Part shown: positions 1-50,095 of the stretch, one piece after another
How positions within the stretch are numbered: position 1 is the first letter of the stretch
Layout: each line of letters begins with the position of its first letter
Assembly: GCA_037481655.1 (NCBI GenBank)
Contig: JBBFLF010000018.1
Location: 1-50,095 of the forward strand
From: Desulfobaccales bacterium
Lineage (GTDB): Bacteria > Desulfobacterota > Desulfobaccia > Desulfobaccales > 0-14-0-80-60-11
Direction: 5' to 3'
Length of the DNA: 50,095 bases
The notes under the pieces: model-generated
The model's input: the letters and a program-made list of their open reading frames with translations, nothing else
Databases searched by the model: none
What the model was told of the DNA's origin: nothing
Translations under genes and position numbers: made by a program

Positions 1-76
1 CAACCCCCCATAAGGGGTTGGGGGAGAGGGTGTGGGAGAGGGGGCAGGGGCCCGCGGCCCCTGGCCCCCTCTCCCA
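1..76 (-). repeat. Intergenic two-module palindromic repeat, copy A (cut by window edge)
   Basis: Module 1 is an inverted repeat at 34-75 with arms GGGAGAGGGGGC and GCCCCCTCTCCC. Positions 1-33 hold the C/G-rich spacer that in full copies joins module 1 to module 2, so module 2 would lie before base 1. On the minus strand it directly follows the hflX stop codon, in the same polarity as copies B, D and E. It has no T-run and so is not a canonical intrinsic terminator. Confidence 0.8.
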
Positions 77-90
77 CCCTTCCCCGCTCC

Positions 91-1854
91 TCACCCCTCC
101 GCGACTGCCCGGCGCCTTGCCGCTTCCGGGGGTTCCGGCGGCCGGGCCAGGATTTCCTCCACCTTCTCTTCCAGCCGAGCGATGAGGGGCGGCAGCGTCC
201 CCGGGTCCAGAGCCGAGATGGCCACCCCGTCGTGGATGCGGCATTGCAGAGCCGCCAGGGCCGGGGGCACCAGGTCCATCTTGTTGAAGATCTTTAGCAC
301 CGGCTTGTGGTCCAGCTGCAGGGCGGCCAAAATCCCTTCCACCGCCTGGATGTGCTCCGGAAAGCGGGGGTTGGCCAGGTCGATGACGTGCAGGAGCAGG
401 TCGGCGTCCTCCAGCTCCTCCAATGTGGCCTTGAAGGCCTCCAGGAGGTTCTGGGGCAGGTTCCTGATGAAGCCCACGGTGTCGGTGATGATGACCTCCC
501 GCTCCCGGGGGAAGCGCAACCGCCGGCTGGTGGGGTCCAGGGTGGCGAAAAGCCGGTCTTCGGCCAGCACCTGGGCGTGGGTCAGGGCGTTGAACAGGGT
601 GGATTTGCCGGCGTTGGTGTAGCCGATGAGCGACAGGATGGGCAATTGGTGACGCTTGCGACCCTCCCGGCGCACCCGGCGTTCGGCCCGGACCCGGGCC
701 AACTCCTCCTGCAGGCGATGCAACCGCTCTTGCATGCGCCGCCGGTCGATCTCCAGCTTGGTCTCCCCCGGCCCCCGGCCGCCGATGCCGCCGGTGAGGC
801 GAGACAGCGAGTCGTCCCGGCCCCGAAGGCGCGGCAGGAGGTATTTCACCTGGGCCATCTCCACCTGTAGCTTGCCCTCCCGGCTCCGGGCCCGTTGGGC
901 GAAGAGGTCCAGGATGAGCTGGGTGCGGTCAATGACCCTGAGGTCGGTGAGATCGGTGATGGAGCGCACCTGGGAGGGGCTGAGCTCGGCGTCGAAGATG
1001 AGGAGGTCCGAGCCCCACTGCAGGGCCTGGAGCATGAGCTCCATGAGCTTGCCCTTGCCCATGAGGAAGCGGGGGTCGAAGCGCTCCCGTTTCTGGAGCA
1101 AAGTGGCGGCCACCTCCAGGCCGGCGGAGCGGGCCAGCTCCGCCAGCTCCGCCAATGACTCCTCGGCCTCCAGCCGGTTTTTGCCGGTGACGCCGATGAG
1201 GATGGCCCGATCCTGACGGCGGCCTCCCGCCTCAGTCCCCACCCGGGCCAGCTCCTCCTCCAGGGAGTCCACCATGGCGGCGAAGTCCAGGTCCACCCGG
1301 GTGGGGTGGTCGTAGTCCAGGACGGCCCAGCCCCGGCCGTCCACCTCCCGGGGCAAAAGATGCGCCGCCTGCACCCGCCCCGGCAGGCCCGCTGGGGTCA
1401 CCTCCACCACGGCCACTGCGTCCAGTTTCAGCAGGGCCAGATCCATGAAGTCGTCCTGGGTGAGGGGGCTGGCGTCCAGATGGGTATGAAGCAGGCGCAG
1501 ACCCTTGAGGCGGCCCCGGGCGCCCCGCTCCCGGGGCAGAGGCGGGATGAGCAGCCCTTTGGCGTCCCCCACCAGCACGTAGGCCACCTGGCCGCTGCGG
1601 TTCACCAGCAGGCCCACCTGGCGGTGCAGGTCGTGGGAGATTTCGGTGAGCTGGCGGGCCAGCTCCGGGGTCAAAAGCTCCCGGGGCGGCACCCGGCGGC
1701 GATAGAGCCGCTCCAGCCGCCGCAACTGCTCATGTTTGAGGCCGATGAGATTGCCTAACGGTTTGTTGATAAACGCTTCTCCTTGCGAGTAGGTAAAGTA
1801 GGTTTGGTTGAGGGGAGGGCCGGGGGAGCAGTGGCTCCCCCGCCCTCCCCTCAA
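91..1854 (-). CDS. hflX: GTPase HflX, long form; start codon uncertain
   Basis: HflX is a ribosome-associated GTPase that splits stalled or hibernating 70S ribosomes. The G1 P-loop GYTNAGKST is at about residues 411-419, with the G3 region DTVGF and the NKMD motif following. The HflX domain carries the Gly-rich GGIGGRGPGE segment at about 355-364. An extra N-terminal domain (about 33-215) makes this the long HflX form. The only in-frame ATG (1854) lies beside repeat copy B, and residues 1-15 are encoded by repeat DNA, so they are probably not translated. Homology begins near residue 33 (GNLIGLK). An AAGGAG at 1784-1779 sits 8 nt before an in-frame ATC at 1770-1768, so initiation there, or a sequencing error in an original ATG, is plausible. 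It is the last gene of its minus-strand group here. Confidence 0.93.
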   Translation of the reverse strand: MRGGRGSHCSPGPPLNQTYFTYSQGEAFINKPLGNLIGLKHEQLRRLERLYRRRVPPRELLTPELARQLTEISHDLHRQVGLLVNRSGQVAYVLVGDAKGLLIPPLPRERGARGRLKGLRLLHTHLDASPLTQDDFMDLALLKLDAVAVVEVTPAGLPGRVQAAHLLPREVDGRGWAVLDYDHPTRVDLDFAAMVDSLEEELARVGTEAGGRRQDRAILIGVTGKNRLEAEESLAELAELARSAGLEVAATLLQKRERFDPRFLMGKGKLMELMLQALQWGSDLLIFDAELSPSQVRSITDLTDLRVIDRTQLILDLFAQRARSREGKLQVEMAQVKYLLPRLRGRDDSLSRLTGGIGGRGPGETKLEIDRRRMQERLHRLQEELARVRAERRVRREGRKRHQLPILSLIGYTNAGKSTLFNALTHAQVLAEDRLFATLDPTSRRLRFPREREVIITDTVGFIRNLPQNLLEAFKATLEELEDADLLLHVIDLANPRFPEHIQAVEGILAALQLDHKPVLKIFNKMDLVPPALAALQCRIHDGVAISALDPGTLPPLIARLEEKVEEILARPPEPPEAARRRAVAEG

Positions 1855-1940
1855 ACTCCCCTCCCCACCCCCTAGATGGGGTTGGGGGAGTGGGTCTGGG
1901 AGGGGGGGCAGGGGCCCGCGACCCTTGGCCCCCTCTCCCA
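1810..1940 (-). repeat. Intergenic two-module palindromic repeat, copy B (complete)
   Basis: Module 2 is at 1810-1852 (arms GAGGGGAGGG / CCCTCCCCTC, inner arms around GGGGGAGC/GCTCCCCC). The spacer is 1853-1897 and module 1 is at 1898-1939. On the minus strand the order is gene stop (1942), module 1, spacer, module 2, then hflX. The element supplies the apparent first codons of hflX. Confidence 0.85.
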
Positions 1941-1941
1941 G

Positions 1942-2706
1942 CTACCGCAGCCGCCTCAGCACCCGGGCGGCGGCGGCCACCTCCGGCTGGAGCACATCCG
2001 CCAAGGCGATCTCCAGGCCCGCCCCGGCCAGAAGCGCCAGCACCATGGTGTCCAGGGTGACGGCGTAATGCTCCCTGAGGCCGCTCCTCAGATTGGAGAT
2101 GCCGGCCATGGTGCGGGCCGGCTCCCCCAGGACCTGACCTCCGGCCAGCCAGCGCACCGTCTGGATCACCGCACCGGTGCGAGGCAGGGCGTCGGGCCAG
2201 CTCAGATGCGGCAGCACGGGATCGAAGATGAGGCGCTCCGGCGCCAGCCCCGCCGCCTGGGCCCGCTCCTTGAGTTCCGCCGCCAGGGCCAGTTTGCCCT
2301 CCACCTCCGGCGGCGAAAAGGAGCGCTCATCCAGTAGCAGCACCACCAGGTCGGTGTCGTGCTCCACCGCCAGGGGGAGAATTTCCTCCAGTTTTTGCGG
2401 CTCCAGGGTGAGGGCGCTCAAGATGGGCTTGCGGCGGCAGGCCTTGAGCCCCCGGGCCAGCACCGGAGCCTGGGGACTGTCCAAAATGAGGGGCAGGTCC
2501 ACCGCCTCCTGCACCGCCTCCACCATGAAGGCCAGCCGGTCCCAGCGCCGCTCCGGCAGATAGCCGGGGTTGAGGTCCAGAAGCCGGGCCCCCGCCTCCT
2601 GGCAACGCCGGGCCAGGTCTTGCAGGGGCAAAGGGTCCAGCCTCTCCAAGGCCTTAGCCACCACCGGCCGGGTGACCGTGAGGCAGTCCGCCGCCAGCCG
2701 GATCAC
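1942..2706 (-). CDS. Methyltetrahydrofolate methyltransferase / pterin-binding (AcsE-MtgA-like) protein
   Basis: This 254-residue protein has the dihydropteroate synthase-like TIM-barrel fold used by methyl-THF:corrinoid protein methyltransferases. Visible family features are an N-terminal segment ending in VTRPVVAKAL, the pterin-site region GARLLDLNPGY (about 39-49), ILDSPQ, the DPVLPHL segment near 165, and AGISNLRSGL near 205 (compare GLSNxSFG in AcsE). Such enzymes pass the methyl group of 5-methyl-THF to a corrinoid iron-sulfur protein in the Wood-Ljungdahl pathway. Its start overlaps the stop of the cyclodeaminase-like gene by 4 nt (2703-2706), so the two are co-translated and form a folate C1 module. 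No corrinoid protein or CO dehydrogenase gene is in the window, so the acceptor is unknown. Confidence 0.8.
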   Translation of the reverse strand: MIRLAADCLTVTRPVVAKALERLDPLPLQDLARRCQEAGARLLDLNPGYLPERRWDRLAFMVEAVQEAVDLPLILDSPQAPVLARGLKACRRKPILSALTLEPQKLEEILPLAVEHDTDLVVLLLDERSFSPPEVEGKLALAAELKERAQAAGLAPERLIFDPVLPHLSWPDALPRTGAVIQTVRWLAGGQVLGEPARTMAGISNLRSGLREHYAVTLDTMVLALLAGAGLEIALADVLQPEVAAAARVLRRLR

Positions 2707-3296
2707 GCCTGCCTCCCCTTCACCCGGGCTTCCAGGACTGCCCGGGCCTGGGCCAACGTCGCATCAATTTCCTTCACCAGATCCTCCAGCCGCCGGGCCC
2801 ACTCCCGGGATACGGCCGGCGCCAGCCAAGGCAGATTCGCCTTGGCGATGGCCGTGGCCCCCCGGCCGCTCCCGGCCAAGAGCTCCACGGCCACCTGCAC
2901 GTCCGCCAGGAGATGGCGGGCGCAGTGTCCTCCCACGGCCGTTGCCAGGCTCAGCCCTTCCCGGGCCGCTGCGGCGATGCGATAGGGAATCTCCGTGGCC
3001 TTAAGGGCGGCAGCCTCCCGAGCCTCGCCGCCCTGCCGGAAGTTGGAGGCCAAGCCCGCATAGGCTCGCACATCCTCCTCCTGGAGATCCTCCAGGACCC
3101 GTTCCAGGGACGCGCCGGCCTGCCGCCACTCAGGCCAGGAGTTGGGTCCCTGGCGACATCTGGAGGTACGGCGCTCCTCCAGTTGCGCCACCTTGAGGAG
3201 TAAGGCCACCCCCACCCGGGCCCCGAAGGCCGCGGCGGCGCCGCCCCCGGGATCGGGCCGGGGCCGGGAGAGTTCCTGCAGAAAGCCATCTCCCAT
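2703..3296 (-). CDS. Cyclodeaminase/cyclohydrolase family protein (methenyl-THF cyclohydrolase FchA-like)
   Basis: The 197-residue product matches the FTCD C-terminal / FchA family. It begins with the family's typical FLQELSRPRPDPGGGAAAAFGA segment (the PGGG folate-site motif at about 15-18) and is otherwise alpha-helical. FchA converts 5,10-methenyl-THF to 10-formyl-THF. The frame is open to 3404, but ATG 3296 places the PGGG motif at the usual distance from the N-terminus, so I choose it. The gene overlaps the downstream methyltransferase-like gene by 4 nt. Both would act on cytosolic tetrahydrofolate C1 units. Confidence 0.8.
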   Translation of the reverse strand: MGDGFLQELSRPRPDPGGGAAAAFGARVGVALLLKVAQLEERRTSRCRQGPNSWPEWRQAGASLERVLEDLQEEDVRAYAGLASNFRQGGEAREAAALKATEIPYRIAAAAREGLSLATAVGGHCARHLLADVQVAVELLAGSGRGATAIAKANLPWLAPAVSREWARRLEDLVKEIDATLAQARAVLEARVKGRQA

Positions 3297-3655
3297 GGAG
3301 GGCACCGTAGCGATTAACTTAAAAAGGGCAAAAATCCTGGCCCCCTTCCCCACCTTTCCCCATAACTTTCCCTGGGGGGTAAATGAGGGTTGCGATGGAG
3401 GCACGGAGAATCAATGAATCCCCTTTGGATAATTTTATCGCAGACGTCGTGGAAACGTAAGGGAATCCGGCCGGGGGAGCGGCATCAAAGGCGCCAGGCC
3501 TGAATCCTTAGGGCAAAGGTGAGAAAAGGCCAGGGTCGAGGCCCTATGTTCCTTCTCTCACCCCACTCCCTTAGCCCCATGTGCGGGAGGGAAGAGAGGG
3601 GATAGGGGGGATCGGAAGCCCTGGTCCCCGGTCACCCTTTTGAATTATCCCGCTC
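3297..3655. other. Intergenic region with an imperfect G/C-rich hairpin
   Basis: No gene is supported here. An imperfect inverted repeat (CTCCC...GGGAG with flanking CTCTC/GAGAG) lies at about 3553-3602, just downstream of nagZ on the minus strand. It resembles a degenerate form of the window's intergenic repeat and might act as a 3' hairpin for nagZ. The rest has no recognised riboswitch or promoter. Confidence 0.35.
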
Positions 3656-4663
3656 TCATCCTTTCCCGAAATATGCCTGCACCTCGGCCCGGCTGCCGGC
3701 TACCGTCAACTGGCGGCGCAGACGGGTCAGGCGGGCCGATGCTTCGGCCAGGCGCTCCTTGAGGGCGGGGGTCTTTTCCAGCTCCCGGGCCGCCTCCCAG
3801 GCCAGGTCGGCATGCTCGCAAATCAGGAGCAGATCCGCGCCGGCGGCCAGGGCCTGAAGGGCAGCTGCCGGCACTTCGCTCCCCTCCCGGATGGCCCCCA
3901 TCTCCAGGTCATCGGTCATCACCACCCCGGCAAACCCCAGCCGGCCCCGGAGCCAGGTGCGGATGGCCACCGGCGACAGGGTGGCCGGAGCCTCCTCCCA
4001 GGCCGGCACCCGCACATGGGCGGTCATCACCACCGGCACCCCGGCGGCCACCGCGGCGGCAAAGGGCCTGAGGTCCGCCGCCCGCTCCGGATCGGGGCTC
4101 TCCGCCGTGGGGAGCACCAGGTGGGAGTCCCGGCGGGTATCCCCCAGCCCCGGGAAATGCTTGGCCGTGGCCAACACCCCGCCGGCGAGCACCCCCCGGA
4201 TGGCCGCCACCCCATAGGCCGCCACCTTCTCCAGGTCCGGCCCGAAGGAGCGCTCCCACAAGGGGCACTCGGGCCCGCGGGCCACATCCACTACCGGCGC
4301 CAGGTTGAGATTGACCCCCACCAGGGCCAGTTCGCGGCCTACCTGCTGAAACAGGGCCTGCACCTCGCCGGGAGTGGCCGTCTCCCCCAGTTCCCGGGCA
4401 GACGGGATGCGGGTGAAGGGCTCCCTGAGGCGCTGCACCGGGCCCCCTTCCTGGTCCACGGCGATGAGAAGAGGCGGGCCGCCCCGCTTGTGGGCCAGCC
4501 TCTGCAGCTCATTGGTGAGCTCCCAGACCTGCAGGGGGCTTTCAAGGTTGCGGGCAAAGAGGATAACGCCCCCCACCCCCAGATCCTGCACCAGTTCCCG
4601 GGCCACCGCCTCCACCCGGGGCTCCGGCAGCCCCACCATGAACACCTGCCCGCACGCCTGCAT
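3656..4663 (-). CDS. nagZ: Beta-N-acetylhexosaminidase (glycoside hydrolase family 3)
   Basis: NagZ removes N-acetylglucosamine from GlcNAc-anhydromuropeptides in the cytosol during peptidoglycan recycling. The 335-residue length and single GH3 barrel without a signal peptide fit. Diagnostic motifs are AVDQEGGPVQRL (about 68-79), the KHFPGLGD...DSH catalytic loop (about 165-178) and the nucleophile segment VMTDDLEMGAI (about 245). ATG 4663 is preceded by GGGGGAGG. The gene is monocistronic in this view, with 359 nt on its 3' side and about 260 nt on its 5' side. Confidence 0.93.
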   Translation of the reverse strand: MQACGQVFMVGLPEPRVEAVARELVQDLGVGGVILFARNLESPLQVWELTNELQRLAHKRGGPPLLIAVDQEGGPVQRLREPFTRIPSARELGETATPGEVQALFQQVGRELALVGVNLNLAPVVDVARGPECPLWERSFGPDLEKVAAYGVAAIRGVLAGGVLATAKHFPGLGDTRRDSHLVLPTAESPDPERAADLRPFAAAVAAGVPVVMTAHVRVPAWEEAPATLSPVAIRTWLRGRLGFAGVVMTDDLEMGAIREGSEVPAAALQALAAGADLLLICEHADLAWEAARELEKTPALKERLAEASARLTRLRRQLTVAGSRAEVQAYFGKG

Positions 4664-4924
4664 GACACCTCCCCCAGGGCCCCTTGAATGGTTCCCTCCT
4701 TATACCACGGGTGTCAATGCACAGAAAGCCCTGAAAGGGAGATGACAGGCGAGAAATGGTCTCAGGGGTTGGCCTTCCCAGACCTCAGCAGGAGCGCCCT
4801 TAAGGCGTCATCGGCGGCGGAAGGAGGCGGAGGAGGGGGATCTCGGCTCGATCCCCCCCTCCTTGGGATTGGTTCTCCACGCTTCTTTTGGGCCTCTCCC
4901 ACCCTGCCTATGACAGGCCGGCCC

Positions 4925-6238
4925 TTAATGCACGAAGTAAATCCGGCAGGCCCGGTCCAGCAGCTCCTGGGACAGAGTGGGGGGAAGCTGATGGAAGGTG
5001 CAGTAATCCAGGATCTGCTCCATCAGGTCCCGGGGGTGACAGGCGTCCATGGAGCGCCCGGTGGCGTCATAGTGGGTGACCAGGAGATACTCCAGGGCCT
5101 CGGCGTCATAAGGCAACTGGAAATGCTGACAGTTGAGCCGGAAAATCTCCTTGAACTGCTCCCGGGTGACGTGATTCACCTTGACCTTGGAGCGGATGCG
5201 CCTTAAGAAGGCGTCGTCCACCAGGGAGCGGGGATCCAGGTTGGTGGCGAACACCAAAAACTGGTCGAAGGGGATGGCGAATTTCTGCCCGGTGTGCAGG
5301 CAGAGAAAATCCTGGCGGTTTTCCAGGGGGATGATCCACCGGTTCAGGAGCTCCTGGGGGGAGATCTGCTGGCGGCCGAAGTCGTCCACAATGAAGAGAC
5401 CGTTGTTGGCTTTGAGCTGCAACGGGGCCTCGTAGTATTTCAGGGTGGGGTTGAAGGCCAGATCCAGCATGGGCAGGGTGAGCTCGCCCCCCACGATGAC
5501 GGTGGGCCGGCGGCAGCGCACCCAGCGGCGGTCCCCCAGCTCCGGGGGATCCTGGCCGGGGGCGGGTTTATGGCTGATCTCATCATAGACCCGGATGACG
5601 TTCCCTTCCACATAGATGGCATAGGGTACCAGGATGGCGTCATCCCAGATCTGCCCCAATCTCAGGGCGATGGTGGTCTTGCCGTTGCCCGGCGGCCCAT
5701 AGAGGAACAAGGGTTTGCCGCTCACCGCCGCCGGCCCCAGCTGCTCCAGCAGGTCTGGCGCCAGGACTAGCCCCTGGAAGGCCTGCCGGAGGCGGGTGGG
5801 GGTGACGGCGCTCAGCTTGATGCTCTGCCGGGTCACCTGCTGCCAGTAGTCCGCCAGGCTCACCGGGGCCGGACCCACATAGGCATCGTACTCCAACAGC
5901 AGCGCCGCCCGGCGCTTGCCGCTGTCGGTGAGGGCATAGCGGTTGGTGAGGCTCAGGGGGTTGGCCCCCGGCTTCAGGGGATCGGGGCCCCGCACCTCCA
6001 GGTACTTTTCCTTTTTCAGGTATTCCAGCAGGAGACTCAAGACGGTGGTGGAGAGCTTCAGCCGGTCCACCAGATCAGAGAGATAAAAGGTGTCCAGATA
6101 GAAGCAATGCTTCAAGGTCAGGTTGGCCAGAAAGATTTCCGGCAGCCCCAGATCCTTGAGGGACTGGGGCAGGGGCCGGGCCAGAGGTGATGTGGTGGCC
6201 TCCGGGGAGGCCACACTCAGACCGGCAGAGGGGTTCAT
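4925..6238 (-). CDS. AAA+ ATPase with N-terminal winged-helix-like domain, divergent from the Tad operon
   Basis: The 437-residue protein has a Walker A GPPGNGKT at 181-188, Walker B LFIVDD at 281-286, sensor-1 FATNLD at about 330-335 and an arginine-rich FLRRIRSK segment near 344-351. Residues 36-115 look like a small helical/winged-helix domain. There is no membrane segment. It is transcribed away from the Flp/Tad pilus operon across a 400-nt shared upstream region, and I believe similar ATPases sit beside tad loci in related bacteria. A chaperone or remodelling role in pilus assembly or regulation is inference from position. It is distinct from the secretion ATPase CpaF encoded at 9494. 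Confidence 0.8.
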   Translation of the reverse strand: MNPSAGLSVASPEATTSPLARPLPQSLKDLGLPEIFLANLTLKHCFYLDTFYLSDLVDRLKLSTTVLSLLLEYLKKEKYLEVRGPDPLKPGANPLSLTNRYALTDSGKRRAALLLEYDAYVGPAPVSLADYWQQVTRQSIKLSAVTPTRLRQAFQGLVLAPDLLEQLGPAAVSGKPLFLYGPPGNGKTTIALRLGQIWDDAILVPYAIYVEGNVIRVYDEISHKPAPGQDPPELGDRRWVRCRRPTVIVGGELTLPMLDLAFNPTLKYYEAPLQLKANNGLFIVDDFGRQQISPQELLNRWIIPLENRQDFLCLHTGQKFAIPFDQFLVFATNLDPRSLVDDAFLRRIRSKVKVNHVTREQFKEIFRLNCQHFQLPYDAEALEYLLVTHYDATGRSMDACHPRDLMEQILDYCTFHQLPPTLSQELLDRACRIYFVH

Positions 6239-6348
6239 TTCCCTTGTGCTCCTCCGTGGCCGAGGGAATCAGGCCGTTCACCTCAGAGCATCGGCCGCCG
6301 GCCAGGAAACTTGAAATGGGAGGAATGAGTGGCAGCCGGGAGAAAATT

Positions 6349-6375
6349 TAAAGTCGCCTGCGGCAATGCCGATAA
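6349..6375 (+). promoter_or_regulatory. Sigma-28 (FliA)-type promoter of the flp/tad operon
   Basis: TAAAGTCG (6349-6356), an 11-nt gap, then GCCGATAA (6368-6375). The enterobacterial FliA consensus is TAAAGTTT-N11-GCCGATAA, so 14 of 16 specified bases match with exact spacing. The predicted start near 6383 falls just before the riboswitch. motA has a promoter of the same type and spacing (14990-15016). Confidence 0.75.
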
Positions 6376-6390
6376 AGGGAGTGACAGGAA

Positions 6391-6486
6391 AGACCGGCCA
6401 CCGAGAAAGGCAAACCGTCTGAAAGGGCGGGGCGCAAAATCACCGGCCTACAGCCCCCAAGGGCCAGGGCAGCGGGATTGCCGAAG
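6391..6486 (+). ncRNA. Cyclic-di-GMP-I (GEMM-I) riboswitch upstream of flp
   Basis: The conserved blocks occur in order: GGCAAACC (6409-6416), a GAAA tetraloop (6421-6424), GGGCGCAAA (6429-6437), CACCGGCCTA (6441-6450) and GGCAGCGGGATTGCCG (6468-6483). This matches the Vibrio Vc2 GEMM-I layout of CAAACC, GAAA, ACGCAAA, CCGGCCUA and AGCGGGGUUACC. The base aligned to Vc2 G20 appears to be G, the state associated with c-di-GMP rather than cGAMP, although I aligned it by eye. The flp start codon is about 150 nt downstream; a G/C-rich hairpin at about 6520-6550 could belong to the expression platform. Confidence 0.88.
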
Positions 6487-6638
6487 TGGACAGCTACATC
6501 CTCTTTGGTGCCCTCGGTGGACGGGGCGGGCGAGCCCGGCCGGCGCCCTGGCGGGCCAAAAGGTTCAGCGGCGGCGCGGCAGGCAGCGCCGGTTAGCGGC
6601 CCCGCACACCACTCCACCATATGAAGGAGACGCGGCAC

Positions 6639-6815
6639 ATGAAGGATCTGATGGGCAAGGTGAAACACTTCATCCGGGAAGAGGAAGGCGCCAGCGCGGT
6701 GGAATACGGCCTGCTGGTGGCCGGTATTGCGGTGGTGGTCATGGCCTCCATCTACCTCATCGGCACCAAACTGAACACCAAGTTTTCCGACGTGGCCACC
6801 CAGTTGGGTCAGTAA
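6639..6815 (+). CDS. flp: Flp-family type IVb pilin
   Basis: This 58-residue prepilin is the structural subunit of a Flp (Tad) pilus. It has a short basic leader, then EEEG followed by ASAVEYGLL: cleavage after Gly would give a mature protein with Glu5-Tyr6, the Flp signature, followed by one hydrophobic helix. An in-frame ATG exists at 6621, but AAGGAG at 6624-6629 is 9 nt from ATG 6639, so 6639 is the likely start. It is the first gene after the c-di-GMP riboswitch. No prepilin peptidase (TadV/CpaA) is in the window. Confidence 0.93.
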   Translation: MKDLMGKVKHFIREEEGASAVEYGLLVAGIAVVVMASIYLIGTKLNTKFSDVATQLGQ

Positions 6816-6937
6816 CCCGTATTGCGGCGGGGGCCGGCCCCGGCGCTCGGCCGACCCGCCCCGGGCAGGTCCGGGGGGCTGCATTAAGCCCTCCGGACCG
6901 TCTGGTCCTGAAAGACACCGGGAAAGGGAGTCAGACG

Positions 6938-7360
6938 ATGCACCTGAGGGCACGGGCCGGGCACACGGAGCGGGGCGCCACCCTGGTGGAGTTCGGGCTC
7001 CTGGCCCCTCTCCTGGTGACCCTGCTCTTCGGCCTCTTGGAGTTTGGCCTGGCCATGTACACCAAGGGCCTGTTGGCCAACGCCGCCCGGGAGGGCGCCC
7101 GCTTCGGGGTGGTGCTCAGCACTCCCCGGAAATCCCAGGCGGATATCACGGGGAAGGTGCGGGAGTATCTGGCCAAATCCGGTTTTGCCGAGGCGGCCAC
7201 GGTGCCCGTCACCTTCCCCAACTGGCCGGGGGGGACAAGCGGCGCCCCCCTGACGGTGCGGGTGGAATACTCCTATAATTTTCAAGTCCTGCCCCGGCTG
7301 GTGCAGGATCTGGTGGGGCCCATCAACCTGACGACCCAGGTCGTCATGCTCATGGAGTGA
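6938..7360 (+). CDS. TadE-like minor pseudopilin
   Basis: The 140-residue protein begins with a basic leader followed by RGATLVEFGLLAPLLVTLLFGLLEFG, the typical TadE/TadG motif in which Glu5 follows a prepilin-like cleavage site. The remainder is a small periplasmic domain rich in beta structure. The frame is open much further upstream (to 6329) through the riboswitch, but ATG 6938, placed after GGGAG, starts directly before the family motif. It overlaps the downstream cpaB region closely (6 nt to ATG 7366), consistent with one operon. Confidence 0.88.
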   Translation: MHLRARAGHTERGATLVEFGLLAPLLVTLLFGLLEFGLAMYTKGLLANAAREGARFGVVLSTPRKSQADITGKVREYLAKSGFAEAATVPVTFPNWPGGTSGAPLTVRVEYSYNFQVLPRLVQDLVGPINLTTQVVMLME

Positions 7361-7365
7361 GAACG

Positions 7366-8226
7366 ATGCGGAGATTGCCCCCTTGGTTCTGGCTCATTCT
7401 GGCCCTGGTCTTCGGCACCACGGCCACGGTGATGGCACTGGGCTGGCTCAAAGGCCAGTCGCAGCAGCAGGCCCGGCAGCAGCCGGCCATCAAGCTCAGG
7501 CCGGTGGTGGTGGCGGCCAAGGATATTGAGGCGGCCAGCGCCCTGTCGCCGGAGCAGGTGGTGATCCGCCACTGGCCCCAGGAGAGCTGCCCCCCGGGCA
7601 GCTTCATGCGTCCGGAGGAGGTGGCGGGCCGGGTGGCAGCCTCCCAGTTCAAAGCCGGAGAGCCCATCCTGGAGGTGAAGCTGGCCCCCCAGGGCGCCAT
7701 GGCCGGGCTCACCGCCCTGCTGGGTCCGGAGAAGCGGGCCATGACGGTGAAGGTGGACGAGGCCTCGGGAGTGGCGGGGTTCCTGGCCCCGGGTAACCGG
7801 GTGGATGTGGTGGCCACCATCGACAAGGGGGAGTTCAACAAGGATCCCGTCTCCAAGGTGGTGCTCCAGAACCTGAAGGTCCTGGGGACCGGCCAGAGCA
7901 TTGAGCGCCGCCCCGGGGACAAGCCCCAGGTGGTACCCACTGTCACCCTGGAGGTCACCCCGGAGGAGGGGGAGCGTCTGGCCCTGGCCGCCCGGGAGGG
8001 CTATGTCTCCCTGGCCCTGCGCAACCATGCCAACCAGGAGGTCATCCAGACCAGCGGCGTGAAGACCACTCACCTGGTGCAGGGTCCCGTATCCTCCGGC
8101 GTGACGGGGGAGGGTAACGGCAACTCGGGACGTTTGTCGGGGCCCCGCCCGGTGGAAGTCATCCGGGGTCTGGATGTCAAGGTGCAGAAGGTGCGGCCGG
8201 AGGGGTCCTCCATCGCTCCTCTCTAA
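7366..8226 (+). CDS. cpaB: Flp pilus assembly protein CpaB/RcpC
   Basis: The 286-residue protein has one N-terminal membrane segment (about 7-25) and a SAF-like domain (PVVVAAKDIEAASALSPEQVVIRHWP, about 44-69), followed by the CpaB C-terminal beta domain with GFLAPGNRVDVVATI near 140. CpaB/RcpC sits in the periplasm and is thought to support the outer-membrane secretin. GTG 7357 is an alternative start, but GGAG at 7354-7357 is correctly spaced for ATG 7366. The secretin gene cpaC/rcpA normally follows cpaB; here it is absent. Confidence 0.92.
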   Translation: MRRLPPWFWLILALVFGTTATVMALGWLKGQSQQQARQQPAIKLRPVVVAAKDIEAASALSPEQVVIRHWPQESCPPGSFMRPEEVAGRVAASQFKAGEPILEVKLAPQGAMAGLTALLGPEKRAMTVKVDEASGVAGFLAPGNRVDVVATIDKGEFNKDPVSKVVLQNLKVLGTGQSIERRPGDKPQVVPTVTLEVTPEEGERLALAAREGYVSLALRNHANQEVIQTSGVKTTHLVQGPVSSGVTGEGNGNSGRLSGPRPVEVIRGLDVKVQKVRPEGSSIAPL

Positions 8227-8314
8227 GTCTTCCGACCTGAAACTGTCCTGATCTGGATAAAGGCGCCACATGGGGGCGCGGTGGGCCAATCCCTAGCCAG
8301 GATGGACGCCGGAG

Positions 8315-9487
8315 ATGGCCATCACATTCTGTCTGTACTACAGCAATCCGGAGACGCACGACTACCTGACCAAGGTGGTGCAGGCCTCCCGTCAAGGGAC
8401 CTTGCTCGAGGCCCTGCCGCTGGCGCAGCTCCCGGAGCGGGTCAACTCCGGCGCCAATGCCATCTTTCTGGAATACCCGGGCGAGGATCCGGACCTGGAC
8501 GCCTGGATCCGGAAGACCACCTCTGACCACCGCAACCCTCCCATCTTCCTTTACTTCCAGGAGATCACCACCGAGCAGTTGTGGAAGGCCCTGCGCCTGG
8601 GGGTGAAGGAGTGCTTCGTCTTCCCCATCCGCCCCGATGAGTTCCAGGAGGCCCTGGACCGGCTGCCGGTCCTCCCCGCGGAGCTGGGCCCGGCGGAACC
8701 CACCCGGCTCACCGCCTTTTTGGGCTGCAAAGGCGGGGTGGGCACCACCTTTGTGGCGGTCAACACCGCCTATCTCCTCTCCCAGGAGAGCCAGGGCCAG
8801 GTGCTGTTGGTGGACCTGGACCTGCGCTACGGCCAGATGATGCATTTCTTTGACGTCAAACCCCAGTACACCCTGGTGGAGGTCATCGAAAACGCCGAAA
8901 ACCTGGACCGCTCCTATCTCCAGAGCCTTTTTTACCAATACGACAAGAACCTGCAGCTCCTGCCGGCGCCCCTGCGCCTGGAGGACGCCGAGGTGGTGAC
9001 CGCGGAGCGGCTGGATCAGGTCCTGCGCTACCTCAAGAAGCTCAGGGTCTTCTCCCATATCCTGGTGGATTTGGCCCAGAACCTGGATGAGCCGGCCCTC
9101 AAGGTGCTGGAGATGGCGGAAAACATCGTCGTGGTGGCCAACCAGAGCATCCCGGCCCTCTCCAATGCCAAAAAGCTCCTGGATCTCCTGGAACTGCTGG
9201 GCCTGGAGGCGGCGGCCCTGGGGCTGTGGCTCAACGCCTGGCAGAAGCACGGCGACCTGTCGGTGGAGGACGTCTCCGCCTTCCTGGGCCGGGAGGTGAA
9301 GGGCACTATCTGCCACGCCCCCCGGGAAGTGACCCGCAGCATCAACGAGGGCCAGCCCCTGGTGCGCCAGGAACCCGGCCACGCCCTCTGCCGCGACCTC
9401 AAGCTGCTGGCCGCCCAGCTCAGCGGCCGGGAGAGCCCGGACGCCAAAGACAGCCGCTGGGGACTCCTGAAGTTGTTTCGGAGGTAA
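8315..9487 (+). CDS. cpaE: Pilus assembly ATPase CpaE/TadZ (ParA/MinD-like)
   Basis: The 390-residue protein has an N-terminal receiver-like domain (about 1-120) that lacks a clear phosphoacceptor pattern, followed by a MinD/ParA-type ATPase with the deviant Walker A GCKGGVGTT at about 137-145 and VLLVDLDLRYG near 164. TadZ marks the cell pole where the Tad secretion machine assembles. The canonical signature lysine of deviant Walker A (KGGVGKT) is present in K-G-G, but the second lysine is replaced by T, as in other TadZ proteins. It lies 6 nt before cpaF. Confidence 0.93.
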   Translation: MAITFCLYYSNPETHDYLTKVVQASRQGTLLEALPLAQLPERVNSGANAIFLEYPGEDPDLDAWIRKTTSDHRNPPIFLYFQEITTEQLWKALRLGVKECFVFPIRPDEFQEALDRLPVLPAELGPAEPTRLTAFLGCKGGVGTTFVAVNTAYLLSQESQGQVLLVDLDLRYGQMMHFFDVKPQYTLVEVIENAENLDRSYLQSLFYQYDKNLQLLPAPLRLEDAEVVTAERLDQVLRYLKKLRVFSHILVDLAQNLDEPALKVLEMAENIVVVANQSIPALSNAKKLLDLLELLGLEAAALGLWLNAWQKHGDLSVEDVSAFLGREVKGTICHAPREVTRSINEGQPLVRQEPGHALCRDLKLLAAQLSGRESPDAKDSRWGLLKLFRR

Positions 9488-9493
9488 GCTGAG

Positions 9494-10843
9494 ATGAGCA
9501 TCATCGCCCGCATCCGGGAGCGCACCCCCACCGAGCGGGGCGCCCCGGCGGCGACGGTCAGCCCGGATCAGAAAAAAGAAAACGCCTTCAATGAACTGAA
9601 GGCCAAGGTTCACTTCCGCCTCCTCAACCTCTTGGACCTGGCCCGGCTGGCGGAGGCCGAGGAAGCGGTCCTCCAGGAGGACCTGCGCCGGGGCATCGAC
9701 CTCATCCTGGTGGAAGAAAACCTGGCCCTGCCCCTGCCGGAAAAGGAACGCCTGGTCAAGGAGATCCGGGATGAACTTTTGGGCTACGGCCCCTTAGAGC
9801 CCCTCCTCCAGGACCCCAGCGTGGGGGACATCCTGGTGAACGGCTACGACATGGTCTATGTGGAGAAAAAGGGCAAATTGGTGCGTTCCTCCGTGCGCTT
9901 CACGGACAACGCCCACCTGCTGAAAATCATTGAAAAAATCGCTTCGGGGGTGGGGCGGCGCATTGATGAGTCCTGCCCCATGGTGGACGCCCGGCTGCCC
10001 GACGGCTCCCGGGTGAATGCCATCATCCCGCCCCTGGCCCTGGACGGCCCGGCCCTGTCCATCCGCAAATTCGCCCGGGACCCCATCCGGGTGCACAACC
10101 TCATCGAATTCAACACCATCACCCCGGAGATCGCCCAGGTGCTGGAGGCCATCGTCCAGGCCCGGCTCAACATCCTCATCTCCGGCGGCACCGGCACCGG
10201 CAAGACCACCTTCCTGAACGTGCTCTCCAGCTTCATCCCCAACGATGAGCGCATCATCACCATTGAGGACTCGGCGGAGCTGCAGTTGCAGCAGGAGCAC
10301 GTGGTGCGGCTGGAGACCCGTCCTCCTAACCTGGAGGGCTTAGGCGAGATCACCCAGCGGGATCTGGTGCGCAACGCCCTGCGCATGCGGCCTGAGCGCA
10401 TCATCCTGGGGGAGGTGCGTCAAGGGGAGGCCCTGGACATGCTCCAGGCCATGAACACCGGCCACGACGGCTCCCTGGCCACCATCCACGCCAACACCCC
10501 CCGGGATGCCCTCACCCGGCTGGAGACCATGGTCTCCATGGCCGGCCTCAACATCCCGGACAAGGCCATCCGCCACCAGATCGCCTCCGCCATCCACGTG
10601 GTCATCCAGCTGGCCCGCCTCAATGACGGCAGCCGCAAGATGATGAGCCTCAATGAGATCGTGGGCATGGAGGGGGACATGATCACCATGCAGGAGATCT
10701 TCTGCTTCAAGATGATGGGGCTCACGGAAGACCGCCGGGTGCGGGGCAAGTTCATCACCACCGGCATCCGGCCCAAATTCATGGACCGCCTGGAGGCCAT
10801 GGGCATTCATCTGCCCGCCTCGGTGTTCAAGGAGAACTATTAA
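9494..10843 (+). CDS. cpaF: Tad/CpaF secretion ATPase
   Basis: This 449-residue hexameric motor ATPase powers Flp pilus extension. Visible elements are the CpaF N-terminal region with [24 protein letters not shown]-type sequence (about 94-117), Walker A GGTGTGKT at 231-238, the Asp box [11 protein letters not shown], Walker B region [13 protein letters not shown] and the His box [18 protein letters not shown]. All catalytic motifs are intact. It acts at the cytoplasmic face with TadB and TadC, which follow directly. Confidence 0.96.
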
Positions 10844-10860
10844 CGGGCCCGGAGCGGACC

Positions 10861-12018
10861 ATGAGAGGGCGGCAGCCGGACATGATAAGGGGGCAGCGTG
10901 AAAGGAGGGAGAGGATCCTCACCCCTAAGGTGGCGGCCCTCCTGGGTGGCCTCCTGCTGCTTATGGCAGCCGTGGGCTGGGCGGCCGACGGCGCAGTTCC
11001 CGATCCGGAGGCCTCCGGCGGCATGCTGGCCCGCCTGCATCAGATTTTCCAGGGTCTGCCCCACCTCCTCGTCCTTACCACCTTTCTCTTTTTCCTCTGC
11101 CTGGTGGAGGGGGTGTTCCTCTATTTTTCCGATTCCCAGCGCCGGCACCGGCGCCTCTTGCAGAAGCGTCTCAAGTACCTGGATCGCCTGGAGAAACGCT
11201 TCACCCAGGAGTCCCTCCTCAAGGTGGACAGCCTCAAGACCCAGTTCTGGCTGCGCCGCCTCATCAAAAAAGTGCGCTCCCTCGAACACTTGCAGCGTCT
11301 GCTGCAGCAGGCCGACGTCACCTGGCCCCTGGGCGTGGTGCTGGGCCTCTTCGCCCTCTGCGGGGCCCTCGGCCTCTCCCTGGGGTATTTTTACCGGGGC
11401 GGCCTGGGGGGCCTCCTGGGGCTGGCTCTGGGGCTGTTTTTGCCGTATAAGCTCCTCGCCTTTAAGCGGGCTCACCGCCTGAAGAAATTTGAAAAGCAGC
11501 TGCCGGAGGCCCTGGACCTCATGGCCCGGGGTCTCAAGGCCGGCCATGCTTTTGCCTCGGGCCTCCAGATGGTGGGGGAGGAGATGGAAAACCCCATCGG
11601 TATGGAGTTCTTCAAGACCTTCAAGGAATACAACCATGGCATGGACATGAACACCGCCCTGCTCAATTTGTGTGAGCGGGTCAATCTCAAGGAGCTCAAG
11701 CTCTTCACCACCGCGGTGATGATTCAAAGGGAGACGGGCGGCAACCTCACGGAAATCCTGGAGAAGATCGCCGGCCTCATCCGGGAGCGCTTCAAGCTCC
11801 GCAACCAGATCAAGGCCCTCACCGCTGAAGGGCGGCTGTCGGGGTGGATCCTCATCGGACTGCCGCCCATGATCTTCACCGTCATGCTCAAGATCAACCC
11901 GGATTACACCCTGATGTTGGTACACCACCCCACCGGGCGTTTTATGGCCATGACCGCCCTGTTCTTCCAGGTCGTGGGCATGTTTGTCATCCGCCGGATT
12001 GTCAATATCAAGATCTGA
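10861..12018 (+). CDS. tadB: Tad inner-membrane platform protein TadB
   Basis: The 385-residue protein carries one type II secretion F domain in its second half, including FEKQLPEALDLMARGLKAGHAFASGLQMVGEEM around 210-242. Membrane segments are at about 67-89, two adjacent ones at 155-200, and one at the C-terminus. Residues 23-42 form an additional signal-like hydrophobic stretch ahead of the usual TadB start, giving a somewhat long N-terminus; ATG 10861 has GGAG upstream, and ATG 10882 is possible. TadB and TadC form the membrane platform on which CpaF acts. Confidence 0.92.
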   Translation: MRGRQPDMIRGQRERRERILTPKVAALLGGLLLLMAAVGWAADGAVPDPEASGGMLARLHQIFQGLPHLLVLTTFLFFLCLVEGVFLYFSDSQRRHRRLLQKRLKYLDRLEKRFTQESLLKVDSLKTQFWLRRLIKKVRSLEHLQRLLQQADVTWPLGVVLGLFALCGALGLSLGYFYRGGLGGLLGLALGLFLPYKLLAFKRAHRLKKFEKQLPEALDLMARGLKAGHAFASGLQMVGEEMENPIGMEFFKTFKEYNHGMDMNTALLNLCERVNLKELKLFTTAVMIQRETGGNLTEILEKIAGLIRERFKLRNQIKALTAEGRLSGWILIGLPPMIFTVMLKINPDYTLMLVHHPTGRFMAMTALFFQVVGMFVIRRIVNIKI

Positions 12019-12027
12019 GGACCCCCA

Positions 12028-12933
12028 ATGTTCGTCGCCATCCTTTTCGGCCTCTCCATTGCCGTGGTGATCATCTCCCTGGGCCGGTTCCTCCAGTCCC
12101 GGGGCTCCCGGGTGCGCCAGCGGCTGCAGGTGGAGGAGGTAAAAAGGGACAAGGTCAAGGAAGAGCGCCCCACCGAATTCCTCCCCAAGGAGCTGGTGGA
12201 CAAGGCGGAGGAGAAGTTGGGCCTCAAGCGGGGGAGCGCCCAGGTCAAGGAAGTGAAAAAGACCCTGCAGCGGGCGGGGATCCACGGCGAGAAGGCCCTG
12301 TCCATTTTTTTGGGCCTGAAGCTGGGGTTGTCCGTGGCCCTGCCGGTCATGGTCCTTCCCTTTCTGCACCGGGCCGGGGTGATTAAGGGACTGCTCCTGC
12401 CCCTCTTTTTCCTGTTGGCGGCGGCCGGCTATTTTCTGCCCAACCTCATCCTCAACCGTATGGTGGACGCCCGGCAGAAAAAGATCCGGGACAGCCTGCC
12501 CGACGCCCTGGACCTCCTGGTGGTCTGCGTGGAGGCCGGTCAAGCTCTCAACGCCGCCCTGAAACGGGTGGCCGACGATTTGAAGATCTCCAGCCCGCCC
12601 CTGTCCCAGGAGCTCACCCTGGTGAACCTGGAGATCGCCGCCGGCCTGGAACGGGAGCAGGCCCTGCGCAACCTGGCGGAGCGCACCGGGGTGGAGGAAG
12701 TGGCCTCCCTGTGTTCCATGCTCATCCAAAGCGACCGCTTCGGCACCAGCATGGCCCAGGCCCTGAAGGTGCAGTCCGACACCCTGCGTACCACCCGCCG
12801 CCAGAAGCTGGAGGAGCTGGCCGCCAAGACCCCGGTGAAGCTGGTCTTCCCTTTGCTCCTGTTCATCTTTCCCGCCCTCATGGTGGTGATCATCGGCCCC
12901 GCCGCCATCCGCATCATGGAGAACCTGAAGTAG
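12028..12933 (+). CDS. tadC: Tad inner-membrane platform protein TadC
   Basis: The 301-residue protein has an N-terminal membrane helix (1-20), a charged linker, two membrane segments near 90-145 and a T2SSF domain with the family's RDSLPDALDLLVVCVEAGQALNAAL segment near 155-180, then FGTSMAQALKVQSDTLRTTRRQKLEELAAKTPVK before the last helix. It starts 9 nt after tadB. It is the last pilus gene here: there is no tadD, tadF, tadG or secretin gene following. Confidence 0.92.
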   Translation: MFVAILFGLSIAVVIISLGRFLQSRGSRVRQRLQVEEVKRDKVKEERPTEFLPKELVDKAEEKLGLKRGSAQVKEVKKTLQRAGIHGEKALSIFLGLKLGLSVALPVMVLPFLHRAGVIKGLLLPLFFLLAAAGYFLPNLILNRMVDARQKKIRDSLPDALDLLVVCVEAGQALNAALKRVADDLKISSPPLSQELTLVNLEIAAGLEREQALRNLAERTGVEEVASLCSMLIQSDRFGTSMAQALKVQSDTLRTTRRQKLEELAAKTPVKLVFPLLLFIFPALMVVIIGPAAIRIMENLK

Positions 12934-13293
12934 GTCCCGTAGCTTCCAGGGGGAAGGGGGAGCAAGGGGTAATCGAAAAGGAACCTCCCGGAGCGAGGGA
13001 GGGAGCCTGAAAGGAGATGGACACCTCCTGAATGGCTGAGGCTGCTGCCCACAGGCCTGTCGGGATGTCCGCCCCGACTTTCTGCCGGCTCCCTCCTTTT
13101 CCTTCCTGTCCTTTCATTGAGCCGAGCCGACCCCCCATTGCACCTCAAGCCTCAACCTTAACCCCGATGAAATTCCGAACAGATATGGTCCGGTCCACGG
13201 GCTCCGGGGCCGCCAGAGGCTCGGGAGGGGAAAAGACTTGAGCCCACGAACATTTTTTGCCCTCAGAGGGTGCCGGCGGCCTGTTACCGGTTT
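12934..13293. other. Convergent intergenic region between tadC and motB
   Basis: No gene is supported. The 360 nt lie between the 3' ends of the convergent tad and mot operons. Only short hairpins are visible, e.g. CCTCCC/GGGAGG at about 12984-13003 and CCCTCAGAGGG at about 13260-13270. None has a following T-run on the strand that would need it, so no terminator is called. Confidence 0.4.
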
Positions 13294-14058
13294 CTACCTG
13301 GGGCCGGCCTGCGGGGTGGCAACCAGGGGCTTGATGATGATGTCCACCCGGCGGTTGAGGCGGCGGCCCTTTTCGTCCCGGTTGTCGGCGATGGGGGCAT
13401 ATTCCCCGTAACCGGCGGCGGCAAAGCGGGCCGGAGGAAGCCCGTGCTGCTCGATGAAATACCGCACCAGGGCCGTGGCCCGGTGGGTGGAGAGCTCCCA
13501 GTTGGAGGGGAATTGGAGGGTGTGGATGGGGCGGTTGTCGGTGTGGCCTTCCACCGCCACGGGGTTGGGGATCTTCTTCAGGATGCCTGCCAGTTTATCC
13601 AGGAGGGGGCGGCTCTCCGGCCGGAGAGTGGCCTCGCCGGAATCAAAAAAGAGGAACTCCGGCAGATGGATCACCAGTCCCCGGCCGGTGATGAGAAGGC
13701 GTACCTCGTCCAGGTCCTGCCGCCGGAAGCCTTCCTGGACCTCCCGGGCCACCTCCTGGAGCTGGGCCCGGGAGCGCTCCTGCAGGACGGCGCCGGCCAG
13801 GTCGCCGCTGAGGCCGGCCGCGGGCACCTCGCCCACACCGTTCTCCACCGGAAAGCCCCCCAGAAAGACCGGGGCGTGCAGGGCCCGCTGGATGGAGAGC
13901 TGCGCCTGAGAGAGCTTTTCGCTGTCCAGGCGGGTGATGCTGTACATGGTGACGAAAAAGGCCAGGAGCAGAGTGATGAAATCGGCGTAGGAGACCAGCC
14001 AGCGGTCCCGGGAGGGCGGGGGCTCAGCCTCGGGAGAGGGTGGTTTTGGTCCCGGCAT
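13294..14058 (-). CDS. motB: Flagellar motor stator protein MotB
   Basis: The 254-residue protein has the MotB plug/TM segment WLVSYADFITLLLAFFVTMYS (about 20-40), including the proton- or sodium-binding Asp, and a C-terminal OmpA-like peptidoglycan-binding domain with VEGHTDNRPI, NWELSTHRA and a GYGEYAPIADNRDEKGRRLNRRVDI ending. With MotA it forms the ion-driven stator. Its ATG (14058) lies 35 nt inside the 3' end of motA, an overlap longer than usual; no later ATG lies before the membrane segment, so I keep it. Confidence 0.93.
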   Translation of the reverse strand: MPGPKPPSPEAEPPPSRDRWLVSYADFITLLLAFFVTMYSITRLDSEKLSQAQLSIQRALHAPVFLGGFPVENGVGEVPAAGLSGDLAGAVLQERSRAQLQEVAREVQEGFRRQDLDEVRLLITGRGLVIHLPEFLFFDSGEATLRPESRPLLDKLAGILKKIPNPVAVEGHTDNRPIHTLQFPSNWELSTHRATALVRYFIEQHGLPPARFAAAGYGEYAPIADNRDEKGRRLNRRVDIIIKPLVATPQAGPR

Positions 14059-14881
14059 TTTTGGCCACGCTCCGCTTGGACTTGGGGGTGAGGCGGAACA
14101 CTTTGGTGGAGATCAGGTCCGGCAGGGAGCGGCGGACCTCCTCCGGCAGGAAGCTCTGCAGGCGTTCGGCGATGAGCCGGGGGTGCTCCCCCTGGCCCAG
14201 GGCCGCCAGGCCCTCCAGGAGCATCTCCCGGCGGCGGCGCTCCCGGGCCTCCTGCAGGCGCAGTTTGTGGGCCAGGGGCAGGAACAGCAGGTTGGCCCCG
14301 GCCACGCCGTAGATGGTGGCCACAAAGGCCACCGCCACGCCGGTCCCCAGTTTGGCGGGCTCGGTGAGATGCTGCATCACCTGGATGAGCCCCAGCACCG
14401 CGCCCAGGATGCCCAAGGTGGGGGCATAGCCGCCCGCGGCCTCGTACACCCGGGCGGGAGTCAGCGCCGCCTCGTGCGCCTGGGCCAGCTCCGCCTGGAG
14501 GATCTCCCGCACCTCCCCGGCGGAAAAGCCGCCCACCAGGAGCTCCACCCCCCGCCGCAGGAAGGGATCCGGCTCCTGGGCCAGGCTTTTTTCCAGGGCC
14601 AGCAGGCCGTCCCGCCTGGCCCGGTAGGCCATCTCCACCAGCCGCAGGAGCTGGGCCTGGCTGTCGTCCCGGGGTTCCCGGAAGACCCGGGGCAGGGCCC
14701 TGAGGGCGGCCAGGAGTGCCCCCGGCGGGAAACTGAGACTCACCGCCGCCGCGGTCCCCCCGAGCACAATGACCGCCGCGGTGGCCTGGAAGATCAGGCC
14801 GAGAGAGCCGCCCTCCAGGAGATGGCCCCCCAAGATCGCCGCCAGCCCCAGGAGCAGACCCAGGAAAGTGGCCTTATCCAT
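14024..14881 (-). CDS. motA: Flagellar motor stator protein MotA
   Basis: The 285-residue protein has four membrane segments and the MotA signature GGYAPTLGILGAVLGLIQVM near 150-170, with a large cytoplasmic loop (about 60-145) and a basic C-terminal tail. MotA5-MotB2 complexes convert ion flow into flagellar torque. A sigma-28-type promoter lies about 110 nt upstream at 14990-15016. Because the pilus operon upstream of 6639 carries the same kind of promoter, motility and pilus genes here may share regulation. Confidence 0.93.
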   Translation of the reverse strand: MDKATFLGLLLGLAAILGGHLLEGGSLGLIFQATAAVIVLGGTAAAVSLSFPPGALLAALRALPRVFREPRDDSQAQLLRLVEMAYRARRDGLLALEKSLAQEPDPFLRRGVELLVGGFSAGEVREILQAELAQAHEAALTPARVYEAAGGYAPTLGILGAVLGLIQVMQHLTEPAKLGTGVAVAFVATIYGVAGANLLFLPLAHKLRLQEARERRRREMLLEGLAALGQGEHPRLIAERLQSFLPEEVRRSLPDLISTKVFRLTPKSKRSVAKNAGTKTTLSRG

Positions 14882-14989
14882 GGCCCCCTCCCCTAGAGAG
14901 GCTTCGCCAAGGCGGCAGTCCCGGCCGCCGGCGCGGAAGTGAGGGTGATGCAGGGCGCAAGGGAGTGCGGCAGGCCATAACTATTCATA

Positions 14990-15016
14990 TTATCGGCAAG
15001 TTCTGGACGCCCTTGA
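14990..15016 (-). promoter_or_regulatory. Sigma-28 (FliA)-type promoter of motAB
   Basis: On the minus strand TCAAGGGC (15016-15009), 11 nt, then GCCGATAA (14997-14990). The -10 element is identical to the FliA consensus and to the one at 6368-6375; the -35 core TCAAG differs from TAAAG by one base. The leader to motA ATG would be about 100 nt. Confidence 0.7.
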
Positions 15017-15141
15017 TTTTCCGGCAGGTGGATGGAAGGGCCGGTGACCCTTGGCCGCTGCCCCCTTTCCCCGGCCCTGATAACCGGCCCCACCGCCACC
15101 GCGCGCCTTGACCGGGACCATGCCATTGGATATGATGAGCC

Positions 15142-15486
15142 ATGCGCCGGCGTCCGGTGATCGCGTTGCTGCTTTCCCTCTTTGTCTTTCCCGGCCTGGG
15201 ACAGCTCTACCGGCAGGACACCCGCAAGGGGGTGCTCCTGCTGCTGGGCGCCAACCTGCTGGTGGGGCTCCTCCTTCTGGTGGGACTGGTCCTCTTTTCC
15301 CGGGAATATATGACAGTCTTTTATCCTGAACCCCTCACCCGGGAAGTCCTGGCAGTGGTCCTCCTGGCCGTGTTCCGCCATCCCCTCTTTCTGGTGCCCT
15401 TCCTGGCCCTGGCGGCGCTGTGGGGATATGCCGCGGTGGATGCCGTCCGTGCCCGGGAGACGGGAGGCCAGCATGAGCCCCAATGA
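15142..15486 (+). CDS. Small membrane protein, function unknown
   Basis: The 114-residue protein has a hydrophobic start with the segment FPGLGQLYRQDTRKGVLLLL, a pattern common in small TM2/DUF5683-like membrane proteins, then two more probable membrane helices (about 35-55 and 80-100). No catalytic residues are apparent. Its last 14 nt overlap the start of the SDH-type protease gene (ATG 15473), so the two are likely translationally coupled. I do not recognise a specific function. Confidence 0.65.
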   Translation: MRRRPVIALLLSLFVFPGLGQLYRQDTRKGVLLLLGANLLVGLLLLVGLVLFSREYMTVFYPEPLTREVLAVVLLAVFRHPLFLVPFLALAALWGYAAVDAVRARETGGQHEPQ

Positions 15487-16294
15487 GATTTTCTGGCTGT
15501 TCCTCATTTTCATTGCCCTGCAACCCCTAATGCGGCAGCGCCTGCTGGAGTTCTCCCGCAAGCGCCTCATCGCCCGGCTGGAGCAGCAACGCAATTCCCG
15601 GGTCATCCTCCTGGTGCACCGCCAGGAGACCATGGGGCTGCTGGGTTTTCCCCTCTTCCGGTTCATTGATATCAATGACTCCGAAGAGGTCATCCGGGCC
15701 ATCCACATGACCGACCCGGAGATGCCCATCGACCTGATTCTGCACACCCCGGGGGGCCTGGTGCTGGCCTCCCTGCAGATCGCCCGGGCCCTTAACCGGC
15801 ACCCGGGCAAGGTGACGGTCTTTGTGCCCCACTATGCCATGAGCGGCGGCACCCTCATCGCCCTGGCGGCGGATGAGATCGTCATGTGTCAGCACGCGGT
15901 GCTGGGGCCGGTGGACCCGCAACTGGGCCAGCTCCCGGCGGCCAGCATCCTGAGGGCGGTGGCCAAAAAACCGGTGGAGTCCCTGGAGGATCAGACCCTG
16001 GTGCTGGCGGACCAGGCGGAGATGGCCATCGGCGAGGTGCGCCGGAGCATCTTTGAACTCCTGGTGGACAACTTCCCCCCCGACAAGGCGGAGGAGCTGG
16101 CCACCATCCTGTCGGAAGGCCGCTGGACCCACAGTTATGCCATCACTCCCGAAATGGCCCGGGAATTGGGGCTGCCCATATCCACGGACATGCCCACCGA
16201 GGTCTTGGAGCTGATGAGTTACTTTCCGCAACCCACCCGCATGACCCCGGCGGTGGAGTATATCCCCTTGCCCCGCCGGGTCCGGCCCGAGTGA
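15473..16294 (+). CDS. SDH-family Clp-fold serine proteinase (membrane-anchored)
   Basis: The 273-residue protein has one N-terminal membrane helix (about 5-20) and a ClpP/crotonase-fold domain. Features of the serine dehydrogenase proteinase family (PF01972-like) are the oxyanion loop HTPGG (91-95), candidate nucleophile Ser124 in AMSGGT and the LGPVDPQLGQ segment at about 144-153. Related S49-like proteases degrade or process membrane-associated peptides. The frame is open to 15428, but ATG 15473 gives the usual start just before the membrane helix. It overlaps the preceding small membrane protein gene by 14 nt; a joint membrane role is inference. Confidence 0.82.
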   Translation: MSPNEIFWLFLIFIALQPLMRQRLLEFSRKRLIARLEQQRNSRVILLVHRQETMGLLGFPLFRFIDINDSEEVIRAIHMTDPEMPIDLILHTPGGLVLASLQIARALNRHPGKVTVFVPHYAMSGGTLIALAADEIVMCQHAVLGPVDPQLGQLPAASILRAVAKKPVESLEDQTLVLADQAEMAIGEVRRSIFELLVDNFPPDKAEELATILSEGRWTHSYAITPEMARELGLPISTDMPTEVLELMSYFPQPTRMTPAVEYIPLPRRVRPE

Positions 16295-16373
16295 GGGCTG
16301 ATTAAGGAGGGAATCTGCCGGGGGCCGCAATTGCCATGTCCAGGGGCCCTCGGATATCGGTGGGGGGACAGTC

Positions 16374-16706
16374 ATGCGACAGTATCTGCTGGATGAAATC
16401 CGTAAAAAAGACATTCCCCGCATCCGGGAATACTTGGAGACCCACGCCACGGCCTCCGGGCTGGCGGACATCTGGTGGGTGGATCTGAGGGAGGACCTCC
16501 TCAGCCCGGCCCAGTACGACCATCATCACTGCCAGCCTTACCGCTTCGCCATCGAGCTGGGGGATGACTACCTGCGCTTTGAGTTCCTCATCCGCAGCGA
16601 GAAGACCATGCGCTGCGCCTGCATCGACTACGCCACCCGCCAGCAGCGGGACTTCATCCTGGCCTTCGCCGACCGCCTGGTGGAGGATCTGGGCCTGAAG
16701 ACCTGA
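16374..16706 (+). CDS. Conserved hypothetical protein, 110 residues
   Basis: I do not recognise this family. The product is a small soluble alpha/beta protein with no signal peptide. Visible traits are a charged N-terminal helix (DEIRKKDIPRIREYLE), a central acidic/aromatic segment (DIWWVDLREDLL), a His-rich stretch DHHHC at 49-53 and a Cys pair CAC near 81-83. The His/Cys combination could bind a metal, which is inference. It lies 79 nt after the SDH-protease gene and its long open frame has the same codon bias as its neighbours. Confidence 0.65.
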   Translation: MRQYLLDEIRKKDIPRIREYLETHATASGLADIWWVDLREDLLSPAQYDHHHCQPYRFAIELGDDYLRFEFLIRSEKTMRCACIDYATRQQRDFILAFADRLVEDLGLKT

Positions 16707-16959
16707 GACCGGTGGTCGTCCTGATCCAGTCCCGTGGAGAACGGTGGGAGGGGAGTCGTGAGGGGCGGGGGCGCCACTATTCCCCCGTCATCTCCCTATG
16801 ACCCTGAAGAGCGGGATGCAGGCCCCTTTCCGGGCAAAGCGGCCAGGGCTGTATGCCCCGGGCCGGGACAAGGTCCCCTGCCCTCTTCCCCAGATCCTCT
16901 CCCTCCCCTCCACCTCGGGGAAATCTGAGGTGAGGCGAAGAGCCCTCCTGAGGTGAGCA

Positions 16960-17976
16960 ATGCCGCCTTGGGGTGAACCTGTCTGGCTTCTCCTCTTAGC
17001 CGCCGGGCTGTTCCTCTGGGCCCTGTCCCTGGTGGCGGCCTGGGCTCTGGCGCGGCGGCGGCTCCTGAAGGAATGGGCCCGGGAGGAGCACGTGGCCCTT
17101 AAGCCGCCGGCCTTTCCGGAAGCCCGCCCCGAAGACCGTCAGGCCCTGGAGATCATCGCTACCTATCGCCGGCGCTTCCTCACCCATCCCTGGCCCAAGA
17201 CCCACCTGCGTCTGGCGCTCATCACCGACACCGCCCAAAGCCTCCTGAAAGACATCGCCCGGGTGTATTACCCTCAGGAGGAGCGGCCGGAACTCAAGGC
17301 CTCTTTGGCGGATCTGGTGGGTCTGGTGGACCGGGTGGGCGGCCGTCTGCAGGTCTGGCTCAACACCCTGCCGGTGAGGCCCCTGAAGGACGTGGAGGTG
17401 GGCACCCTCCTCAAGGTGCACGAATTATATTGCCAGGTGAGGGAGCATCCGGTCTATCAGTTTCTCAAGCGCCATCACCTGGACAAAGCCGCCCGCTGGC
17501 TGTGGACCGTCAAAAACCTCCTCAACCCCTGGTACTGGAGCCGCCGGGCCGTCTATACCGGCAGCCGGGAGATCTTCGTCCGCCTCTTTTTGGCCCAGAT
17601 CGTCTCTCTGGTGGGGGAGGAGGCCATCCGTATCTATGGCCGCCGGCACCCGCCCCAGGCCCTGGTGGGCCGGCTCAGGCTGGCCCTGCAGGAGATGCTC
17701 CACCTCACCTGGCAGAATGGCGGCGTCCCGCCTCCGATTTACCGGAATCTGCTGAGATTCATCCTCACGGTGCGGGGGCTGGAGGAGCGGGAGCGTCTGG
17801 AACTGGCCACCCTCCTGTCTTCCCCCCAGGCCCCGGAGCCCCCGGATCCCGCCGTCTGGGACCCCGACGAACGCCGCCGGGTGGCGGCCCTGCTCCGGGG
17901 CCTCAGCCGGCGGTGCCTGCCGCCCCGGGAGCGGGACGCCTGCCTGGACCGCATCCGCCGGCGCTGGGCGCCTTGA
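16960..17976 (+). CDS. Hypothetical membrane-anchored protein, 338 residues
   Basis: Function not recognised. There is one N-terminal membrane helix (about 8-30) followed by a mainly helical, Arg/Leu-rich cytosolic domain with no nucleotide-binding or catalytic motif. A well-patterned central part (VRPLKDVEVGTLLKVHELY to SLVGEEAIRIYGRR, about 140-228) looks like a conserved domain and includes an amphipathic WSRRAVYTGSREIF segment. It stands alone on the plus strand, with 253 nt to the preceding gene and a convergent HPF gene after it. Confidence 0.65.
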   Translation: MPPWGEPVWLLLLAAGLFLWALSLVAAWALARRRLLKEWAREEHVALKPPAFPEARPEDRQALEIIATYRRRFLTHPWPKTHLRLALITDTAQSLLKDIARVYYPQEERPELKASLADLVGLVDRVGGRLQVWLNTLPVRPLKDVEVGTLLKVHELYCQVREHPVYQFLKRHHLDKAARWLWTVKNLLNPWYWSRRAVYTGSREIFVRLFLAQIVSLVGEEAIRIYGRRHPPQALVGRLRLALQEMLHLTWQNGGVPPPIYRNLLRFILTVRGLEERERLELATLLSSPQAPEPPDPAVWDPDERRRVAALLRGLSRRCLPPRERDACLDRIRRRWAP

Positions 17977-18074
17977 CCCCCTCACCTGGACGCAGCTCCC
18001 GCCTGGACAACATTAGGAAGTGGCAACGGAGACGAGGGGAGGGAAGCTTGCTCCCTCCCCGCTGGCGCGTGCGG

Positions 18075-18608
18075 CTACTCCGCCACCCGCACCCAGGTGG
18101 CCTGGGGGCCCTTGTCCCCGGGCTCGGCGGCAAATTCCACCCGGGCGCCCACCGGCAAGGTGTCGATGGCGGCATTTTTGAGAGCGTTGGCGTGGAAGTA
18201 GACCTCGGTGCCGTCCGGAGCCTCCAGGAAGCCGTAATCCTCCTCCGGGTAGGTGCGCAGCACCGTGCCCATCTGGGACACCTCCTCATGCACCTTCACC
18301 TTCTGCTGGCGGATGCGGGAATACTCCTTCACCCGGCGGTCCATGGCCTGGAAGGCGTCCACAATCAGGGGCAGGACGTAGTCGCCCTGGCGGGTCACGG
18401 TCAGAGTCTGGCCCGCCAGCCCCACCACCAGGCGCAGTTCAAAGGCGCCGTGGCGGTGATGGCCGGTGCCGATGACCTCCACCCGGGCGTGCAGGATGGG
18501 CTCATAGGCGTGCCGGTCCAGTTTCCGCAGCTCGTCCTCGATCTTTTTCCGCCATTCCGGCAGGATCTCCACATTGCGGCCGTCGATATGCAGGTCGGTG
18601 GGCAACAT
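18075..18608 (-). CDS. HPF/RaiA-like ribosome-binding domain fused to a cold-shock domain
   Basis: The 177-residue protein joins two domains. Residues 1-108 match the ribosome hibernation promoting factor / sigma-54 modulation fold (DLHIDGRNVEILPEWRKKIEDELRKL at the start; the basic helix DRRVKEYSRIRQQKVK near 90-105). Residues 113-177 form a cold-shock OB-fold: GTVLRTYPEEDYGFL replaces the usual GxVKWFNxxKGFGFI, and EVYFHANAL matches VFVHxSAL. HPF proteins bind the 30S A/P site during stress, and CSDs bind RNA. A single protein that couples both suggests a specialised hibernation or RNA-chaperone role; that is inference. It is likely its own transcript. Confidence 0.85.
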   Translation of the reverse strand: MLPTDLHIDGRNVEILPEWRKKIEDELRKLDRHAYEPILHARVEVIGTGHHRHGAFELRLVVGLAGQTLTVTRQGDYVLPLIVDAFQAMDRRVKEYSRIRQQKVKVHEEVSQMGTVLRTYPEEDYGFLEAPDGTEVYFHANALKNAAIDTLPVGARVEFAAEPGDKGPQATWVRVAE

Positions 18609-18702
18609 GACGTCAACTCCTGAACGGGATTGTCACAGTCGCACTCGGTTTGAGGAGAGGGGCCGCGGCCTTGCCTCTCCCGGCATCTTCGCTTTCCTTC
18701 GT

Positions 18703-18745
18703 GGAGAGAGGAGGTCGGGCCATTCGGGTTCCCGGCCCTCCCCTC
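18703..18745. terminator. G/C-rich hairpin between the coiled-coil protein gene and the HPF-CSD gene
   Basis: GAGGTCGGGCC pairs imperfectly with GGCCCTCCCCTC (roughly 18713-18745) and is followed on the plus strand by TTTTC. It lies just 3' of the small coiled-coil gene on the minus strand and may end that transcript. It also resembles a degenerate module of the intergenic repeat family. Confidence 0.3.
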
Positions 18746-18800
18746 TTTTCTGCTCTTGAATTTTGGGCCACCCGGAACAAGCCCGATGGCGGCGGGAGCG

Positions 18801-19106
18801 TCACTCCGACTGCTCCTTAAGGCGTTCCTCCAAAGCCGCCACCCGCTTCTCCAGGGCCTCCAGGTCGGCGGCCCGGGCCAGCCCCAGGCCGGCCAGCGCC
18901 TGGGCGACAGCCTGGTTGATTTTCTCTTTCAAGGCTTCCTGCTCCGCCTGGGCCTTCTCCAGGATCTGGGCCACGGCGCCGGATTTCTCCTGTTGGGAGA
19001 GCTCCCCCCGGCGGATCATCTCCTCCACCACCGCCTCCACTTTCTCCCGGGTGAAATCCCAGACTCCCAGCCCGAACTGTTTGGCTTTGCGGAAGAAATC
19101 CTCCAT
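18801..19106 (-). CDS. Small phasin-like coiled-coil protein
   Basis: The 101-residue product starts MEDFFRKAKQFGLGVWDFTREKVEAVVEEMIRRGE, then has a long heptad-patterned helix to the end (LEALEKRVAALEERL). This resembles the phasin / polyhydroxyalkanoate granule-associated PhaF-like family; no PHA genes are nearby, so the granule role is unproven. The frame is open to 19205, but GAGGT 6 nt before ATG 19106 and the domain start favour 19106. Other proteins of this type act as small structural or trigger-like coiled coils. Confidence 0.7.
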   Translation of the reverse strand: MEDFFRKAKQFGLGVWDFTREKVEAVVEEMIRRGELSQQEKSGAVAQILEKAQAEQEALKEKINQAVAQALAGLGLARAADLEALEKRVAALEERLKEQSE

Positions 19107-19366
19107 GATGCACCTCGCTGGATTAATCCTGGCGATCAGGCCGGCTCTTGTCGGCCCGGGGCCTGCCAGAACCTGGCGCCGGCCATACCAGAACCCCTTT
19201 GCCATAGGAATATAACCCTCACGGGGGGCCTTGTCGACCGGGCCTAAGCCCCCCTCAGGGCTCCCGGGGAAAAATCTCTGCTCGGCAGATTTTTCACATT
19301 TTTTTCTTGCTTTCCCTCTCGTAAACAGTAGTATGTGTATAGAATAATTTTCTTTTAGACTGACTT

Positions 19367-19813
19367 ATGCCCCGTGGAAAAAACAAACTGGTGAAGGTGG
19401 GGGACCTCTTCCTCATCAATGACGTCTCCCGGATGGTGAACCTGTCCCAGAAACGCATCCGGGAGTATGAGAAGGAGGGCTTCATCAAGCCGCTGAGGGA
19501 GCGCAACACCAACAACCGCCTCTATTCCTCCTTCGACGTCGCCCAGATCCAGCAGATCAACCACCTCATCCACGAGCGGGGCTTCACTTTGGCCTGCCTG
19601 CGCAACCTCATGGTGCTGGCGCCCTGCTGGAACATCTTCGACTGCCCGGACAAGGAGAAATGCGCCGCCTATCAGATTCCCTGGCGGCCGTGCTACGAGG
19701 TGCGCCAGTACCGGGAGACCTTGTGCAACGGCCCTTGTGAACGCTGCGCCATCTATCTCAACCGGGATGTGAAAAAGGAAAGGATCCTCGAGCCTTTCCC
19801 CCGCCCTGAATGA
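19367..19813 (+). CDS. MerR-family transcriptional regulator with Cys-rich C-terminus
   Basis: The 148-residue protein has a MerR-type winged helix-turn-helix (about 14-82: FLINDVSRMVNLSQKRIREYEKEGFIKP, NNRLYSS). After it come eight cysteines (77, 87, 93, 99, 109, 120, 124, 127) with Trp88 and Trp106, a pattern like two-CW metal- or cluster-binding domains. It could sense a metal or redox state. No Shine-Dalgarno is evident before ATG 19367; a possible promoter is TTGCTT (19307-19312), 16 nt, TAGTAT (19329-19334). It overlaps mobB by 4 nt, so it may be co-transcribed with, and might regulate, molybdenum-cofactor genes; the last point is inference. Confidence 0.8.
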   Translation: MPRGKNKLVKVGDLFLINDVSRMVNLSQKRIREYEKEGFIKPLRERNTNNRLYSSFDVAQIQQINHLIHERGFTLACLRNLMVLAPCWNIFDCPDKEKCAAYQIPWRPCYEVRQYRETLCNGPCERCAIYLNRDVKKERILEPFPRPE

Positions 19814-20331
19814 CCGGCAGCCCTTCGGTCTTTCCTGTGGCTGACCATTCCCTTGCCCCACGGGCCGTGAGCATTGTAGGGCCAGCGAGCCCCGCCAAAA
19901 CCGCCTTTATCGGCGCGCTGGCTCGGGAATTGGAGGCTGGCGGCCTGAAGGTGGCGGTGCTCTCCTGGGAGATCGCCGCTCCCCTCCCCGATGAGACCAA
20001 GGACACCGGCCGTTACCGCCGGGCGGGGGCCTCCCTGGCGGCGCTGGCGTCTCCGGGGTGGCTACTCCTCACCTATCGTTTCCCGGACTTCATCTCCCGA
20101 CCTGGCCTGGGCCAGATCCTCCCGCTCCTGGCGCCCTTCGCGGATGGCGTGCTGGTGGACGGCGCCGCAGACGGCCTGCCCCGGATCTTTCTCGGCCCGG
20201 CCTCCGGCCCTGATTCACCGGAGGCGGAGGTGTGGGCGGTGGTGGAGGACGTCTCCGGGCACCGTCCGGTGCCGGCAGAGGCGGTGGCGAAGGTGGCGGC
20301 GCTGCTCCGGGCCCGGTGGGGGGCCTCCTGA
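19810..20331 (+). CDS. mobB: Molybdopterin-guanine dinucleotide biosynthesis protein MobB-like
   Basis: The 173-residue protein has the MobB layout: a P-loop region VGPASPAKTAFIGALARELEAGGLKVAVL near 23-51 and ETKDTGRYRRAGAS near 62-75, equivalent to the DTxxxGKDSxRHRxAGA motif. The P-loop is degenerate (GPASPAKT in place of GxSGxGKT) but keeps the K-T pair. MobB binds GTP and assists MobA in attaching GMP to molybdopterin. It overlaps merR by 4 nt and mobA by 1 nt, so the three genes form one operon. Confidence 0.85.
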   Translation: MTGSPSVFPVADHSLAPRAVSIVGPASPAKTAFIGALARELEAGGLKVAVLSWEIAAPLPDETKDTGRYRRAGASLAALASPGWLLLTYRFPDFISRPGLGQILPLLAPFADGVLVDGAADGLPRIFLGPASGPDSPEAEVWAVVEDVSGHRPVPAEAVAKVAALLRARWGAS

Positions 20332-20942
20332 TGTCCTCCCCACCGGTGACCGGTGTCATCCTGGCCGGGGGATTAGGCCGCCGTCTCGGGCAGGACAAGG
20401 CCACCCTGCCCTTTCAGGGGAAGCCCCTGGCCCTCCAGGTGACCCAAGCCCTCAGCCCTTGGGTGCAGGAGCTCTGGCTGCTCACCAATCAGCCCCTCCT
20501 GCATGTCAGATTGGGGCTGCCCCTGGTGCTTGACCTCTTCCCCTTTCAGGGCCCCCTGGGGGGCCTCCTCACCGCCCTCGCCTTCAGCCCCACCCCCTGG
20601 GTGCTGGCGGCGGCGGTGGACAATCCCCTACTCCAGCCGCCTTTGCTCGCTGCCGTGGTTCAGCGGGCCGCGACCACACCCAGGCCGGTGGTGGTGACAG
20701 AAAGTCCCCGGGGGCTGGAGGCCCTTCCCGGCCTCTTCCATGTGCGCCTGAGGCCGCGGCTGGAGGACTATCTGGCCCGGGGGGAGCGGCGCCTGAGGCC
20801 CTTTATCATGGCCTGCCGGCCGGAGATCCTGCCTCGGGAGGTGACCGGGAAATTGGACCCGGAGGGCTTAAGCTTTCTCAACCTTAACACGCTGGCAGAG
20901 GCGGCTGCGGCCGGGCTTCGGTGTCGTCGGCCCGAAGTCTGA
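20331..20942 (+). CDS. mobA: Molybdenum cofactor guanylyltransferase MobA
   Basis: The 203-residue protein starts TGVILAGGLGRRLGQDKATLPFQGKPL, the nucleotidyltransferase LAGGxGxRxGxDKA signature, and has an acidic metal-binding AAAVDNPLLQPP segment near 98 (DxP-type). It couples GTP to Mo-molybdopterin to form MGD for oxidoreductases such as formate dehydrogenase. ATG 20331 overlaps the mobB stop (TGATG junction). No molybdoenzyme gene is in the window. Confidence 0.9.
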   Translation: MSSPPVTGVILAGGLGRRLGQDKATLPFQGKPLALQVTQALSPWVQELWLLTNQPLLHVRLGLPLVLDLFPFQGPLGGLLTALAFSPTPWVLAAAVDNPLLQPPLLAAVVQRAATTPRPVVVTESPRGLEALPGLFHVRLRPRLEDYLARGERRLRPFIMACRPEILPREVTGKLDPEGLSFLNLNTLAEAAAAGLRCRRPEV

Positions 20943-21098
20943 GGTCCCCATCGGGCCAACCAGCAAAGCCAGCACCCCTGCGAGAGACGGGGGCAGGCAG
21001 GGGAAGCATTCGCCGAGCGTGGAGGGAGGCAGGCCTCTGGCGGCGAAGGGCAAGGCGGAACGTGAAGGCGGAAATGCTTCCCGGGTGCTCCCACCCCC

Positions 21099-21126
21099 TT
21101 GACAACCGGCATGCCGCAGGTTAAAA
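21099..21126 (+). promoter_or_regulatory. Sigma-70 promoter for tRNA-Glu
   Basis: TTGACA (21099-21104), 16 nt, TTAAAA (21121-21126). The predicted start near 21133 is about 6 nt before the mature tRNA 5' end. The -10 box is only moderate but the -35 is perfect. Confidence 0.55.
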
Positions 21127-21138
21127 AAGGAAGTGTTC

Positions 21139-21214
21139 GGTCCCATCGTCTAGCGGTCTAGGATACTGCCCTCTCACGGCAGAGACACGGGTTCGAGTCC
21201 CGTTGGGACTACCA
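21139..21214 (+). tRNA. tRNA-Glu (anticodon CTC)
   Basis: Cloverleaf by inspection: acceptor GGTCCCA / TGGGACT (one G-U at the end pair), anticodon arm CTGCC-CTCTCAC-GGCAG with CTC at the anticodon, T arm ACGGG-TTCGAGT-CCCGT. The body is 21139-21211 and the CCA tail is encoded at 21212-21214. A strong terminator follows at 21280. Confidence 0.95.
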
Positions 21215-21279
21215 GCTAACCAGCGGATTTTGCTGGCATAGTAAGAGTAAACCTTCAAAAGCTTGCTGTCCCCACAGCG

Positions 21280-21316
21280 TCCCCGTGCAGGCTGTCCTGA
21301 GCGGGGATTTTGTTTT
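21280..21316 (+). terminator. Rho-independent terminator after tRNA-Glu
   Basis: Two-step stem: TCCCCG (21280-21285) pairs with CGGGGA (21302-21307), with an inner CAGG-ctgt-CCTG hairpin, followed by TTTTGTTTTT. Confidence 0.8.
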
Positions 21317-21559
21317 TCTGCCGGCGCCATCATCTCCAGAGGGGGCCCCATCACTCCCAGGGTTTCCTCCTCCGCGATAGAGCAGCTCAGGGATTGCAGC
21401 CGCAGACCGACCCCGGGACACGGGATTGTTCTTCACCCGGTAATCAGGTCTGGTGTATGGTGTCCGAAGCGCCCCGGCTCAGGATTGAGGCGGCACCGGG
21501 TTACTCTGAACGGAGAGGGGTTCCACGGATGGTGGGAGAGAGGCAGAGCCGAAAACGAC

Positions 21560-21600
21560 TGTCCCCAAAGCGTCGCCGGGACACTTTGGGGACATAATTT
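21560..21600. terminator. Probable bidirectional hairpin terminator
   Basis: A perfect 11-bp inverted repeat, TGTCCCCAAAG (21560-21570) and CTTTGGGGACA (21584-21594), is followed by TAATTTTTAAA on the plus strand. On the minus strand it is about 40 nt beyond tRNA-Leu and is followed by a TTTT-containing tract, so it probably ends the gap-pgk-tpiA-secG-tRNA-Leu transcript. Confidence 0.65.
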
Positions 21601-21633
21601 TTAAAGCTAACCTTTGATATTTATATTAATTTT

Positions 21634-21719
21634 TGGTGCCGAAGGCGGGATTTGAACCCGCACGGGTCTCCCCACCACCCCCTCAAGATGGCGTGTCTAC
21701 CAGGTTCCACCACTTCGGC
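21634..21719 (-). tRNA. tRNA-Leu (anticodon GAG)
   Basis: Class II tRNA on the minus strand: acceptor GCCGAAG / CTTCGGC, anticodon arm CCATC-TTGAGGG-GGTGG with anticodon GAG, a long variable arm and T arm GCGGG-TTCAAAT-CCCGC. The body ends at 21637, and CCA is encoded at 21636-21634. It starts only 11 nt after the secG stop and has no promoter of its own that I can see, so it is probably processed from the glycolytic operon mRNA. Confidence 0.93.
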
Positions 21720-21729
21720 ATGGGTTGTC

Positions 21730-22074
21730 TCACTTGGCCGGTGCCGCCGGCGCCGGAGCAGCCGGAGTCTCCGCCGGCGCTGCGGGTTTGGCCGGAGCCG
21801 GCTGGGAGACCGGCGGCCGGGTCTCTCTCATGATGGTGCTCTTCACCTGCTGGCGCCCCAGGACCGTGAGCCCCAGGGAGGTGCACATGAAGAGGATGGC
21901 CGCCACCGCCGTCAGCTTGGCCAAAAAAGGCGCCGCCCCGGTGCTGCCGAAGACCGTCTGGCTGGAGCCCCCGAAGGCCGCGCCGATGCCCGCCCCTTTG
22001 CCGTGCTGCAGGAGCACGATGCTGATGAGAGCCAGGCACACCACAATGTGCAGAATGGTCAAAACAGTGCTCAT
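21730..22074 (-). CDS. secG: Preprotein translocase subunit SecG
   Basis: The 114-residue protein has the two-helix SecG layout: the first helix (about 3-24), the loop with QHGKGAGIGAAFGGSSQTVFGSTGA (about 23-47) and the second helix (about 50-70), then a Pro/Ala-rich tail. SecG assists SecYEG protein export at the inner membrane. It follows tpiA across 252 nt that include repeat copy C and precedes tRNA-Leu by 11 nt. The tpiA-secG order is common in bacteria. Confidence 0.95.
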   Translation of the reverse strand: MSTVLTILHIVVCLALISIVLLQHGKGAGIGAAFGGSSQTVFGSTGAAPFLAKLTAVAAILFMCTSLGLTVLGRQQVKSTIMRETRPPVSQPAPAKPAAPAETPAAPAPAAPAK

Positions 22075-22089
22075 GTCAATTGTTTTCCT

Positions 22090-22155
22090 GGGAGAGGGGG
22101 CCAGGGATCGTGGACCCCTGCCCCCTCTCCCAGCCCCTCACCCCCAACCCCATAA
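22090..22155 (+). repeat. Intergenic palindromic repeat, copy C (module 1 plus part of spacer)
   Basis: Module 1 is at 22090-22131 with arms GGGAGAGGGGGC and GCCCCCTCTCCC; the spacer remnant CCCCCAACCCCATAATG follows. Module 2 is missing. This is the only copy whose orientation does not follow the stop-module 1-module 2 rule relative to the flanking minus-strand genes (tpiA and secG). Confidence 0.8.
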
Positions 22156-22326
22156 TGTTCAAATCTTTTTGGGCTAAGGGGTAAAAACGATCACCGCGAC
22201 CGCCAATCCCGGCTCAATTTTTGAATATAACTCATTCTTCGGAGGGCCGCAAGGTTTTCCGAAGGAAGCCGAACCTTTCCCAACAAGTTCATAGAATGGA
22301 GGTCACGACGAGAAGGCCACCCGGTT

Positions 22327-23071
22327 TCAGCCCGACGCCGCGATGATGGCCAGAAAAGAGGCGGCCTTAAGCGACGCCCCGCCCACCAGGGCGCCGTCGA
22401 TGTCCGGCTCGGCGAGCAGGCTGGCGGCGTTGTCCGGAGTGACGCTCCCGCCATAGAGAATGCGCACCTGCGGGGTGCCCAGCAGGCCCGACAGGAGGGT
22501 GCGAATAAAGGCATGCACCTCCTGGGCCTGGGCCGGGGTGGCAGTTCGGCCGGTGCCGATGGCCCACACCGGCTCATAGGCGATGACCAGGCGGGAGGCG
22601 GCGTCGGCGGGAAGGCCCGCCAGGCCCTCCTGAATCTGCCGCTCCACCACCTTCAGAGTCAGGCCGGCCTCCCGCTCCGCCAAGGTCTCCCCCACGCAGA
22701 CGATGGGGCCCAGACCCGCCTTCAGGGCCGCCTTCACCTTGCGGTTGACCGTGGCATCGGTCTCGCCGAAGTGCTGACGCCGCTCCGAGTGGCCGATGAT
22801 GACCTGGCGGCAGCCCACATCCACCAGCATCACCGGCGAGATGGCGCCGGTGTAGGCCCCCTTCTCCTCCCAGAAGACGTCCTGGGCCGCCAGCCGCACC
22901 GGCGTACCCGCCAGCACCCCGGCCACCGCGGCCAAGGCCGTGTAGGGCGGCGCCACCGTGACCTCGGCTGTGGGCGCGGGCCCCAGCCCCTGGACAATGC
23001 CCCGGGCCAGCTCCCGAGCTTCGGCCAGGGTGGTGTGCATCTTCCAGTTGCCGGCGATGAGTTTTCTCAGC

Positions 23072-23079
<8 letters not shown>
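22327..23079 (-). CDS. tpiA: Triosephosphate isomerase
   Basis: The 250-residue TIM barrel shows the catalytic set: Asn-Trp-Lys in GNWKMH (about 10-15), the electrophile His in IGHSERR (about 95), the catalytic Glu in [11 protein letters not shown] (about 165) and the phosphate loop [10 protein letters not shown] near 210. It interconverts dihydroxyacetone phosphate and glyceraldehyde 3-phosphate in the cytosol. Its start overlaps the pgk stop by 8 nt, so it is part of the gap-pgk-tpiA operon. Confidence 0.97.
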
Positions 23080-24300
<1,221 letters not shown>

Positions 24301-24301
<1 letters not shown>

Positions 24302-25308
24302 CACGCGCTCCCTACCAGGACGGCCAGATCCAGCATGCGATGGGAGAACCCCATTTCGTTGTCATACCACGCCATCACCTTCACCAGGGTGCCGCCCATG
24401 ACATTGGTGAGCTCCGCATCCAGGATGGAGGAATACGAGGAGCCGTTGTAATCGATGGACACCAGGGGCACCCGGGACACCTGCAGGATCCCCTTCAAGC
24501 TGCCTTCCGCGGCGGCCTCCATGGCCTGGTTCACCTCCTCCCGGGTGGTGGGTCGGGCCACCGTGGTCACAAAGTCCACCAAGGAGACGTTGGCCGTGGG
24601 CACCCTCACCGCCAGCCCGTCCAGGCGGCCTTTGAGCTCCGGGATGACTTCGGTCACCGCCCGGGCGGCCCCGGTGGAGGTGGGGATCATGGAAAGGGCG
24701 GCGGCCCGGGCCCGGCGCAGGTCGCTGTGGGAGCCGTCCAGGAGCCGCTGATCCATGGTGTAGGAGTGCACCGTGGTCATGAGGCCGTGTTCCACCCCGA
24801 AGGCCTCGTGCAGCACCTTCACCAGGGGCGCCAGGCAATTCGTCGTACAGGAGGCGTTGCTGACGATATGGTGGCGGGTGGGATCATAGAGGTGGGTGTT
24901 CACCCCCATGACGAAGGTGGCGTCGATCTTTTTGCCCGGCGCAGAGAGCACCACCTTGCGGGCCCCGGCCCTCAGGTGCCCTTCGATGCTGGCCCGGTCC
25001 CGGAAAGCGCCGGTGGATTCCAGGACCACCTGCACCCCCAGCTCCCCCCAGGGGAGCTTTTCCGGCAGGTCATCGATCTGGGTGAGGAGAATCTCCCGGC
25101 CATTCACCAGCAGCCGGTCCCCCCGGGCCTCCACCTCCCCGGGGAAGGTGCCATGGACGGAATCGTATTTCAGGAGATGGGCATGGACTTCGGCCCCGGC
25201 CCGGCTGTTGATGGCCACCAGCTCCAGGTCATGCCGTTCCGTGAAGATGATCCGGGCCAGACAGCGGCCGATGCGGCCGAAGCCGTTGATGGCAACCCTC
25301 ACAGGCAT
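24301..25308 (-). CDS. gap: Glyceraldehyde-3-phosphate dehydrogenase, possibly NADP-accepting
   Basis: The 335-residue enzyme has the Rossmann start [13 protein letters not shown], the catalytic Cys154 in [12 protein letters not shown] and His181. At the cofactor site, the NAD-specifying Asp is replaced: AINSRAG has Ser35 where GapA has INDL. At 191-194 it reads DGSH, where NAD-specific enzymes have a Pro (LPH). Both changes are seen in NADP-accepting or dual-cofactor forms (plastid/cyanobacterial Gap2, Bacillus GapB), so NADP(H) use is a reasonable inference. It is first in the gap-pgk-tpiA operon and has a promoter candidate at 25391-25420. Confidence 0.96.
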
Positions 25309-25390
25309 TGCGGCTCCTTCTCAAGCGAACTGAGCCTGAAAAGAAGGCGGACGAACTTTTCCGTCTCCGCCATCCTCCAGGCAGATTTTT

Positions 25391-25420
25391 ATGTTAATGC
25401 AGAGGTGGCAAAAGCGTCAA
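25391..25420 (-). promoter_or_regulatory. Candidate sigma-70 promoter of the gap operon
   Basis: On the minus strand TTGACG (25420-25415), 18 nt, TAACAT (25396-25391). It lies about 83 nt before the gap ATG and faces the operon. The rest of the 378-nt gap-mlaE interval (25309-25686) has no gene; a TATATA run near 25635-25643 might serve mlaE. Confidence 0.5.
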
Positions 25421-25686
25421 ATCTTTTCTCATCCGGGGACCCAGCCGGGCATGGCCGCCTCGAGGGGCAAAGGCCCACCGGGGGTCCGGCCTTCAGGCCT
25501 GGCGCCTTGCTTTTTTCCCCAATCTTCTTTAAGTAAAATGAGATCCGGTTCACAAGCCCGGAGAAGGGGGCGTCATCGCTTCTTATCCTGTTCCCTTCCC
25601 CAGGGAAATTCCCCCACACGCTGGAATTTTCGTATACATATATAGGCGTCTGGAGACCACAACCTGGGCCACGTGGCGGAGGAGCA

Positions 25687-26457
25687 ATGCTGGCGGCGGT
25701 GCGTCGGGTAGGACGGTTTTCCCTGGATTACACCCAGCGGGTGGGCCGCTTTACCCTCTTTATCCTGAGTTCCCTGGCTCTGGCTCTTCTGCCCCCCTGG
25801 CGGCCCCGGCGGGTGTTGGCCGAAACCTACTTCATCGGCTTCTCCTCCCTCCTCATCATCGGCCTCACCGCCGCCTTCACCGGCATGGTGCTGGGGCTGC
25901 AGGGCTACTACACCCTGCGCAAGTTCGGGGCCGAAAGCGCTTTGGGCTCGGCGGTGGCCCTGAGCCTGATTAGGGAGCTGGGACCGGTGCTCACGGCGCT
26001 GATGGTCTCCGGCCGGGCGGGCAGCGCCATCACCGCCGAGATCGGCATCATGCGCATCACCGAGCAGCTGGACGCCCTGGACACCATGGCGGTGCACCCG
26101 GTGCAGTACGTGGTCAGCCCCAAAATGGTGGCGGGCCTCATCTCCGTGCCCCTCCTGACCGCCATCTTCGACGTGGTGGGGATTTTGGGGGGCTATGCGG
26201 TGGGAGTGGGCCTGCTGGGAGTGAGCTCCGGCTCCTATTTCTCGGGCATGATCCAAAGCGTGGTCAATCTGGACGTCAAGGGTGGGGTGGTCAAGTCCCT
26301 GGTCTTCGGCCTCATCGTCACCGGGGTGGCCTGCTACAACGGTTATTATACTGAGAGGGGTGCGGAAGGAGTCTCCCGGGCCACCACCCACACGGTGGTC
26401 ACCTCCGCCGTTTTGGTGTTGGGGTGGGATTATATTCTCACCAGCTTCTTCATGTAA
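25687..26457 (+). CDS. mlaE: MlaE-family permease (phospholipid ABC transporter)
   Basis: The 256-residue inner-membrane protein has several hydrophobic helices and MlaE motifs: LRKFGAESALGSAVALSLIRELGPVLTALMVSGRAGSAITAEIG in the centre and EQLDALDTM after it. It forms the membrane core of the Mla system that moves phospholipid between the outer and inner membranes. SD GGAGGAG precedes ATG 25687. mlaF starts 3 nt after its stop. Confidence 0.93.
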   Translation: MLAAVRRVGRFSLDYTQRVGRFTLFILSSLALALLPPWRPRRVLAETYFIGFSSLLIIGLTAAFTGMVLGLQGYYTLRKFGAESALGSAVALSLIRELGPVLTALMVSGRAGSAITAEIGIMRITEQLDALDTMAVHPVQYVVSPKMVAGLISVPLLTAIFDVVGILGGYAVGVGLLGVSSGSYFSGMIQSVVNLDVKGGVVKSLVFGLIVTGVACYNGYYTERGAEGVSRATTHTVVTSAVLVLGWDYILTSFFM

Positions 26458-26460
26458 CCG

Positions 26461-27204
26461 ATGATAGACATCATTGACCTCTGCCGCAGTTTCAACGGCC
26501 TGCGGGTGCTGGACGGCCTGAGCCTCACCATCCCGCCGGGCCGCATTACCGTCATCATCGGCAAAAGCGGCGCCGGCAAGAGCGTGCTCCTCAAGCACAT
26601 CGCCGGTCTGCTCACCCCGGATAGTGGCCGCATCCTGATCAACGGCGTGGACCTCACCCGGGCCCGGGGCCGGGAACGCCTGGAGCTCAAAAAGCGCATC
26701 GGGGTGCTCTTTCAGGGGGGAGCGCTCTTTGACTCCCTCACCGTGTTCGACAACGTGGCCTTCCCCTTGCGGGAGAAGACCCGCCTGCCGGAGGCGGAGA
26801 TCCGCCGCCGGGTGCGGCTGCGTCTGGAGCAGGTGAATCTGACGCCGGAGGTGGACCATAAATACCCCGATGAGCTCTCCGGCGGCATGAAAAAGCGGGT
26901 GGCCCTGGCCCGAGCCCTCATCCAGGAGCCGGAGATCCTGCTTTTCGATGAGCCGGTGACGGGCCTGGACCCGCCCATGACCAACGCGGTGTTTCACCTC
27001 ATCGAAAAGACCCATCGGGAGACGGGCTACACCGGGGTGGTGGTGAGCCATGACATCCCCGCCATCTTCCGGATTGCCGACCAGGTGGCCATGCTGCACG
27101 CGGGCCGCATCATCGCGGTGGGCACCCCGGAAGAGATCCAGGCCCATCCCGACCCGGTGGTGCAGAGCTTTATCCGGGGGGAACCCGATTTTCAGGCATC
27201 CTGA
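26461..27204 (+). CDS. mlaF: MlaF-family ABC ATPase
   Basis: The 247-residue ATPase has Walker A GKSGAGKS (34-41), Q-loop LFQGGALFDSL, signature LSGGMKKRVALARAL, Walker B ILLFDEPVTGLDP and the H-loop VVVSHD. The LSGGM variant and the FDEP-VTGLDP pattern fit the MlaF/Ttg2A group. It powers the MlaE permease. It lies 3 nt after mlaE and 9 nt before mlaD. No MlaB (STAS) gene is present next to it. Confidence 0.94.
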   Translation: MIDIIDLCRSFNGLRVLDGLSLTIPPGRITVIIGKSGAGKSVLLKHIAGLLTPDSGRILINGVDLTRARGRERLELKKRIGVLFQGGALFDSLTVFDNVAFPLREKTRLPEAEIRRRVRLRLEQVNLTPEVDHKYPDELSGGMKKRVALARALIQEPEILLFDEPVTGLDPPMTNAVFHLIEKTHRETGYTGVVVSHDIPAIFRIADQVAMLHAGRIIAVGTPEEIQAHPDPVVQSFIRGEPDFQAS

Positions 27205-27213
27205 GGACCGAAG

Positions 27214-27654
27214 ATGAAAAAAGGCGCGGTGGAGCTGGGCGTGGGTTTGTTTGTCCTTCTGGGGGTGGCCTGCCTCATCTACCTGGCCGTCCACCTGGGG
27301 GAGACGGAGATCCTGCAGCGGGGCTACCAGGTGACCGCCATCTTCGACAACGTCTCCGGCATCAAGGAGGGGGCGGCGGTGGAGGTGGCCGGCGTGGAGG
27401 TGGGCCGGGTGGAGAGCGTCCGGGTGGGGCCCGACAGCCGGGCGGTCTTGGTGCTGCGCCTCAAGCCCTGGGTGGAGCTGAAGGAGGACGCCATCGCCTC
27501 CATCCGCACCAAGGGCATCATCGGCGACAAGTTCGTCAAGCTCTCCCCGGGAAGCGGCGATAAGCCCATCCCCCCCGGAGGCCGCATCCGGGAGACCGAG
27601 TCCGCGGTGGAGTGGGAGGAACTCATCGCCAAATTCATCCACGGCAAGGTGTAA
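27214..27654 (+). CDS. mlaD: MlaD-family MCE protein
   Basis: The 146-residue protein has one N-terminal membrane helix (about 9-30) and one MCE domain (about 40-118: YQVTAIFDNVSGIKEGAAVEVAGVEVGRVESV). It forms a periplasmic hexameric ring on MlaFE that hands lipids to MlaC. The gene ends the mlaEFD unit; mlaC follows after 164 nt. Confidence 0.93.
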   Translation: MKKGAVELGVGLFVLLGVACLIYLAVHLGETEILQRGYQVTAIFDNVSGIKEGAAVEVAGVEVGRVESVRVGPDSRAVLVLRLKPWVELKEDAIASIRTKGIIGDKFVKLSPGSGDKPIPPGGRIRETESAVEWEELIAKFIHGKV

Positions 27655-27718
27655 GAGCCGCCGGGATCGGTCTTTTGGGTCAGGTTGTGCCCCCAGGCTT
27701 TTCCGGGGACTTCACACC

Positions 27719-27747
27719 TTGTGAAACTTTCCTCGATGGATTACATT
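27719..27747 (+). promoter_or_regulatory. Weak sigma-70 promoter candidate before mlaC
   Basis: TTGTGA (27719-27724), 17 nt, TACATT (27742-27747). It lies in the 164-nt gap between mlaD and mlaC and may give mlaC its own transcript in addition to readthrough. Confidence 0.35.
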
Positions 27748-27818
27748 TCAGAAAAAGTGCCAGCCCCATGGGCCAGGCCTTCTGAGATCTCCATCTGAGC
27801 CGCTGATGAGGTAAGGTT

Positions 27819-28430
27819 ATGCCCAGCATCAGGTCTGTGATGGGAACCCTGGCCGTGTGGCTCCTGATGGCCTGGGCCGTTCCGGCCTGGGCCGGCCCGG
27901 CCACCGACGCCGTCAAGTCGGTGGTGGATGAGGTCATTCGGATTCTCAACGATCCGGCCCTGGCAACCCAGAAGGAGCGCCGCCGCCAACTGGTCAAGGC
28001 CAAGGTGGACCAACGCTTCGACTATGAGGAGATGGCCAAGCGCAGCCTGGGCCCCACCTGGGGCAGGCTTTCCCCCGCCCAGCGCAGTGAGTTCGTCCGC
28101 CTGTTCGGCGAGCTTCTGGAGGCCTCTTATTCTGATAAAATAGACAAGTACGCCGGCGAGACCGTCACCTTCCTCGGGGAGAGCCTGGACGGCGACTATG
28201 CTGAGGTGCGGACCCTGCTGGTGCGGCCCAATGACAAAATCCCCATGAATTACCGGCTGATCAACAAATCCCGCTGGGTGATCTATGACGTGGTCATCGA
28301 AGGGGTAAGCCTGGTGAGCAACTACCGCTCCCAGTTCAGCCAGATCATCAGCCAGTCCTCCTACCAGGAGCTGGTCCACCGCCTGCGCACCCGGGTGGAG
28401 GAGCTGCGACGCGCCCAGCGGGGGGCTTAG
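27819..28430 (+). CDS. mlaC: MlaC-family periplasmic phospholipid-binding protein
   Basis: The 203-residue protein has a signal peptide (about 1-28, ending AVPAWAGPA) and the MlaC/Ttg2D fold with FDYEEMAKRSLGPTWGRLSPAQRSEFVRLFGELLEASY near 65-105. It carries a phospholipid across the periplasm to MlaFEDB. The outer-membrane partner MlaA is not in the window. Its stop codon is immediately followed by repeat copy D. Confidence 0.93.
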   Translation: MPSIRSVMGTLAVWLLMAWAVPAWAGPATDAVKSVVDEVIRILNDPALATQKERRRQLVKAKVDQRFDYEEMAKRSLGPTWGRLSPAQRSEFVRLFGELLEASYSDKIDKYAGETVTFLGESLDGDYAEVRTLLVRPNDKIPMNYRLINKSRWVIYDVVIEGVSLVSNYRSQFSQIISQSSYQELVHRLRTRVEELRRAQRGA

Positions 28431-28556
28431 TGGGAGAGGGGGCCAGGGACCGTGGGCCCCTGCCCCCTCTCCCACGCCCTCTCCCCCCACCCCTTATCGG
28501 GGGGCGGGGAGTTTGAGGGGAGGGCGGGGGAGCCAGGCTCCCCCAGCCCTCCCCTC
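28431..28556 (+). repeat. Intergenic two-module palindromic repeat, copy D (complete)
   Basis: It begins with the base after the mlaC stop. Module 1 is 28432-28473 (arms GGGAGAGGGGGC / GCCCCCTCTCCC), the spacer contains CACCCCTTATCGGGGGGCGGG, and module 2 is 28515-28556 (arms GAGGGGAGGGCGGGGGAGC / GCTCCCCCAGCCCTCCCCT). It separates mlaC from the convergent thioesterase gene and may act as a 3' hairpin for both. Confidence 0.88.
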
Positions 28557-28562
28557 AACCAT

Positions 28563-28982
28563 TCACCACTCAATGGGGGTGCCCTTGCGGTAGGCCAGGG
28601 CCTGGCAGGTGGCGATGAGCCGGCCGCCGGAGTCGGTCACCTGGATATGGCAGGAGGAGGTGCGCCGGGTGGTGTGGATCTCCCGGGCCTCGGCCACCAG
28701 GCGCTCCCCGAAAGCGGGCGCAGCGTGGAAAGTGAGGCTCATCTGCAGGGCCACGGCCACGCTGCCATGGGCGTTCACCGCCACCTGGAAGGCCTCGTCC
28801 ATGAGGGCAAAAAGGGCGCTGCCGTGGACCATGCCCAGGATGTTCCCCATCTCCTCCCGGCAGAGCATGGACACCCGGGCATAGCCCGGCGCGGCTTCCT
28901 CCAGCTCCAGGCCCAGGTGTTGCGCCAGGCCCTGGGCCGCCACTTTTTCCTGCAGTTTCGCCAAGAATTCTGAGGTCGCCAT
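28563..28982 (-). CDS. PaaI-family acyl-CoA thioesterase (hotdog fold)
   Basis: The 139-residue protein has the hotdog-fold PaaI pattern: GNILGMVHGSALFALMDEAFQVAVN (about 48-72), with the catalytic H-G-x-A-x-x-x-L-x-D region, and a central ALQMSLTFHAAPAFGERLVAEA strand. These enzymes cleave acyl- or aryl-CoA thioesters in the cytosol. ATG 28982 overlaps the acyltransferase stop in a TGATG junction, so it is the last gene of the glycosyltransferase/LpxL operon. Substrate is unknown. Confidence 0.85.
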   Translation of the reverse strand: MATSEFLAKLQEKVAAQGLAQHLGLELEEAAPGYARVSMLCREEMGNILGMVHGSALFALMDEAFQVAVNAHGSVAVALQMSLTFHAAPAFGERLVAEAREIHTTRRTSSCHIQVTDSGGRLIATCQALAYRKGTPIEW

Positions 28983-29830
28983 CACAAGCCCTCATAGAGT
29001 TCCGGAAACTGGTTCTTCCAACGGCGGTGCAGCCACAGCCACTGCTCCGGCGCCGCCCGCACCCAGGCCTCCACCGCCCGGCTCTGTTCTTGGAGGTGAT
29101 GCCGGATGTCCGCCTCAACGTCGTCGGTCTTTTCCAAGGGCAGGCGGGGCAGGAAAGCCAGGAGGTGCCGGCCATCCGGCAGGCGTCGGGAGAATACCGG
29201 AAGGACGGGCACTCCTCGGCGCCGGGCCAAAATTGCGGCCACCGGGGTGGTACGGGCCGGCTTGCCGAAAAAGTCCACCAACAGGCCCTCGCCGGGGGCG
29301 GTATTCTGGTCAATGACAATTCCCACGATGCGGTTCTGCTTCAGGTGACTCAGGATGTCTTTAAGCCCCCCCTGTTTGTTGATCATGACATTGCCGCAGC
29401 GCTCCCGCAAACGCCGGGCCAGGGGCCGAAGCCACGGCTGGCTGAGCTCCCGGGCCACCACCGCCACCGACCCGTACTGCAGGCCCTGCCCCACCACAGT
29501 GTACTCCCAGTTGCCGGCGTGGGCGGCAATGGCGATGAGACCTTTGCCTTCCGCCAGGGCCGCCTGAAAATGCTCCTGGCCCACGATCACCACCTTTTTC
29601 TTGATGACCGGCAGGGGCAGGACCGCCAGTTCCGCCAATTCCAAGGCAAAGCGGGCAAACTGCCGGAAGACCTCCCGGGCCACACGCTCCCTTTCTTTGG
29701 GACTCAGTTCCTCGCCATAGGCAAAGGCCAGGTTGCGGCGCACGATCTCCCGATGGCGCCGGTCCAGCCGGTACCACAAATCCCCTGCCAGATCGCACAG
29801 GCGCTCCCGCACAGCGAAAAGGAGTCTCAC
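28982..29830 (-). CDS. Lipid A biosynthesis acyltransferase (LpxL/HtrB-like)
   Basis: The 282-residue protein matches the LpxL/LpxM family (LPLAT). It has the catalytic HX4E motif HAGNWE at about 104-109, the conserved IDQN segment (VGIVIDQNTAPGEG) and TPVAAILARRRGVPVLPVF. It adds a secondary acyl chain to lipid A or a similar lipid at the inner membrane. The frame is open to 29929, but GTG 29830 overlaps the upstream glycosyltransferase stop (GTGA) and has GGAGGGG before it, so I choose it. The absence of a clear N-terminal membrane helix is slightly unusual. Confidence 0.88.
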   Translation of the reverse strand: MRLLFAVRERLCDLAGDLWYRLDRRHREIVRRNLAFAYGEELSPKERERVAREVFRQFARFALELAELAVLPLPVIKKKVVIVGQEHFQAALAEGKGLIAIAAHAGNWEYTVVGQGLQYGSVAVVARELSQPWLRPLARRLRERCGNVMINKQGGLKDILSHLKQNRIVGIVIDQNTAPGEGLLVDFFGKPARTTPVAAILARRRGVPVLPVFSRRLPDGRHLLAFLPRLPLEKTDDVEADIRHHLQEQSRAVEAWVRAAPEQWLWLHRRWKNQFPELYEGL

Positions 29831-30945
29831 TTCCCCTCCAGCAGCTCCCGGTAGATCTCCTCCAGACAGTCGGCCATGTGCTCCAGGGAGTGGCGCGCCG
29901 CCACCAGCTCCCGGCCCCGTTGGCCCCAAACTTGGGCCTCTTGCCTGCCTTCCATGACTCTGGCCAGGGCCTGAGCCAAGGCCTGGGATTCCTTGGGAGG
30001 GACCAGCAAGCCGGTCTCCCCCTCCCGGATGACCTCCGGGATGCCACCTATCCTGGTGGCCACCACCGGCCGCGCCATGGCCAGGGCCTGGAGCAGGGCC
30101 TGGGGCACACCTTCATGGGCATAAGAGGCCAGCACAAAGGCGTCCATCAGGGCCAGCCAGGCGGGGACGTCCTCCTGATGACCCAGAAGCCGCACCCAGG
30201 CGCTCAGACCCAGTTCCCGGATCTTCTCCTCGATGACCGGGCGGTAGGGGCCTTCTCCTACAATCATTAGAGCGAGGTCATACCCCTGGCCCCTCAGCAG
30301 GTGCAGCGCCTCCAGGAGATACAGGTGCCCCTTCCAGGAGCGCAGCACCGACACCGTGCCGATGACAAAGGTCCCGGGGGGCCATCCCAAGGACGCCCGG
30401 AGGCCCGGGTCCGGCGGCCGGGGGGAAAAATCGGCCAGGCTGATGCCGGTGGGCACGGCCACCAGCCTCGCCTGGGGCACCCCCAGGCGCTCATGCACCA
30501 ACGCCGCAATCTCCCGGCTGGTGGTGAGCACCCGGGCCGGCCGGTGGTACAGCCAGCGGGTGGGCCAGTTGGGATGCACCGGGGTGGAGAGATGACGGGT
30601 GCGGAGCAATACCGGCCGCCGCCTTAAGCTCGCCCAGGCCACCGTCCCCACCCAGGAGTCCAGGGAGCTGTGGGTGTTGAGGATATCCACCTCCTCTAAC
30701 CGGAGGAGACGCCGCAGGTGTAACCAGGCGGCCGGATTGGCGCGGCCGCCAAAGGTCAATGGGATGACGGAAAAACCCTCAGCCCGGGCCCGGCCATAAA
30801 GCTCCCCCCGGGGATCGGCGGCAATCAGCAGGCGATGCCCCCGGGCCCTAAGCACCCGGGCCTCCGCCAGGATGCGGTGCTCCTGGCCCCCCCAGCCCAG
30901 GGAGGATTCCGTGTGCAAAATAGTCAGGCCCTGGCCACGGCTCAT
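29827..30945 (-). CDS. GT4-family glycosyltransferase
   Basis: The 372-residue GT-B fold enzyme begins LTILHTESSLGWGGQEHRILAEA, the N-terminal motif of many lipopolysaccharide/GT4 transferases, and ends with the nucleotide-sugar motif ASYAHEGVPQALLQALAMARPVVAT (EGxPQALLQALA, the EX7E region) near 275-300. It is probably retaining and uses a nucleotide sugar at the inner membrane's cytosolic side. ATG 30945 overlaps the upstream GT stop by 4 nt (ATGA). With the LpxL-like gene it suggests cell-surface glycolipid synthesis; exact sugar unknown. Confidence 0.9.
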   Translation of the reverse strand: MSRGQGLTILHTESSLGWGGQEHRILAEARVLRARGHRLLIAADPRGELYGRARAEGFSVIPLTFGGRANPAAWLHLRRLLRLEEVDILNTHSSLDSWVGTVAWASLRRRPVLLRTRHLSTPVHPNWPTRWLYHRPARVLTTSREIAALVHERLGVPQARLVAVPTGISLADFSPRPPDPGLRASLGWPPGTFVIGTVSVLRSWKGHLYLLEALHLLRGQGYDLALMIVGEGPYRPVIEEKIRELGLSAWVRLLGHQEDVPAWLALMDAFVLASYAHEGVPQALLQALAMARPVVATRIGGIPEVIREGETGLLVPPKESQALAQALARVMEGRQEAQVWGQRGRELVAARHSLEHMADCLEEIYRELLEGK

Positions 30946-32096
30946 GAGCGGCGCCGCTCCCCCCACACCGCCAGATAGAGGTCCTTAAGGCGTTGGAGCA
31001 TGGTCTCCTGAGAGTAGTTCTCCCTCGCGGTGCGCCGGGCCGCCTCCCCCAGGCGGATCCTGGTTGCCGGATCATGATAGAGTTCCCGGATGGCCCCGGC
31101 CAGAGCGGCCGAGTCCCGGGGCGGCACCAACACCCCGTTCACCCCGGAGGTGATGACCTGCTCAAAGCCGCCCACCTGGGTGGCCACCACCGGCAGGCCG
31201 GCGGCCATGGCCTGGAGCAGGGCCAGAGAGAGCCCCTCCCACAGGGAGGGCTGCACATAGAGATCCAGCGCCTTGAGGATCAAGGGCACGTCCCGGCGCC
31301 AGCCCAGGAACCGCACCTGCGCCCCCAGCCCCAGGTCAGCGGCCTGACGGCGGAGCGCCTCCCCCCGGCGGCCCTCCCCGGCAAGGAGGAGGGTCGCCTC
31401 CGGGAGCTCCTCAGACAACAGATGCAGCGCCTCCAAGAGATAAGCGTGCCCCTTTTCTTCCTCCAACCGGCCCACGGCACCCACAACGAAGCCATCCACC
31501 TTGAGCCGCGCTCGCGCCTCCTCCCGGCTCACCGGGATATCCAGGGCCTTCAGATCCACTCCGTTAGGCAGAAGATGCAGCTTTTCCGGCGGCACCCCGT
31601 CATATTTCCGGATATCTGCCCAAACCTGGGGACTCACTGCGATCAGCGCCGCCGTCCACGGGGTCAATAGACGGTTGAGAAGAAGGCGATGCAGTTTGAC
31701 CCGGGAATACACACTGTGCACCGAGCACACTACCGGCACCCCCAGCCCCCAAGCCGCCAGCCGGCCGTAGAGGTTGGGGTGGTAGAGGTGCGTGTGCAAA
31801 ATATCCGGCTGCCGCTCCCTGAGAAGCCGGCGCACTGCCCGGATCAGCCGGAACGTCGGGGTGCGCTTCAGGCTCAGGTTGAGGGCGGTGACCCGGCGGC
31901 CCTCCCGGGTGAGCTCCTCCCCGATGGCGCCCAGGGCTTCAATGGTGGCCGCCTCCACCTCGAAGAGCTCCGGGTCCAGCCCCCGCACGATGGCCGCCAC
32001 CACCTCCTCGGCCCCGCCCACCGGCAGGGTGGAGATGAGCTGCAGCACCCGAAGAGGACGGCCAGGCAGAATCCGGGCGGGATCAGCGGCGGTCAT
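30942..32096 (-). CDS. GT4-family glycosyltransferase
   Basis: The 384-residue GT-B enzyme begins LRVLQLISTLPVGGAEEVVAAIVRGL (about 15-40), has DILHTHLYHPNLYGRLAAW and the C-terminal PSLWEGLSLALLQAMAAGLPVVAT motif with the EX7E pair. It is the first gene of a four-gene overlapping operon (two glycosyltransferases, LpxL-like, thioesterase). TATACT ends 6 nt before its ATG (32108-32103), so the mRNA may be leaderless. Sequence similarity between the two GTs is only at family level. Confidence 0.92.
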   Translation of the reverse strand: MTAADPARILPGRPLRVLQLISTLPVGGAEEVVAAIVRGLDPELFEVEAATIEALGAIGEELTREGRRVTALNLSLKRTPTFRLIRAVRRLLRERQPDILHTHLYHPNLYGRLAAWGLGVPVVCSVHSVYSRVKLHRLLLNRLLTPWTAALIAVSPQVWADIRKYDGVPPEKLHLLPNGVDLKALDIPVSREEARARLKVDGFVVGAVGRLEEEKGHAYLLEALHLLSEELPEATLLLAGEGRRGEALRRQAADLGLGAQVRFLGWRRDVPLILKALDLYVQPSLWEGLSLALLQAMAAGLPVVATQVGGFEQVITSGVNGVLVPPRDSAALAGAIRELYHDPATRIRLGEAARRTARENYSQETMLQRLKDLYLAVWGERRRS

Positions 32097-32131
32097 GGCG
32101 GGAGTATAGCAAAAATTCCCGGGGCTGCCGA
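32097..32131 (-). promoter_or_regulatory. Promoter of the glycosyltransferase operon, -10 box 6 nt from the start codon
   Basis: On the minus strand TATACT (32108-32103) is followed by six bases and then ATG (32096). A start 7 nt after the -10 would coincide with the ATG. The -35 region 17 nt upstream (TCGGCA-like) is weak. Confidence 0.45.
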
Positions 32132-32220
32132 GTTGGCTGCGGTTCCGCCGAAGGTCTCGATGCCTTTGTCAAGGCCATGGCGCCCTCCACCCACCTACAC
32201 GAGGAATTTCCGCCCACCCC

Positions 32221-32249
32221 TTGACAGCCGCCTCGGGCTCGGATATTTT
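32221..32249 (+). promoter_or_regulatory. Sigma-70 promoter of tRNA-Ala
   Basis: TTGACA (32221-32226), exactly 17 nt, TATTTT (32244-32249). The predicted start is about 4-5 nt before the tRNA. Confidence 0.8.
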
Positions 32250-32259
32250 AAAAGCGTTC

Positions 32260-32335
<76 letters not shown>

Positions 32336-32355
32336 ACACCGGCGAATTGACGAAG

Positions 32356-32390
32356 GGTTGGCGCCCATGGGCAGCCAACCTTTTGTTTTT
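32356..32390 (+). terminator. Rho-independent terminator after tRNA-Ala
   Basis: GGTTGGC (32356-32362) pairs with GCCAACC (32374-32380) around GCCCATGGGCA, itself self-complementary, followed by TTTTGTTTTT (32381-32390). The remaining 32391-32558 has no gene. Confidence 0.92.
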
Positions 32391-32558
32391 GGCAGGCCAG
32401 GCAAACAGGATCGGATCATGGGCCTTCGCCCCTGCCGGGCCCCTTCTGTACTCTCCCTCCGGCTCCCTCCACCCGCACCTTGATACAAGCTTTCCTGGGA
32501 GTCCAAGAAGTCCCCGGCACGGATTTGACCCTTGTCAGGAATCCCAGCCATCCTCCGG

Positions 32559-33920
32559 TCATTTCAAGCCGTACTTTTTCAGCTTGTATCGGAGCATGCG
32601 CTCGCTCAGACCCAGGAGGGCGGCGGCCCGGGTCTGGTGGCGGCCGGTTTTCTCCAGGGCTTCCCGGATCATCCGGCGCTCCAGGTCGGCCACGGCCTCC
32701 GGGAGGGTGGCCGCCCGGGAGAAGGCGACGCTGGCCGGCGGACTGGAGGCTTCCGGAAAAGGCAGATCCTCCCGGGTGATGACGTTGCCTCGGGCAATCA
32801 CCACCGCCCGCTCCAGGATATTCTCCAGCTCCCGGACGTTGCCGGGATAATCGTATTTGATGAGCAGATCCCGTGCTTCCCGGCTGAGGCCGGCGATGGC
32901 CTTGCGGTTGTCTCGGGCAAAGCACTGGAGGAAATGGTCAATCAGCGGGGGGATGTCCTCTCGGCGCTCTCTCAGCGGCGGAATCTTTAAAGTGACCACG
33001 TTGAGGCGATAGAAGAGGTCCTCCCGAAATGAGCCCTGCCGCATCAGGGCCTCCAGATCCCGGTTGGTGGCGCTGATGAGGCGCACGTCGGCTTTCAGGG
33101 GGCGCTCGCCTCCCAGCCGCTGGAACTCCCGCTCCTGGAGAAAGCGCAGCAGCTTGACCTGAATGCTTGAGGGGATTTCACCCACCTCATCCAAAAACAG
33201 GGTGCCGCCATGGGCCTGCTCCACCCGCCCCAGGCGGCGCTGCATCGCGCCGGTGAAGGCCCCCCGCTCATGGCCGAAGAGTTCGCTCTCCAGCAGGGTC
33301 TCCGGGATGGCGGCGCAGTTGAGGGCCACAAACGGCCGCCCCGCCCGGGGGCTCAACTGGTGGATCAGCCGGGCGAAGAGCTCCTTGCCGGTGCCGGTCT
33401 CCCCCAGGATGAGCACCGACGCCTGGGTCGGGGCGATCCGGGCCGCCAGATTGACCAGTTCGGCCATCCGGGGACTTTGGGAGATGATGGCCTCGGCGGT
33501 GACGGTGCGGGCCTGCAGTTCCTGGCGCAAAAGCTCATTTTCCCGTACCAGGGTCCGATGCTCGGAAATGTGGGCGAGGAGGTGCAGAAGTTCGTCCAGG
33601 TCAATGGGCTTGGTGAGATAATCCCGGGCCCCCGCCTTCATGGCGGCCACCGCGGTGTCAATGCTGCCGTAGGCGGTCATCAGCACCGCGTCGATCTCCG
33701 GGTCCAGTCGTTTCGCCTCGTTCATTAACTCCAGGCCGCTCATGCCCGGCATCCTGACGTCAATGAGCGCCAGGTCAAAGGCATGGCGGCGGAGGAGCTC
33801 CAGCCCTGCTTCGCCATCGGCGGCGGCCGCCACCTCATGCCCCTCTTTGCGGAGGAAGTCCTGCAGCATCTCCCGTTGGGAAGCCTCATCCTCCACGATC
33901 AGAATACTCATCGCCCTCAT
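32559..33920 (-). CDS. Sigma-54-dependent response regulator (ZraR/AtoC-like)
   Basis: The 453-residue activator has a receiver domain with Asp54 ([10 protein letters not shown]), a sigma-54 AAA+ domain with Walker A GETGTGKE (173-180), the GAFTGA loop (220-225), Walker [12 protein letters not shown] and [22 protein letters not shown], and a Fis-type HTH ending in [29 protein letters not shown] is intact, so it can remodel sigma-54 polymerase. The frame is open to 34079, but ATG 33920 (GAGGA 7-8 nt upstream) or 33911 starts at the receiver. The kinase gene ends 67 nt upstream. A near-consensus sigma-54 promoter in the same island (36661-36675) is its likely target. Confidence 0.94.
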
Positions 33921-33987
33921 TAGGAAATCCTCAGGAATGTTTGCGTTTGCAGAGAGTTGGCGGGCCCCGCTTCCCCGCCCGGCCCCC

Positions 33988-35751
33988 TTACCCCAAGGGC
34001 AGAAGGATTTCAAAGGTCGTGCCTGTGCCCGGGGCACTTCTGACGCTGATCTCCCCCCCATGAGCCCGGACGATCTCATAGGCGATGGTCAGCCCCAGCC
34101 CCACGCCCTTGGTTTTGGTGGTGTAATAGGGGTCGAAGACGTGCTGCTGCTCCTCGGAAGCCAACCCCCTGCCGGTGTCGGTGACCCTGAGCCGGAGGTG
34201 ATCCTTGCCGGCCGGCGCCGCCGCCAGGGTGATGCTGCCCTCGCCGGTGATGGACTCCAGGGCGTTTTTCACCAGATTGATGAGCACCTGCTGCATCTTG
34301 GGCAGATCCATCGGCACCGGCGGGCAGCCGGCGGCGCTCTCGACTTGGAGGTGAATGCCCCGGGCCCTGGCCTCCTCCTGCATCAGGGACTGGGTTTTCC
34401 GGAGGAGCACCTCCACAGGCTGGGGGCGAAGGTCCAGCCGCCCATCGCGGGACAGGCTGAGGAAATCCTCCACAATGGCATTGAGCCGGCCGATCTCCTC
34501 CCGCACCACCTGGGTCAGCCGCTGGAACTCCTGCTGCTGCTCGTGGTCGGCGGCCTTGAATTCCCGCTTCAGCCGCTGCACCGCGATGCTGATGGCGTTC
34601 AGGGGATTGCGGATTTCATGGGCCACGCCCGCCCCCAGCTTGCCCAGGGAGGAGAGGCGCTCGGCCTGATGCAGGCGCTCCTGCATGGCCTGCAGGCGGG
34701 CAAAATAGCGGCTCTGAAACGAGAAAAGCAGCACCATGGCCACCAGGCCGATGGCGATCATCACCCCGGTCCAGATGAAGATGTGCCGCCGGTTCTCCCG
34801 GATGAGGGCATCGGTCTCCCGGGTCTTAAGTCCCACCCGGGCGGTGCCGATGGTTCGGCCTTCCCACCGGAAGGGCGCCGTCAGTTCCAGGACCCTCATC
34901 TCCCCCACCTCAGTGCAGCGGACGTCCATCACCCCCGGCCCGGGGGCAGGAGAGGCCGGGAGCCGGCACACTCTCATAGTATTAGTCGGAATGGCGCCCT
35001 CCTGGGCCAGGAGCTGCCCTTGGGGGGTCTCCAGGAGAAAGTAGGCCAACGCCTCGCTGACGGCAAATTCCCGCAGGGTCTCCTGGATGGCGGTGCGCCA
35101 TCCCCAGAACTGAAGCTCCTGGGCCCCGAGGAGGAGGAAAACCGCCCCTTTCCCCTCCAGGCGGCGCAGCCCGATGAACCGCACCCCCACGGAGGGGTCC
35201 ACGGGATGGAAGAGATGCAGGGAGACCTCTTCCCGCCCTAAGAGGAGGGGCGCAGCCCAGACCTCCAATTGTGTCAGACCGCGGCCGGTCTGACCGCTGA
35301 TCCGGCCGTCGGCAGCCAGAATCACGATGCCCAGGAGGTTCTCGGCTACGGCGAGCCTCTGGAGCTCCGCCGCCGAGAGGTCATTTTCCTGGTCCTTAAG
35401 GTCCAGATGGCGGGCCAGGTCCAGCAGGGAGCGGGCCAGAGTTTCCTGCAGCGACAACTCCTCCTCCCCGCCGCCAAGGCCTGGGCCTCCCGGGAAGGAG
35501 GCCTCCCCGCCCCCCCACAGGAGACGCCGATATTTCTCCTGGGAGGCCTTCTCGAGAGCGTGCACCATGGCCGCGGCCCGGTTGTGCAGCACGGTGAGGA
35601 GCAGCCTTTCCGTGCGGCCCAGGTCCATGAGGGCCAGGACGCAGAACAGCGCCGCAAAGAGGGAGAAGGCCAGGGCGGTGGCCAGGGGCGGGAGCAGCCG
35701 GCGCCTCCCGCCGGCGAGCCCGGAGGTGCTATCCTGAGCCTCCCCCCTCAT
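33988..35751 (-). CDS. Membrane sensor histidine kinase (ZraS/NtrB-like)
   Basis: The 587-residue kinase has membrane helices at about 21-43 and 324-345 around a large periplasmic sensor region (about 44-323), then a dimerisation domain with phosphoacceptor His378 in GVAHEIRNPLN and a HATPase_c domain (N box LVKNALESI, G1 VTDTGRGL, G2 GLGLTIAYEIV). It most likely phosphorylates the adjacent sigma-54 regulator. It overlaps the upstream Spy-like gene by 4 nt (ATGA), linking a periplasmic Spy-like protein to the kinase, as ZraP is linked to ZraS in enterobacteria. The signal sensed is unknown. Confidence 0.93.
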   Translation of the reverse strand: MRGEAQDSTSGLAGGRRRLLPPLATALAFSLFAALFCVLALMDLGRTERLLLTVLHNRAAAMVHALEKASQEKYRRLLWGGGEASFPGGPGLGGGEEELSLQETLARSLLDLARHLDLKDQENDLSAAELQRLAVAENLLGIVILAADGRISGQTGRGLTQLEVWAAPLLLGREEVSLHLFHPVDPSVGVRFIGLRRLEGKGAVFLLLGAQELQFWGWRTAIQETLREFAVSEALAYFLLETPQGQLLAQEGAIPTNTMRVCRLPASPAPGPGVMDVRCTEVGEMRVLELTAPFRWEGRTIGTARVGLKTRETDALIRENRRHIFIWTGVMIAIGLVAMVLLFSFQSRYFARLQAMQERLHQAERLSSLGKLGAGVAHEIRNPLNAISIAVQRLKREFKAADHEQQQEFQRLTQVVREEIGRLNAIVEDFLSLSRDGRLDLRPQPVEVLLRKTQSLMQEEARARGIHLQVESAAGCPPVPMDLPKMQQVLINLVKNALESITGEGSITLAAAPAGKDHLRLRVTDTGRGLASEEQQHVFDPYYTTKTKGVGLGLTIAYEIVRAHGGEISVRSAPGTGTTFEILLPLG

Positions 35752-36179
35752 GGTTCCCCCTCGAGGCTGGGAGAGAACGGGGGCTTACGGCCGCTGAACC
35801 AGATGCGTCGCTGCTCGGGAGTCAGGACCGCCCGGATTTTCAGGTAGTAATCCGTGGTGGTCTCCTGGCATTGGAGCCACAGGCGCCGCAATTCCGCCGC
35901 CTTGCTCCGGATGGCCTGCTCCTCCGCCTGAGGGTTGGCCAGGGCGGCTTTGAATTCCAGGCGCTGGGCCAACAGCCGGCCGCGCAGCTCCTGGAGCCGG
36001 CCCAAGTACTCCCCTTCAATTTCCCTCAGGGCCTGTTCCTGTGCCGGGCTGAGCCCCAGACTTTGCCCGGCTAAAGGGGAAGCGGGCCCGGGACCCCGCT
36101 TGCCTGGCTGGGCCTCCAGGTTGCCGCACAGGCACACAAACGCCACCAGCCAGCCGCTTATGAGGCCGCGCCACCTCAT
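35748..36179 (-). CDS. Spy/CpxP/ZraP-like periplasmic protein
   Basis: The 143-residue protein has a signal peptide (about 1-23, ending LEAQPGK) and a helical domain with two LTxxQ-type motifs (LSPAQEQAL near 45 and VLTPEQRRIWF near 118), the signature of Spy/CpxP/ZraP periplasmic chaperone-adaptors. It heads the operon with the kinase and regulator; by analogy to ZraP it could repress the kinase, which is inference. Start: ATG 36179 with GGAG upstream; a GTG one codon earlier is possible. An extended -10 (TGTGATAAT, 36329-36321) about 140 nt upstream could be its promoter. Confidence 0.8.
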   Translation of the reverse strand: MRWRGLISGWLVAFVCLCGNLEAQPGKRGPGPASPLAGQSLGLSPAQEQALREIEGEYLGRLQELRGRLLAQRLEFKAALANPQAEEQAIRSKAAELRRLWLQCQETTTDYYLKIRAVLTPEQRRIWFSGRKPPFSPSLEGEP

Positions 36180-36456
36180 CACATCTCCTGACTCGGCCAG
36201 GGAGAACCCGGCCCCCTTTCCCCCATCGGTTTCAGCAGCCTGGGAAGGAGCCCGCCTGCCGAAAAGATAGGGAAACCGCGCCGGCTCCCCCCCAGGGCAT
36301 CATTTCCAACCCCGCTTCATATTATCACAGTGGCCGCCCCCAACGCTGCCATCGGCCCCGGGGCAATGGCACTGTTCCTCCCTTTCCGGGAGTAATTCCT
36401 CCCGGCACTCCTGTTCCGGCCGCGGCTTCACGGTCTGGAAACCGCCCAGAGCCTCC

Positions 36457-36472
36457 TCGACATTTTCGTCGA
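36457..36472. promoter_or_regulatory. Dyad 1, TCGAC-N6-GTCGA, candidate regulator site
   Basis: TCGAC (36457-36461), six bases, GTCGA (36468-36472). It shares the core CGAC-N6-GTCG with dyad 2 (36590-36605), 133 nt away. Between them lies an AT-rich stretch (about 36490-36530) able to bend or accept IHF. The whole 36180-36688 interval has no gene. Confidence 0.5.
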
Positions 36473-36589
36473 AGGCCGCCACCAACCGTGTCGATTTTAT
36501 AAGTGCCTATATTTTTTAAAAATATTCTCATCTCTGTTTCTGCTCCTTCGACAATCCTTGCCGGACCGGTTGGCGGAGTGCCTCAAGGG

Positions 36590-36605
36590 GCGACGGCGCT
36601 GTCGC
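36590..36605. promoter_or_regulatory. Dyad 2, GCGAC-N6-GTCGC, candidate regulator site
   Basis: GCGAC (36590-36594), six bases, GTCGC (36601-36605). It is about 55 nt upstream of the sigma-54 -24 box, a normal distance for an enhancer-binding-protein site. The inner six bases are also nearly palindromic. Confidence 0.5.
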
Positions 36606-36660
36606 AATATTTTCACAGAGTTTCAGATAGTTATATCTTCCCTGGCCGCGCCTCCGCTGA

Positions 36661-36675
36661 TGGCACATAGCTTGC
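36661..36675 (+). promoter_or_regulatory. Sigma-54 (-24/-12) promoter before the Spy-like gene at 36689
   Basis: TGGCAC (36661-36666), five bases, TTGC (36672-36675). The GG and GC elements are exactly 12 nt apart, and all ten key bases fit TGGCAC-N5-TTGC. The predicted start is about 36687, 2 nt before ATG 36689. Confidence 0.75.
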
Positions 36676-36688
36676 CTCCGCAAGGGGC

Positions 36689-37174
36689 ATGAAACTCGCG
36701 TGCCGGTTTTGGGCCCAAGGCAGGGGCATATGCAGGGGGGCAATTCTCCTCCTCCTGCTGCTGGCGCTGGCAGCGGGTCGCCAGGCTGACGGCCAGCCCT
36801 GGGAGAGGGGCGCAGACTGGTGGCGGGACCCCCGCCTTGCGTCAGAGCTCCGCCTGGACGCAGACCAGCAGGCAAGGCTGCAGTCCCGGCACCAGGCCCT
36901 GACGGAAGAGCTTATCCCCCTCAGGGACCGGCTTCTGGGCGCCAAGATGGAGGTGAGGGCCCTCATGTCCCACGCCCGGCCCGACCGCAGCCGCATCGCC
37001 GCCAAGCAGCAGGAAGTTCTGGCCCTGCGCGGCCGCCTACAGGAGCTGCTCATCGCCTATTGGCAGGACTGCCAGGACATCCTGACCCCAGAGCAGCGCC
37101 GGAAGCTGGCCAACCTGCCGTCCGGGCGGGGCTGCCCCTGGTGCGGTCCCGACCGCGGTGGCAGAGGCCGCTAG
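36689..37174 (+). CDS. Spy/ZraP-like periplasmic protein with C-terminal CPWC motif
   Basis: The 161-residue protein has a signal peptide (basic n-region to about 17, hydrophobic ILLLLLLALAAG, cleavage near 30-34). It has the helical Spy pattern RIAAKQQEVLALRGRLQELL and LTPEQRRKL near 134. It ends GRGCPWCGPD: a CxxC motif in an oxidising compartment that could bind metal or act in thiol exchange. The CcdA-like gene is next. Its promoter is the sigma-54 site at 36661-36675, which places the start codon close to +1, so the message may be nearly leaderless. It diverges from the Spy-kinase-regulator operon. Confidence 0.78.
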   Translation: MKLACRFWAQGRGICRGAILLLLLLALAAGRQADGQPWERGADWWRDPRLASELRLDADQQARLQSRHQALTEELIPLRDRLLGAKMEVRALMSHARPDRSRIAAKQQEVLALRGRLQELLIAYWQDCQDILTPEQRRKLANLPSGRGCPWCGPDRGGRGR

Positions 37175-37229
37175 CCCGGCCCTGGGTGGACCGGCCTGGC
37201 AGGAAAAATTCATCCCGCGGAGGAAGAGC

Positions 37230-37964
37230 ATGGGTCCCTTGGAGGCTTATGTGAATGCCGGCTTTCCGGCAGTGGTGGCTGTCATCTTCAGTCTCGGTCT
37301 GGTGAGCGGCTTCAGCCCCTGCGGCCTGCCCACCGTGGCCCTGGTAGTGGGCTATGTCAGCCGCAACGGCACCCACGGCCGGGCCAACGGCTTCATGGTG
37401 GCACTCTGCTTTGTGCTGGGGATTGCCACGGTGCTGACCCTTCTGGGCGGGCTGTCCGGACTTCTCGGGGGGCTGTTGGTGCCCAGCCAGGCCGTGTTCG
37501 CCAAGGGGTCGGTGGGCCTGAAAATCTTTCTCGCCGGGGCTTCCGGGATTTTCATCCTCCTGGGCCTGTGGATGCTGAAAATCATCAATTTCCACGGCTT
37601 CAATCTCATGGGCCGCATGCAGGTGGAAAAAGGGAGCGGCGCCCTCGGAGCCTTCCTGCTGGGGCTGCCCTTCGGCATCGCCGCGTCGCCCTGCACCCTG
37701 CCGGTCACCATTGCGGTCCTCATTTATCTGGCGGCCAGAGGTGATGTCCTGGGCGGCATGTTTTTCATGTTCATCTTTACCCTGGGAAGAAGCATCCCCA
37801 TCCTGGTGGCCGGCACCTTCACGGGCTTGTTGGCCAAACTGCACGGCTTTGCCCGGTGGCAGCTTGCCCTGGAGAAACTGGGCGGCAGCGTCATGGTGCT
37901 GATCGGGGTCCATTTCATCCTGCGCTCGGTGCTGAAGATCAATTACCTCAAATTATTCTCCTGA
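37230..37964 (+). CDS. CcdA/DsbD-like transmembrane thiol-disulfide protein
   Basis: The 244-residue membrane protein has about six hydrophobic segments and the two CcdA-type half-sites FSPCGLPTVALVVGYV (near 27-42) and ASPCTLPVTIAVLIYL (near 157-172), each with the redox Cys-Pro context. CcdA-type proteins pass reducing power from cytosolic thioredoxin to periplasmic thiol proteins. ATG 37230 (GGAGGAAG upstream) is preferred over the open frame to 37158. It follows the CPWC-ending Spy-like gene by 55 nt, which suggests that protein as a possible client; this is inference. Confidence 0.85.
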   Translation: MGPLEAYVNAGFPAVVAVIFSLGLVSGFSPCGLPTVALVVGYVSRNGTHGRANGFMVALCFVLGIATVLTLLGGLSGLLGGLLVPSQAVFAKGSVGLKIFLAGASGIFILLGLWMLKIINFHGFNLMGRMQVEKGSGALGAFLLGLPFGIAASPCTLPVTIAVLIYLAARGDVLGGMFFMFIFTLGRSIPILVAGTFTGLLAKLHGFARWQLALEKLGGSVMVLIGVHFILRSVLKINYLKLFS

Positions 37965-38027
37965 CCGGGGGCGGACGTAAGCCCGCCTGTGAGGCCAGGA
38001 GCCGCCGGAAGCAGAGGCAGAACCTCC

Positions 38028-38477
38028 ATGGAACGGCACCACCTCCTCTACCTGCTGGCCTTTTCCCTGAGCCTCAATCTCGGGGCCTTGGGCACCCTGG
38101 CTTTCCTGCACTTCGGCCGGGGCCAGGAGTCTGGGGGGCTGAAGGCGCACCCGGTGCCGCCTTCGGACGTCTGGCGGCCTCTGCACCTGAGCCCCGGACA
38201 GCGACAGGCAGTGGAGGGCCTTCTGGGCGCACACCGCCGGCGGATGCGGGAACTGCAAAGCCTCATTGCCCGGGAGAGAGAGCAGCTCCTCGCGATTATC
38301 CGGAGGGGCGAGCCCGCCTGGCCCGAGGTGCAGGCAAGGGTCCGGAGCATCAATGATCGTCAGGCGGAGCTGGAGGAAGCCGTGGTGGTTCTCTTCCTGG
38401 AGACGCAGAAACATTTCACCCCGGAGCAACGGCGTGCCTTCGGAAAAATCCTGGAGGCGCGGGTGCCGGCACGCTGA
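38028..38477 (+). CDS. Membrane-anchored Spy/CpxP-like protein
   Basis: The 149-residue protein has an N-terminal hydrophobic segment (about 5-25) that is more like an uncleaved anchor than a signal peptide. The rest is helical with LSPGQRQAVEGLLGAHRRRMRELQSLI and FTPEQRRAFGKI, the two LTxxQ-type motifs of the Spy family. GAGG precedes ATG 38028; an in-frame ATG at 37989 lacks a Shine-Dalgarno. It lies 63 nt after the CcdA-like gene. The tandem Spy-like genes suggest a periplasmic chaperone array. Confidence 0.75.
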   Translation: MERHHLLYLLAFSLSLNLGALGTLAFLHFGRGQESGGLKAHPVPPSDVWRPLHLSPGQRQAVEGLLGAHRRRMRELQSLIAREREQLLAIIRRGEPAWPEVQARVRSINDRQAELEEAVVVLFLETQKHFTPEQRRAFGKILEARVPAR

Positions 38478-38561
38478 GGCGGCCTGCCGGCCGGTCCGGG
38501 ACTGATCCAGCCGGCAAAAACCGACATGCAAGGAAGAACCACACCCAAGGAGGACAAGCGA

Positions 38562-38981
38562 ATGGATACGTGGTCTCGGCGTTTAAACGTGGCGTTGCTG
38601 ATGGTGGCGGTGGCCCTGGCTCTGGGCTTGATGGCCCTGGAGGTGGCCTATGCCCAGCCCGGCATGGGTCCCCGGGGGGCCGGCCTGACGCCGGAACAGG
38701 CGCAGAAAATCTATGAGCTGCGCCAGCAGTTTCTGAAGGAGACCGAGGATCTGCGCCAGCAGATGTTCACCAAGCGCACTGAACTGACCAACCTCTGGGC
38801 TGCGGAGAACCCGGATGAGAAGCAGATCCGGGTCAAGCAGCAGGAGATCAACGCCCTGCGGGACAAGATCCAGGCCATCGCGCTGAAATACCAGACCCAG
38901 GCCCGAAAGATCGCGCCCAATGCCTCGTTCGGCTGGGGCGGCAAGAAGGGCATGCGCGGCGGCCCCTGGACCATGTGGTAA
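38562..38981 (+). CDS. Spy/CpxP-like periplasmic protein
   Basis: The 139-residue product has a signal peptide (about 1-32, ending VAYAQP), LTPEQAQKIYELRQQFLKETEDLRQQMFTKRTEL and KQQEINALRDKIQAIALKYQ. This is the same layout as the next gene (39000): LTPAQSS, FFHDTADLRRQMVQKRAEL and KQKELNALRGQLQQ. The two are evident tandem paralogs. AAGGAGG precedes ATG 38562, so the in-frame ATG at 38526 is not used. The C-terminal GWGGKKGMRGGPWTMW tail is Gly/Trp-rich. Confidence 0.82.
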   Translation: MDTWSRRLNVALLMVAVALALGLMALEVAYAQPGMGPRGAGLTPEQAQKIYELRQQFLKETEDLRQQMFTKRTELTNLWAAENPDEKQIRVKQQEINALRDKIQAIALKYQTQARKIAPNASFGWGGKKGMRGGPWTMW

Positions 38982-38999
38982 AGGGAAGGATGGATTAGC

Positions 39000-39419
39000 A
39001 TGGTTACCCGGAAAGCCACCTGGATTCTGGTGCCGCTCCTGTTATGGAGCCTGGGGCTGACGGCACCGGCCTTCGCCGGTCCTTGGGGCCGGGGCTGCTC
39101 CGGCTTGGCGGGCGCCACCCCTCTCACCCCGGCACAGAGCTCCCAGATCTTCACCCTCAAGCAGAAATTTTTCCACGACACCGCTGATCTTAGGCGGCAG
39201 ATGGTCCAGAAACGGGCCGAACTGGCGGCCCTCTGGCAGGCCCCCACCCCTGACCAGGCCAAGATCGCGGCCAAACAGAAGGAACTCAACGCCCTCCGGG
39301 GTCAGCTGCAGCAGAAGGGTTTCGCCTTCCAGATGCAGGTGCGGAAGATCGCCCCCGGCGCGGTGCCGAGGTCCGGCTGGGGCCCGGGAGGCAAGCGGGC
39401 CCTGGCTCGAGGCTGGTAA
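39000..39419 (+). CDS. Spy/CpxP-like periplasmic protein (paralog of the preceding gene)
   Basis: The 139-residue protein has a signal peptide (about 1-25, ending APAFAGPW), one Cys in GRGCSG, LTPAQSSQIFTLKQKFF and the repeated pattern QMVQKRAELAALWQAPTPDQAKIAAKQKELNALRGQLQQ, closely matching 38562. It ends GPGGKRALARGW. It starts 18 nt after the previous stop. Several Spy-like paralogs in one locus usually mark adaptation to protein-unfolding or metal stress in the periplasm; the specific stress is unknown. Confidence 0.82.
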   Translation: MVTRKATWILVPLLLWSLGLTAPAFAGPWGRGCSGLAGATPLTPAQSSQIFTLKQKFFHDTADLRRQMVQKRAELAALWQAPTPDQAKIAAKQKELNALRGQLQQKGFAFQMQVRKIAPGAVPRSGWGPGGKRALARGW

Positions 39420-39507
39420 ATTCTCTAACCGTCAGGCAGGCCGGGACCGGCACGGCTATCCCCCCGCAGGGTTCCGGCCTGCCGCTCTTTTCCCTGAGGG
39501 CTGCGCC

Positions 39508-39951
39508 ATGACCATAAGAGGCGCACTTTTTGTCCTTCTTGCCGTCTTGCACCTGGGTGTCGGCTTTCCGCCGGCTTCCCTGGCCCAAGGGGGCTGGAAG
39601 CGCTGGGGCCCCGTCGGCCGGGGCTATGACCCCGCAACAGTGGAGACGGTGGCAGGAGTCGTGGTGCGGGTGGAAAGGCTCCCCTCCGGTAAAGGGCGGT
39701 CCTCGGGCGTGGGCCTCACCCTGAAGACCGAGAAGGAAACCGTGCGAGTGCTCCTGGGACCGGCCTGGTACGTGGAGCAGCAGACCTTTAAGCTGGCGCC
39801 CGGAGATCAGGTGGAAATCACCGGCTCCCGGGTCCTTTACGACGGCCGGCCCCTCCTCCTCGCCCGGGAGGTAAAGAAAAGGGACACCCTCCTCAAACTG
39901 CGCGACCAGACCGGCGTTCCGGTGTGGGCCGGCCGCAAATGGAGCTTGTAG
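39508..39951 (+). CDS. Secreted OB-like protein, family 1 of the island
   Basis: Function not recognised. The 147-residue protein has a signal peptide (about 1-26, ending ASLAQGG) and an all-beta domain containing TVETVAGVVVRVERL, ETVRVLLGPAWYVEQQTFKLAPGDQVEITGSRV and LLLAREVKKRDTLLKLRDQTGVPVWAG. The pattern resembles OB-fold proteins. A paralog lies at 42797 (TVTTVAGEVVRVERV, GDRLTVTGSVV, MHLRDPNGRPAWA). Both end in a conserved LRDxxGxPxWA segment. The partner membrane proteins flanking them (41946, 43297) are also duplicates. Confidence 0.75.
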   Translation: MTIRGALFVLLAVLHLGVGFPPASLAQGGWKRWGPVGRGYDPATVETVAGVVVRVERLPSGKGRSSGVGLTLKTEKETVRVLLGPAWYVEQQTFKLAPGDQVEITGSRVLYDGRPLLLAREVKKRDTLLKLRDQTGVPVWAGRKWSL

Positions 39952-39963
39952 TCCGAGGCTCCC

Positions 39964-41931
39964 ATGTTTCACCGCCTGACCCTGGCGCTGTTGCTGTCCT
40001 GTTTCTGCGAGGCGGCCCTGGCCGGGACCCAGACCGCGGCCGCCGTCTGGCACTATCAGCTGGAGGTCTCCTTCGATATCCCCCAGGCCAGGATCATGGG
40101 GGTGGCAAAAATCCAGGGGCCGCCGGGGCGGCCGTTAACCCTCCACTTCGGGGACCTGAAAGTGAAGAGCATCCGGGGCTTTAAAGAAAAAATCGATCTG
40201 ACGCGGCTCCCGGACTCCCTGAAAGCCGTGCCGTCACGGGACGGCGTGGAGATTGTCTATGAAGGGCGCTTCACGGATCCGGAGGAAAACGTAATCGAGG
40301 CAGGGGAAATCATCCTGAGAAGCATCTGGTATCCGCTGGTGGAAGGGCTCAGCCGGTATCAGTTGACTGCCCGGCTGCCCCGGGAGTATTTGGCGCTCTC
40401 GGAGGCGAACCACATTCACCGGATCGAAAAGGATGGCCAGGCCGTGTACACCTTTGACCTCCCCTTTCCTCTCAATGACCTGGACGGCCTCACCTTTGCG
40501 GCTTCGAACCGCTACCGGGTGGCCCGGGGGACCTATCGGGACATTGACCTCTCTGCCCACCTCTTTCCTGAAGACGCCCATCTCGCCCCCTTGTTCCTGG
40601 AGCAGGCCCGGCGCTACCTTGAACTTTTTGAAGCTCGGCTCGGGTCCTATCCCTACCGGCGGCTGGCCATTGTGGAGAGCTCCCATCCCGGGGCCTTCTC
40701 CATGCCCACCTATGTGCTCCTCTGTCAGAGAGAAATCCAGGACATCCCGCAGGCCGGGGTGGAGCGCACCTCCCTGGGCCACGAGATCCTGCACCAATGG
40801 TTTGGCAACTCGGTGTTTACATGTCATGACCGGGGCAATTGGAATGAGGGGGCGACCATCTATTTCGCCGACCATTTCGCCTGTGAGCAACGGGGCACCG
40901 ACTGGCGCTGCCGCCGCCGCATCCTCTCCGGTTTCCTGAGCCATGTGACCCCCGGAAACTACTTCCCACTGCGGCTCTTTTCGGAACGGACGGATTACTC
41001 CTCCCGCTCCATCGGCTACGGCAAAGGGGCCATGGTCTTCCACATGCTCCGGCGCCTGGTGGGGGACAGGGCTTTTTTCGCCGCCATCAGAGACTTCGTC
41101 CGGGAGCATACCTTTCGGGTGGCCTCCTGGGACGATCTGCGCACGGCCATGGAAAAGAGGTCCGGACGGCCCCTCGGCTGGTTTTTCCGACAATGGCTGG
41201 ATACCACCGGCCTGCCGGTTCTGCGCCTGGAGGAGGTGAAGGTTAAGCCGGTGGGGCAGAAATTCGAGGTGAGCCTGACCCTGGCTCAAATCGGCACCAC
41301 CTTCCGACTGCTGGTCCCCCTCACCTTTCACTCTCCCGGCGGCGCCCATAAAAGATGGGTGACGCTCACCCGGGCCAGGGAGAGGTTCACCTTTACCTTT
41401 GACGCCCGGCCGGAGGAAGTGGTCCTGGATGAGGATGTCGATGTTTTCCGCCGTTTGGACCCGAGGGAAAATCCCCCGGTTTTGGAGAGATTGCTGACCG
41501 GGAAGATAATCGCCTTCCTCCCCCCGCACGGAGCCGAACCGTACCGGCGGATACTGGACTTCCTGCAGCGAGAGGGGATATCGGTCGCCGGCAGGAATTC
41601 CCAGGAGCTGTCCGCAGCCGATGCCGACGCCTCGGTCCTCCTCTGCGGCCGGGATCATCCTCTGGCACCGAAGCTCCTGGGAAATCTGGCCCTGCCTGAG
41701 ACGGGCCTCAGTCTGGCGGTCCGGCAAGACCCCCGGGAACTGGCCCGTCTGGTGGCCGTGCTCCACTGTGCCCCTGGCGAACCGGTGGAGGCCGCCCTCC
41801 GGGAGATGCTTGCTTACCCCTTTTACAGCGACTACCGGTTCCGCCAGGGGCAAAGGCTGGAGCGCACCCTGGAAGAACCCCAAAGGGGCATCCGCGTCAA
41901 ACTGACGGACCCGAGAGGAGGCAAAACCTGA
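39964..41931 (+). CDS. Secreted M1-like metallopeptidase
   Basis: The 655-residue protein has a signal peptide (about 1-21) and an M1 (gluzincin) domain with HEILHQWFG at 273-279 and a downstream Glu295 in GNWNEGATIYFAD. The spacing HExxH-X17-E is one residue shorter than the usual X18. Where M1 exopeptidases have GAMEN it has GAFSM, without the Glu that binds the substrate's N-terminus, so aminopeptidase activity is doubtful. Residues about 510-640 form an extra domain (PHGAEPYRRILDFLQREGISVAG...LLCGRDHPLAPKLLGNL) I do not recognise. It starts 12 nt after the OB-like gene. Confidence 0.85.
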   Translation: MFHRLTLALLLSCFCEAALAGTQTAAAVWHYQLEVSFDIPQARIMGVAKIQGPPGRPLTLHFGDLKVKSIRGFKEKIDLTRLPDSLKAVPSRDGVEIVYEGRFTDPEENVIEAGEIILRSIWYPLVEGLSRYQLTARLPREYLALSEANHIHRIEKDGQAVYTFDLPFPLNDLDGLTFAASNRYRVARGTYRDIDLSAHLFPEDAHLAPLFLEQARRYLELFEARLGSYPYRRLAIVESSHPGAFSMPTYVLLCQREIQDIPQAGVERTSLGHEILHQWFGNSVFTCHDRGNWNEGATIYFADHFACEQRGTDWRCRRRILSGFLSHVTPGNYFPLRLFSERTDYSSRSIGYGKGAMVFHMLRRLVGDRAFFAAIRDFVREHTFRVASWDDLRTAMEKRSGRPLGWFFRQWLDTTGLPVLRLEEVKVKPVGQKFEVSLTLAQIGTTFRLLVPLTFHSPGGAHKRWVTLTRARERFTFTFDARPEEVVLDEDVDVFRRLDPRENPPVLERLLTGKIIAFLPPHGAEPYRRILDFLQREGISVAGRNSQELSAADADASVLLCGRDHPLAPKLLGNLALPETGLSLAVRQDPRELARLVAVLHCAPGEPVEAALREMLAYPFYSDYRFRQGQRLERTLEEPQRGIRVKLTDPRGGKT

Positions 41932-41945
41932 GACAGGAGATCTCC

Positions 41946-42593
41946 ATGCTGAAGCCCAGAATCACGTTGCTGGCAGATACGCTGTTGCTGCTGACCCTGG
42001 CGGCCCTGGCCGGCCTGGGCCTGATGTTGCAATTCGTCCTGATCCCGGCCACCGGCCCGGAGGAGCAGGTGACCATTGCCTGGCTCGGCCTCACGCGGCG
42101 CCACTGGGAGGCGGCCTATTTTTCCGGCGCCCTGCTGGCCCTGGCCCTGACGGCGCTGCATCTGGTGCTTCATCGCGCCCATTACGCCACGTTTTGCCGG
42201 CAGGCCGTCCCCTCGCCCACGGCGAGAAATGTCCTGGCACCCCTGGGGACCATCCTGGCCCTCCTGCTCCTGTGCCTGCCTTTGCTGGCGAAACCGAGGC
42301 TCAGGCAGGGGGAGCCGATGGCAGGTCCTGAACTCACCCCATCGCCGGCCCAGGCGTCCGGGCATAACCCCTCGCCTGTCGGGGCGGCTCCGGCGCCTCC
42401 CGCGGAGGCTCAGGCGAAAGCCGCCTCCCGCTCCCCATTGCGGCCGGCGAAAATTTCCCGGGCGCCGCGCCCGCCGGCGCCGCGGGTCTCCCCGCCGCTT
42501 CGCCCGGCTTATGGCCAATGGAGCAGGAGAAAATATCGTTATTGTTCCCGCGTCCCGCACCGGGCTTATGTTTTGACGGCCCGCCGACCCTGA
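41946..42593 (+). CDS. DUF4405-like membrane protein with Pro/Ala-rich tail
   Basis: The 215-residue protein has three or four hydrophobic segments in its first 115 residues, with histidines in RRHWEAAYF and ALHLVLHRAHY that resemble the haem-ligating or quinone-site histidines of DUF4405/cytochrome-b-like proteins. The rest (about 116-215) is Pro/Ala-rich, low complexity. GGAG precedes ATG 41946. The frameshifted gene at 43297 is its paralog (DRHAWG...LHIVLHW). Whether it binds haem is inference. Confidence 0.75.
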   Translation: MLKPRITLLADTLLLLTLAALAGLGLMLQFVLIPATGPEEQVTIAWLGLTRRHWEAAYFSGALLALALTALHLVLHRAHYATFCRQAVPSPTARNVLAPLGTILALLLLCLPLLAKPRLRQGEPMAGPELTPSPAQASGHNPSPVGAAPAPPAEAQAKAASRSPLRPAKISRAPRPPAPRVSPPLRPAYGQWSRRKYRYCSRVPHRAYVLTARRP

Positions 42594-42796
42594 GAAGGGG
42601 CAGAATCTCTTCAGGGAGGGGCGCCTTAGTGAGGTCAGCCTTTGAGGCCGGGGTCAGCAAGTAGGGCCGAGAGGGTGCCACGCCGCCCTGGCGCCGCTTT
42701 TCTCGGATGACCGCCGGAAATGGTTCTTTTCCTGGTTATCTAAGCAAGAAATGGTTACGCCGTTACTGCAATACAAAGAGAAGAAGGAAAGAGAAG
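42594..42796. other. Short intergenic stretch upstream of the second OB-like gene
   Basis: Nothing clearly recognised. The frame of the next gene is open upstream to an ATG at 42707, but this 5' part is basic and lacks signal-peptide character, so it probably is not translated. No sigma-54 or sigma-28 site was seen. Confidence 0.35.
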
Positions 42797-43252
42797 GTGA
42801 GAAAGTCAGGAGCCTTGATCCTGCTGGCTTTACTTCTGGCCAGCCTGGCGGCCGGCGTTCCTGCGGCCTGGGCTCAGAAAGGCCGGCGTCTGCATTACAG
42901 CACCCTTTTCAACCCTAACACCGTGACCACGGTTGCCGGGGAGGTGGTGCGCGTGGAGCGGGTCCTGGCCGGAAACGGCGCAGACTATTGCGTCCTGACC
43001 CACCTCAAAACCCCCCAAGGCCTGCTGACCGTGGTTCTGGCCCCCCAAGGTTACATGGAGAAGAAGGGCCTCACCCTGGCCCGGGGGGACCGGCTGACGG
43101 TAACCGGCTCGGTCGTCACCATCCTGGGGAAACCCCACCTGCTGGCCACGGAGGTGCGGGGCGACCGGAATATGCACCTCAGAGACCCAAACGGCCGGCC
43201 GGCCTGGGCGGTGGGGGATGATTGGCATGCCCGCAGCAACCTGCGAAAATAA
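42797..43252 (+). CDS. Secreted OB-like protein, paralog of 39508
   Basis: The 151-residue protein starts at GTG 42797 (AAGGA 8 nt upstream) directly before a signal peptide (VRKSGALILLALLLASLAAGVPAAWAQ). It has TVTTVAGEVVRVERV, GLLTVVLAPQGYMEKKGLTLARGDRLTVTGSVVTILGKPHLLATEV and LRDPNGRPAWAVG, in the same order as in 39508. ATG 42707 in frame would add a non-signal basic leader. It is paired with a DUF4405-like gene downstream, as the first OB-like protein is (through the M1-like gene). Confidence 0.72.
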   Translation: MRKSGALILLALLLASLAAGVPAAWAQKGRRLHYSTLFNPNTVTTVAGEVVRVERVLAGNGADYCVLTHLKTPQGLLTVVLAPQGYMEKKGLTLARGDRLTVTGSVVTILGKPHLLATEVRGDRNMHLRDPNGRPAWAVGDDWHARSNLRK

Positions 43253-43296
43253 CCTTACGGGCAGCAGCCGCCCATCTCCCGCCCGGAGGCGGAGCC

Positions 43297-43748
43297 GTGA
43301 ACAGAGCCAAACTCAACTTTGTCATTGACGCCCTGATGTTCCTCTGCATGGCGGCCATTGCCGGACTGGGCTTCCTGATGAAATATGTCCTCGTGCCCGG
43401 CCGGGAAACCCCGCTCCTCTACGGCCGCCGGGTGGACCTCTTCTTCCTCGGGCTGGACCGCCATGCCTGGGGGCCATCCACCTGTATCTGGGGTTCGTGC
43501 TCCTGGCCCTGCTGGCGCTACATATTGTGCTGCACTGGCAGATGATCCCGGGGCTGTTCGCCCGGCTGGTGGGCAATGCCCCCAAGCGCTGGCTCATTGG
43601 CCTCTCTTATGTGGCGCTGGCCGCAATTCTGCTCCTCTTTCCTTTTTTCATCAGCCCCGAGGTCAAGGAGGGCGGCGCCGGTCAGGGACGACGCTTCGGT
43701 GCTTCGGTAAAAGTGGGGCCGGCCGAGGTCAGGACAATGCCGCGGTGA
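43297..43748 (+). pseudogene. DUF4405-like membrane protein gene with a frameshift
   Basis: A GTG start at 43297 (SD GGAGG) begins a DUF4405-like protein NRAKLNFVIDALMFLCMAAIAGLGFLMKYVL...DLFFLGLDRHAWG. After the run of five G at 43469-43473 the frame becomes meaningless, while the family sequence GAIHLYLGFVLLALLALHIVLHWQMIPGLF continues in another frame to a stop at 43746-43748. One more G in the run restores one open frame. So it is either a true frameshift, a sequencing error, or slippage at the G-run. The end of the reading frame, SPEVKEGGAGQGRRFGASVK, is in the restored frame. Confidence 0.8.
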
Positions 43749-43772
43749 CTTATTTTTCTGATTCACGCTCTG

Positions 43773-43807
43773 AGGGCAGAAATCTGACTTCCTCTGCCCT
43801 GTTTTTT
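43773..43807 (+). terminator. Rho-independent terminator at the end of the envelope-stress island
   Basis: AGGGCAG (43773-43779) pairs with CTGCCCT (43794-43800), then G and TTTTTT (43802-43807). It follows the frameshifted DUF4405-like gene by about 25 nt. Other sequence between 43808 and 44051 contains only a long-range GGTGGGCGG/CCGCCCACC inverted repeat and no gene. Confidence 0.8.
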
Positions 43808-44051
43808 GGGCACTTTGTGCCCGGGGGCCCTCCTGCGGCTTGATTTCCCGGCCTTGCGGGCCACGCTTCCCGGCCGTGCCTGGCGGGATGGCAGTCCCTC
43901 TTTTCGGCCTGTCAGCCCACCACAGAGGGTGGGCGGTTTTCCGGCCTCCTCACTCGCACTGGAAACGGCCTTCTCCCTGCCGCCCACCGTGGGGCCAAGG
44001 GGCCGCGTCCGTGCTCCCGTAGGTGAAAAAGGCCGCCACAGTTTTCCCGGT

Positions 44052-44080
44052 TTGACAATCGGGAAGCCGCTCCGTATTCT
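44052..44080 (+). promoter_or_regulatory. Sigma-70 promoter of hpt, adjacent to the start codon
   Basis: TTGACA (44052-44057), exactly 17 nt, TATTCT (44075-44080), then six bases and the ATG. The expected start site coincides with the ATG, so the mRNA is probably leaderless; no Shine-Dalgarno is visible. Confidence 0.7.
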
Positions 44081-44086
44081 ACCAGC

Positions 44087-44629
44087 ATGGAGACCAGAAC
44101 CCGTCTCATCCTGGACCGTCAGACCCTGGCCCGGCGGGTGGCGGAGCTGGGGGCCCAGCTCAGCCGGGATTATCGGGGTCTGGAGCCGGTCTTTGTGGGC
44201 ATCCTCAAGGGGGCCTTCATCTTCCTGGCCGATCTGGTGCGGGCCCTGGAGTTCCCGGTGGAGGTGGACTTCGTCCGGGCCGCCAGCTACGGCGCCGGCA
44301 CCGAATCCACCGGCGACATCCAGGTCACCAAGGAGGTGGAGCTGCCTCTCACCGGCCGCCACGTGCTGCTGGTGGAGGACATTGTGGATGCCGGCTACAC
44401 CCTGGATTTCCTGCGCCGCCATCTGGCCGCCATGGAGCCCGCCTCCCTGAAGATCTGCTGCCTCATCGACAAGCGGGAGCGCCGCCGGGTGGAAGTGCCC
44501 CTGGATTATGTGGGTTTCGTGGTGCCAAAGGGGTTTCTCGTGGGCTACGGCCTGGATTGCGGTGAGAAGCTGCGCACCCTGCCGGAAGTCTATGCGGTGG
44601 ACACGGAAAGGGAGACTTGCGAGCCCTGA
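44087..44629 (+). CDS. hpt: Hypoxanthine phosphoribosyltransferase
   Basis: The 180-residue enzyme has the purine PRTase PRPP motif VLLVEDIVDAGYTL (about 93-106; usually EDIxDTGxT) and the FVGILKGAFIFLADLVRAL segment with the conserved K-G loop near 37-55. It salvages hypoxanthine and guanine to IMP and GMP. It is followed by ppx and guaB, the latter acting on IMP, so the locus is themed on purine salvage. A TTGACA/TATTCT promoter ends 6 nt before ATG 44087. Confidence 0.93.
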   Translation: METRTRLILDRQTLARRVAELGAQLSRDYRGLEPVFVGILKGAFIFLADLVRALEFPVEVDFVRAASYGAGTESTGDIQVTKEVELPLTGRHVLLVEDIVDAGYTLDFLRRHLAAMEPASLKICCLIDKRERRRVEVPLDYVGFVVPKGFLVGYGLDCGEKLRTLPEVYAVDTERETCEP

Positions 44630-44693
44630 GGCCCCTGCCCTGCCCGTGTATGACCGGGAAATCCCCTGCGAACTTCAGCCCCTCACAGGTGCC

Positions 44694-45632
44694 ATGAATC
44701 GTCTCGCCGCCGTGGATGTGGGCAGCCTGACGGTGCGCCTGGCCGTGGCCGAGGCCGCGGGCCCCGAAGGCTTCCGGGTGCTGGAGCACCGGCGGGAAGT
44801 CACCGGCCTGGGGCGGGGGCTCACCGGCGCCGGGCCTTTGTCGCCCGCGGGGGTGGCGGCCACCCTGGCGGCCCTGGCGGCATATGGGGCGTTCCTGAAG
44901 GTGCATAAGGTAAGCCGCGTCCGGGCAGTGGCCACCCAGGCGGTGCGCCAGGCAGCGGACGGCCAGGAATTTTTAAAGCAGGCGGCGGCCGCCCTGGGGT
45001 GGCCGGTGGAACTCATCTCCCCGGAGGAGGAGGCCCGCCTCACCCTCCGGGGCATCCTCACCGTCCTGGACCCGGCCCTCACGGCCGCCGGCCTCACCCT
45101 GGTCTTTGATATAGGGGGCGGCAGCACGGAATTTGTGCTCCTTGATCCACCCCAGGAGCCCTATTTTGCCGGCCTGCCCCTGGGGGTGCTGAACCTGAGC
45201 GCTCAGGTGCCGGTGAGTGACCCTCCCCGGCCGGAGGAAGTGGTCGCCTTGAAATCCGAGGTTGCCCGCCGGCTGGAAATATTTTATAAAGAAAAATTTA
45301 TTGACCAGCCCACCCCGGAGACCCTGGTGGGCACCGCCGGCGCCGTCACCACCCTGGCAGCCATGGCCCAGGAATTGCGGCAGTACGACCCGGCCCGCAT
45401 CAACAACTATCGCCTCACCCGGACGCGGCTTGTGGCGCTGGCCGAGCGTATCTGCGGCCTCCCGGAGGCTGAGCGGGCCCGCCTCCCGGGGCTGGAGCCC
45501 GCCAAGGCCGGGGTGATGGTGGCCGGGGTCATCCTGGTCCTGGCCATCCTGGACCTCTTCCGCCGGGATTTCCTGGTCAGCGTGGATGCCGGCCTCCTGG
45601 AAGGCCTCCTGGCGGAGATGGCCGCCACCTAA
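44694..45632 (+). CDS. Ppx/GppA phosphatase family protein
   Basis: The 312-residue ASKHA-fold protein has the ATP-binding AVDVGSLTVRLAVAE start, TLVFDIGGGSTEFVLLD near 139 and GTAGAVTTLAAMA near 215. Such enzymes hydrolyse polyphosphate or pppGpp. The length fits the short Ppx/GppA form without the C-terminal HD-like domain. The frame is open to 44508 inside hpt, but ATG 44694 begins at the usual AAVDVG motif. Its stop codon is followed by repeat copy E after 5 nt. Confidence 0.9.
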   Translation: MNRLAAVDVGSLTVRLAVAEAAGPEGFRVLEHRREVTGLGRGLTGAGPLSPAGVAATLAALAAYGAFLKVHKVSRVRAVATQAVRQAADGQEFLKQAAAALGWPVELISPEEEARLTLRGILTVLDPALTAAGLTLVFDIGGGSTEFVLLDPPQEPYFAGLPLGVLNLSAQVPVSDPPRPEEVVALKSEVARRLEIFYKEKFIDQPTPETLVGTAGAVTTLAAMAQELRQYDPARINNYRLTRTRLVALAERICGLPEAERARLPGLEPAKAGVMVAGVILVLAILDLFRRDFLVSVDAGLLEGLLAEMAAT

Positions 45633-45637
45633 GTCAG

Positions 45638-45768
45638 TGGGAGAGGGGGCCAGGGAGCAGTGGCCCCCTGCCCCCTCTCCCACACCCTCTCCCCCAACCC
45701 CTTAATGGGGGTTGGGTGGGGAGTGCGAGGGAGGGCGGGGGAACCATCGCTCCCCCGGCCCTCCTCTC
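45638..45768 (+). repeat. Intergenic two-module palindromic repeat, copy E (complete)
   Basis: Module 1 is 45639-45681 (arms GGGAGAGGGGGC / CCCCCTCTCCC), the spacer contains CCCCAACCCCTTAATGGGGG, and module 2 is 45727-45768 (GAGGGAGGGCGGGGGA..., slightly degenerate). The order after the ppx stop is module 1, spacer, module 2, then guaB. Confidence 0.85.
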
Positions 45769-45798
45769 ATAAGATTAAAGGCACCTCATTTTCAGTGA

Positions 45799-47274
<1,476 letters not shown>

Positions 47275-47305
47275 GACCAAGCCGGCGACGGCCCACCAGA
47301 CGACT

Positions 47306-47339
47306 GTGGGAGAGGGGCCGGCTTTCCCCCCTCTCCTAC
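47306..47339. terminator. Bidirectional hairpin between guaB and the flippase-like gene
   Basis: GTGGGAGAGGGG (47306-47317) pairs with CCCCTCTCCTAC (47328-47339) around CCGGCTTTCC. It resembles a shortened module 1 of the repeat family. It lies between convergent genes and has ATTTTCCCC after it on the plus strand. Confidence 0.55.
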
Positions 47340-47384
47340 CATTTTCCCCTTCTTCCCTGCCCTGTTTGCCCCGGTTATCCCCGC

Positions 47385-48422
47385 TCAGCGCCGCCTGAGG
47401 GCCAGAAGGAGCCCCAGCCCCATCCAGCAGGCTTCCCTCAGGCGCCTCAGGATGCTGAAGGCCGCCCCGAAGGCCGCGCCCCGCTTGAGACTCACGGCCA
47501 GCAGGATATTCCCTCCCTCCTGCATCCCCAAAGAAGCGGGCAGGAAAAACCCCAGACCGGTGAAAATCATGGCCAGGGAATCCCAGATCAAGGCCGCGGC
47601 CAGCCCCACCGGCGCTTCCAGGAGCCGGAAGGCCAGCCAGATCTCCAAGGCGTTCACCGCCCACCCCATGATTTGCACCCCGATCAGCCCCAGGGCCAGG
47701 GGGCGCCTCTGGGCATAAAAGGCCGCCAGCTGCTCGTCAAGCTGCTGCAGCTCCGCCTCCCGGGCCGCCAGGGACAGGGGGCAGAGGTGCAGGCGCTTAA
47801 GCAAGCCCACCAGCTTCTGGCAGGGCTGGCGGCGCTGCACCACGATGAAGCCCGCCACCCCGAGGCCCAGAAGGAGGGCGCCCACCAGCAGGCCGTGCAG
47901 ATACGGGGAGATTTCCGGCAGGAAGATGAGCGCCAGGGCCAGGCCCGTGAGGATATAGAGAAACAGGCCCACCACCCGGAGGGCCTTGTGCAAAAGCAGG
48001 CTGGCCAAGGCGGCCTCCAGAGGATAGCCCGCATTGATGAGCCCCGCCGCCTTGTAGGGCTCGCCCCCCAGGCTGGCGGTGGGGGTAAGGACGTTCAACG
48101 CCTCCCCCTCCAGGCGTAATGACCACATGCGCCGGAACCCCACCCGGCCGCCGGCGTCCGGGAGGAGGCGCTTCCAGGTGTAGGCGTCCAGGGTGGTGGT
48201 CACCCCGTAGGGCACAAGCAGGAGGGGAAAGCCCCAGCCCACCCGGGAAAGGTTGGCCGCCAAGGGCTCCCAGCCCACTTCGGCCAGCATCCAGAAGAGG
48301 AAGACCCCAGCGATAAGGAGGAGAATGAGGGTCAGCCGCCGCACCGGGGCCTCCCCCACAATCCGGCAGGAAAGCCGCTTTCCGGCTGCCGGTGGGCCAT
48401 TTCCCCCCTGCTCATCAGTCAA
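47385..48422 (-). CDS. Flippase-like / lysylphosphatidylglycerol synthase TM family protein (UPF0104)
   Basis: The 345-residue protein has about eight membrane helices and the family motif ALNVLTPTASLGGEPYKAAGL near 110-130 and LGFFLPASLGMQEGGNILLAV near 292-312. Members of this family include AglD/HpnL-like putative lipid flippases. The start is uncertain: TTG 48422 overlaps the MFS gene by 8 nt, and GTG codons near residue 23 and 28 follow a GGGGGAGG. The gene is translationally coupled to the DHA2-family transporter upstream. Confidence 0.85.
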   Translation of the reverse strand: MTDEQGGNGPPAAGKRLSCRIVGEAPVRRLTLILLLIAGVFLFWMLAEVGWEPLAANLSRVGWGFPLLLVPYGVTTTLDAYTWKRLLPDAGGRVGFRRMWSLRLEGEALNVLTPTASLGGEPYKAAGLINAGYPLEAALASLLLHKALRVVGLFLYILTGLALALIFLPEISPYLHGLLVGALLLGLGVAGFIVVQRRQPCQKLVGLLKRLHLCPLSLAAREAELQQLDEQLAAFYAQRRPLALGLIGVQIMGWAVNALEIWLAFRLLEAPVGLAAALIWDSLAMIFTGLGFFLPASLGMQEGGNILLAVSLKRGAAFGAAFSILRRLREACWMGLGLLLALRRR

Positions 48423-50025
48423 CCGCGGCGGATCTGGGGGCCGCTGCCGGAGACTCCCCCACGGGGGCCTGGCCCTCCGGCCTGGCCGCAGCCCGGGGGA
48501 GCGGCCGCATGAGGATCACCAGGGGCAGGAGGGCTAGGCACATGAGGGTGAAAAGGTAATAAACGTCACAGAAAGCCAGCATCTGGGCCTGGCGCAACAC
48601 CTCCAGATAGAGCCCCCCCATAGCTTCCCGGCCCTGCCACCACTGCCAGTCCGGGCCCAACTGCGGGAAGAGATGCCCCATGCGCTGCTGCCACTGGGTG
48701 AAAGGTAAAGATAAGGGGGTAAGGTGCTCCACCAGGTGGGTCTGGTGGAACTGGGCCCGCTGCGAGAGGAGGGTGGTGGCCGTGGCAATGCCGAAACTTC
48801 CCCCCAGGTTGCGCATGAGGTTGAAGATGCCGGTGGCGTTCCCCATCTTCTCCTGGCTGATGCGGGACATGGTGAGGGTGGTGAGCGACACGAAGGTGGT
48901 CCCCAGACCGAAGCCCTGCACAAAGCGGGGCCACCAGGCATGGGCAAAATCGATCTGGGTGTTGTACAGGCTCATGAGATAGACCGCCACCGCGTTGATG
49001 ACCAGCCCCACCCCCACCAGCCAGCGGCCGTCAATGAGTTGGGTGAGGCGGCCCACGATGGGAAGAATCATCAGCGAGCCCACCCCGCCATAGGCCAACG
49101 CCCAGCCCGCCAACGTGGCGTCATAACCCATGAGGGTCTGCAAGTAAAGGGGCAGAAGCACGATGCTGCCATAGAGCACAAAACCGAAAAAGAACATGAT
49201 GGCGGTGCCGGCAGCATAATTGCGCTCCTTGAAGAGCCTCAAGTCTACCACCGGCTCCTTCACCCTCAGCTCCCAGTAAAGGAGAAGAATCAGGCTGACC
49301 GCAGAAACCAGCGCCAGCCGGACGATGAAGTCGCTCTCGAACCAACCCTCCCGCTCGCCTTTGTCCAACACCACCTGCAGGGCCCCCAGGCCGACGCACA
49401 GAAACCCCAGCCCCAGGTAGTCGATGCGGCCGGCCCGCTGCTCCCGGATGTATTTGGGGTCAAAGATAAAAAAGCCGGTCATCACCAACGAGAGAAGGCC
49501 CACCGGCAGGTTGATGTAAAAGGCCCAGCGCCAGCTTAAGGTGTCGGTGATCCATCCACCCAGAAGGGGCCCGATGATGGGCGCGAACACCACCCCGATG
49601 CCCCAGATGGCCATGGCCATGCCCCGCTCCCTCACCGGGAAGCTCTCCAGCAGGATGGCCTGGGAGATGGGCTGCAAGGCCCCGCCGCCGATGCCCTGGA
49701 AGATGCGGAAGACGATGAGAAGACCCAGGTTGGGGGCCGAACCGCAGAGCATGGAGGAGAAGGTGAACAGCGCCAGGCAGAGCATCAGGAAGCGCTTGCG
49801 GCCAAAAAGCGCGGCCAGCCAGCCGGTGATGGGGAGCACAATGGCGTTGCTAACCAGATAGGAGGTGAGCACCCAGGTGGCCTCATCCACCCCGGCGGAG
49901 AGCGAGCCCGCCATGTGCGGCAGAGCCACGTTCACCACCGTGGTGTCAATGATCTCCATGAACGTGCCCGCCATCACCGCAATGGTGACGAGCCACTTGT
50001 TCACCGGCGGCCGGTCCTGGGTCAT
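48415..50025 (-). CDS. DHA2-family MFS multidrug efflux transporter (EmrB/QacA-like)
   Basis: The 536-residue protein has the 14-helix DHA2 layout and motifs: VNVALPHMAGSLSAGVDEATWVLTSYLVSNAIVLPITGWLAALFGRKRFLM in the first helices (motif A and D regions) and LLGGWITDTLSWRWAFYINLPVG near 150. EmrB-type pumps use the proton gradient to export drugs, bile acids or lipids, often with a periplasmic EmrA adaptor, which is not seen here but could lie beyond the window edge. It is coupled to the flippase-like gene. Confidence 0.93.
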   Translation of the reverse strand: MTQDRPPVNKWLVTIAVMAGTFMEIIDTTVVNVALPHMAGSLSAGVDEATWVLTSYLVSNAIVLPITGWLAALFGRKRFLMLCLALFTFSSMLCGSAPNLGLLIVFRIFQGIGGGALQPISQAILLESFPVRERGMAMAIWGIGVVFAPIIGPLLGGWITDTLSWRWAFYINLPVGLLSLVMTGFFIFDPKYIREQRAGRIDYLGLGFLCVGLGALQVVLDKGEREGWFESDFIVRLALVSAVSLILLLYWELRVKEPVVDLRLFKERNYAAGTAIMFFFGFVLYGSIVLLPLYLQTLMGYDATLAGWALAYGGVGSLMILPIVGRLTQLIDGRWLVGVGLVINAVAVYLMSLYNTQIDFAHAWWPRFVQGFGLGTTFVSLTTLTMSRISQEKMGNATGIFNLMRNLGGSFGIATATTLLSQRAQFHQTHLVEHLTPLSLPFTQWQQRMGHLFPQLGPDWQWWQGREAMGGLYLEVLRQAQMLAFCDVYYLFTLMCLALLPLVILMRPLPRAAARPEGQAPVGESPAAAPRSAAVD

Positions 50026-50046
50026 GGTTCAGTGAGAATGATTTTT

Positions 50047-50089
50047 GAGGGGAGGGCCGGGGGAGCGGTGGCTCCCCCGCCCTCCCCTC
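50047..50089 (-). repeat. Intergenic palindromic repeat, copy F (module 2, cut by window edge)
   Basis: Arms GAGGGGAGGG (50047-50056) and CCCTCCCCTC (50080-50089), inner GGGGGAGC / GCTCCCCC. AAACTC follows, as after copy B's module 2, so the rest of the element should lie past 50095. On the minus strand module 2 precedes the MFS gene, as in copies B and E. Confidence 0.8.
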
Positions 50090-50095
50090 AAACTC

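Follow-up and report, generated by a model that had tools for sequence, protein, structure and literature searches.

A probable sigma-28 (FliA) promoter in series with a c-di-GMP-I riboswitch ahead of the Tad pilus operon of Desulfobaccaceae, and its retention in relatives without flagella

The window, a stretch of 50,095 nucleotides that forms contig 18 of a Desulfobaccales bacterium genome (2,873,318 bases, 50 contigs), carries a Tad/Flp pilus operon in which Pfam profiles place Flp, TadE, CpaB/RcpC, TadA and TadB/TadC in order on the plus strand between 6639 and 12933 (Table 1). The leader of this operon contains a c-di-GMP-I (GEMM-I) riboswitch aptamer, the only RF01051 match in the window genome, which begins 23 nt 3' of the -10 box of a sigma-28-type promoter element. 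A convergent MotA/MotB-like stator pair (13294-14881, minus strand) adjoins the operon.

Table 1. Predicted features of the Tad operon and its leader (window positions)
Feature	Position	Strand	Remarks
-35 element TAAAGT, sigma-28-type promoter	6349..6354	+	6/6 to consensus
-10 element GCCGATAA, sigma-28-type promoter	6368..6375	+	8/8 to consensus
Predicted transcription start	6380..6385	+	From the usual FliA -10 to +1 distance; ~14-19 nt 5' of aptamer
c-di-GMP-I (GEMM-I) riboswitch aptamer, GGCAAAC type	6399..6485	+	RF01051, 82.4 bits, gathering score 35, model 1-87
CTCGGTGG, possible alternative pairing partner of P1	6513..6520	+	Exact complement of CCACCGAG, 5' side of P1, 6398-6405
flp, Flp/Fap pilin, 58 aa	6639..6815	+	PF04964, 53.5 bits
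tadE-like pseudopilin	6938..7360	+	PF07811, 57.5 bits
cpaB/rcpC pilus assembly protein	7357..8226	+	PF16976, 108.9 bits
tadZ/cpaE-like MinD-type ATPase	8315..9487	+	PF13614, 39.6 bits; name inferred from position
tadA/cpaF motor ATPase	9494..10843	+	PF00437, 226 bits
tadB platform protein	10861..12018	+	PF00482, 67.4 bits
tadC platform protein	12028..12933	+	PF00482, 72.5 bits

A preliminary description of this DNA had attributed transcription of the pilus operon to the flagellar sigma factor, on the basis of an exactly spaced FliA consensus match at 14 of 16 positions just upstream of the riboswitch. Re-scoring of the sequence reproduced this match, formed by TAAAGTCG (6349-6356) and GCCGATAA (6368-6375) around 11 nucleotides and compared with TAAAGTTT-N11-GCCGATAA, and the RF01051 aptamer indeed follows directly. 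The core TAAAGT-N13-GCCGATAA is matched at 14/14 positions. Two sites in the window come within three mismatches of TAAAGTTT-N11-GCCGATAA, against 0.04 expected from shuffles. When the whole 2.87-Mb genome was scanned for the core, 6349-6375 was the sole match without mismatch (0.003 perfect matches expected per genome under a composition model), and the second-best, with a single mismatch (C19:14978-15004, minus strand, 13/14), precedes a gene for a flagellin (C19:14444-14854, minus strand). Core matches with up to three mismatches are no more frequent than those of a reversed-pattern control (122 vs 153 genome-wide), so that only the top matches are informative. This last count would suit a chance match without function, but such a match is extremely improbable at a site that stands directly before an aptamer and is kept at the same place throughout the family, and on these genome statistics and this positional conservation it was rejected. 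A simple scan of positions 5900-7000 for a sigma-70 promoter returned none.

The genome encodes FliA (C2:67707-68390), found by profile search (TIGR02479, 275 bits vs a cutoff of 189.6), together with FlgM (59 bits), FlhA (884 bits) and three flagellin-domain matches. Since it also holds five further, weaker sigma-factor matches, the motif might be read by a different sigma factor, or be bound by a transcription factor and resemble a FliA promoter; we consider this very unlikely, as a single sigma factor passes the FliA cutoff, the motif is shared with the promoters of flagellins in the same genomes and with the mapped Bdellovibrio FliA-type consensus, and both boxes are conserved at near-fixed spacing. 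A third, weak Flp-like gene lies outside the window (G000:C3:176602-176706, minus strand), and TTAAGT-N14-GCCGATGA, 70 nt upstream of it, makes it a candidate FliA target.

Conservation was followed in 22 Desulfobaccaceae genomes from nine genera. All 22 have a FliA-type site of at least 11/14 upstream of a Flp gene, and 20 of them reach at least 12/14 (11/14 in G016 and G017), a score attained by 1% of 450-nt windows in a shuffle control. The aptamer is located between this promoter and the Flp gene in 18 of the 22 genomes. Each of the 19 aptamer-headed Flp leaders has the promoter, its boxes lying 18-23 nt before the aptamer with a TTAAAG/TTAAGC-like -35 element and (G/A)CCGATA as -10 element; in an alignment of these leaders the CCGATA columns are invariant and the TTAA of the -35 element is nearly so, the spacer having diverged to the point of holding little information. 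Four genomes (the flagellated G005, and G011, G019 and G020, which lack flagella) possess the promoter with no aptamer detected between it and flp, and a search of these four leaders for a hidden riboswitch (Rfam, relaxed threshold) gave nothing convincing; the combination of promoter and aptamer is therefore not universal in the family. Moreover, a second Flp type (FFKDESGAS...) of the same genomes is without FliA-type promoter, and not all Tad pili are therefore FliA-driven.

Among 20 Flp loci from outside the family, the site was found at two (13-14/14), both from one sister family within the order; another locus of that sister family does not exceed 10/14, and the 17 loci outside the order have no site (0/17, best 10/14). 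One sister-family genome (G364) shows, one after the other, the promoter, the aptamer, tadE and a gene with a Tad domain. We regard the promoter-aptamer-Tad wiring as ancestral in Desulfobaccaceae, with a promoter-aptamer-tadE form in one sister family, as part of the overall explanation graded below. The same promoter type precedes flagellin and flgM genes: TAAAGT-N13-GCCGATAA occurs at 13-14/14 at 13 of 30 family flagellin loci, and 13 of 19 FlgM loci have an upstream FliA-type site of at least 12/14. Family flagellins of a second type have TAAAGT-N14-(T/C)TCGAA, with a variant -10 box, about 75 nt upstream (L119, L125, L133, L143, L044, L131 and others).

On this sequence evidence, the element at 6349-6375 very probably serves as a promoter for sigma-28 (FliA), and FliA itself would be the protein that binds there. 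Sigma-28 transcription of the Tad operon, as the preliminary description proposed, is strongly supported by comparison, because fliA is present, the same promoter type stands before flagellins and before Tad operons family-wide, and the distance from promoter to aptamer is fixed wherever the aptamer is present.

In Bdellovibrio, a Tad operon has already been proven to be under FliA: in an E. coli delta-fliA background, FliA switches on the TAD operon promoters of both B. exovorus and B. bacteriovorus (PMC5430801). Both there and, by prediction, in Desulfobaccaceae the Tad/Flp operon is under FliA along with flagellins, and extra flp genes elsewhere in the genome are not FliA-driven. The two systems differ in that the Bdellovibrio TAD paper does not mention a riboswitch, whereas most of the Desulfobaccaceae Tad leaders with the promoter carry a predicted one, and in that Bdellovibrio is flagellated, with an essential FliA (PMC5430801), whereas one Desulfobaccaceae clade retains the FliA-Tad link without flagella. 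The mapped attack-phase FliA-type promoters of Bdellovibrio read TTAAG-N16-CCGATA (PMC3627812), to be compared with TTAAA-N16-CCGATA at the window site. A c-di-GMP riboswitch is also found in an attack-phase transcript of this host with FliA-consensus promoters, the merRNA; this is, however, a free-standing abundant RNA, proposed to store c-di-GMP and not marked with a FliA promoter (PMC3627812), while the Desulfobaccaceae aptamer heads a pilus mRNA. Similarly, Cd1, a GEMM-I c-di-GMP aptamer of Clostridioides difficile, lies in the leader of an operon for a surface appendage, but it precedes flagellar genes and switches their transcription OFF (PMC9262584), in contrast to an aptamer combined with a FliA-type promoter and Tad genes. 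Geobacter GEMM-Ib aptamers, members of GEMM-I that precede genes for surface structures, those for pilus assembly among them, respond to cGAMP, and a FliA promoter is not reported in the accessible part of the source (PMC6456294).

Taken together, we hold it highly probable that a FliA promoter transcribes the flp-tad operon, that the transcript starts with a c-di-GMP-I riboswitch so that two inputs act in series, that this wiring is ancestral, and that FliA and FlgM were kept after loss of the flagellum. Free FliA, at a level set by its anti-sigma factor FlgM, would decide whether RNA is initiated at the operon, and c-di-GMP, acting through the aptamer at the extreme 5' end, would decide whether pilus proteins are made from that RNA; pilus production would therefore depend on both. 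The FliA step draws its support from the strong comparative evidence and the experimental precedent in Bdellovibrio, the c-di-GMP step from the full-length aptamer match and its placement at the 5' end, from which control of Tad expression by the aptamer is inferred. Two well-studied controls of the choice between swimming and sticking would in this way be joined in series on one short leader. Two features appear new here, a FliA promoter followed in series by a c-di-GMP aptamer and a circuit that persisted once the flagellum was gone; we found no precedent in the literature for such a series on a Tad operon or for a FliA-FlgM-Tad circuit outliving the flagellum, although our literature coverage is incomplete and we claim no priority.

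The association between promoter and aptamer extends beyond the Flp leaders. We examined 72 c-di-GMP-I matches in the 22 family genomes, scoring as FliA-type any promoter of at least 11/14 within 80 nt. Canonical GGCAAAC aptamers have a FliA-type promoter in 32/35 cases and TTGAC in 0/35, whereas GCCAAAC/GCTAAAC variants have a FliA-type promoter in 0/37 and TTGAC in 28/37 (Fisher p = 2e-17, of descriptive value only as relatedness is ignored). In this family the kind of promoter, sigma-28-like or sigma-70-like, sets two riboswitch subtypes apart. Some TadE-like genes, too, stand behind GGCAAAC aptamers that have the FliA-type promoter. About ten variant aptamers occur in G002 alone. A link of the genes behind the variant aptamers to PEP-CTERM proteins was dropped, a simple motif search giving one doubtful match in 37.

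The direction in which the riboswitch would act was approached by fold modelling. CTCGGTG, complementary to the 5' strand of P1, recurs in 13 of 18 family leaders, and the unconstrained fold of the window leader uses this pairing, so P1 and the CTCGGTG pairing may alternate. Intrinsic terminators lie 3' of the aptamer in genera g4, g7 and g9 and form with P1 enforced, the terminator probability of G013 rising from 0.34 to 1.0; most modelled leaders form the terminator with or without P1 enforced. The window leader has no convincing terminator, only a weak hairpin (-2.5 kcal/mol). As modelled, the terminators are compatible with the P1-paired, ligand-bound fold and lean, if anything, towards OFF. 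In an OFF switch, c-di-GMP binding would terminate the transcript and pili would be made in FliA-active cells low in c-di-GMP, in a phase of motility or search comparable to the attack phase of Bdellovibrio. Such a switch is possible, though we place it below an even chance: the coexistence of terminators with P1 in several genera, the shift seen in G013 and the making of the Bdellovibrio TAD pilus in attack phase under FliA (PMC5430801) argue for it, but the indifference of most leaders to P1, the weakness of the window hairpin and the location of the conserved P1-competing stretch 3' of the terminator argue against it.

The preliminary description had instead supposed an ON switch, with pili primed by FliA in swimming cells and released when c-di-GMP rises upon contact with a surface. 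A FliA promoter combined with a c-di-GMP aptamer in a flagellated genome would fit this model, but we judge it unlikely, given that relatives without flagella keep the same promoter, that the terminators of g4, g7 and g9 form with P1 enforced and that the window lineage has none that convinces. Of that earlier reading, sigma-28 transcription of the Tad operon is strongly supported, whereas the swimming-primed, c-di-GMP-released model finds no support in its stated form and is partly contradicted: gating on a c-di-GMP rise presumes the ON polarity that the terminators of relatives do not favour, and priming in swimming cells can at most be part of the explanation, since FliA, FlgM and the FliA-type Tad promoter persist in four genera that have no flagella.

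These four genera comprise eight genomes (G001-G004, G010, G011, G019, G020; completeness 93-99% for six of them) in which profile searches found neither flagellin nor FlhA. All eight encode a FliA above the family cutoff, and their Tad promoters score 12-14/14. FliA is under purifying selection within the clade (dN/dS 0.08-0.19 between members) and has invariant stretches in regions 2 and 4. Gene order in flagellated members is flhB-flhA-flhF-flhG-fliA (names other than fliA and flhA being assigned from sequence look and position), and where flagella are absent, fliA and a MinD-like (flhG-like) gene are left, surrounded by unrelated genes. In the FliA tree a single branch with full support separates the eight genomes from the rest, so that one loss of the flagellum is the simplest reading and they cannot be counted as eight independent tests. 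A role of FliA in flagella only was rejected on its presence in genomes devoid of flagellin and FlhA.

FliA and FlgM form the textbook checkpoint of flagellum assembly, in which FlgM exits the cell via the finished hook. FlgM is matched in 7/8 genomes without flagella (43-54 bits), G003 having a weaker match in a larger frame. The six full-length copies of this clade have lost or altered the MKI... N-terminus common to flagellated members; of the G004 copy only a part was recovered. The sigma-28-binding half of FlgM is retained in the clade (FlgM loci L364-L382). Upstream of flgM, a FliA-type site of 10-13/14 is present in 6/7 genomes without flagella, that of G004 being covered for 137 nt only. 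Promoter identity, the fixed tie to the pilus operon and the retention of fliA without flagella are, at the level of sequence comparison, well supported; FliA and FlgM would have been retained together with the Tad promoter when one clade lost its flagellum. We tentatively suggest, as a possibility approaching but short of even, that FliA-FlgM survived this loss as a switch dedicated to the pilus, and that in some of these genomes c-di-GMP provides a second lock, on the Tad mRNA. Since the lost FlgM N-terminus is plausibly the flagellar export region, a dedicated pilus switch would require that FliA be released by a non-flagellar route. That the FliA-FlgM pair outlives the flagellum in four genera, still tied to the Tad pilus, raises a testable question on how FlgM is controlled without a flagellum.

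Chlamydia likewise keeps a sigma-28 though it has no flagella, but there the factor acts in the developmental cycle and not on pili, unlike the FliA-Tad link of Desulfobaccaceae. The presence of a sigma-28 in Chlamydia trachomatis is recorded in the accessible part of PMC10597470. FliA-like sites were also observed elsewhere in two of the Desulfobaccaceae genomes without flagella, at L302 (G020:C50) and at G019:C60:16204-16229; 127 nt downstream of the L302 site, the next frame resembles, by sequence look only, a main sigma factor.

Follow-up and report, generated by a model that had tools for sequence, protein, structure and literature searches.

The question raised by this locus is whether the motif TGGCAC-N5-TTGC found on the plus strand at positions 36661-36675 (TGGCACATAGCTTGC) is a genuine sigma-54 promoter of the Spy-like chaperone genes that follow it, and whether this promoter answers to the regulator encoded in the neighboring divergent operon. 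The window analyzed here is the whole stretch of 50,095 nucleotides of contig JBBFLF010000018.1, from a Desulfobaccales bacterium (assembly GCA_037481655.1). The explanation best fitting the comparisons described below is that 36661-36675 is very probably the sigma-54 promoter of the Spy-like chaperone operon, activated by the regulator of the divergent operon at the palindrome TCGACATTTTCGTCGA.

The plus-strand side of the island opens with a Spy/ZraP-like periplasmic protein (36689-37174 as read from the ATG at 36689; Pfam Metal_resist/LTXXQ). This gene is followed by those of a DsbD_TM/CcdA-like membrane protein (37158-37964) and of a second Spy-like protein (37989-38477), both recognized by a domain match, and of a third and a fourth Spy/ZraP-like protein (38526-38981 and 39000-39419), supported by domain and family-model matches. 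A secreted protein with a weak OB-fold match, below the cut-off (39508-39951), and an M1-peptidase-like protein (39964-41931, domain match) come next, and two DUF4405-type genes and another OB-like protein are found 3' of the latter. On the minus strand, a fifth Spy-like gene (35748-36182, domain match) heads the presumed sensor/regulator operon and precedes a ZraS-like sensor histidine kinase (33988-35751), for which ZraS is the best-matching NCBIfam model, and a response regulator (32559-33923). This regulator combines a receiver, a full sigma-54 interaction domain and a Fis-type HTH carrying the recognition helix SERMLRYK, the GAFTGA motif can be read in its translation, and it is an NtrC-type (group I) enhancer-binding protein. 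Its gene starts about 2.7 kb from the promoter, in agreement with the first-pass annotation, which had placed a sigma-54 activator some 3 kb away in the divergent operon. The plus-strand genes presumably form an operon as well. In the congener G002, the plus-operon side (L135:1220-4005) runs on into an outer-membrane efflux protein and a CusB/HlyD-type adaptor, neither of which was seen in the island of the window.

The core of the motif is exactly as it had been described, with the GG at 36662-36663 and the GC at 36674-36675 located 12 nt apart, and it is the only exact TGGCAC-N5-TTGC of the window. In the whole genome, 15 sites combine the exact core with the right spacing, against one for the reversed control, and the same core is found only twice with four spacer bases and three times with six. 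The enrichment is limited to exact cores with the right spacing, because cores with one mismatch occur at the level of chance (4 found and 4.4 expected in the window) and because the extended consensus YTGGCACGN4TTGCW, when three mismatches are tolerated, is useless as evidence (38 found versus about 43 expected per window). One of the 15 genomic sites precedes a gene whose translation we take to be an ammonium transporter, a classic sigma-54 target. RpoN is encoded once in the genome and its RpoN box, ARRTVAKYR, is intact. A lone site with an exact core would, on such grounds, be probably but not certainly functional. The qualification of "near-perfect" previously given to this site is accurate for the core only: three mismatches separate the site from the extended consensus, and it reaches 13.8 on a rough weight matrix built from consensus frequencies, on which some relatives reach 20.3. 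The site thus appears weak outside its core. Two other matches of the same matrix, a higher-scoring one at 35423-35439 (15.7) and one at 29406-29422 (15.0), were set aside, the former lying within the kinase gene and the latter within an open reading frame.

The congener G002 contains the same locus, with a regulator 80% identical to that of the window. In the aligned spacer, its -24/-12 box is TTGGCACCAAGATTGCC, ahead of the orthologous Spy gene; this box and a 16-bp palindrome are kept within a spacer that is otherwise divergent. Across the phylum, strong sigma-54 sites can be observed before the Spy genes at orthologous loci. The initial reading of the motif as a sigma-54 promoter is supported by comparison, through the 15 correctly spaced cores versus two and three with altered spacing, the presence of RpoN and the box of the congener. 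A different and improbable explanation is that the motif is a chance match and that the Spy operon depends on a sigma-70-type promoter, for example the sequence TTCACA-N16-TATCTT located just upstream of the box, at 36612-36639 (+). This single match, where shuffled sequences would produce 0.2, would give the ATG at 36689 a leader of normal length, and chance cores do exist, as two to three sites with a wrong spacing are found per genome. In G002, however, conservation extends to the -24/-12 box but not to the -10 hexamer of this match, and a promoter of this type leaves unexplained both the palindrome and the sigma-54 sites of the relatives.

For the sigma-54 promoter, transcription is predicted to start at about 36687. 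The first-pass annotation had counted 14 nt between the motif and the first Spy-like gene; 13 bases do separate the box from the ATG at 36689, but this start codon is itself doubtful, because the resulting leader of 2 nt does not fit the relatives, in which the Spy gene starts 30-85 nt past the predicted transcription start and is preceded by a clear Shine-Dalgarno sequence (eight cases read individually). The leader measures 41 nt in G002. In the window, an ATG at 36730 preceded by AGGGG would provide a leader of 43 nt in a frame that differs from that of the rest of the gene, and alignment indicates that the G002 copy of this Spy gene is intact. The real translation start is probably not 36689 but lies about 40 nt past the transcription start, around the ATG at 36730. 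Another gene of the island, of the DUF4405 type (43222-43748), is split between two frames near a G run and is likewise intact in G002. The two frame splits are most simply read as assembly errors in G runs; real frame changes, or a true start at 36689, may also account for what is observed.

The element that makes the regulator-target pair convincing is a candidate enhancer that had escaped the first reading. The palindrome TCGACATTTTCGTCGA, at 36457-36472, may serve the response regulator as its upstream activating sequence. The pattern TCGAC-N6-GTCGA is present once in the 2.87-Mb genome, at this very position, while the reversed pattern is present 21 times, and the sequence is identical in G002. 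The palindrome is placed upstream of the promoter at a distance of 210 bp in the window and of 213 bp in G002. Two half-sites, TGTCGA at 36489-36494, conserved in G002, and TCGACA at 36548-36553, which reads CCGACA in G002, are conjectured to provide possible extra contacts for the regulator. A search for the IHF site WATCAANNNNTTR with one mismatch allowed gave no match between the palindrome and the promoter. The circuit predicted from these elements would begin with an envelope or periplasmic signal, in response to which the ZraS-like kinase would phosphorylate the regulator. An oligomer of the latter bound to the palindrome would then contact, by DNA looping, the RNA polymerase-sigma-54 positioned at 36661-36675, ATP hydrolysis would open the promoter, and Spy-type periplasmic proteins would be produced from the transcript starting near 36687.

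The relation between palindrome and regulator can be followed across the phylum. The window and G002 served to define the operator motif, which was subsequently examined at other loci. In a first set, which comprised neither the window nor G002 and was limited to loci with at least 6 kb of sequence, the palindrome was sought within 5 kb of the regulator. Among the loci with a SERxLRY[KR] helix, 10 of 12 had a match of at least 11/12 to TCGACA-N4-TGTCGA, versus 8 of 74 among those with a different helix (Fisher p 7e-7). L202, which is one of the 10, was retrieved on account of its palindrome, and the proportion becomes 9/11 when it is omitted. With 179 permuted half-sites, a mean of 0.17 and a maximum of 2 SER loci were matched. 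A held-out set was assembled independently of the motif, from the 62 of 395 phylum genomes containing an ortholog at E <= 1e-150, and comprises 54 new regulator loci, 51 of which are of the SER type. Thirty-six of these 51 carry TCGACA-N4-TGTCGA (at least 11/12), with a full 12/12 in 13 cases, whereas permuted half-sites match 1.03 loci on average and 8 at most; the palindrome is present at one of the three held-out loci with other helices. Among the 15 SER loci devoid of an 11/12 palindrome, L256, L260, L261, L263 and L279 are some of those cut by contig ends, and L233, L241, L245, L255, L269 and L271 are not obviously cut. Two of the 36 palindromes, in L236 (2277) and L262 (7292), are not near a promoter and are probably due to chance. 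When the 49 palindromes of both sets are considered, window and G002 included, 42 are located upstream of a sigma-54 site (score of at least 12) at a distance of 40-350 bp, with a median of 194 bp, versus 85 of 2640 random positions having such a site. Exact copies of TCGACA-N4-TGTCGA in G035, G039, G040, G045, G049 and G053, with neither a Spy gene nor this regulator nearby, were rejected and look like chance occurrences or parts of other systems.

These results weigh on the possibility that the promoter, although of the sigma-54 type, is served by another activator, the palindrome belonging to some other factor. The genome does contain 20 matches to the sigma-54-activator domain, 18 of them strong and corresponding to roughly 18 full-length activators, and two further regulators are 51-54% identical to the one studied here. 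The palindrome nevertheless tracks the SER-type helix and was not detected next to related regulators whose helix is of the ITKSLLQYK type. In L253, moreover, the helix reads TRRMLRYK instead of SERMLRYK and the best palindrome becomes TGGACA-N4-TGTCCA (TGGACATTTTTGTCCA, L253:7288-7303), which looks like a natural co-change of regulator and operator, a single case that goes in the direction expected if the helix reads the outer bases. Service by another activator is therefore quite unlikely, marginally more so than the sigma-70 promoter. The least probable alternative, that the palindrome mainly serves the autoregulation of the divergent Spy-kinase-regulator operon, with a secondary role for the plus-strand promoter, draws on the position of the palindrome between both operons, at some 275 bp from the start on the minus strand, and on L174, where it lies close upstream of the kinase, but no sigma-54-like site with a score of at least 5 faces the minus operon in 36183-36660, the L174 palindrome is also upstream of a weak sigma-54-like site, ATGGTATGATAAATGCT, preceding the structured RNA described below, and in relatives with Spy genes and kinase on the same strand the palindrome and the promoter are ahead of the Spy genes. 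The direct pairing of the promoter with the neighboring NtrC-type regulator, already proposed from the window alone, is thus strongly supported by comparison, with a palindrome that tracks the regulator helix and stands 210 bp upstream. What was a bare promoter guess becomes a testable regulator-operator-promoter triple, and the regulator helix together with the 12-letter palindrome would constitute a readable code for predicting the regulon in dozens of uncultured relatives.

Some of the palindromes detected in this way are associated with other genes. In G056 (L200 and L201), the palindrome and a sigma-54 site are accompanied by a secreted-protein gene and may point to further targets. The same arrangement, with a sigma-54-like site, can be observed before genes for small secreted proteins in L055, L072, L075 and L201, some of them with repeated DANGDGKCDN-like stretches, which suggests targets other than Spy.

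The closest known counterpart is ZraPSR, the zinc-responsive envelope-stress system of E. coli and Salmonella, in which ZraR controls the divergent sigma-54 promoters of zraSR and zraP (PMC4987338). Both systems associate a Spy/ZraP-type protein, a ZraS-like kinase and an NtrC-type regulator, with the chaperone gene divergent from the kinase-regulator operon and a spacer that contains both a sigma-54 promoter and a palindromic enhancer. The same scan applied to the zraP-zraS spacer of E. coli K-12 detects one sigma-54 site toward each gene, with scores of 17.7 and 13.3, as well as a pair of CGAGTAAAAATGACTCG-type palindromes. The window differs by its operator, TCGACA-N4-TGTCGA instead of CGAGTAAAAATGACTCG, by its recognition helix, SERMLRYK versus ITRKTLLAK in ZraR, and by its promoter layout, since the sigma-54 promoter facing the sensor operon, found in E. 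coli, has no equivalent in the spacer interval scanned above. In addition, several Spy genes together with CcdA-, OB-, M1- and DUF4405-type genes occupy the plus strand, and the kinase operon begins with an additional Spy gene. The equivalog cut-offs of ZraS, ZraR and ZraP are not reached either (231 of 479, 460 of 760 and at most 51 of 200 bits, respectively). Because of these differences in operator, helix and promoter layout, and of models remaining below their equivalog cut-offs, the system is considered to work like ZraPSR but is not filed under this name. It is the AtoC model that gives the regulator its highest score (527.7 bits, for a cut-off of 714); the atoDAEB-type genes of the AtoSC target operon are absent here, the target being instead the Spy operon. 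Comparative prediction of palindromic enhancers and sigma-54 promoters in related bacteria has been reported for the sigma-54 regulome of Desulfovibrio vulgaris (PMC4641369); the main text of that article does not contain the words zra, Spy, heavy metal or TGTCGA. In the literature outside subscription journals, no paper was found on this operator or on the RNA described hereafter.

The fetched stretch contains no Spy gene at 19 of the 54 held-out loci. In ten of these 19, as well as in L056 (Smithella sp.) and L174, the region 3' of the sigma-54-like site is devoid of credible genes and contains instead a conserved RNA, about 95-125 nt long, that ends in a terminator made of a G+C hairpin and a T run. 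This structured RNA, behind the palindrome and the sigma-54 promoter, is located at L056:7770-7892, L174:5329-5444 and L237:352-451 (these three on the minus strand), in L246-L250 (around 7460-7620), and at L253:7508-7635, L244:7444-7564 and L236:7464-7584; L239 was placed in the group by eye and is not a model match. With a covariance model built from eight loci, matches at E <= 1.8e-6 were obtained in 11 of the 70 sources, each of them adjoining the kinase-regulator operon, those outside the training set being L246 (nearly identical to L248), L253 (3.7e-17) and L236 (1.8e-6); L267 (E 0.11) was treated as noise. Eleven of 16 base pairs change on both sides while keeping the pair, which exceeds all 500 shuffles and all slid versions, in an alignment that was fitted to the model, and so favors it, and that includes the noise-level row L267. 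No Rfam family matched at gathering thresholds in the six RNA loci searched. In the 395 genomes, 13 have matches at E <= 0.01, and the nine below 1e-10 are all at RNA-bearing regulator loci. The covariance-model search found no such RNA in the window or in the rest of its genome.

Within a lineage to which Smithella belongs, these same three elements, regulator, operator and promoter, seem to drive a small RNA instead of chaperones. Ahead of its terminator, this RNA has an unpaired CU-rich stretch reminiscent of an anti-Shine-Dalgarno sequence, and such a function is a conjecture. A comparable layout is provided by QseEF (GlrKR) and GlmY, a sigma-54 small RNA located beside its two-component system (PMC6075780, PMC8745638). 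The kinase-regulator operon likewise adjoins a sigma-54-driven structured RNA in the Smithella-like relatives, but this is an analogy only; the RNA, the operator and the neighbors differ. Taken together, these comparisons make it reasonably likely that a phylum-wide envelope-stress circuit distinct from ZraPSR exists, in which SERxLRYK regulators read the code TCGACA-N4-TGTCGA and control Spy operons in most lineages, the module of the Smithella lineage being either rewired toward a conserved structured small RNA of about 120 nt that bears the unpaired CU-rich stretch, or an ancestral branch. If this is true, that RNA would be the sigma-54 counterpart of the enterobacterial envelope-stress small RNAs, and a single two-component module would feed either chaperones or an RNA, with a sigma-54 small RNA outside the well-studied bacteria. 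Both types of locus can be observed in one genome, G057, in which the RNA is found at the kinase-regulator locus (contig C21, L174) and another contig (C6, L142) carries a Spy gene equipped with a strong sigma-54 site (17.4) of its own.
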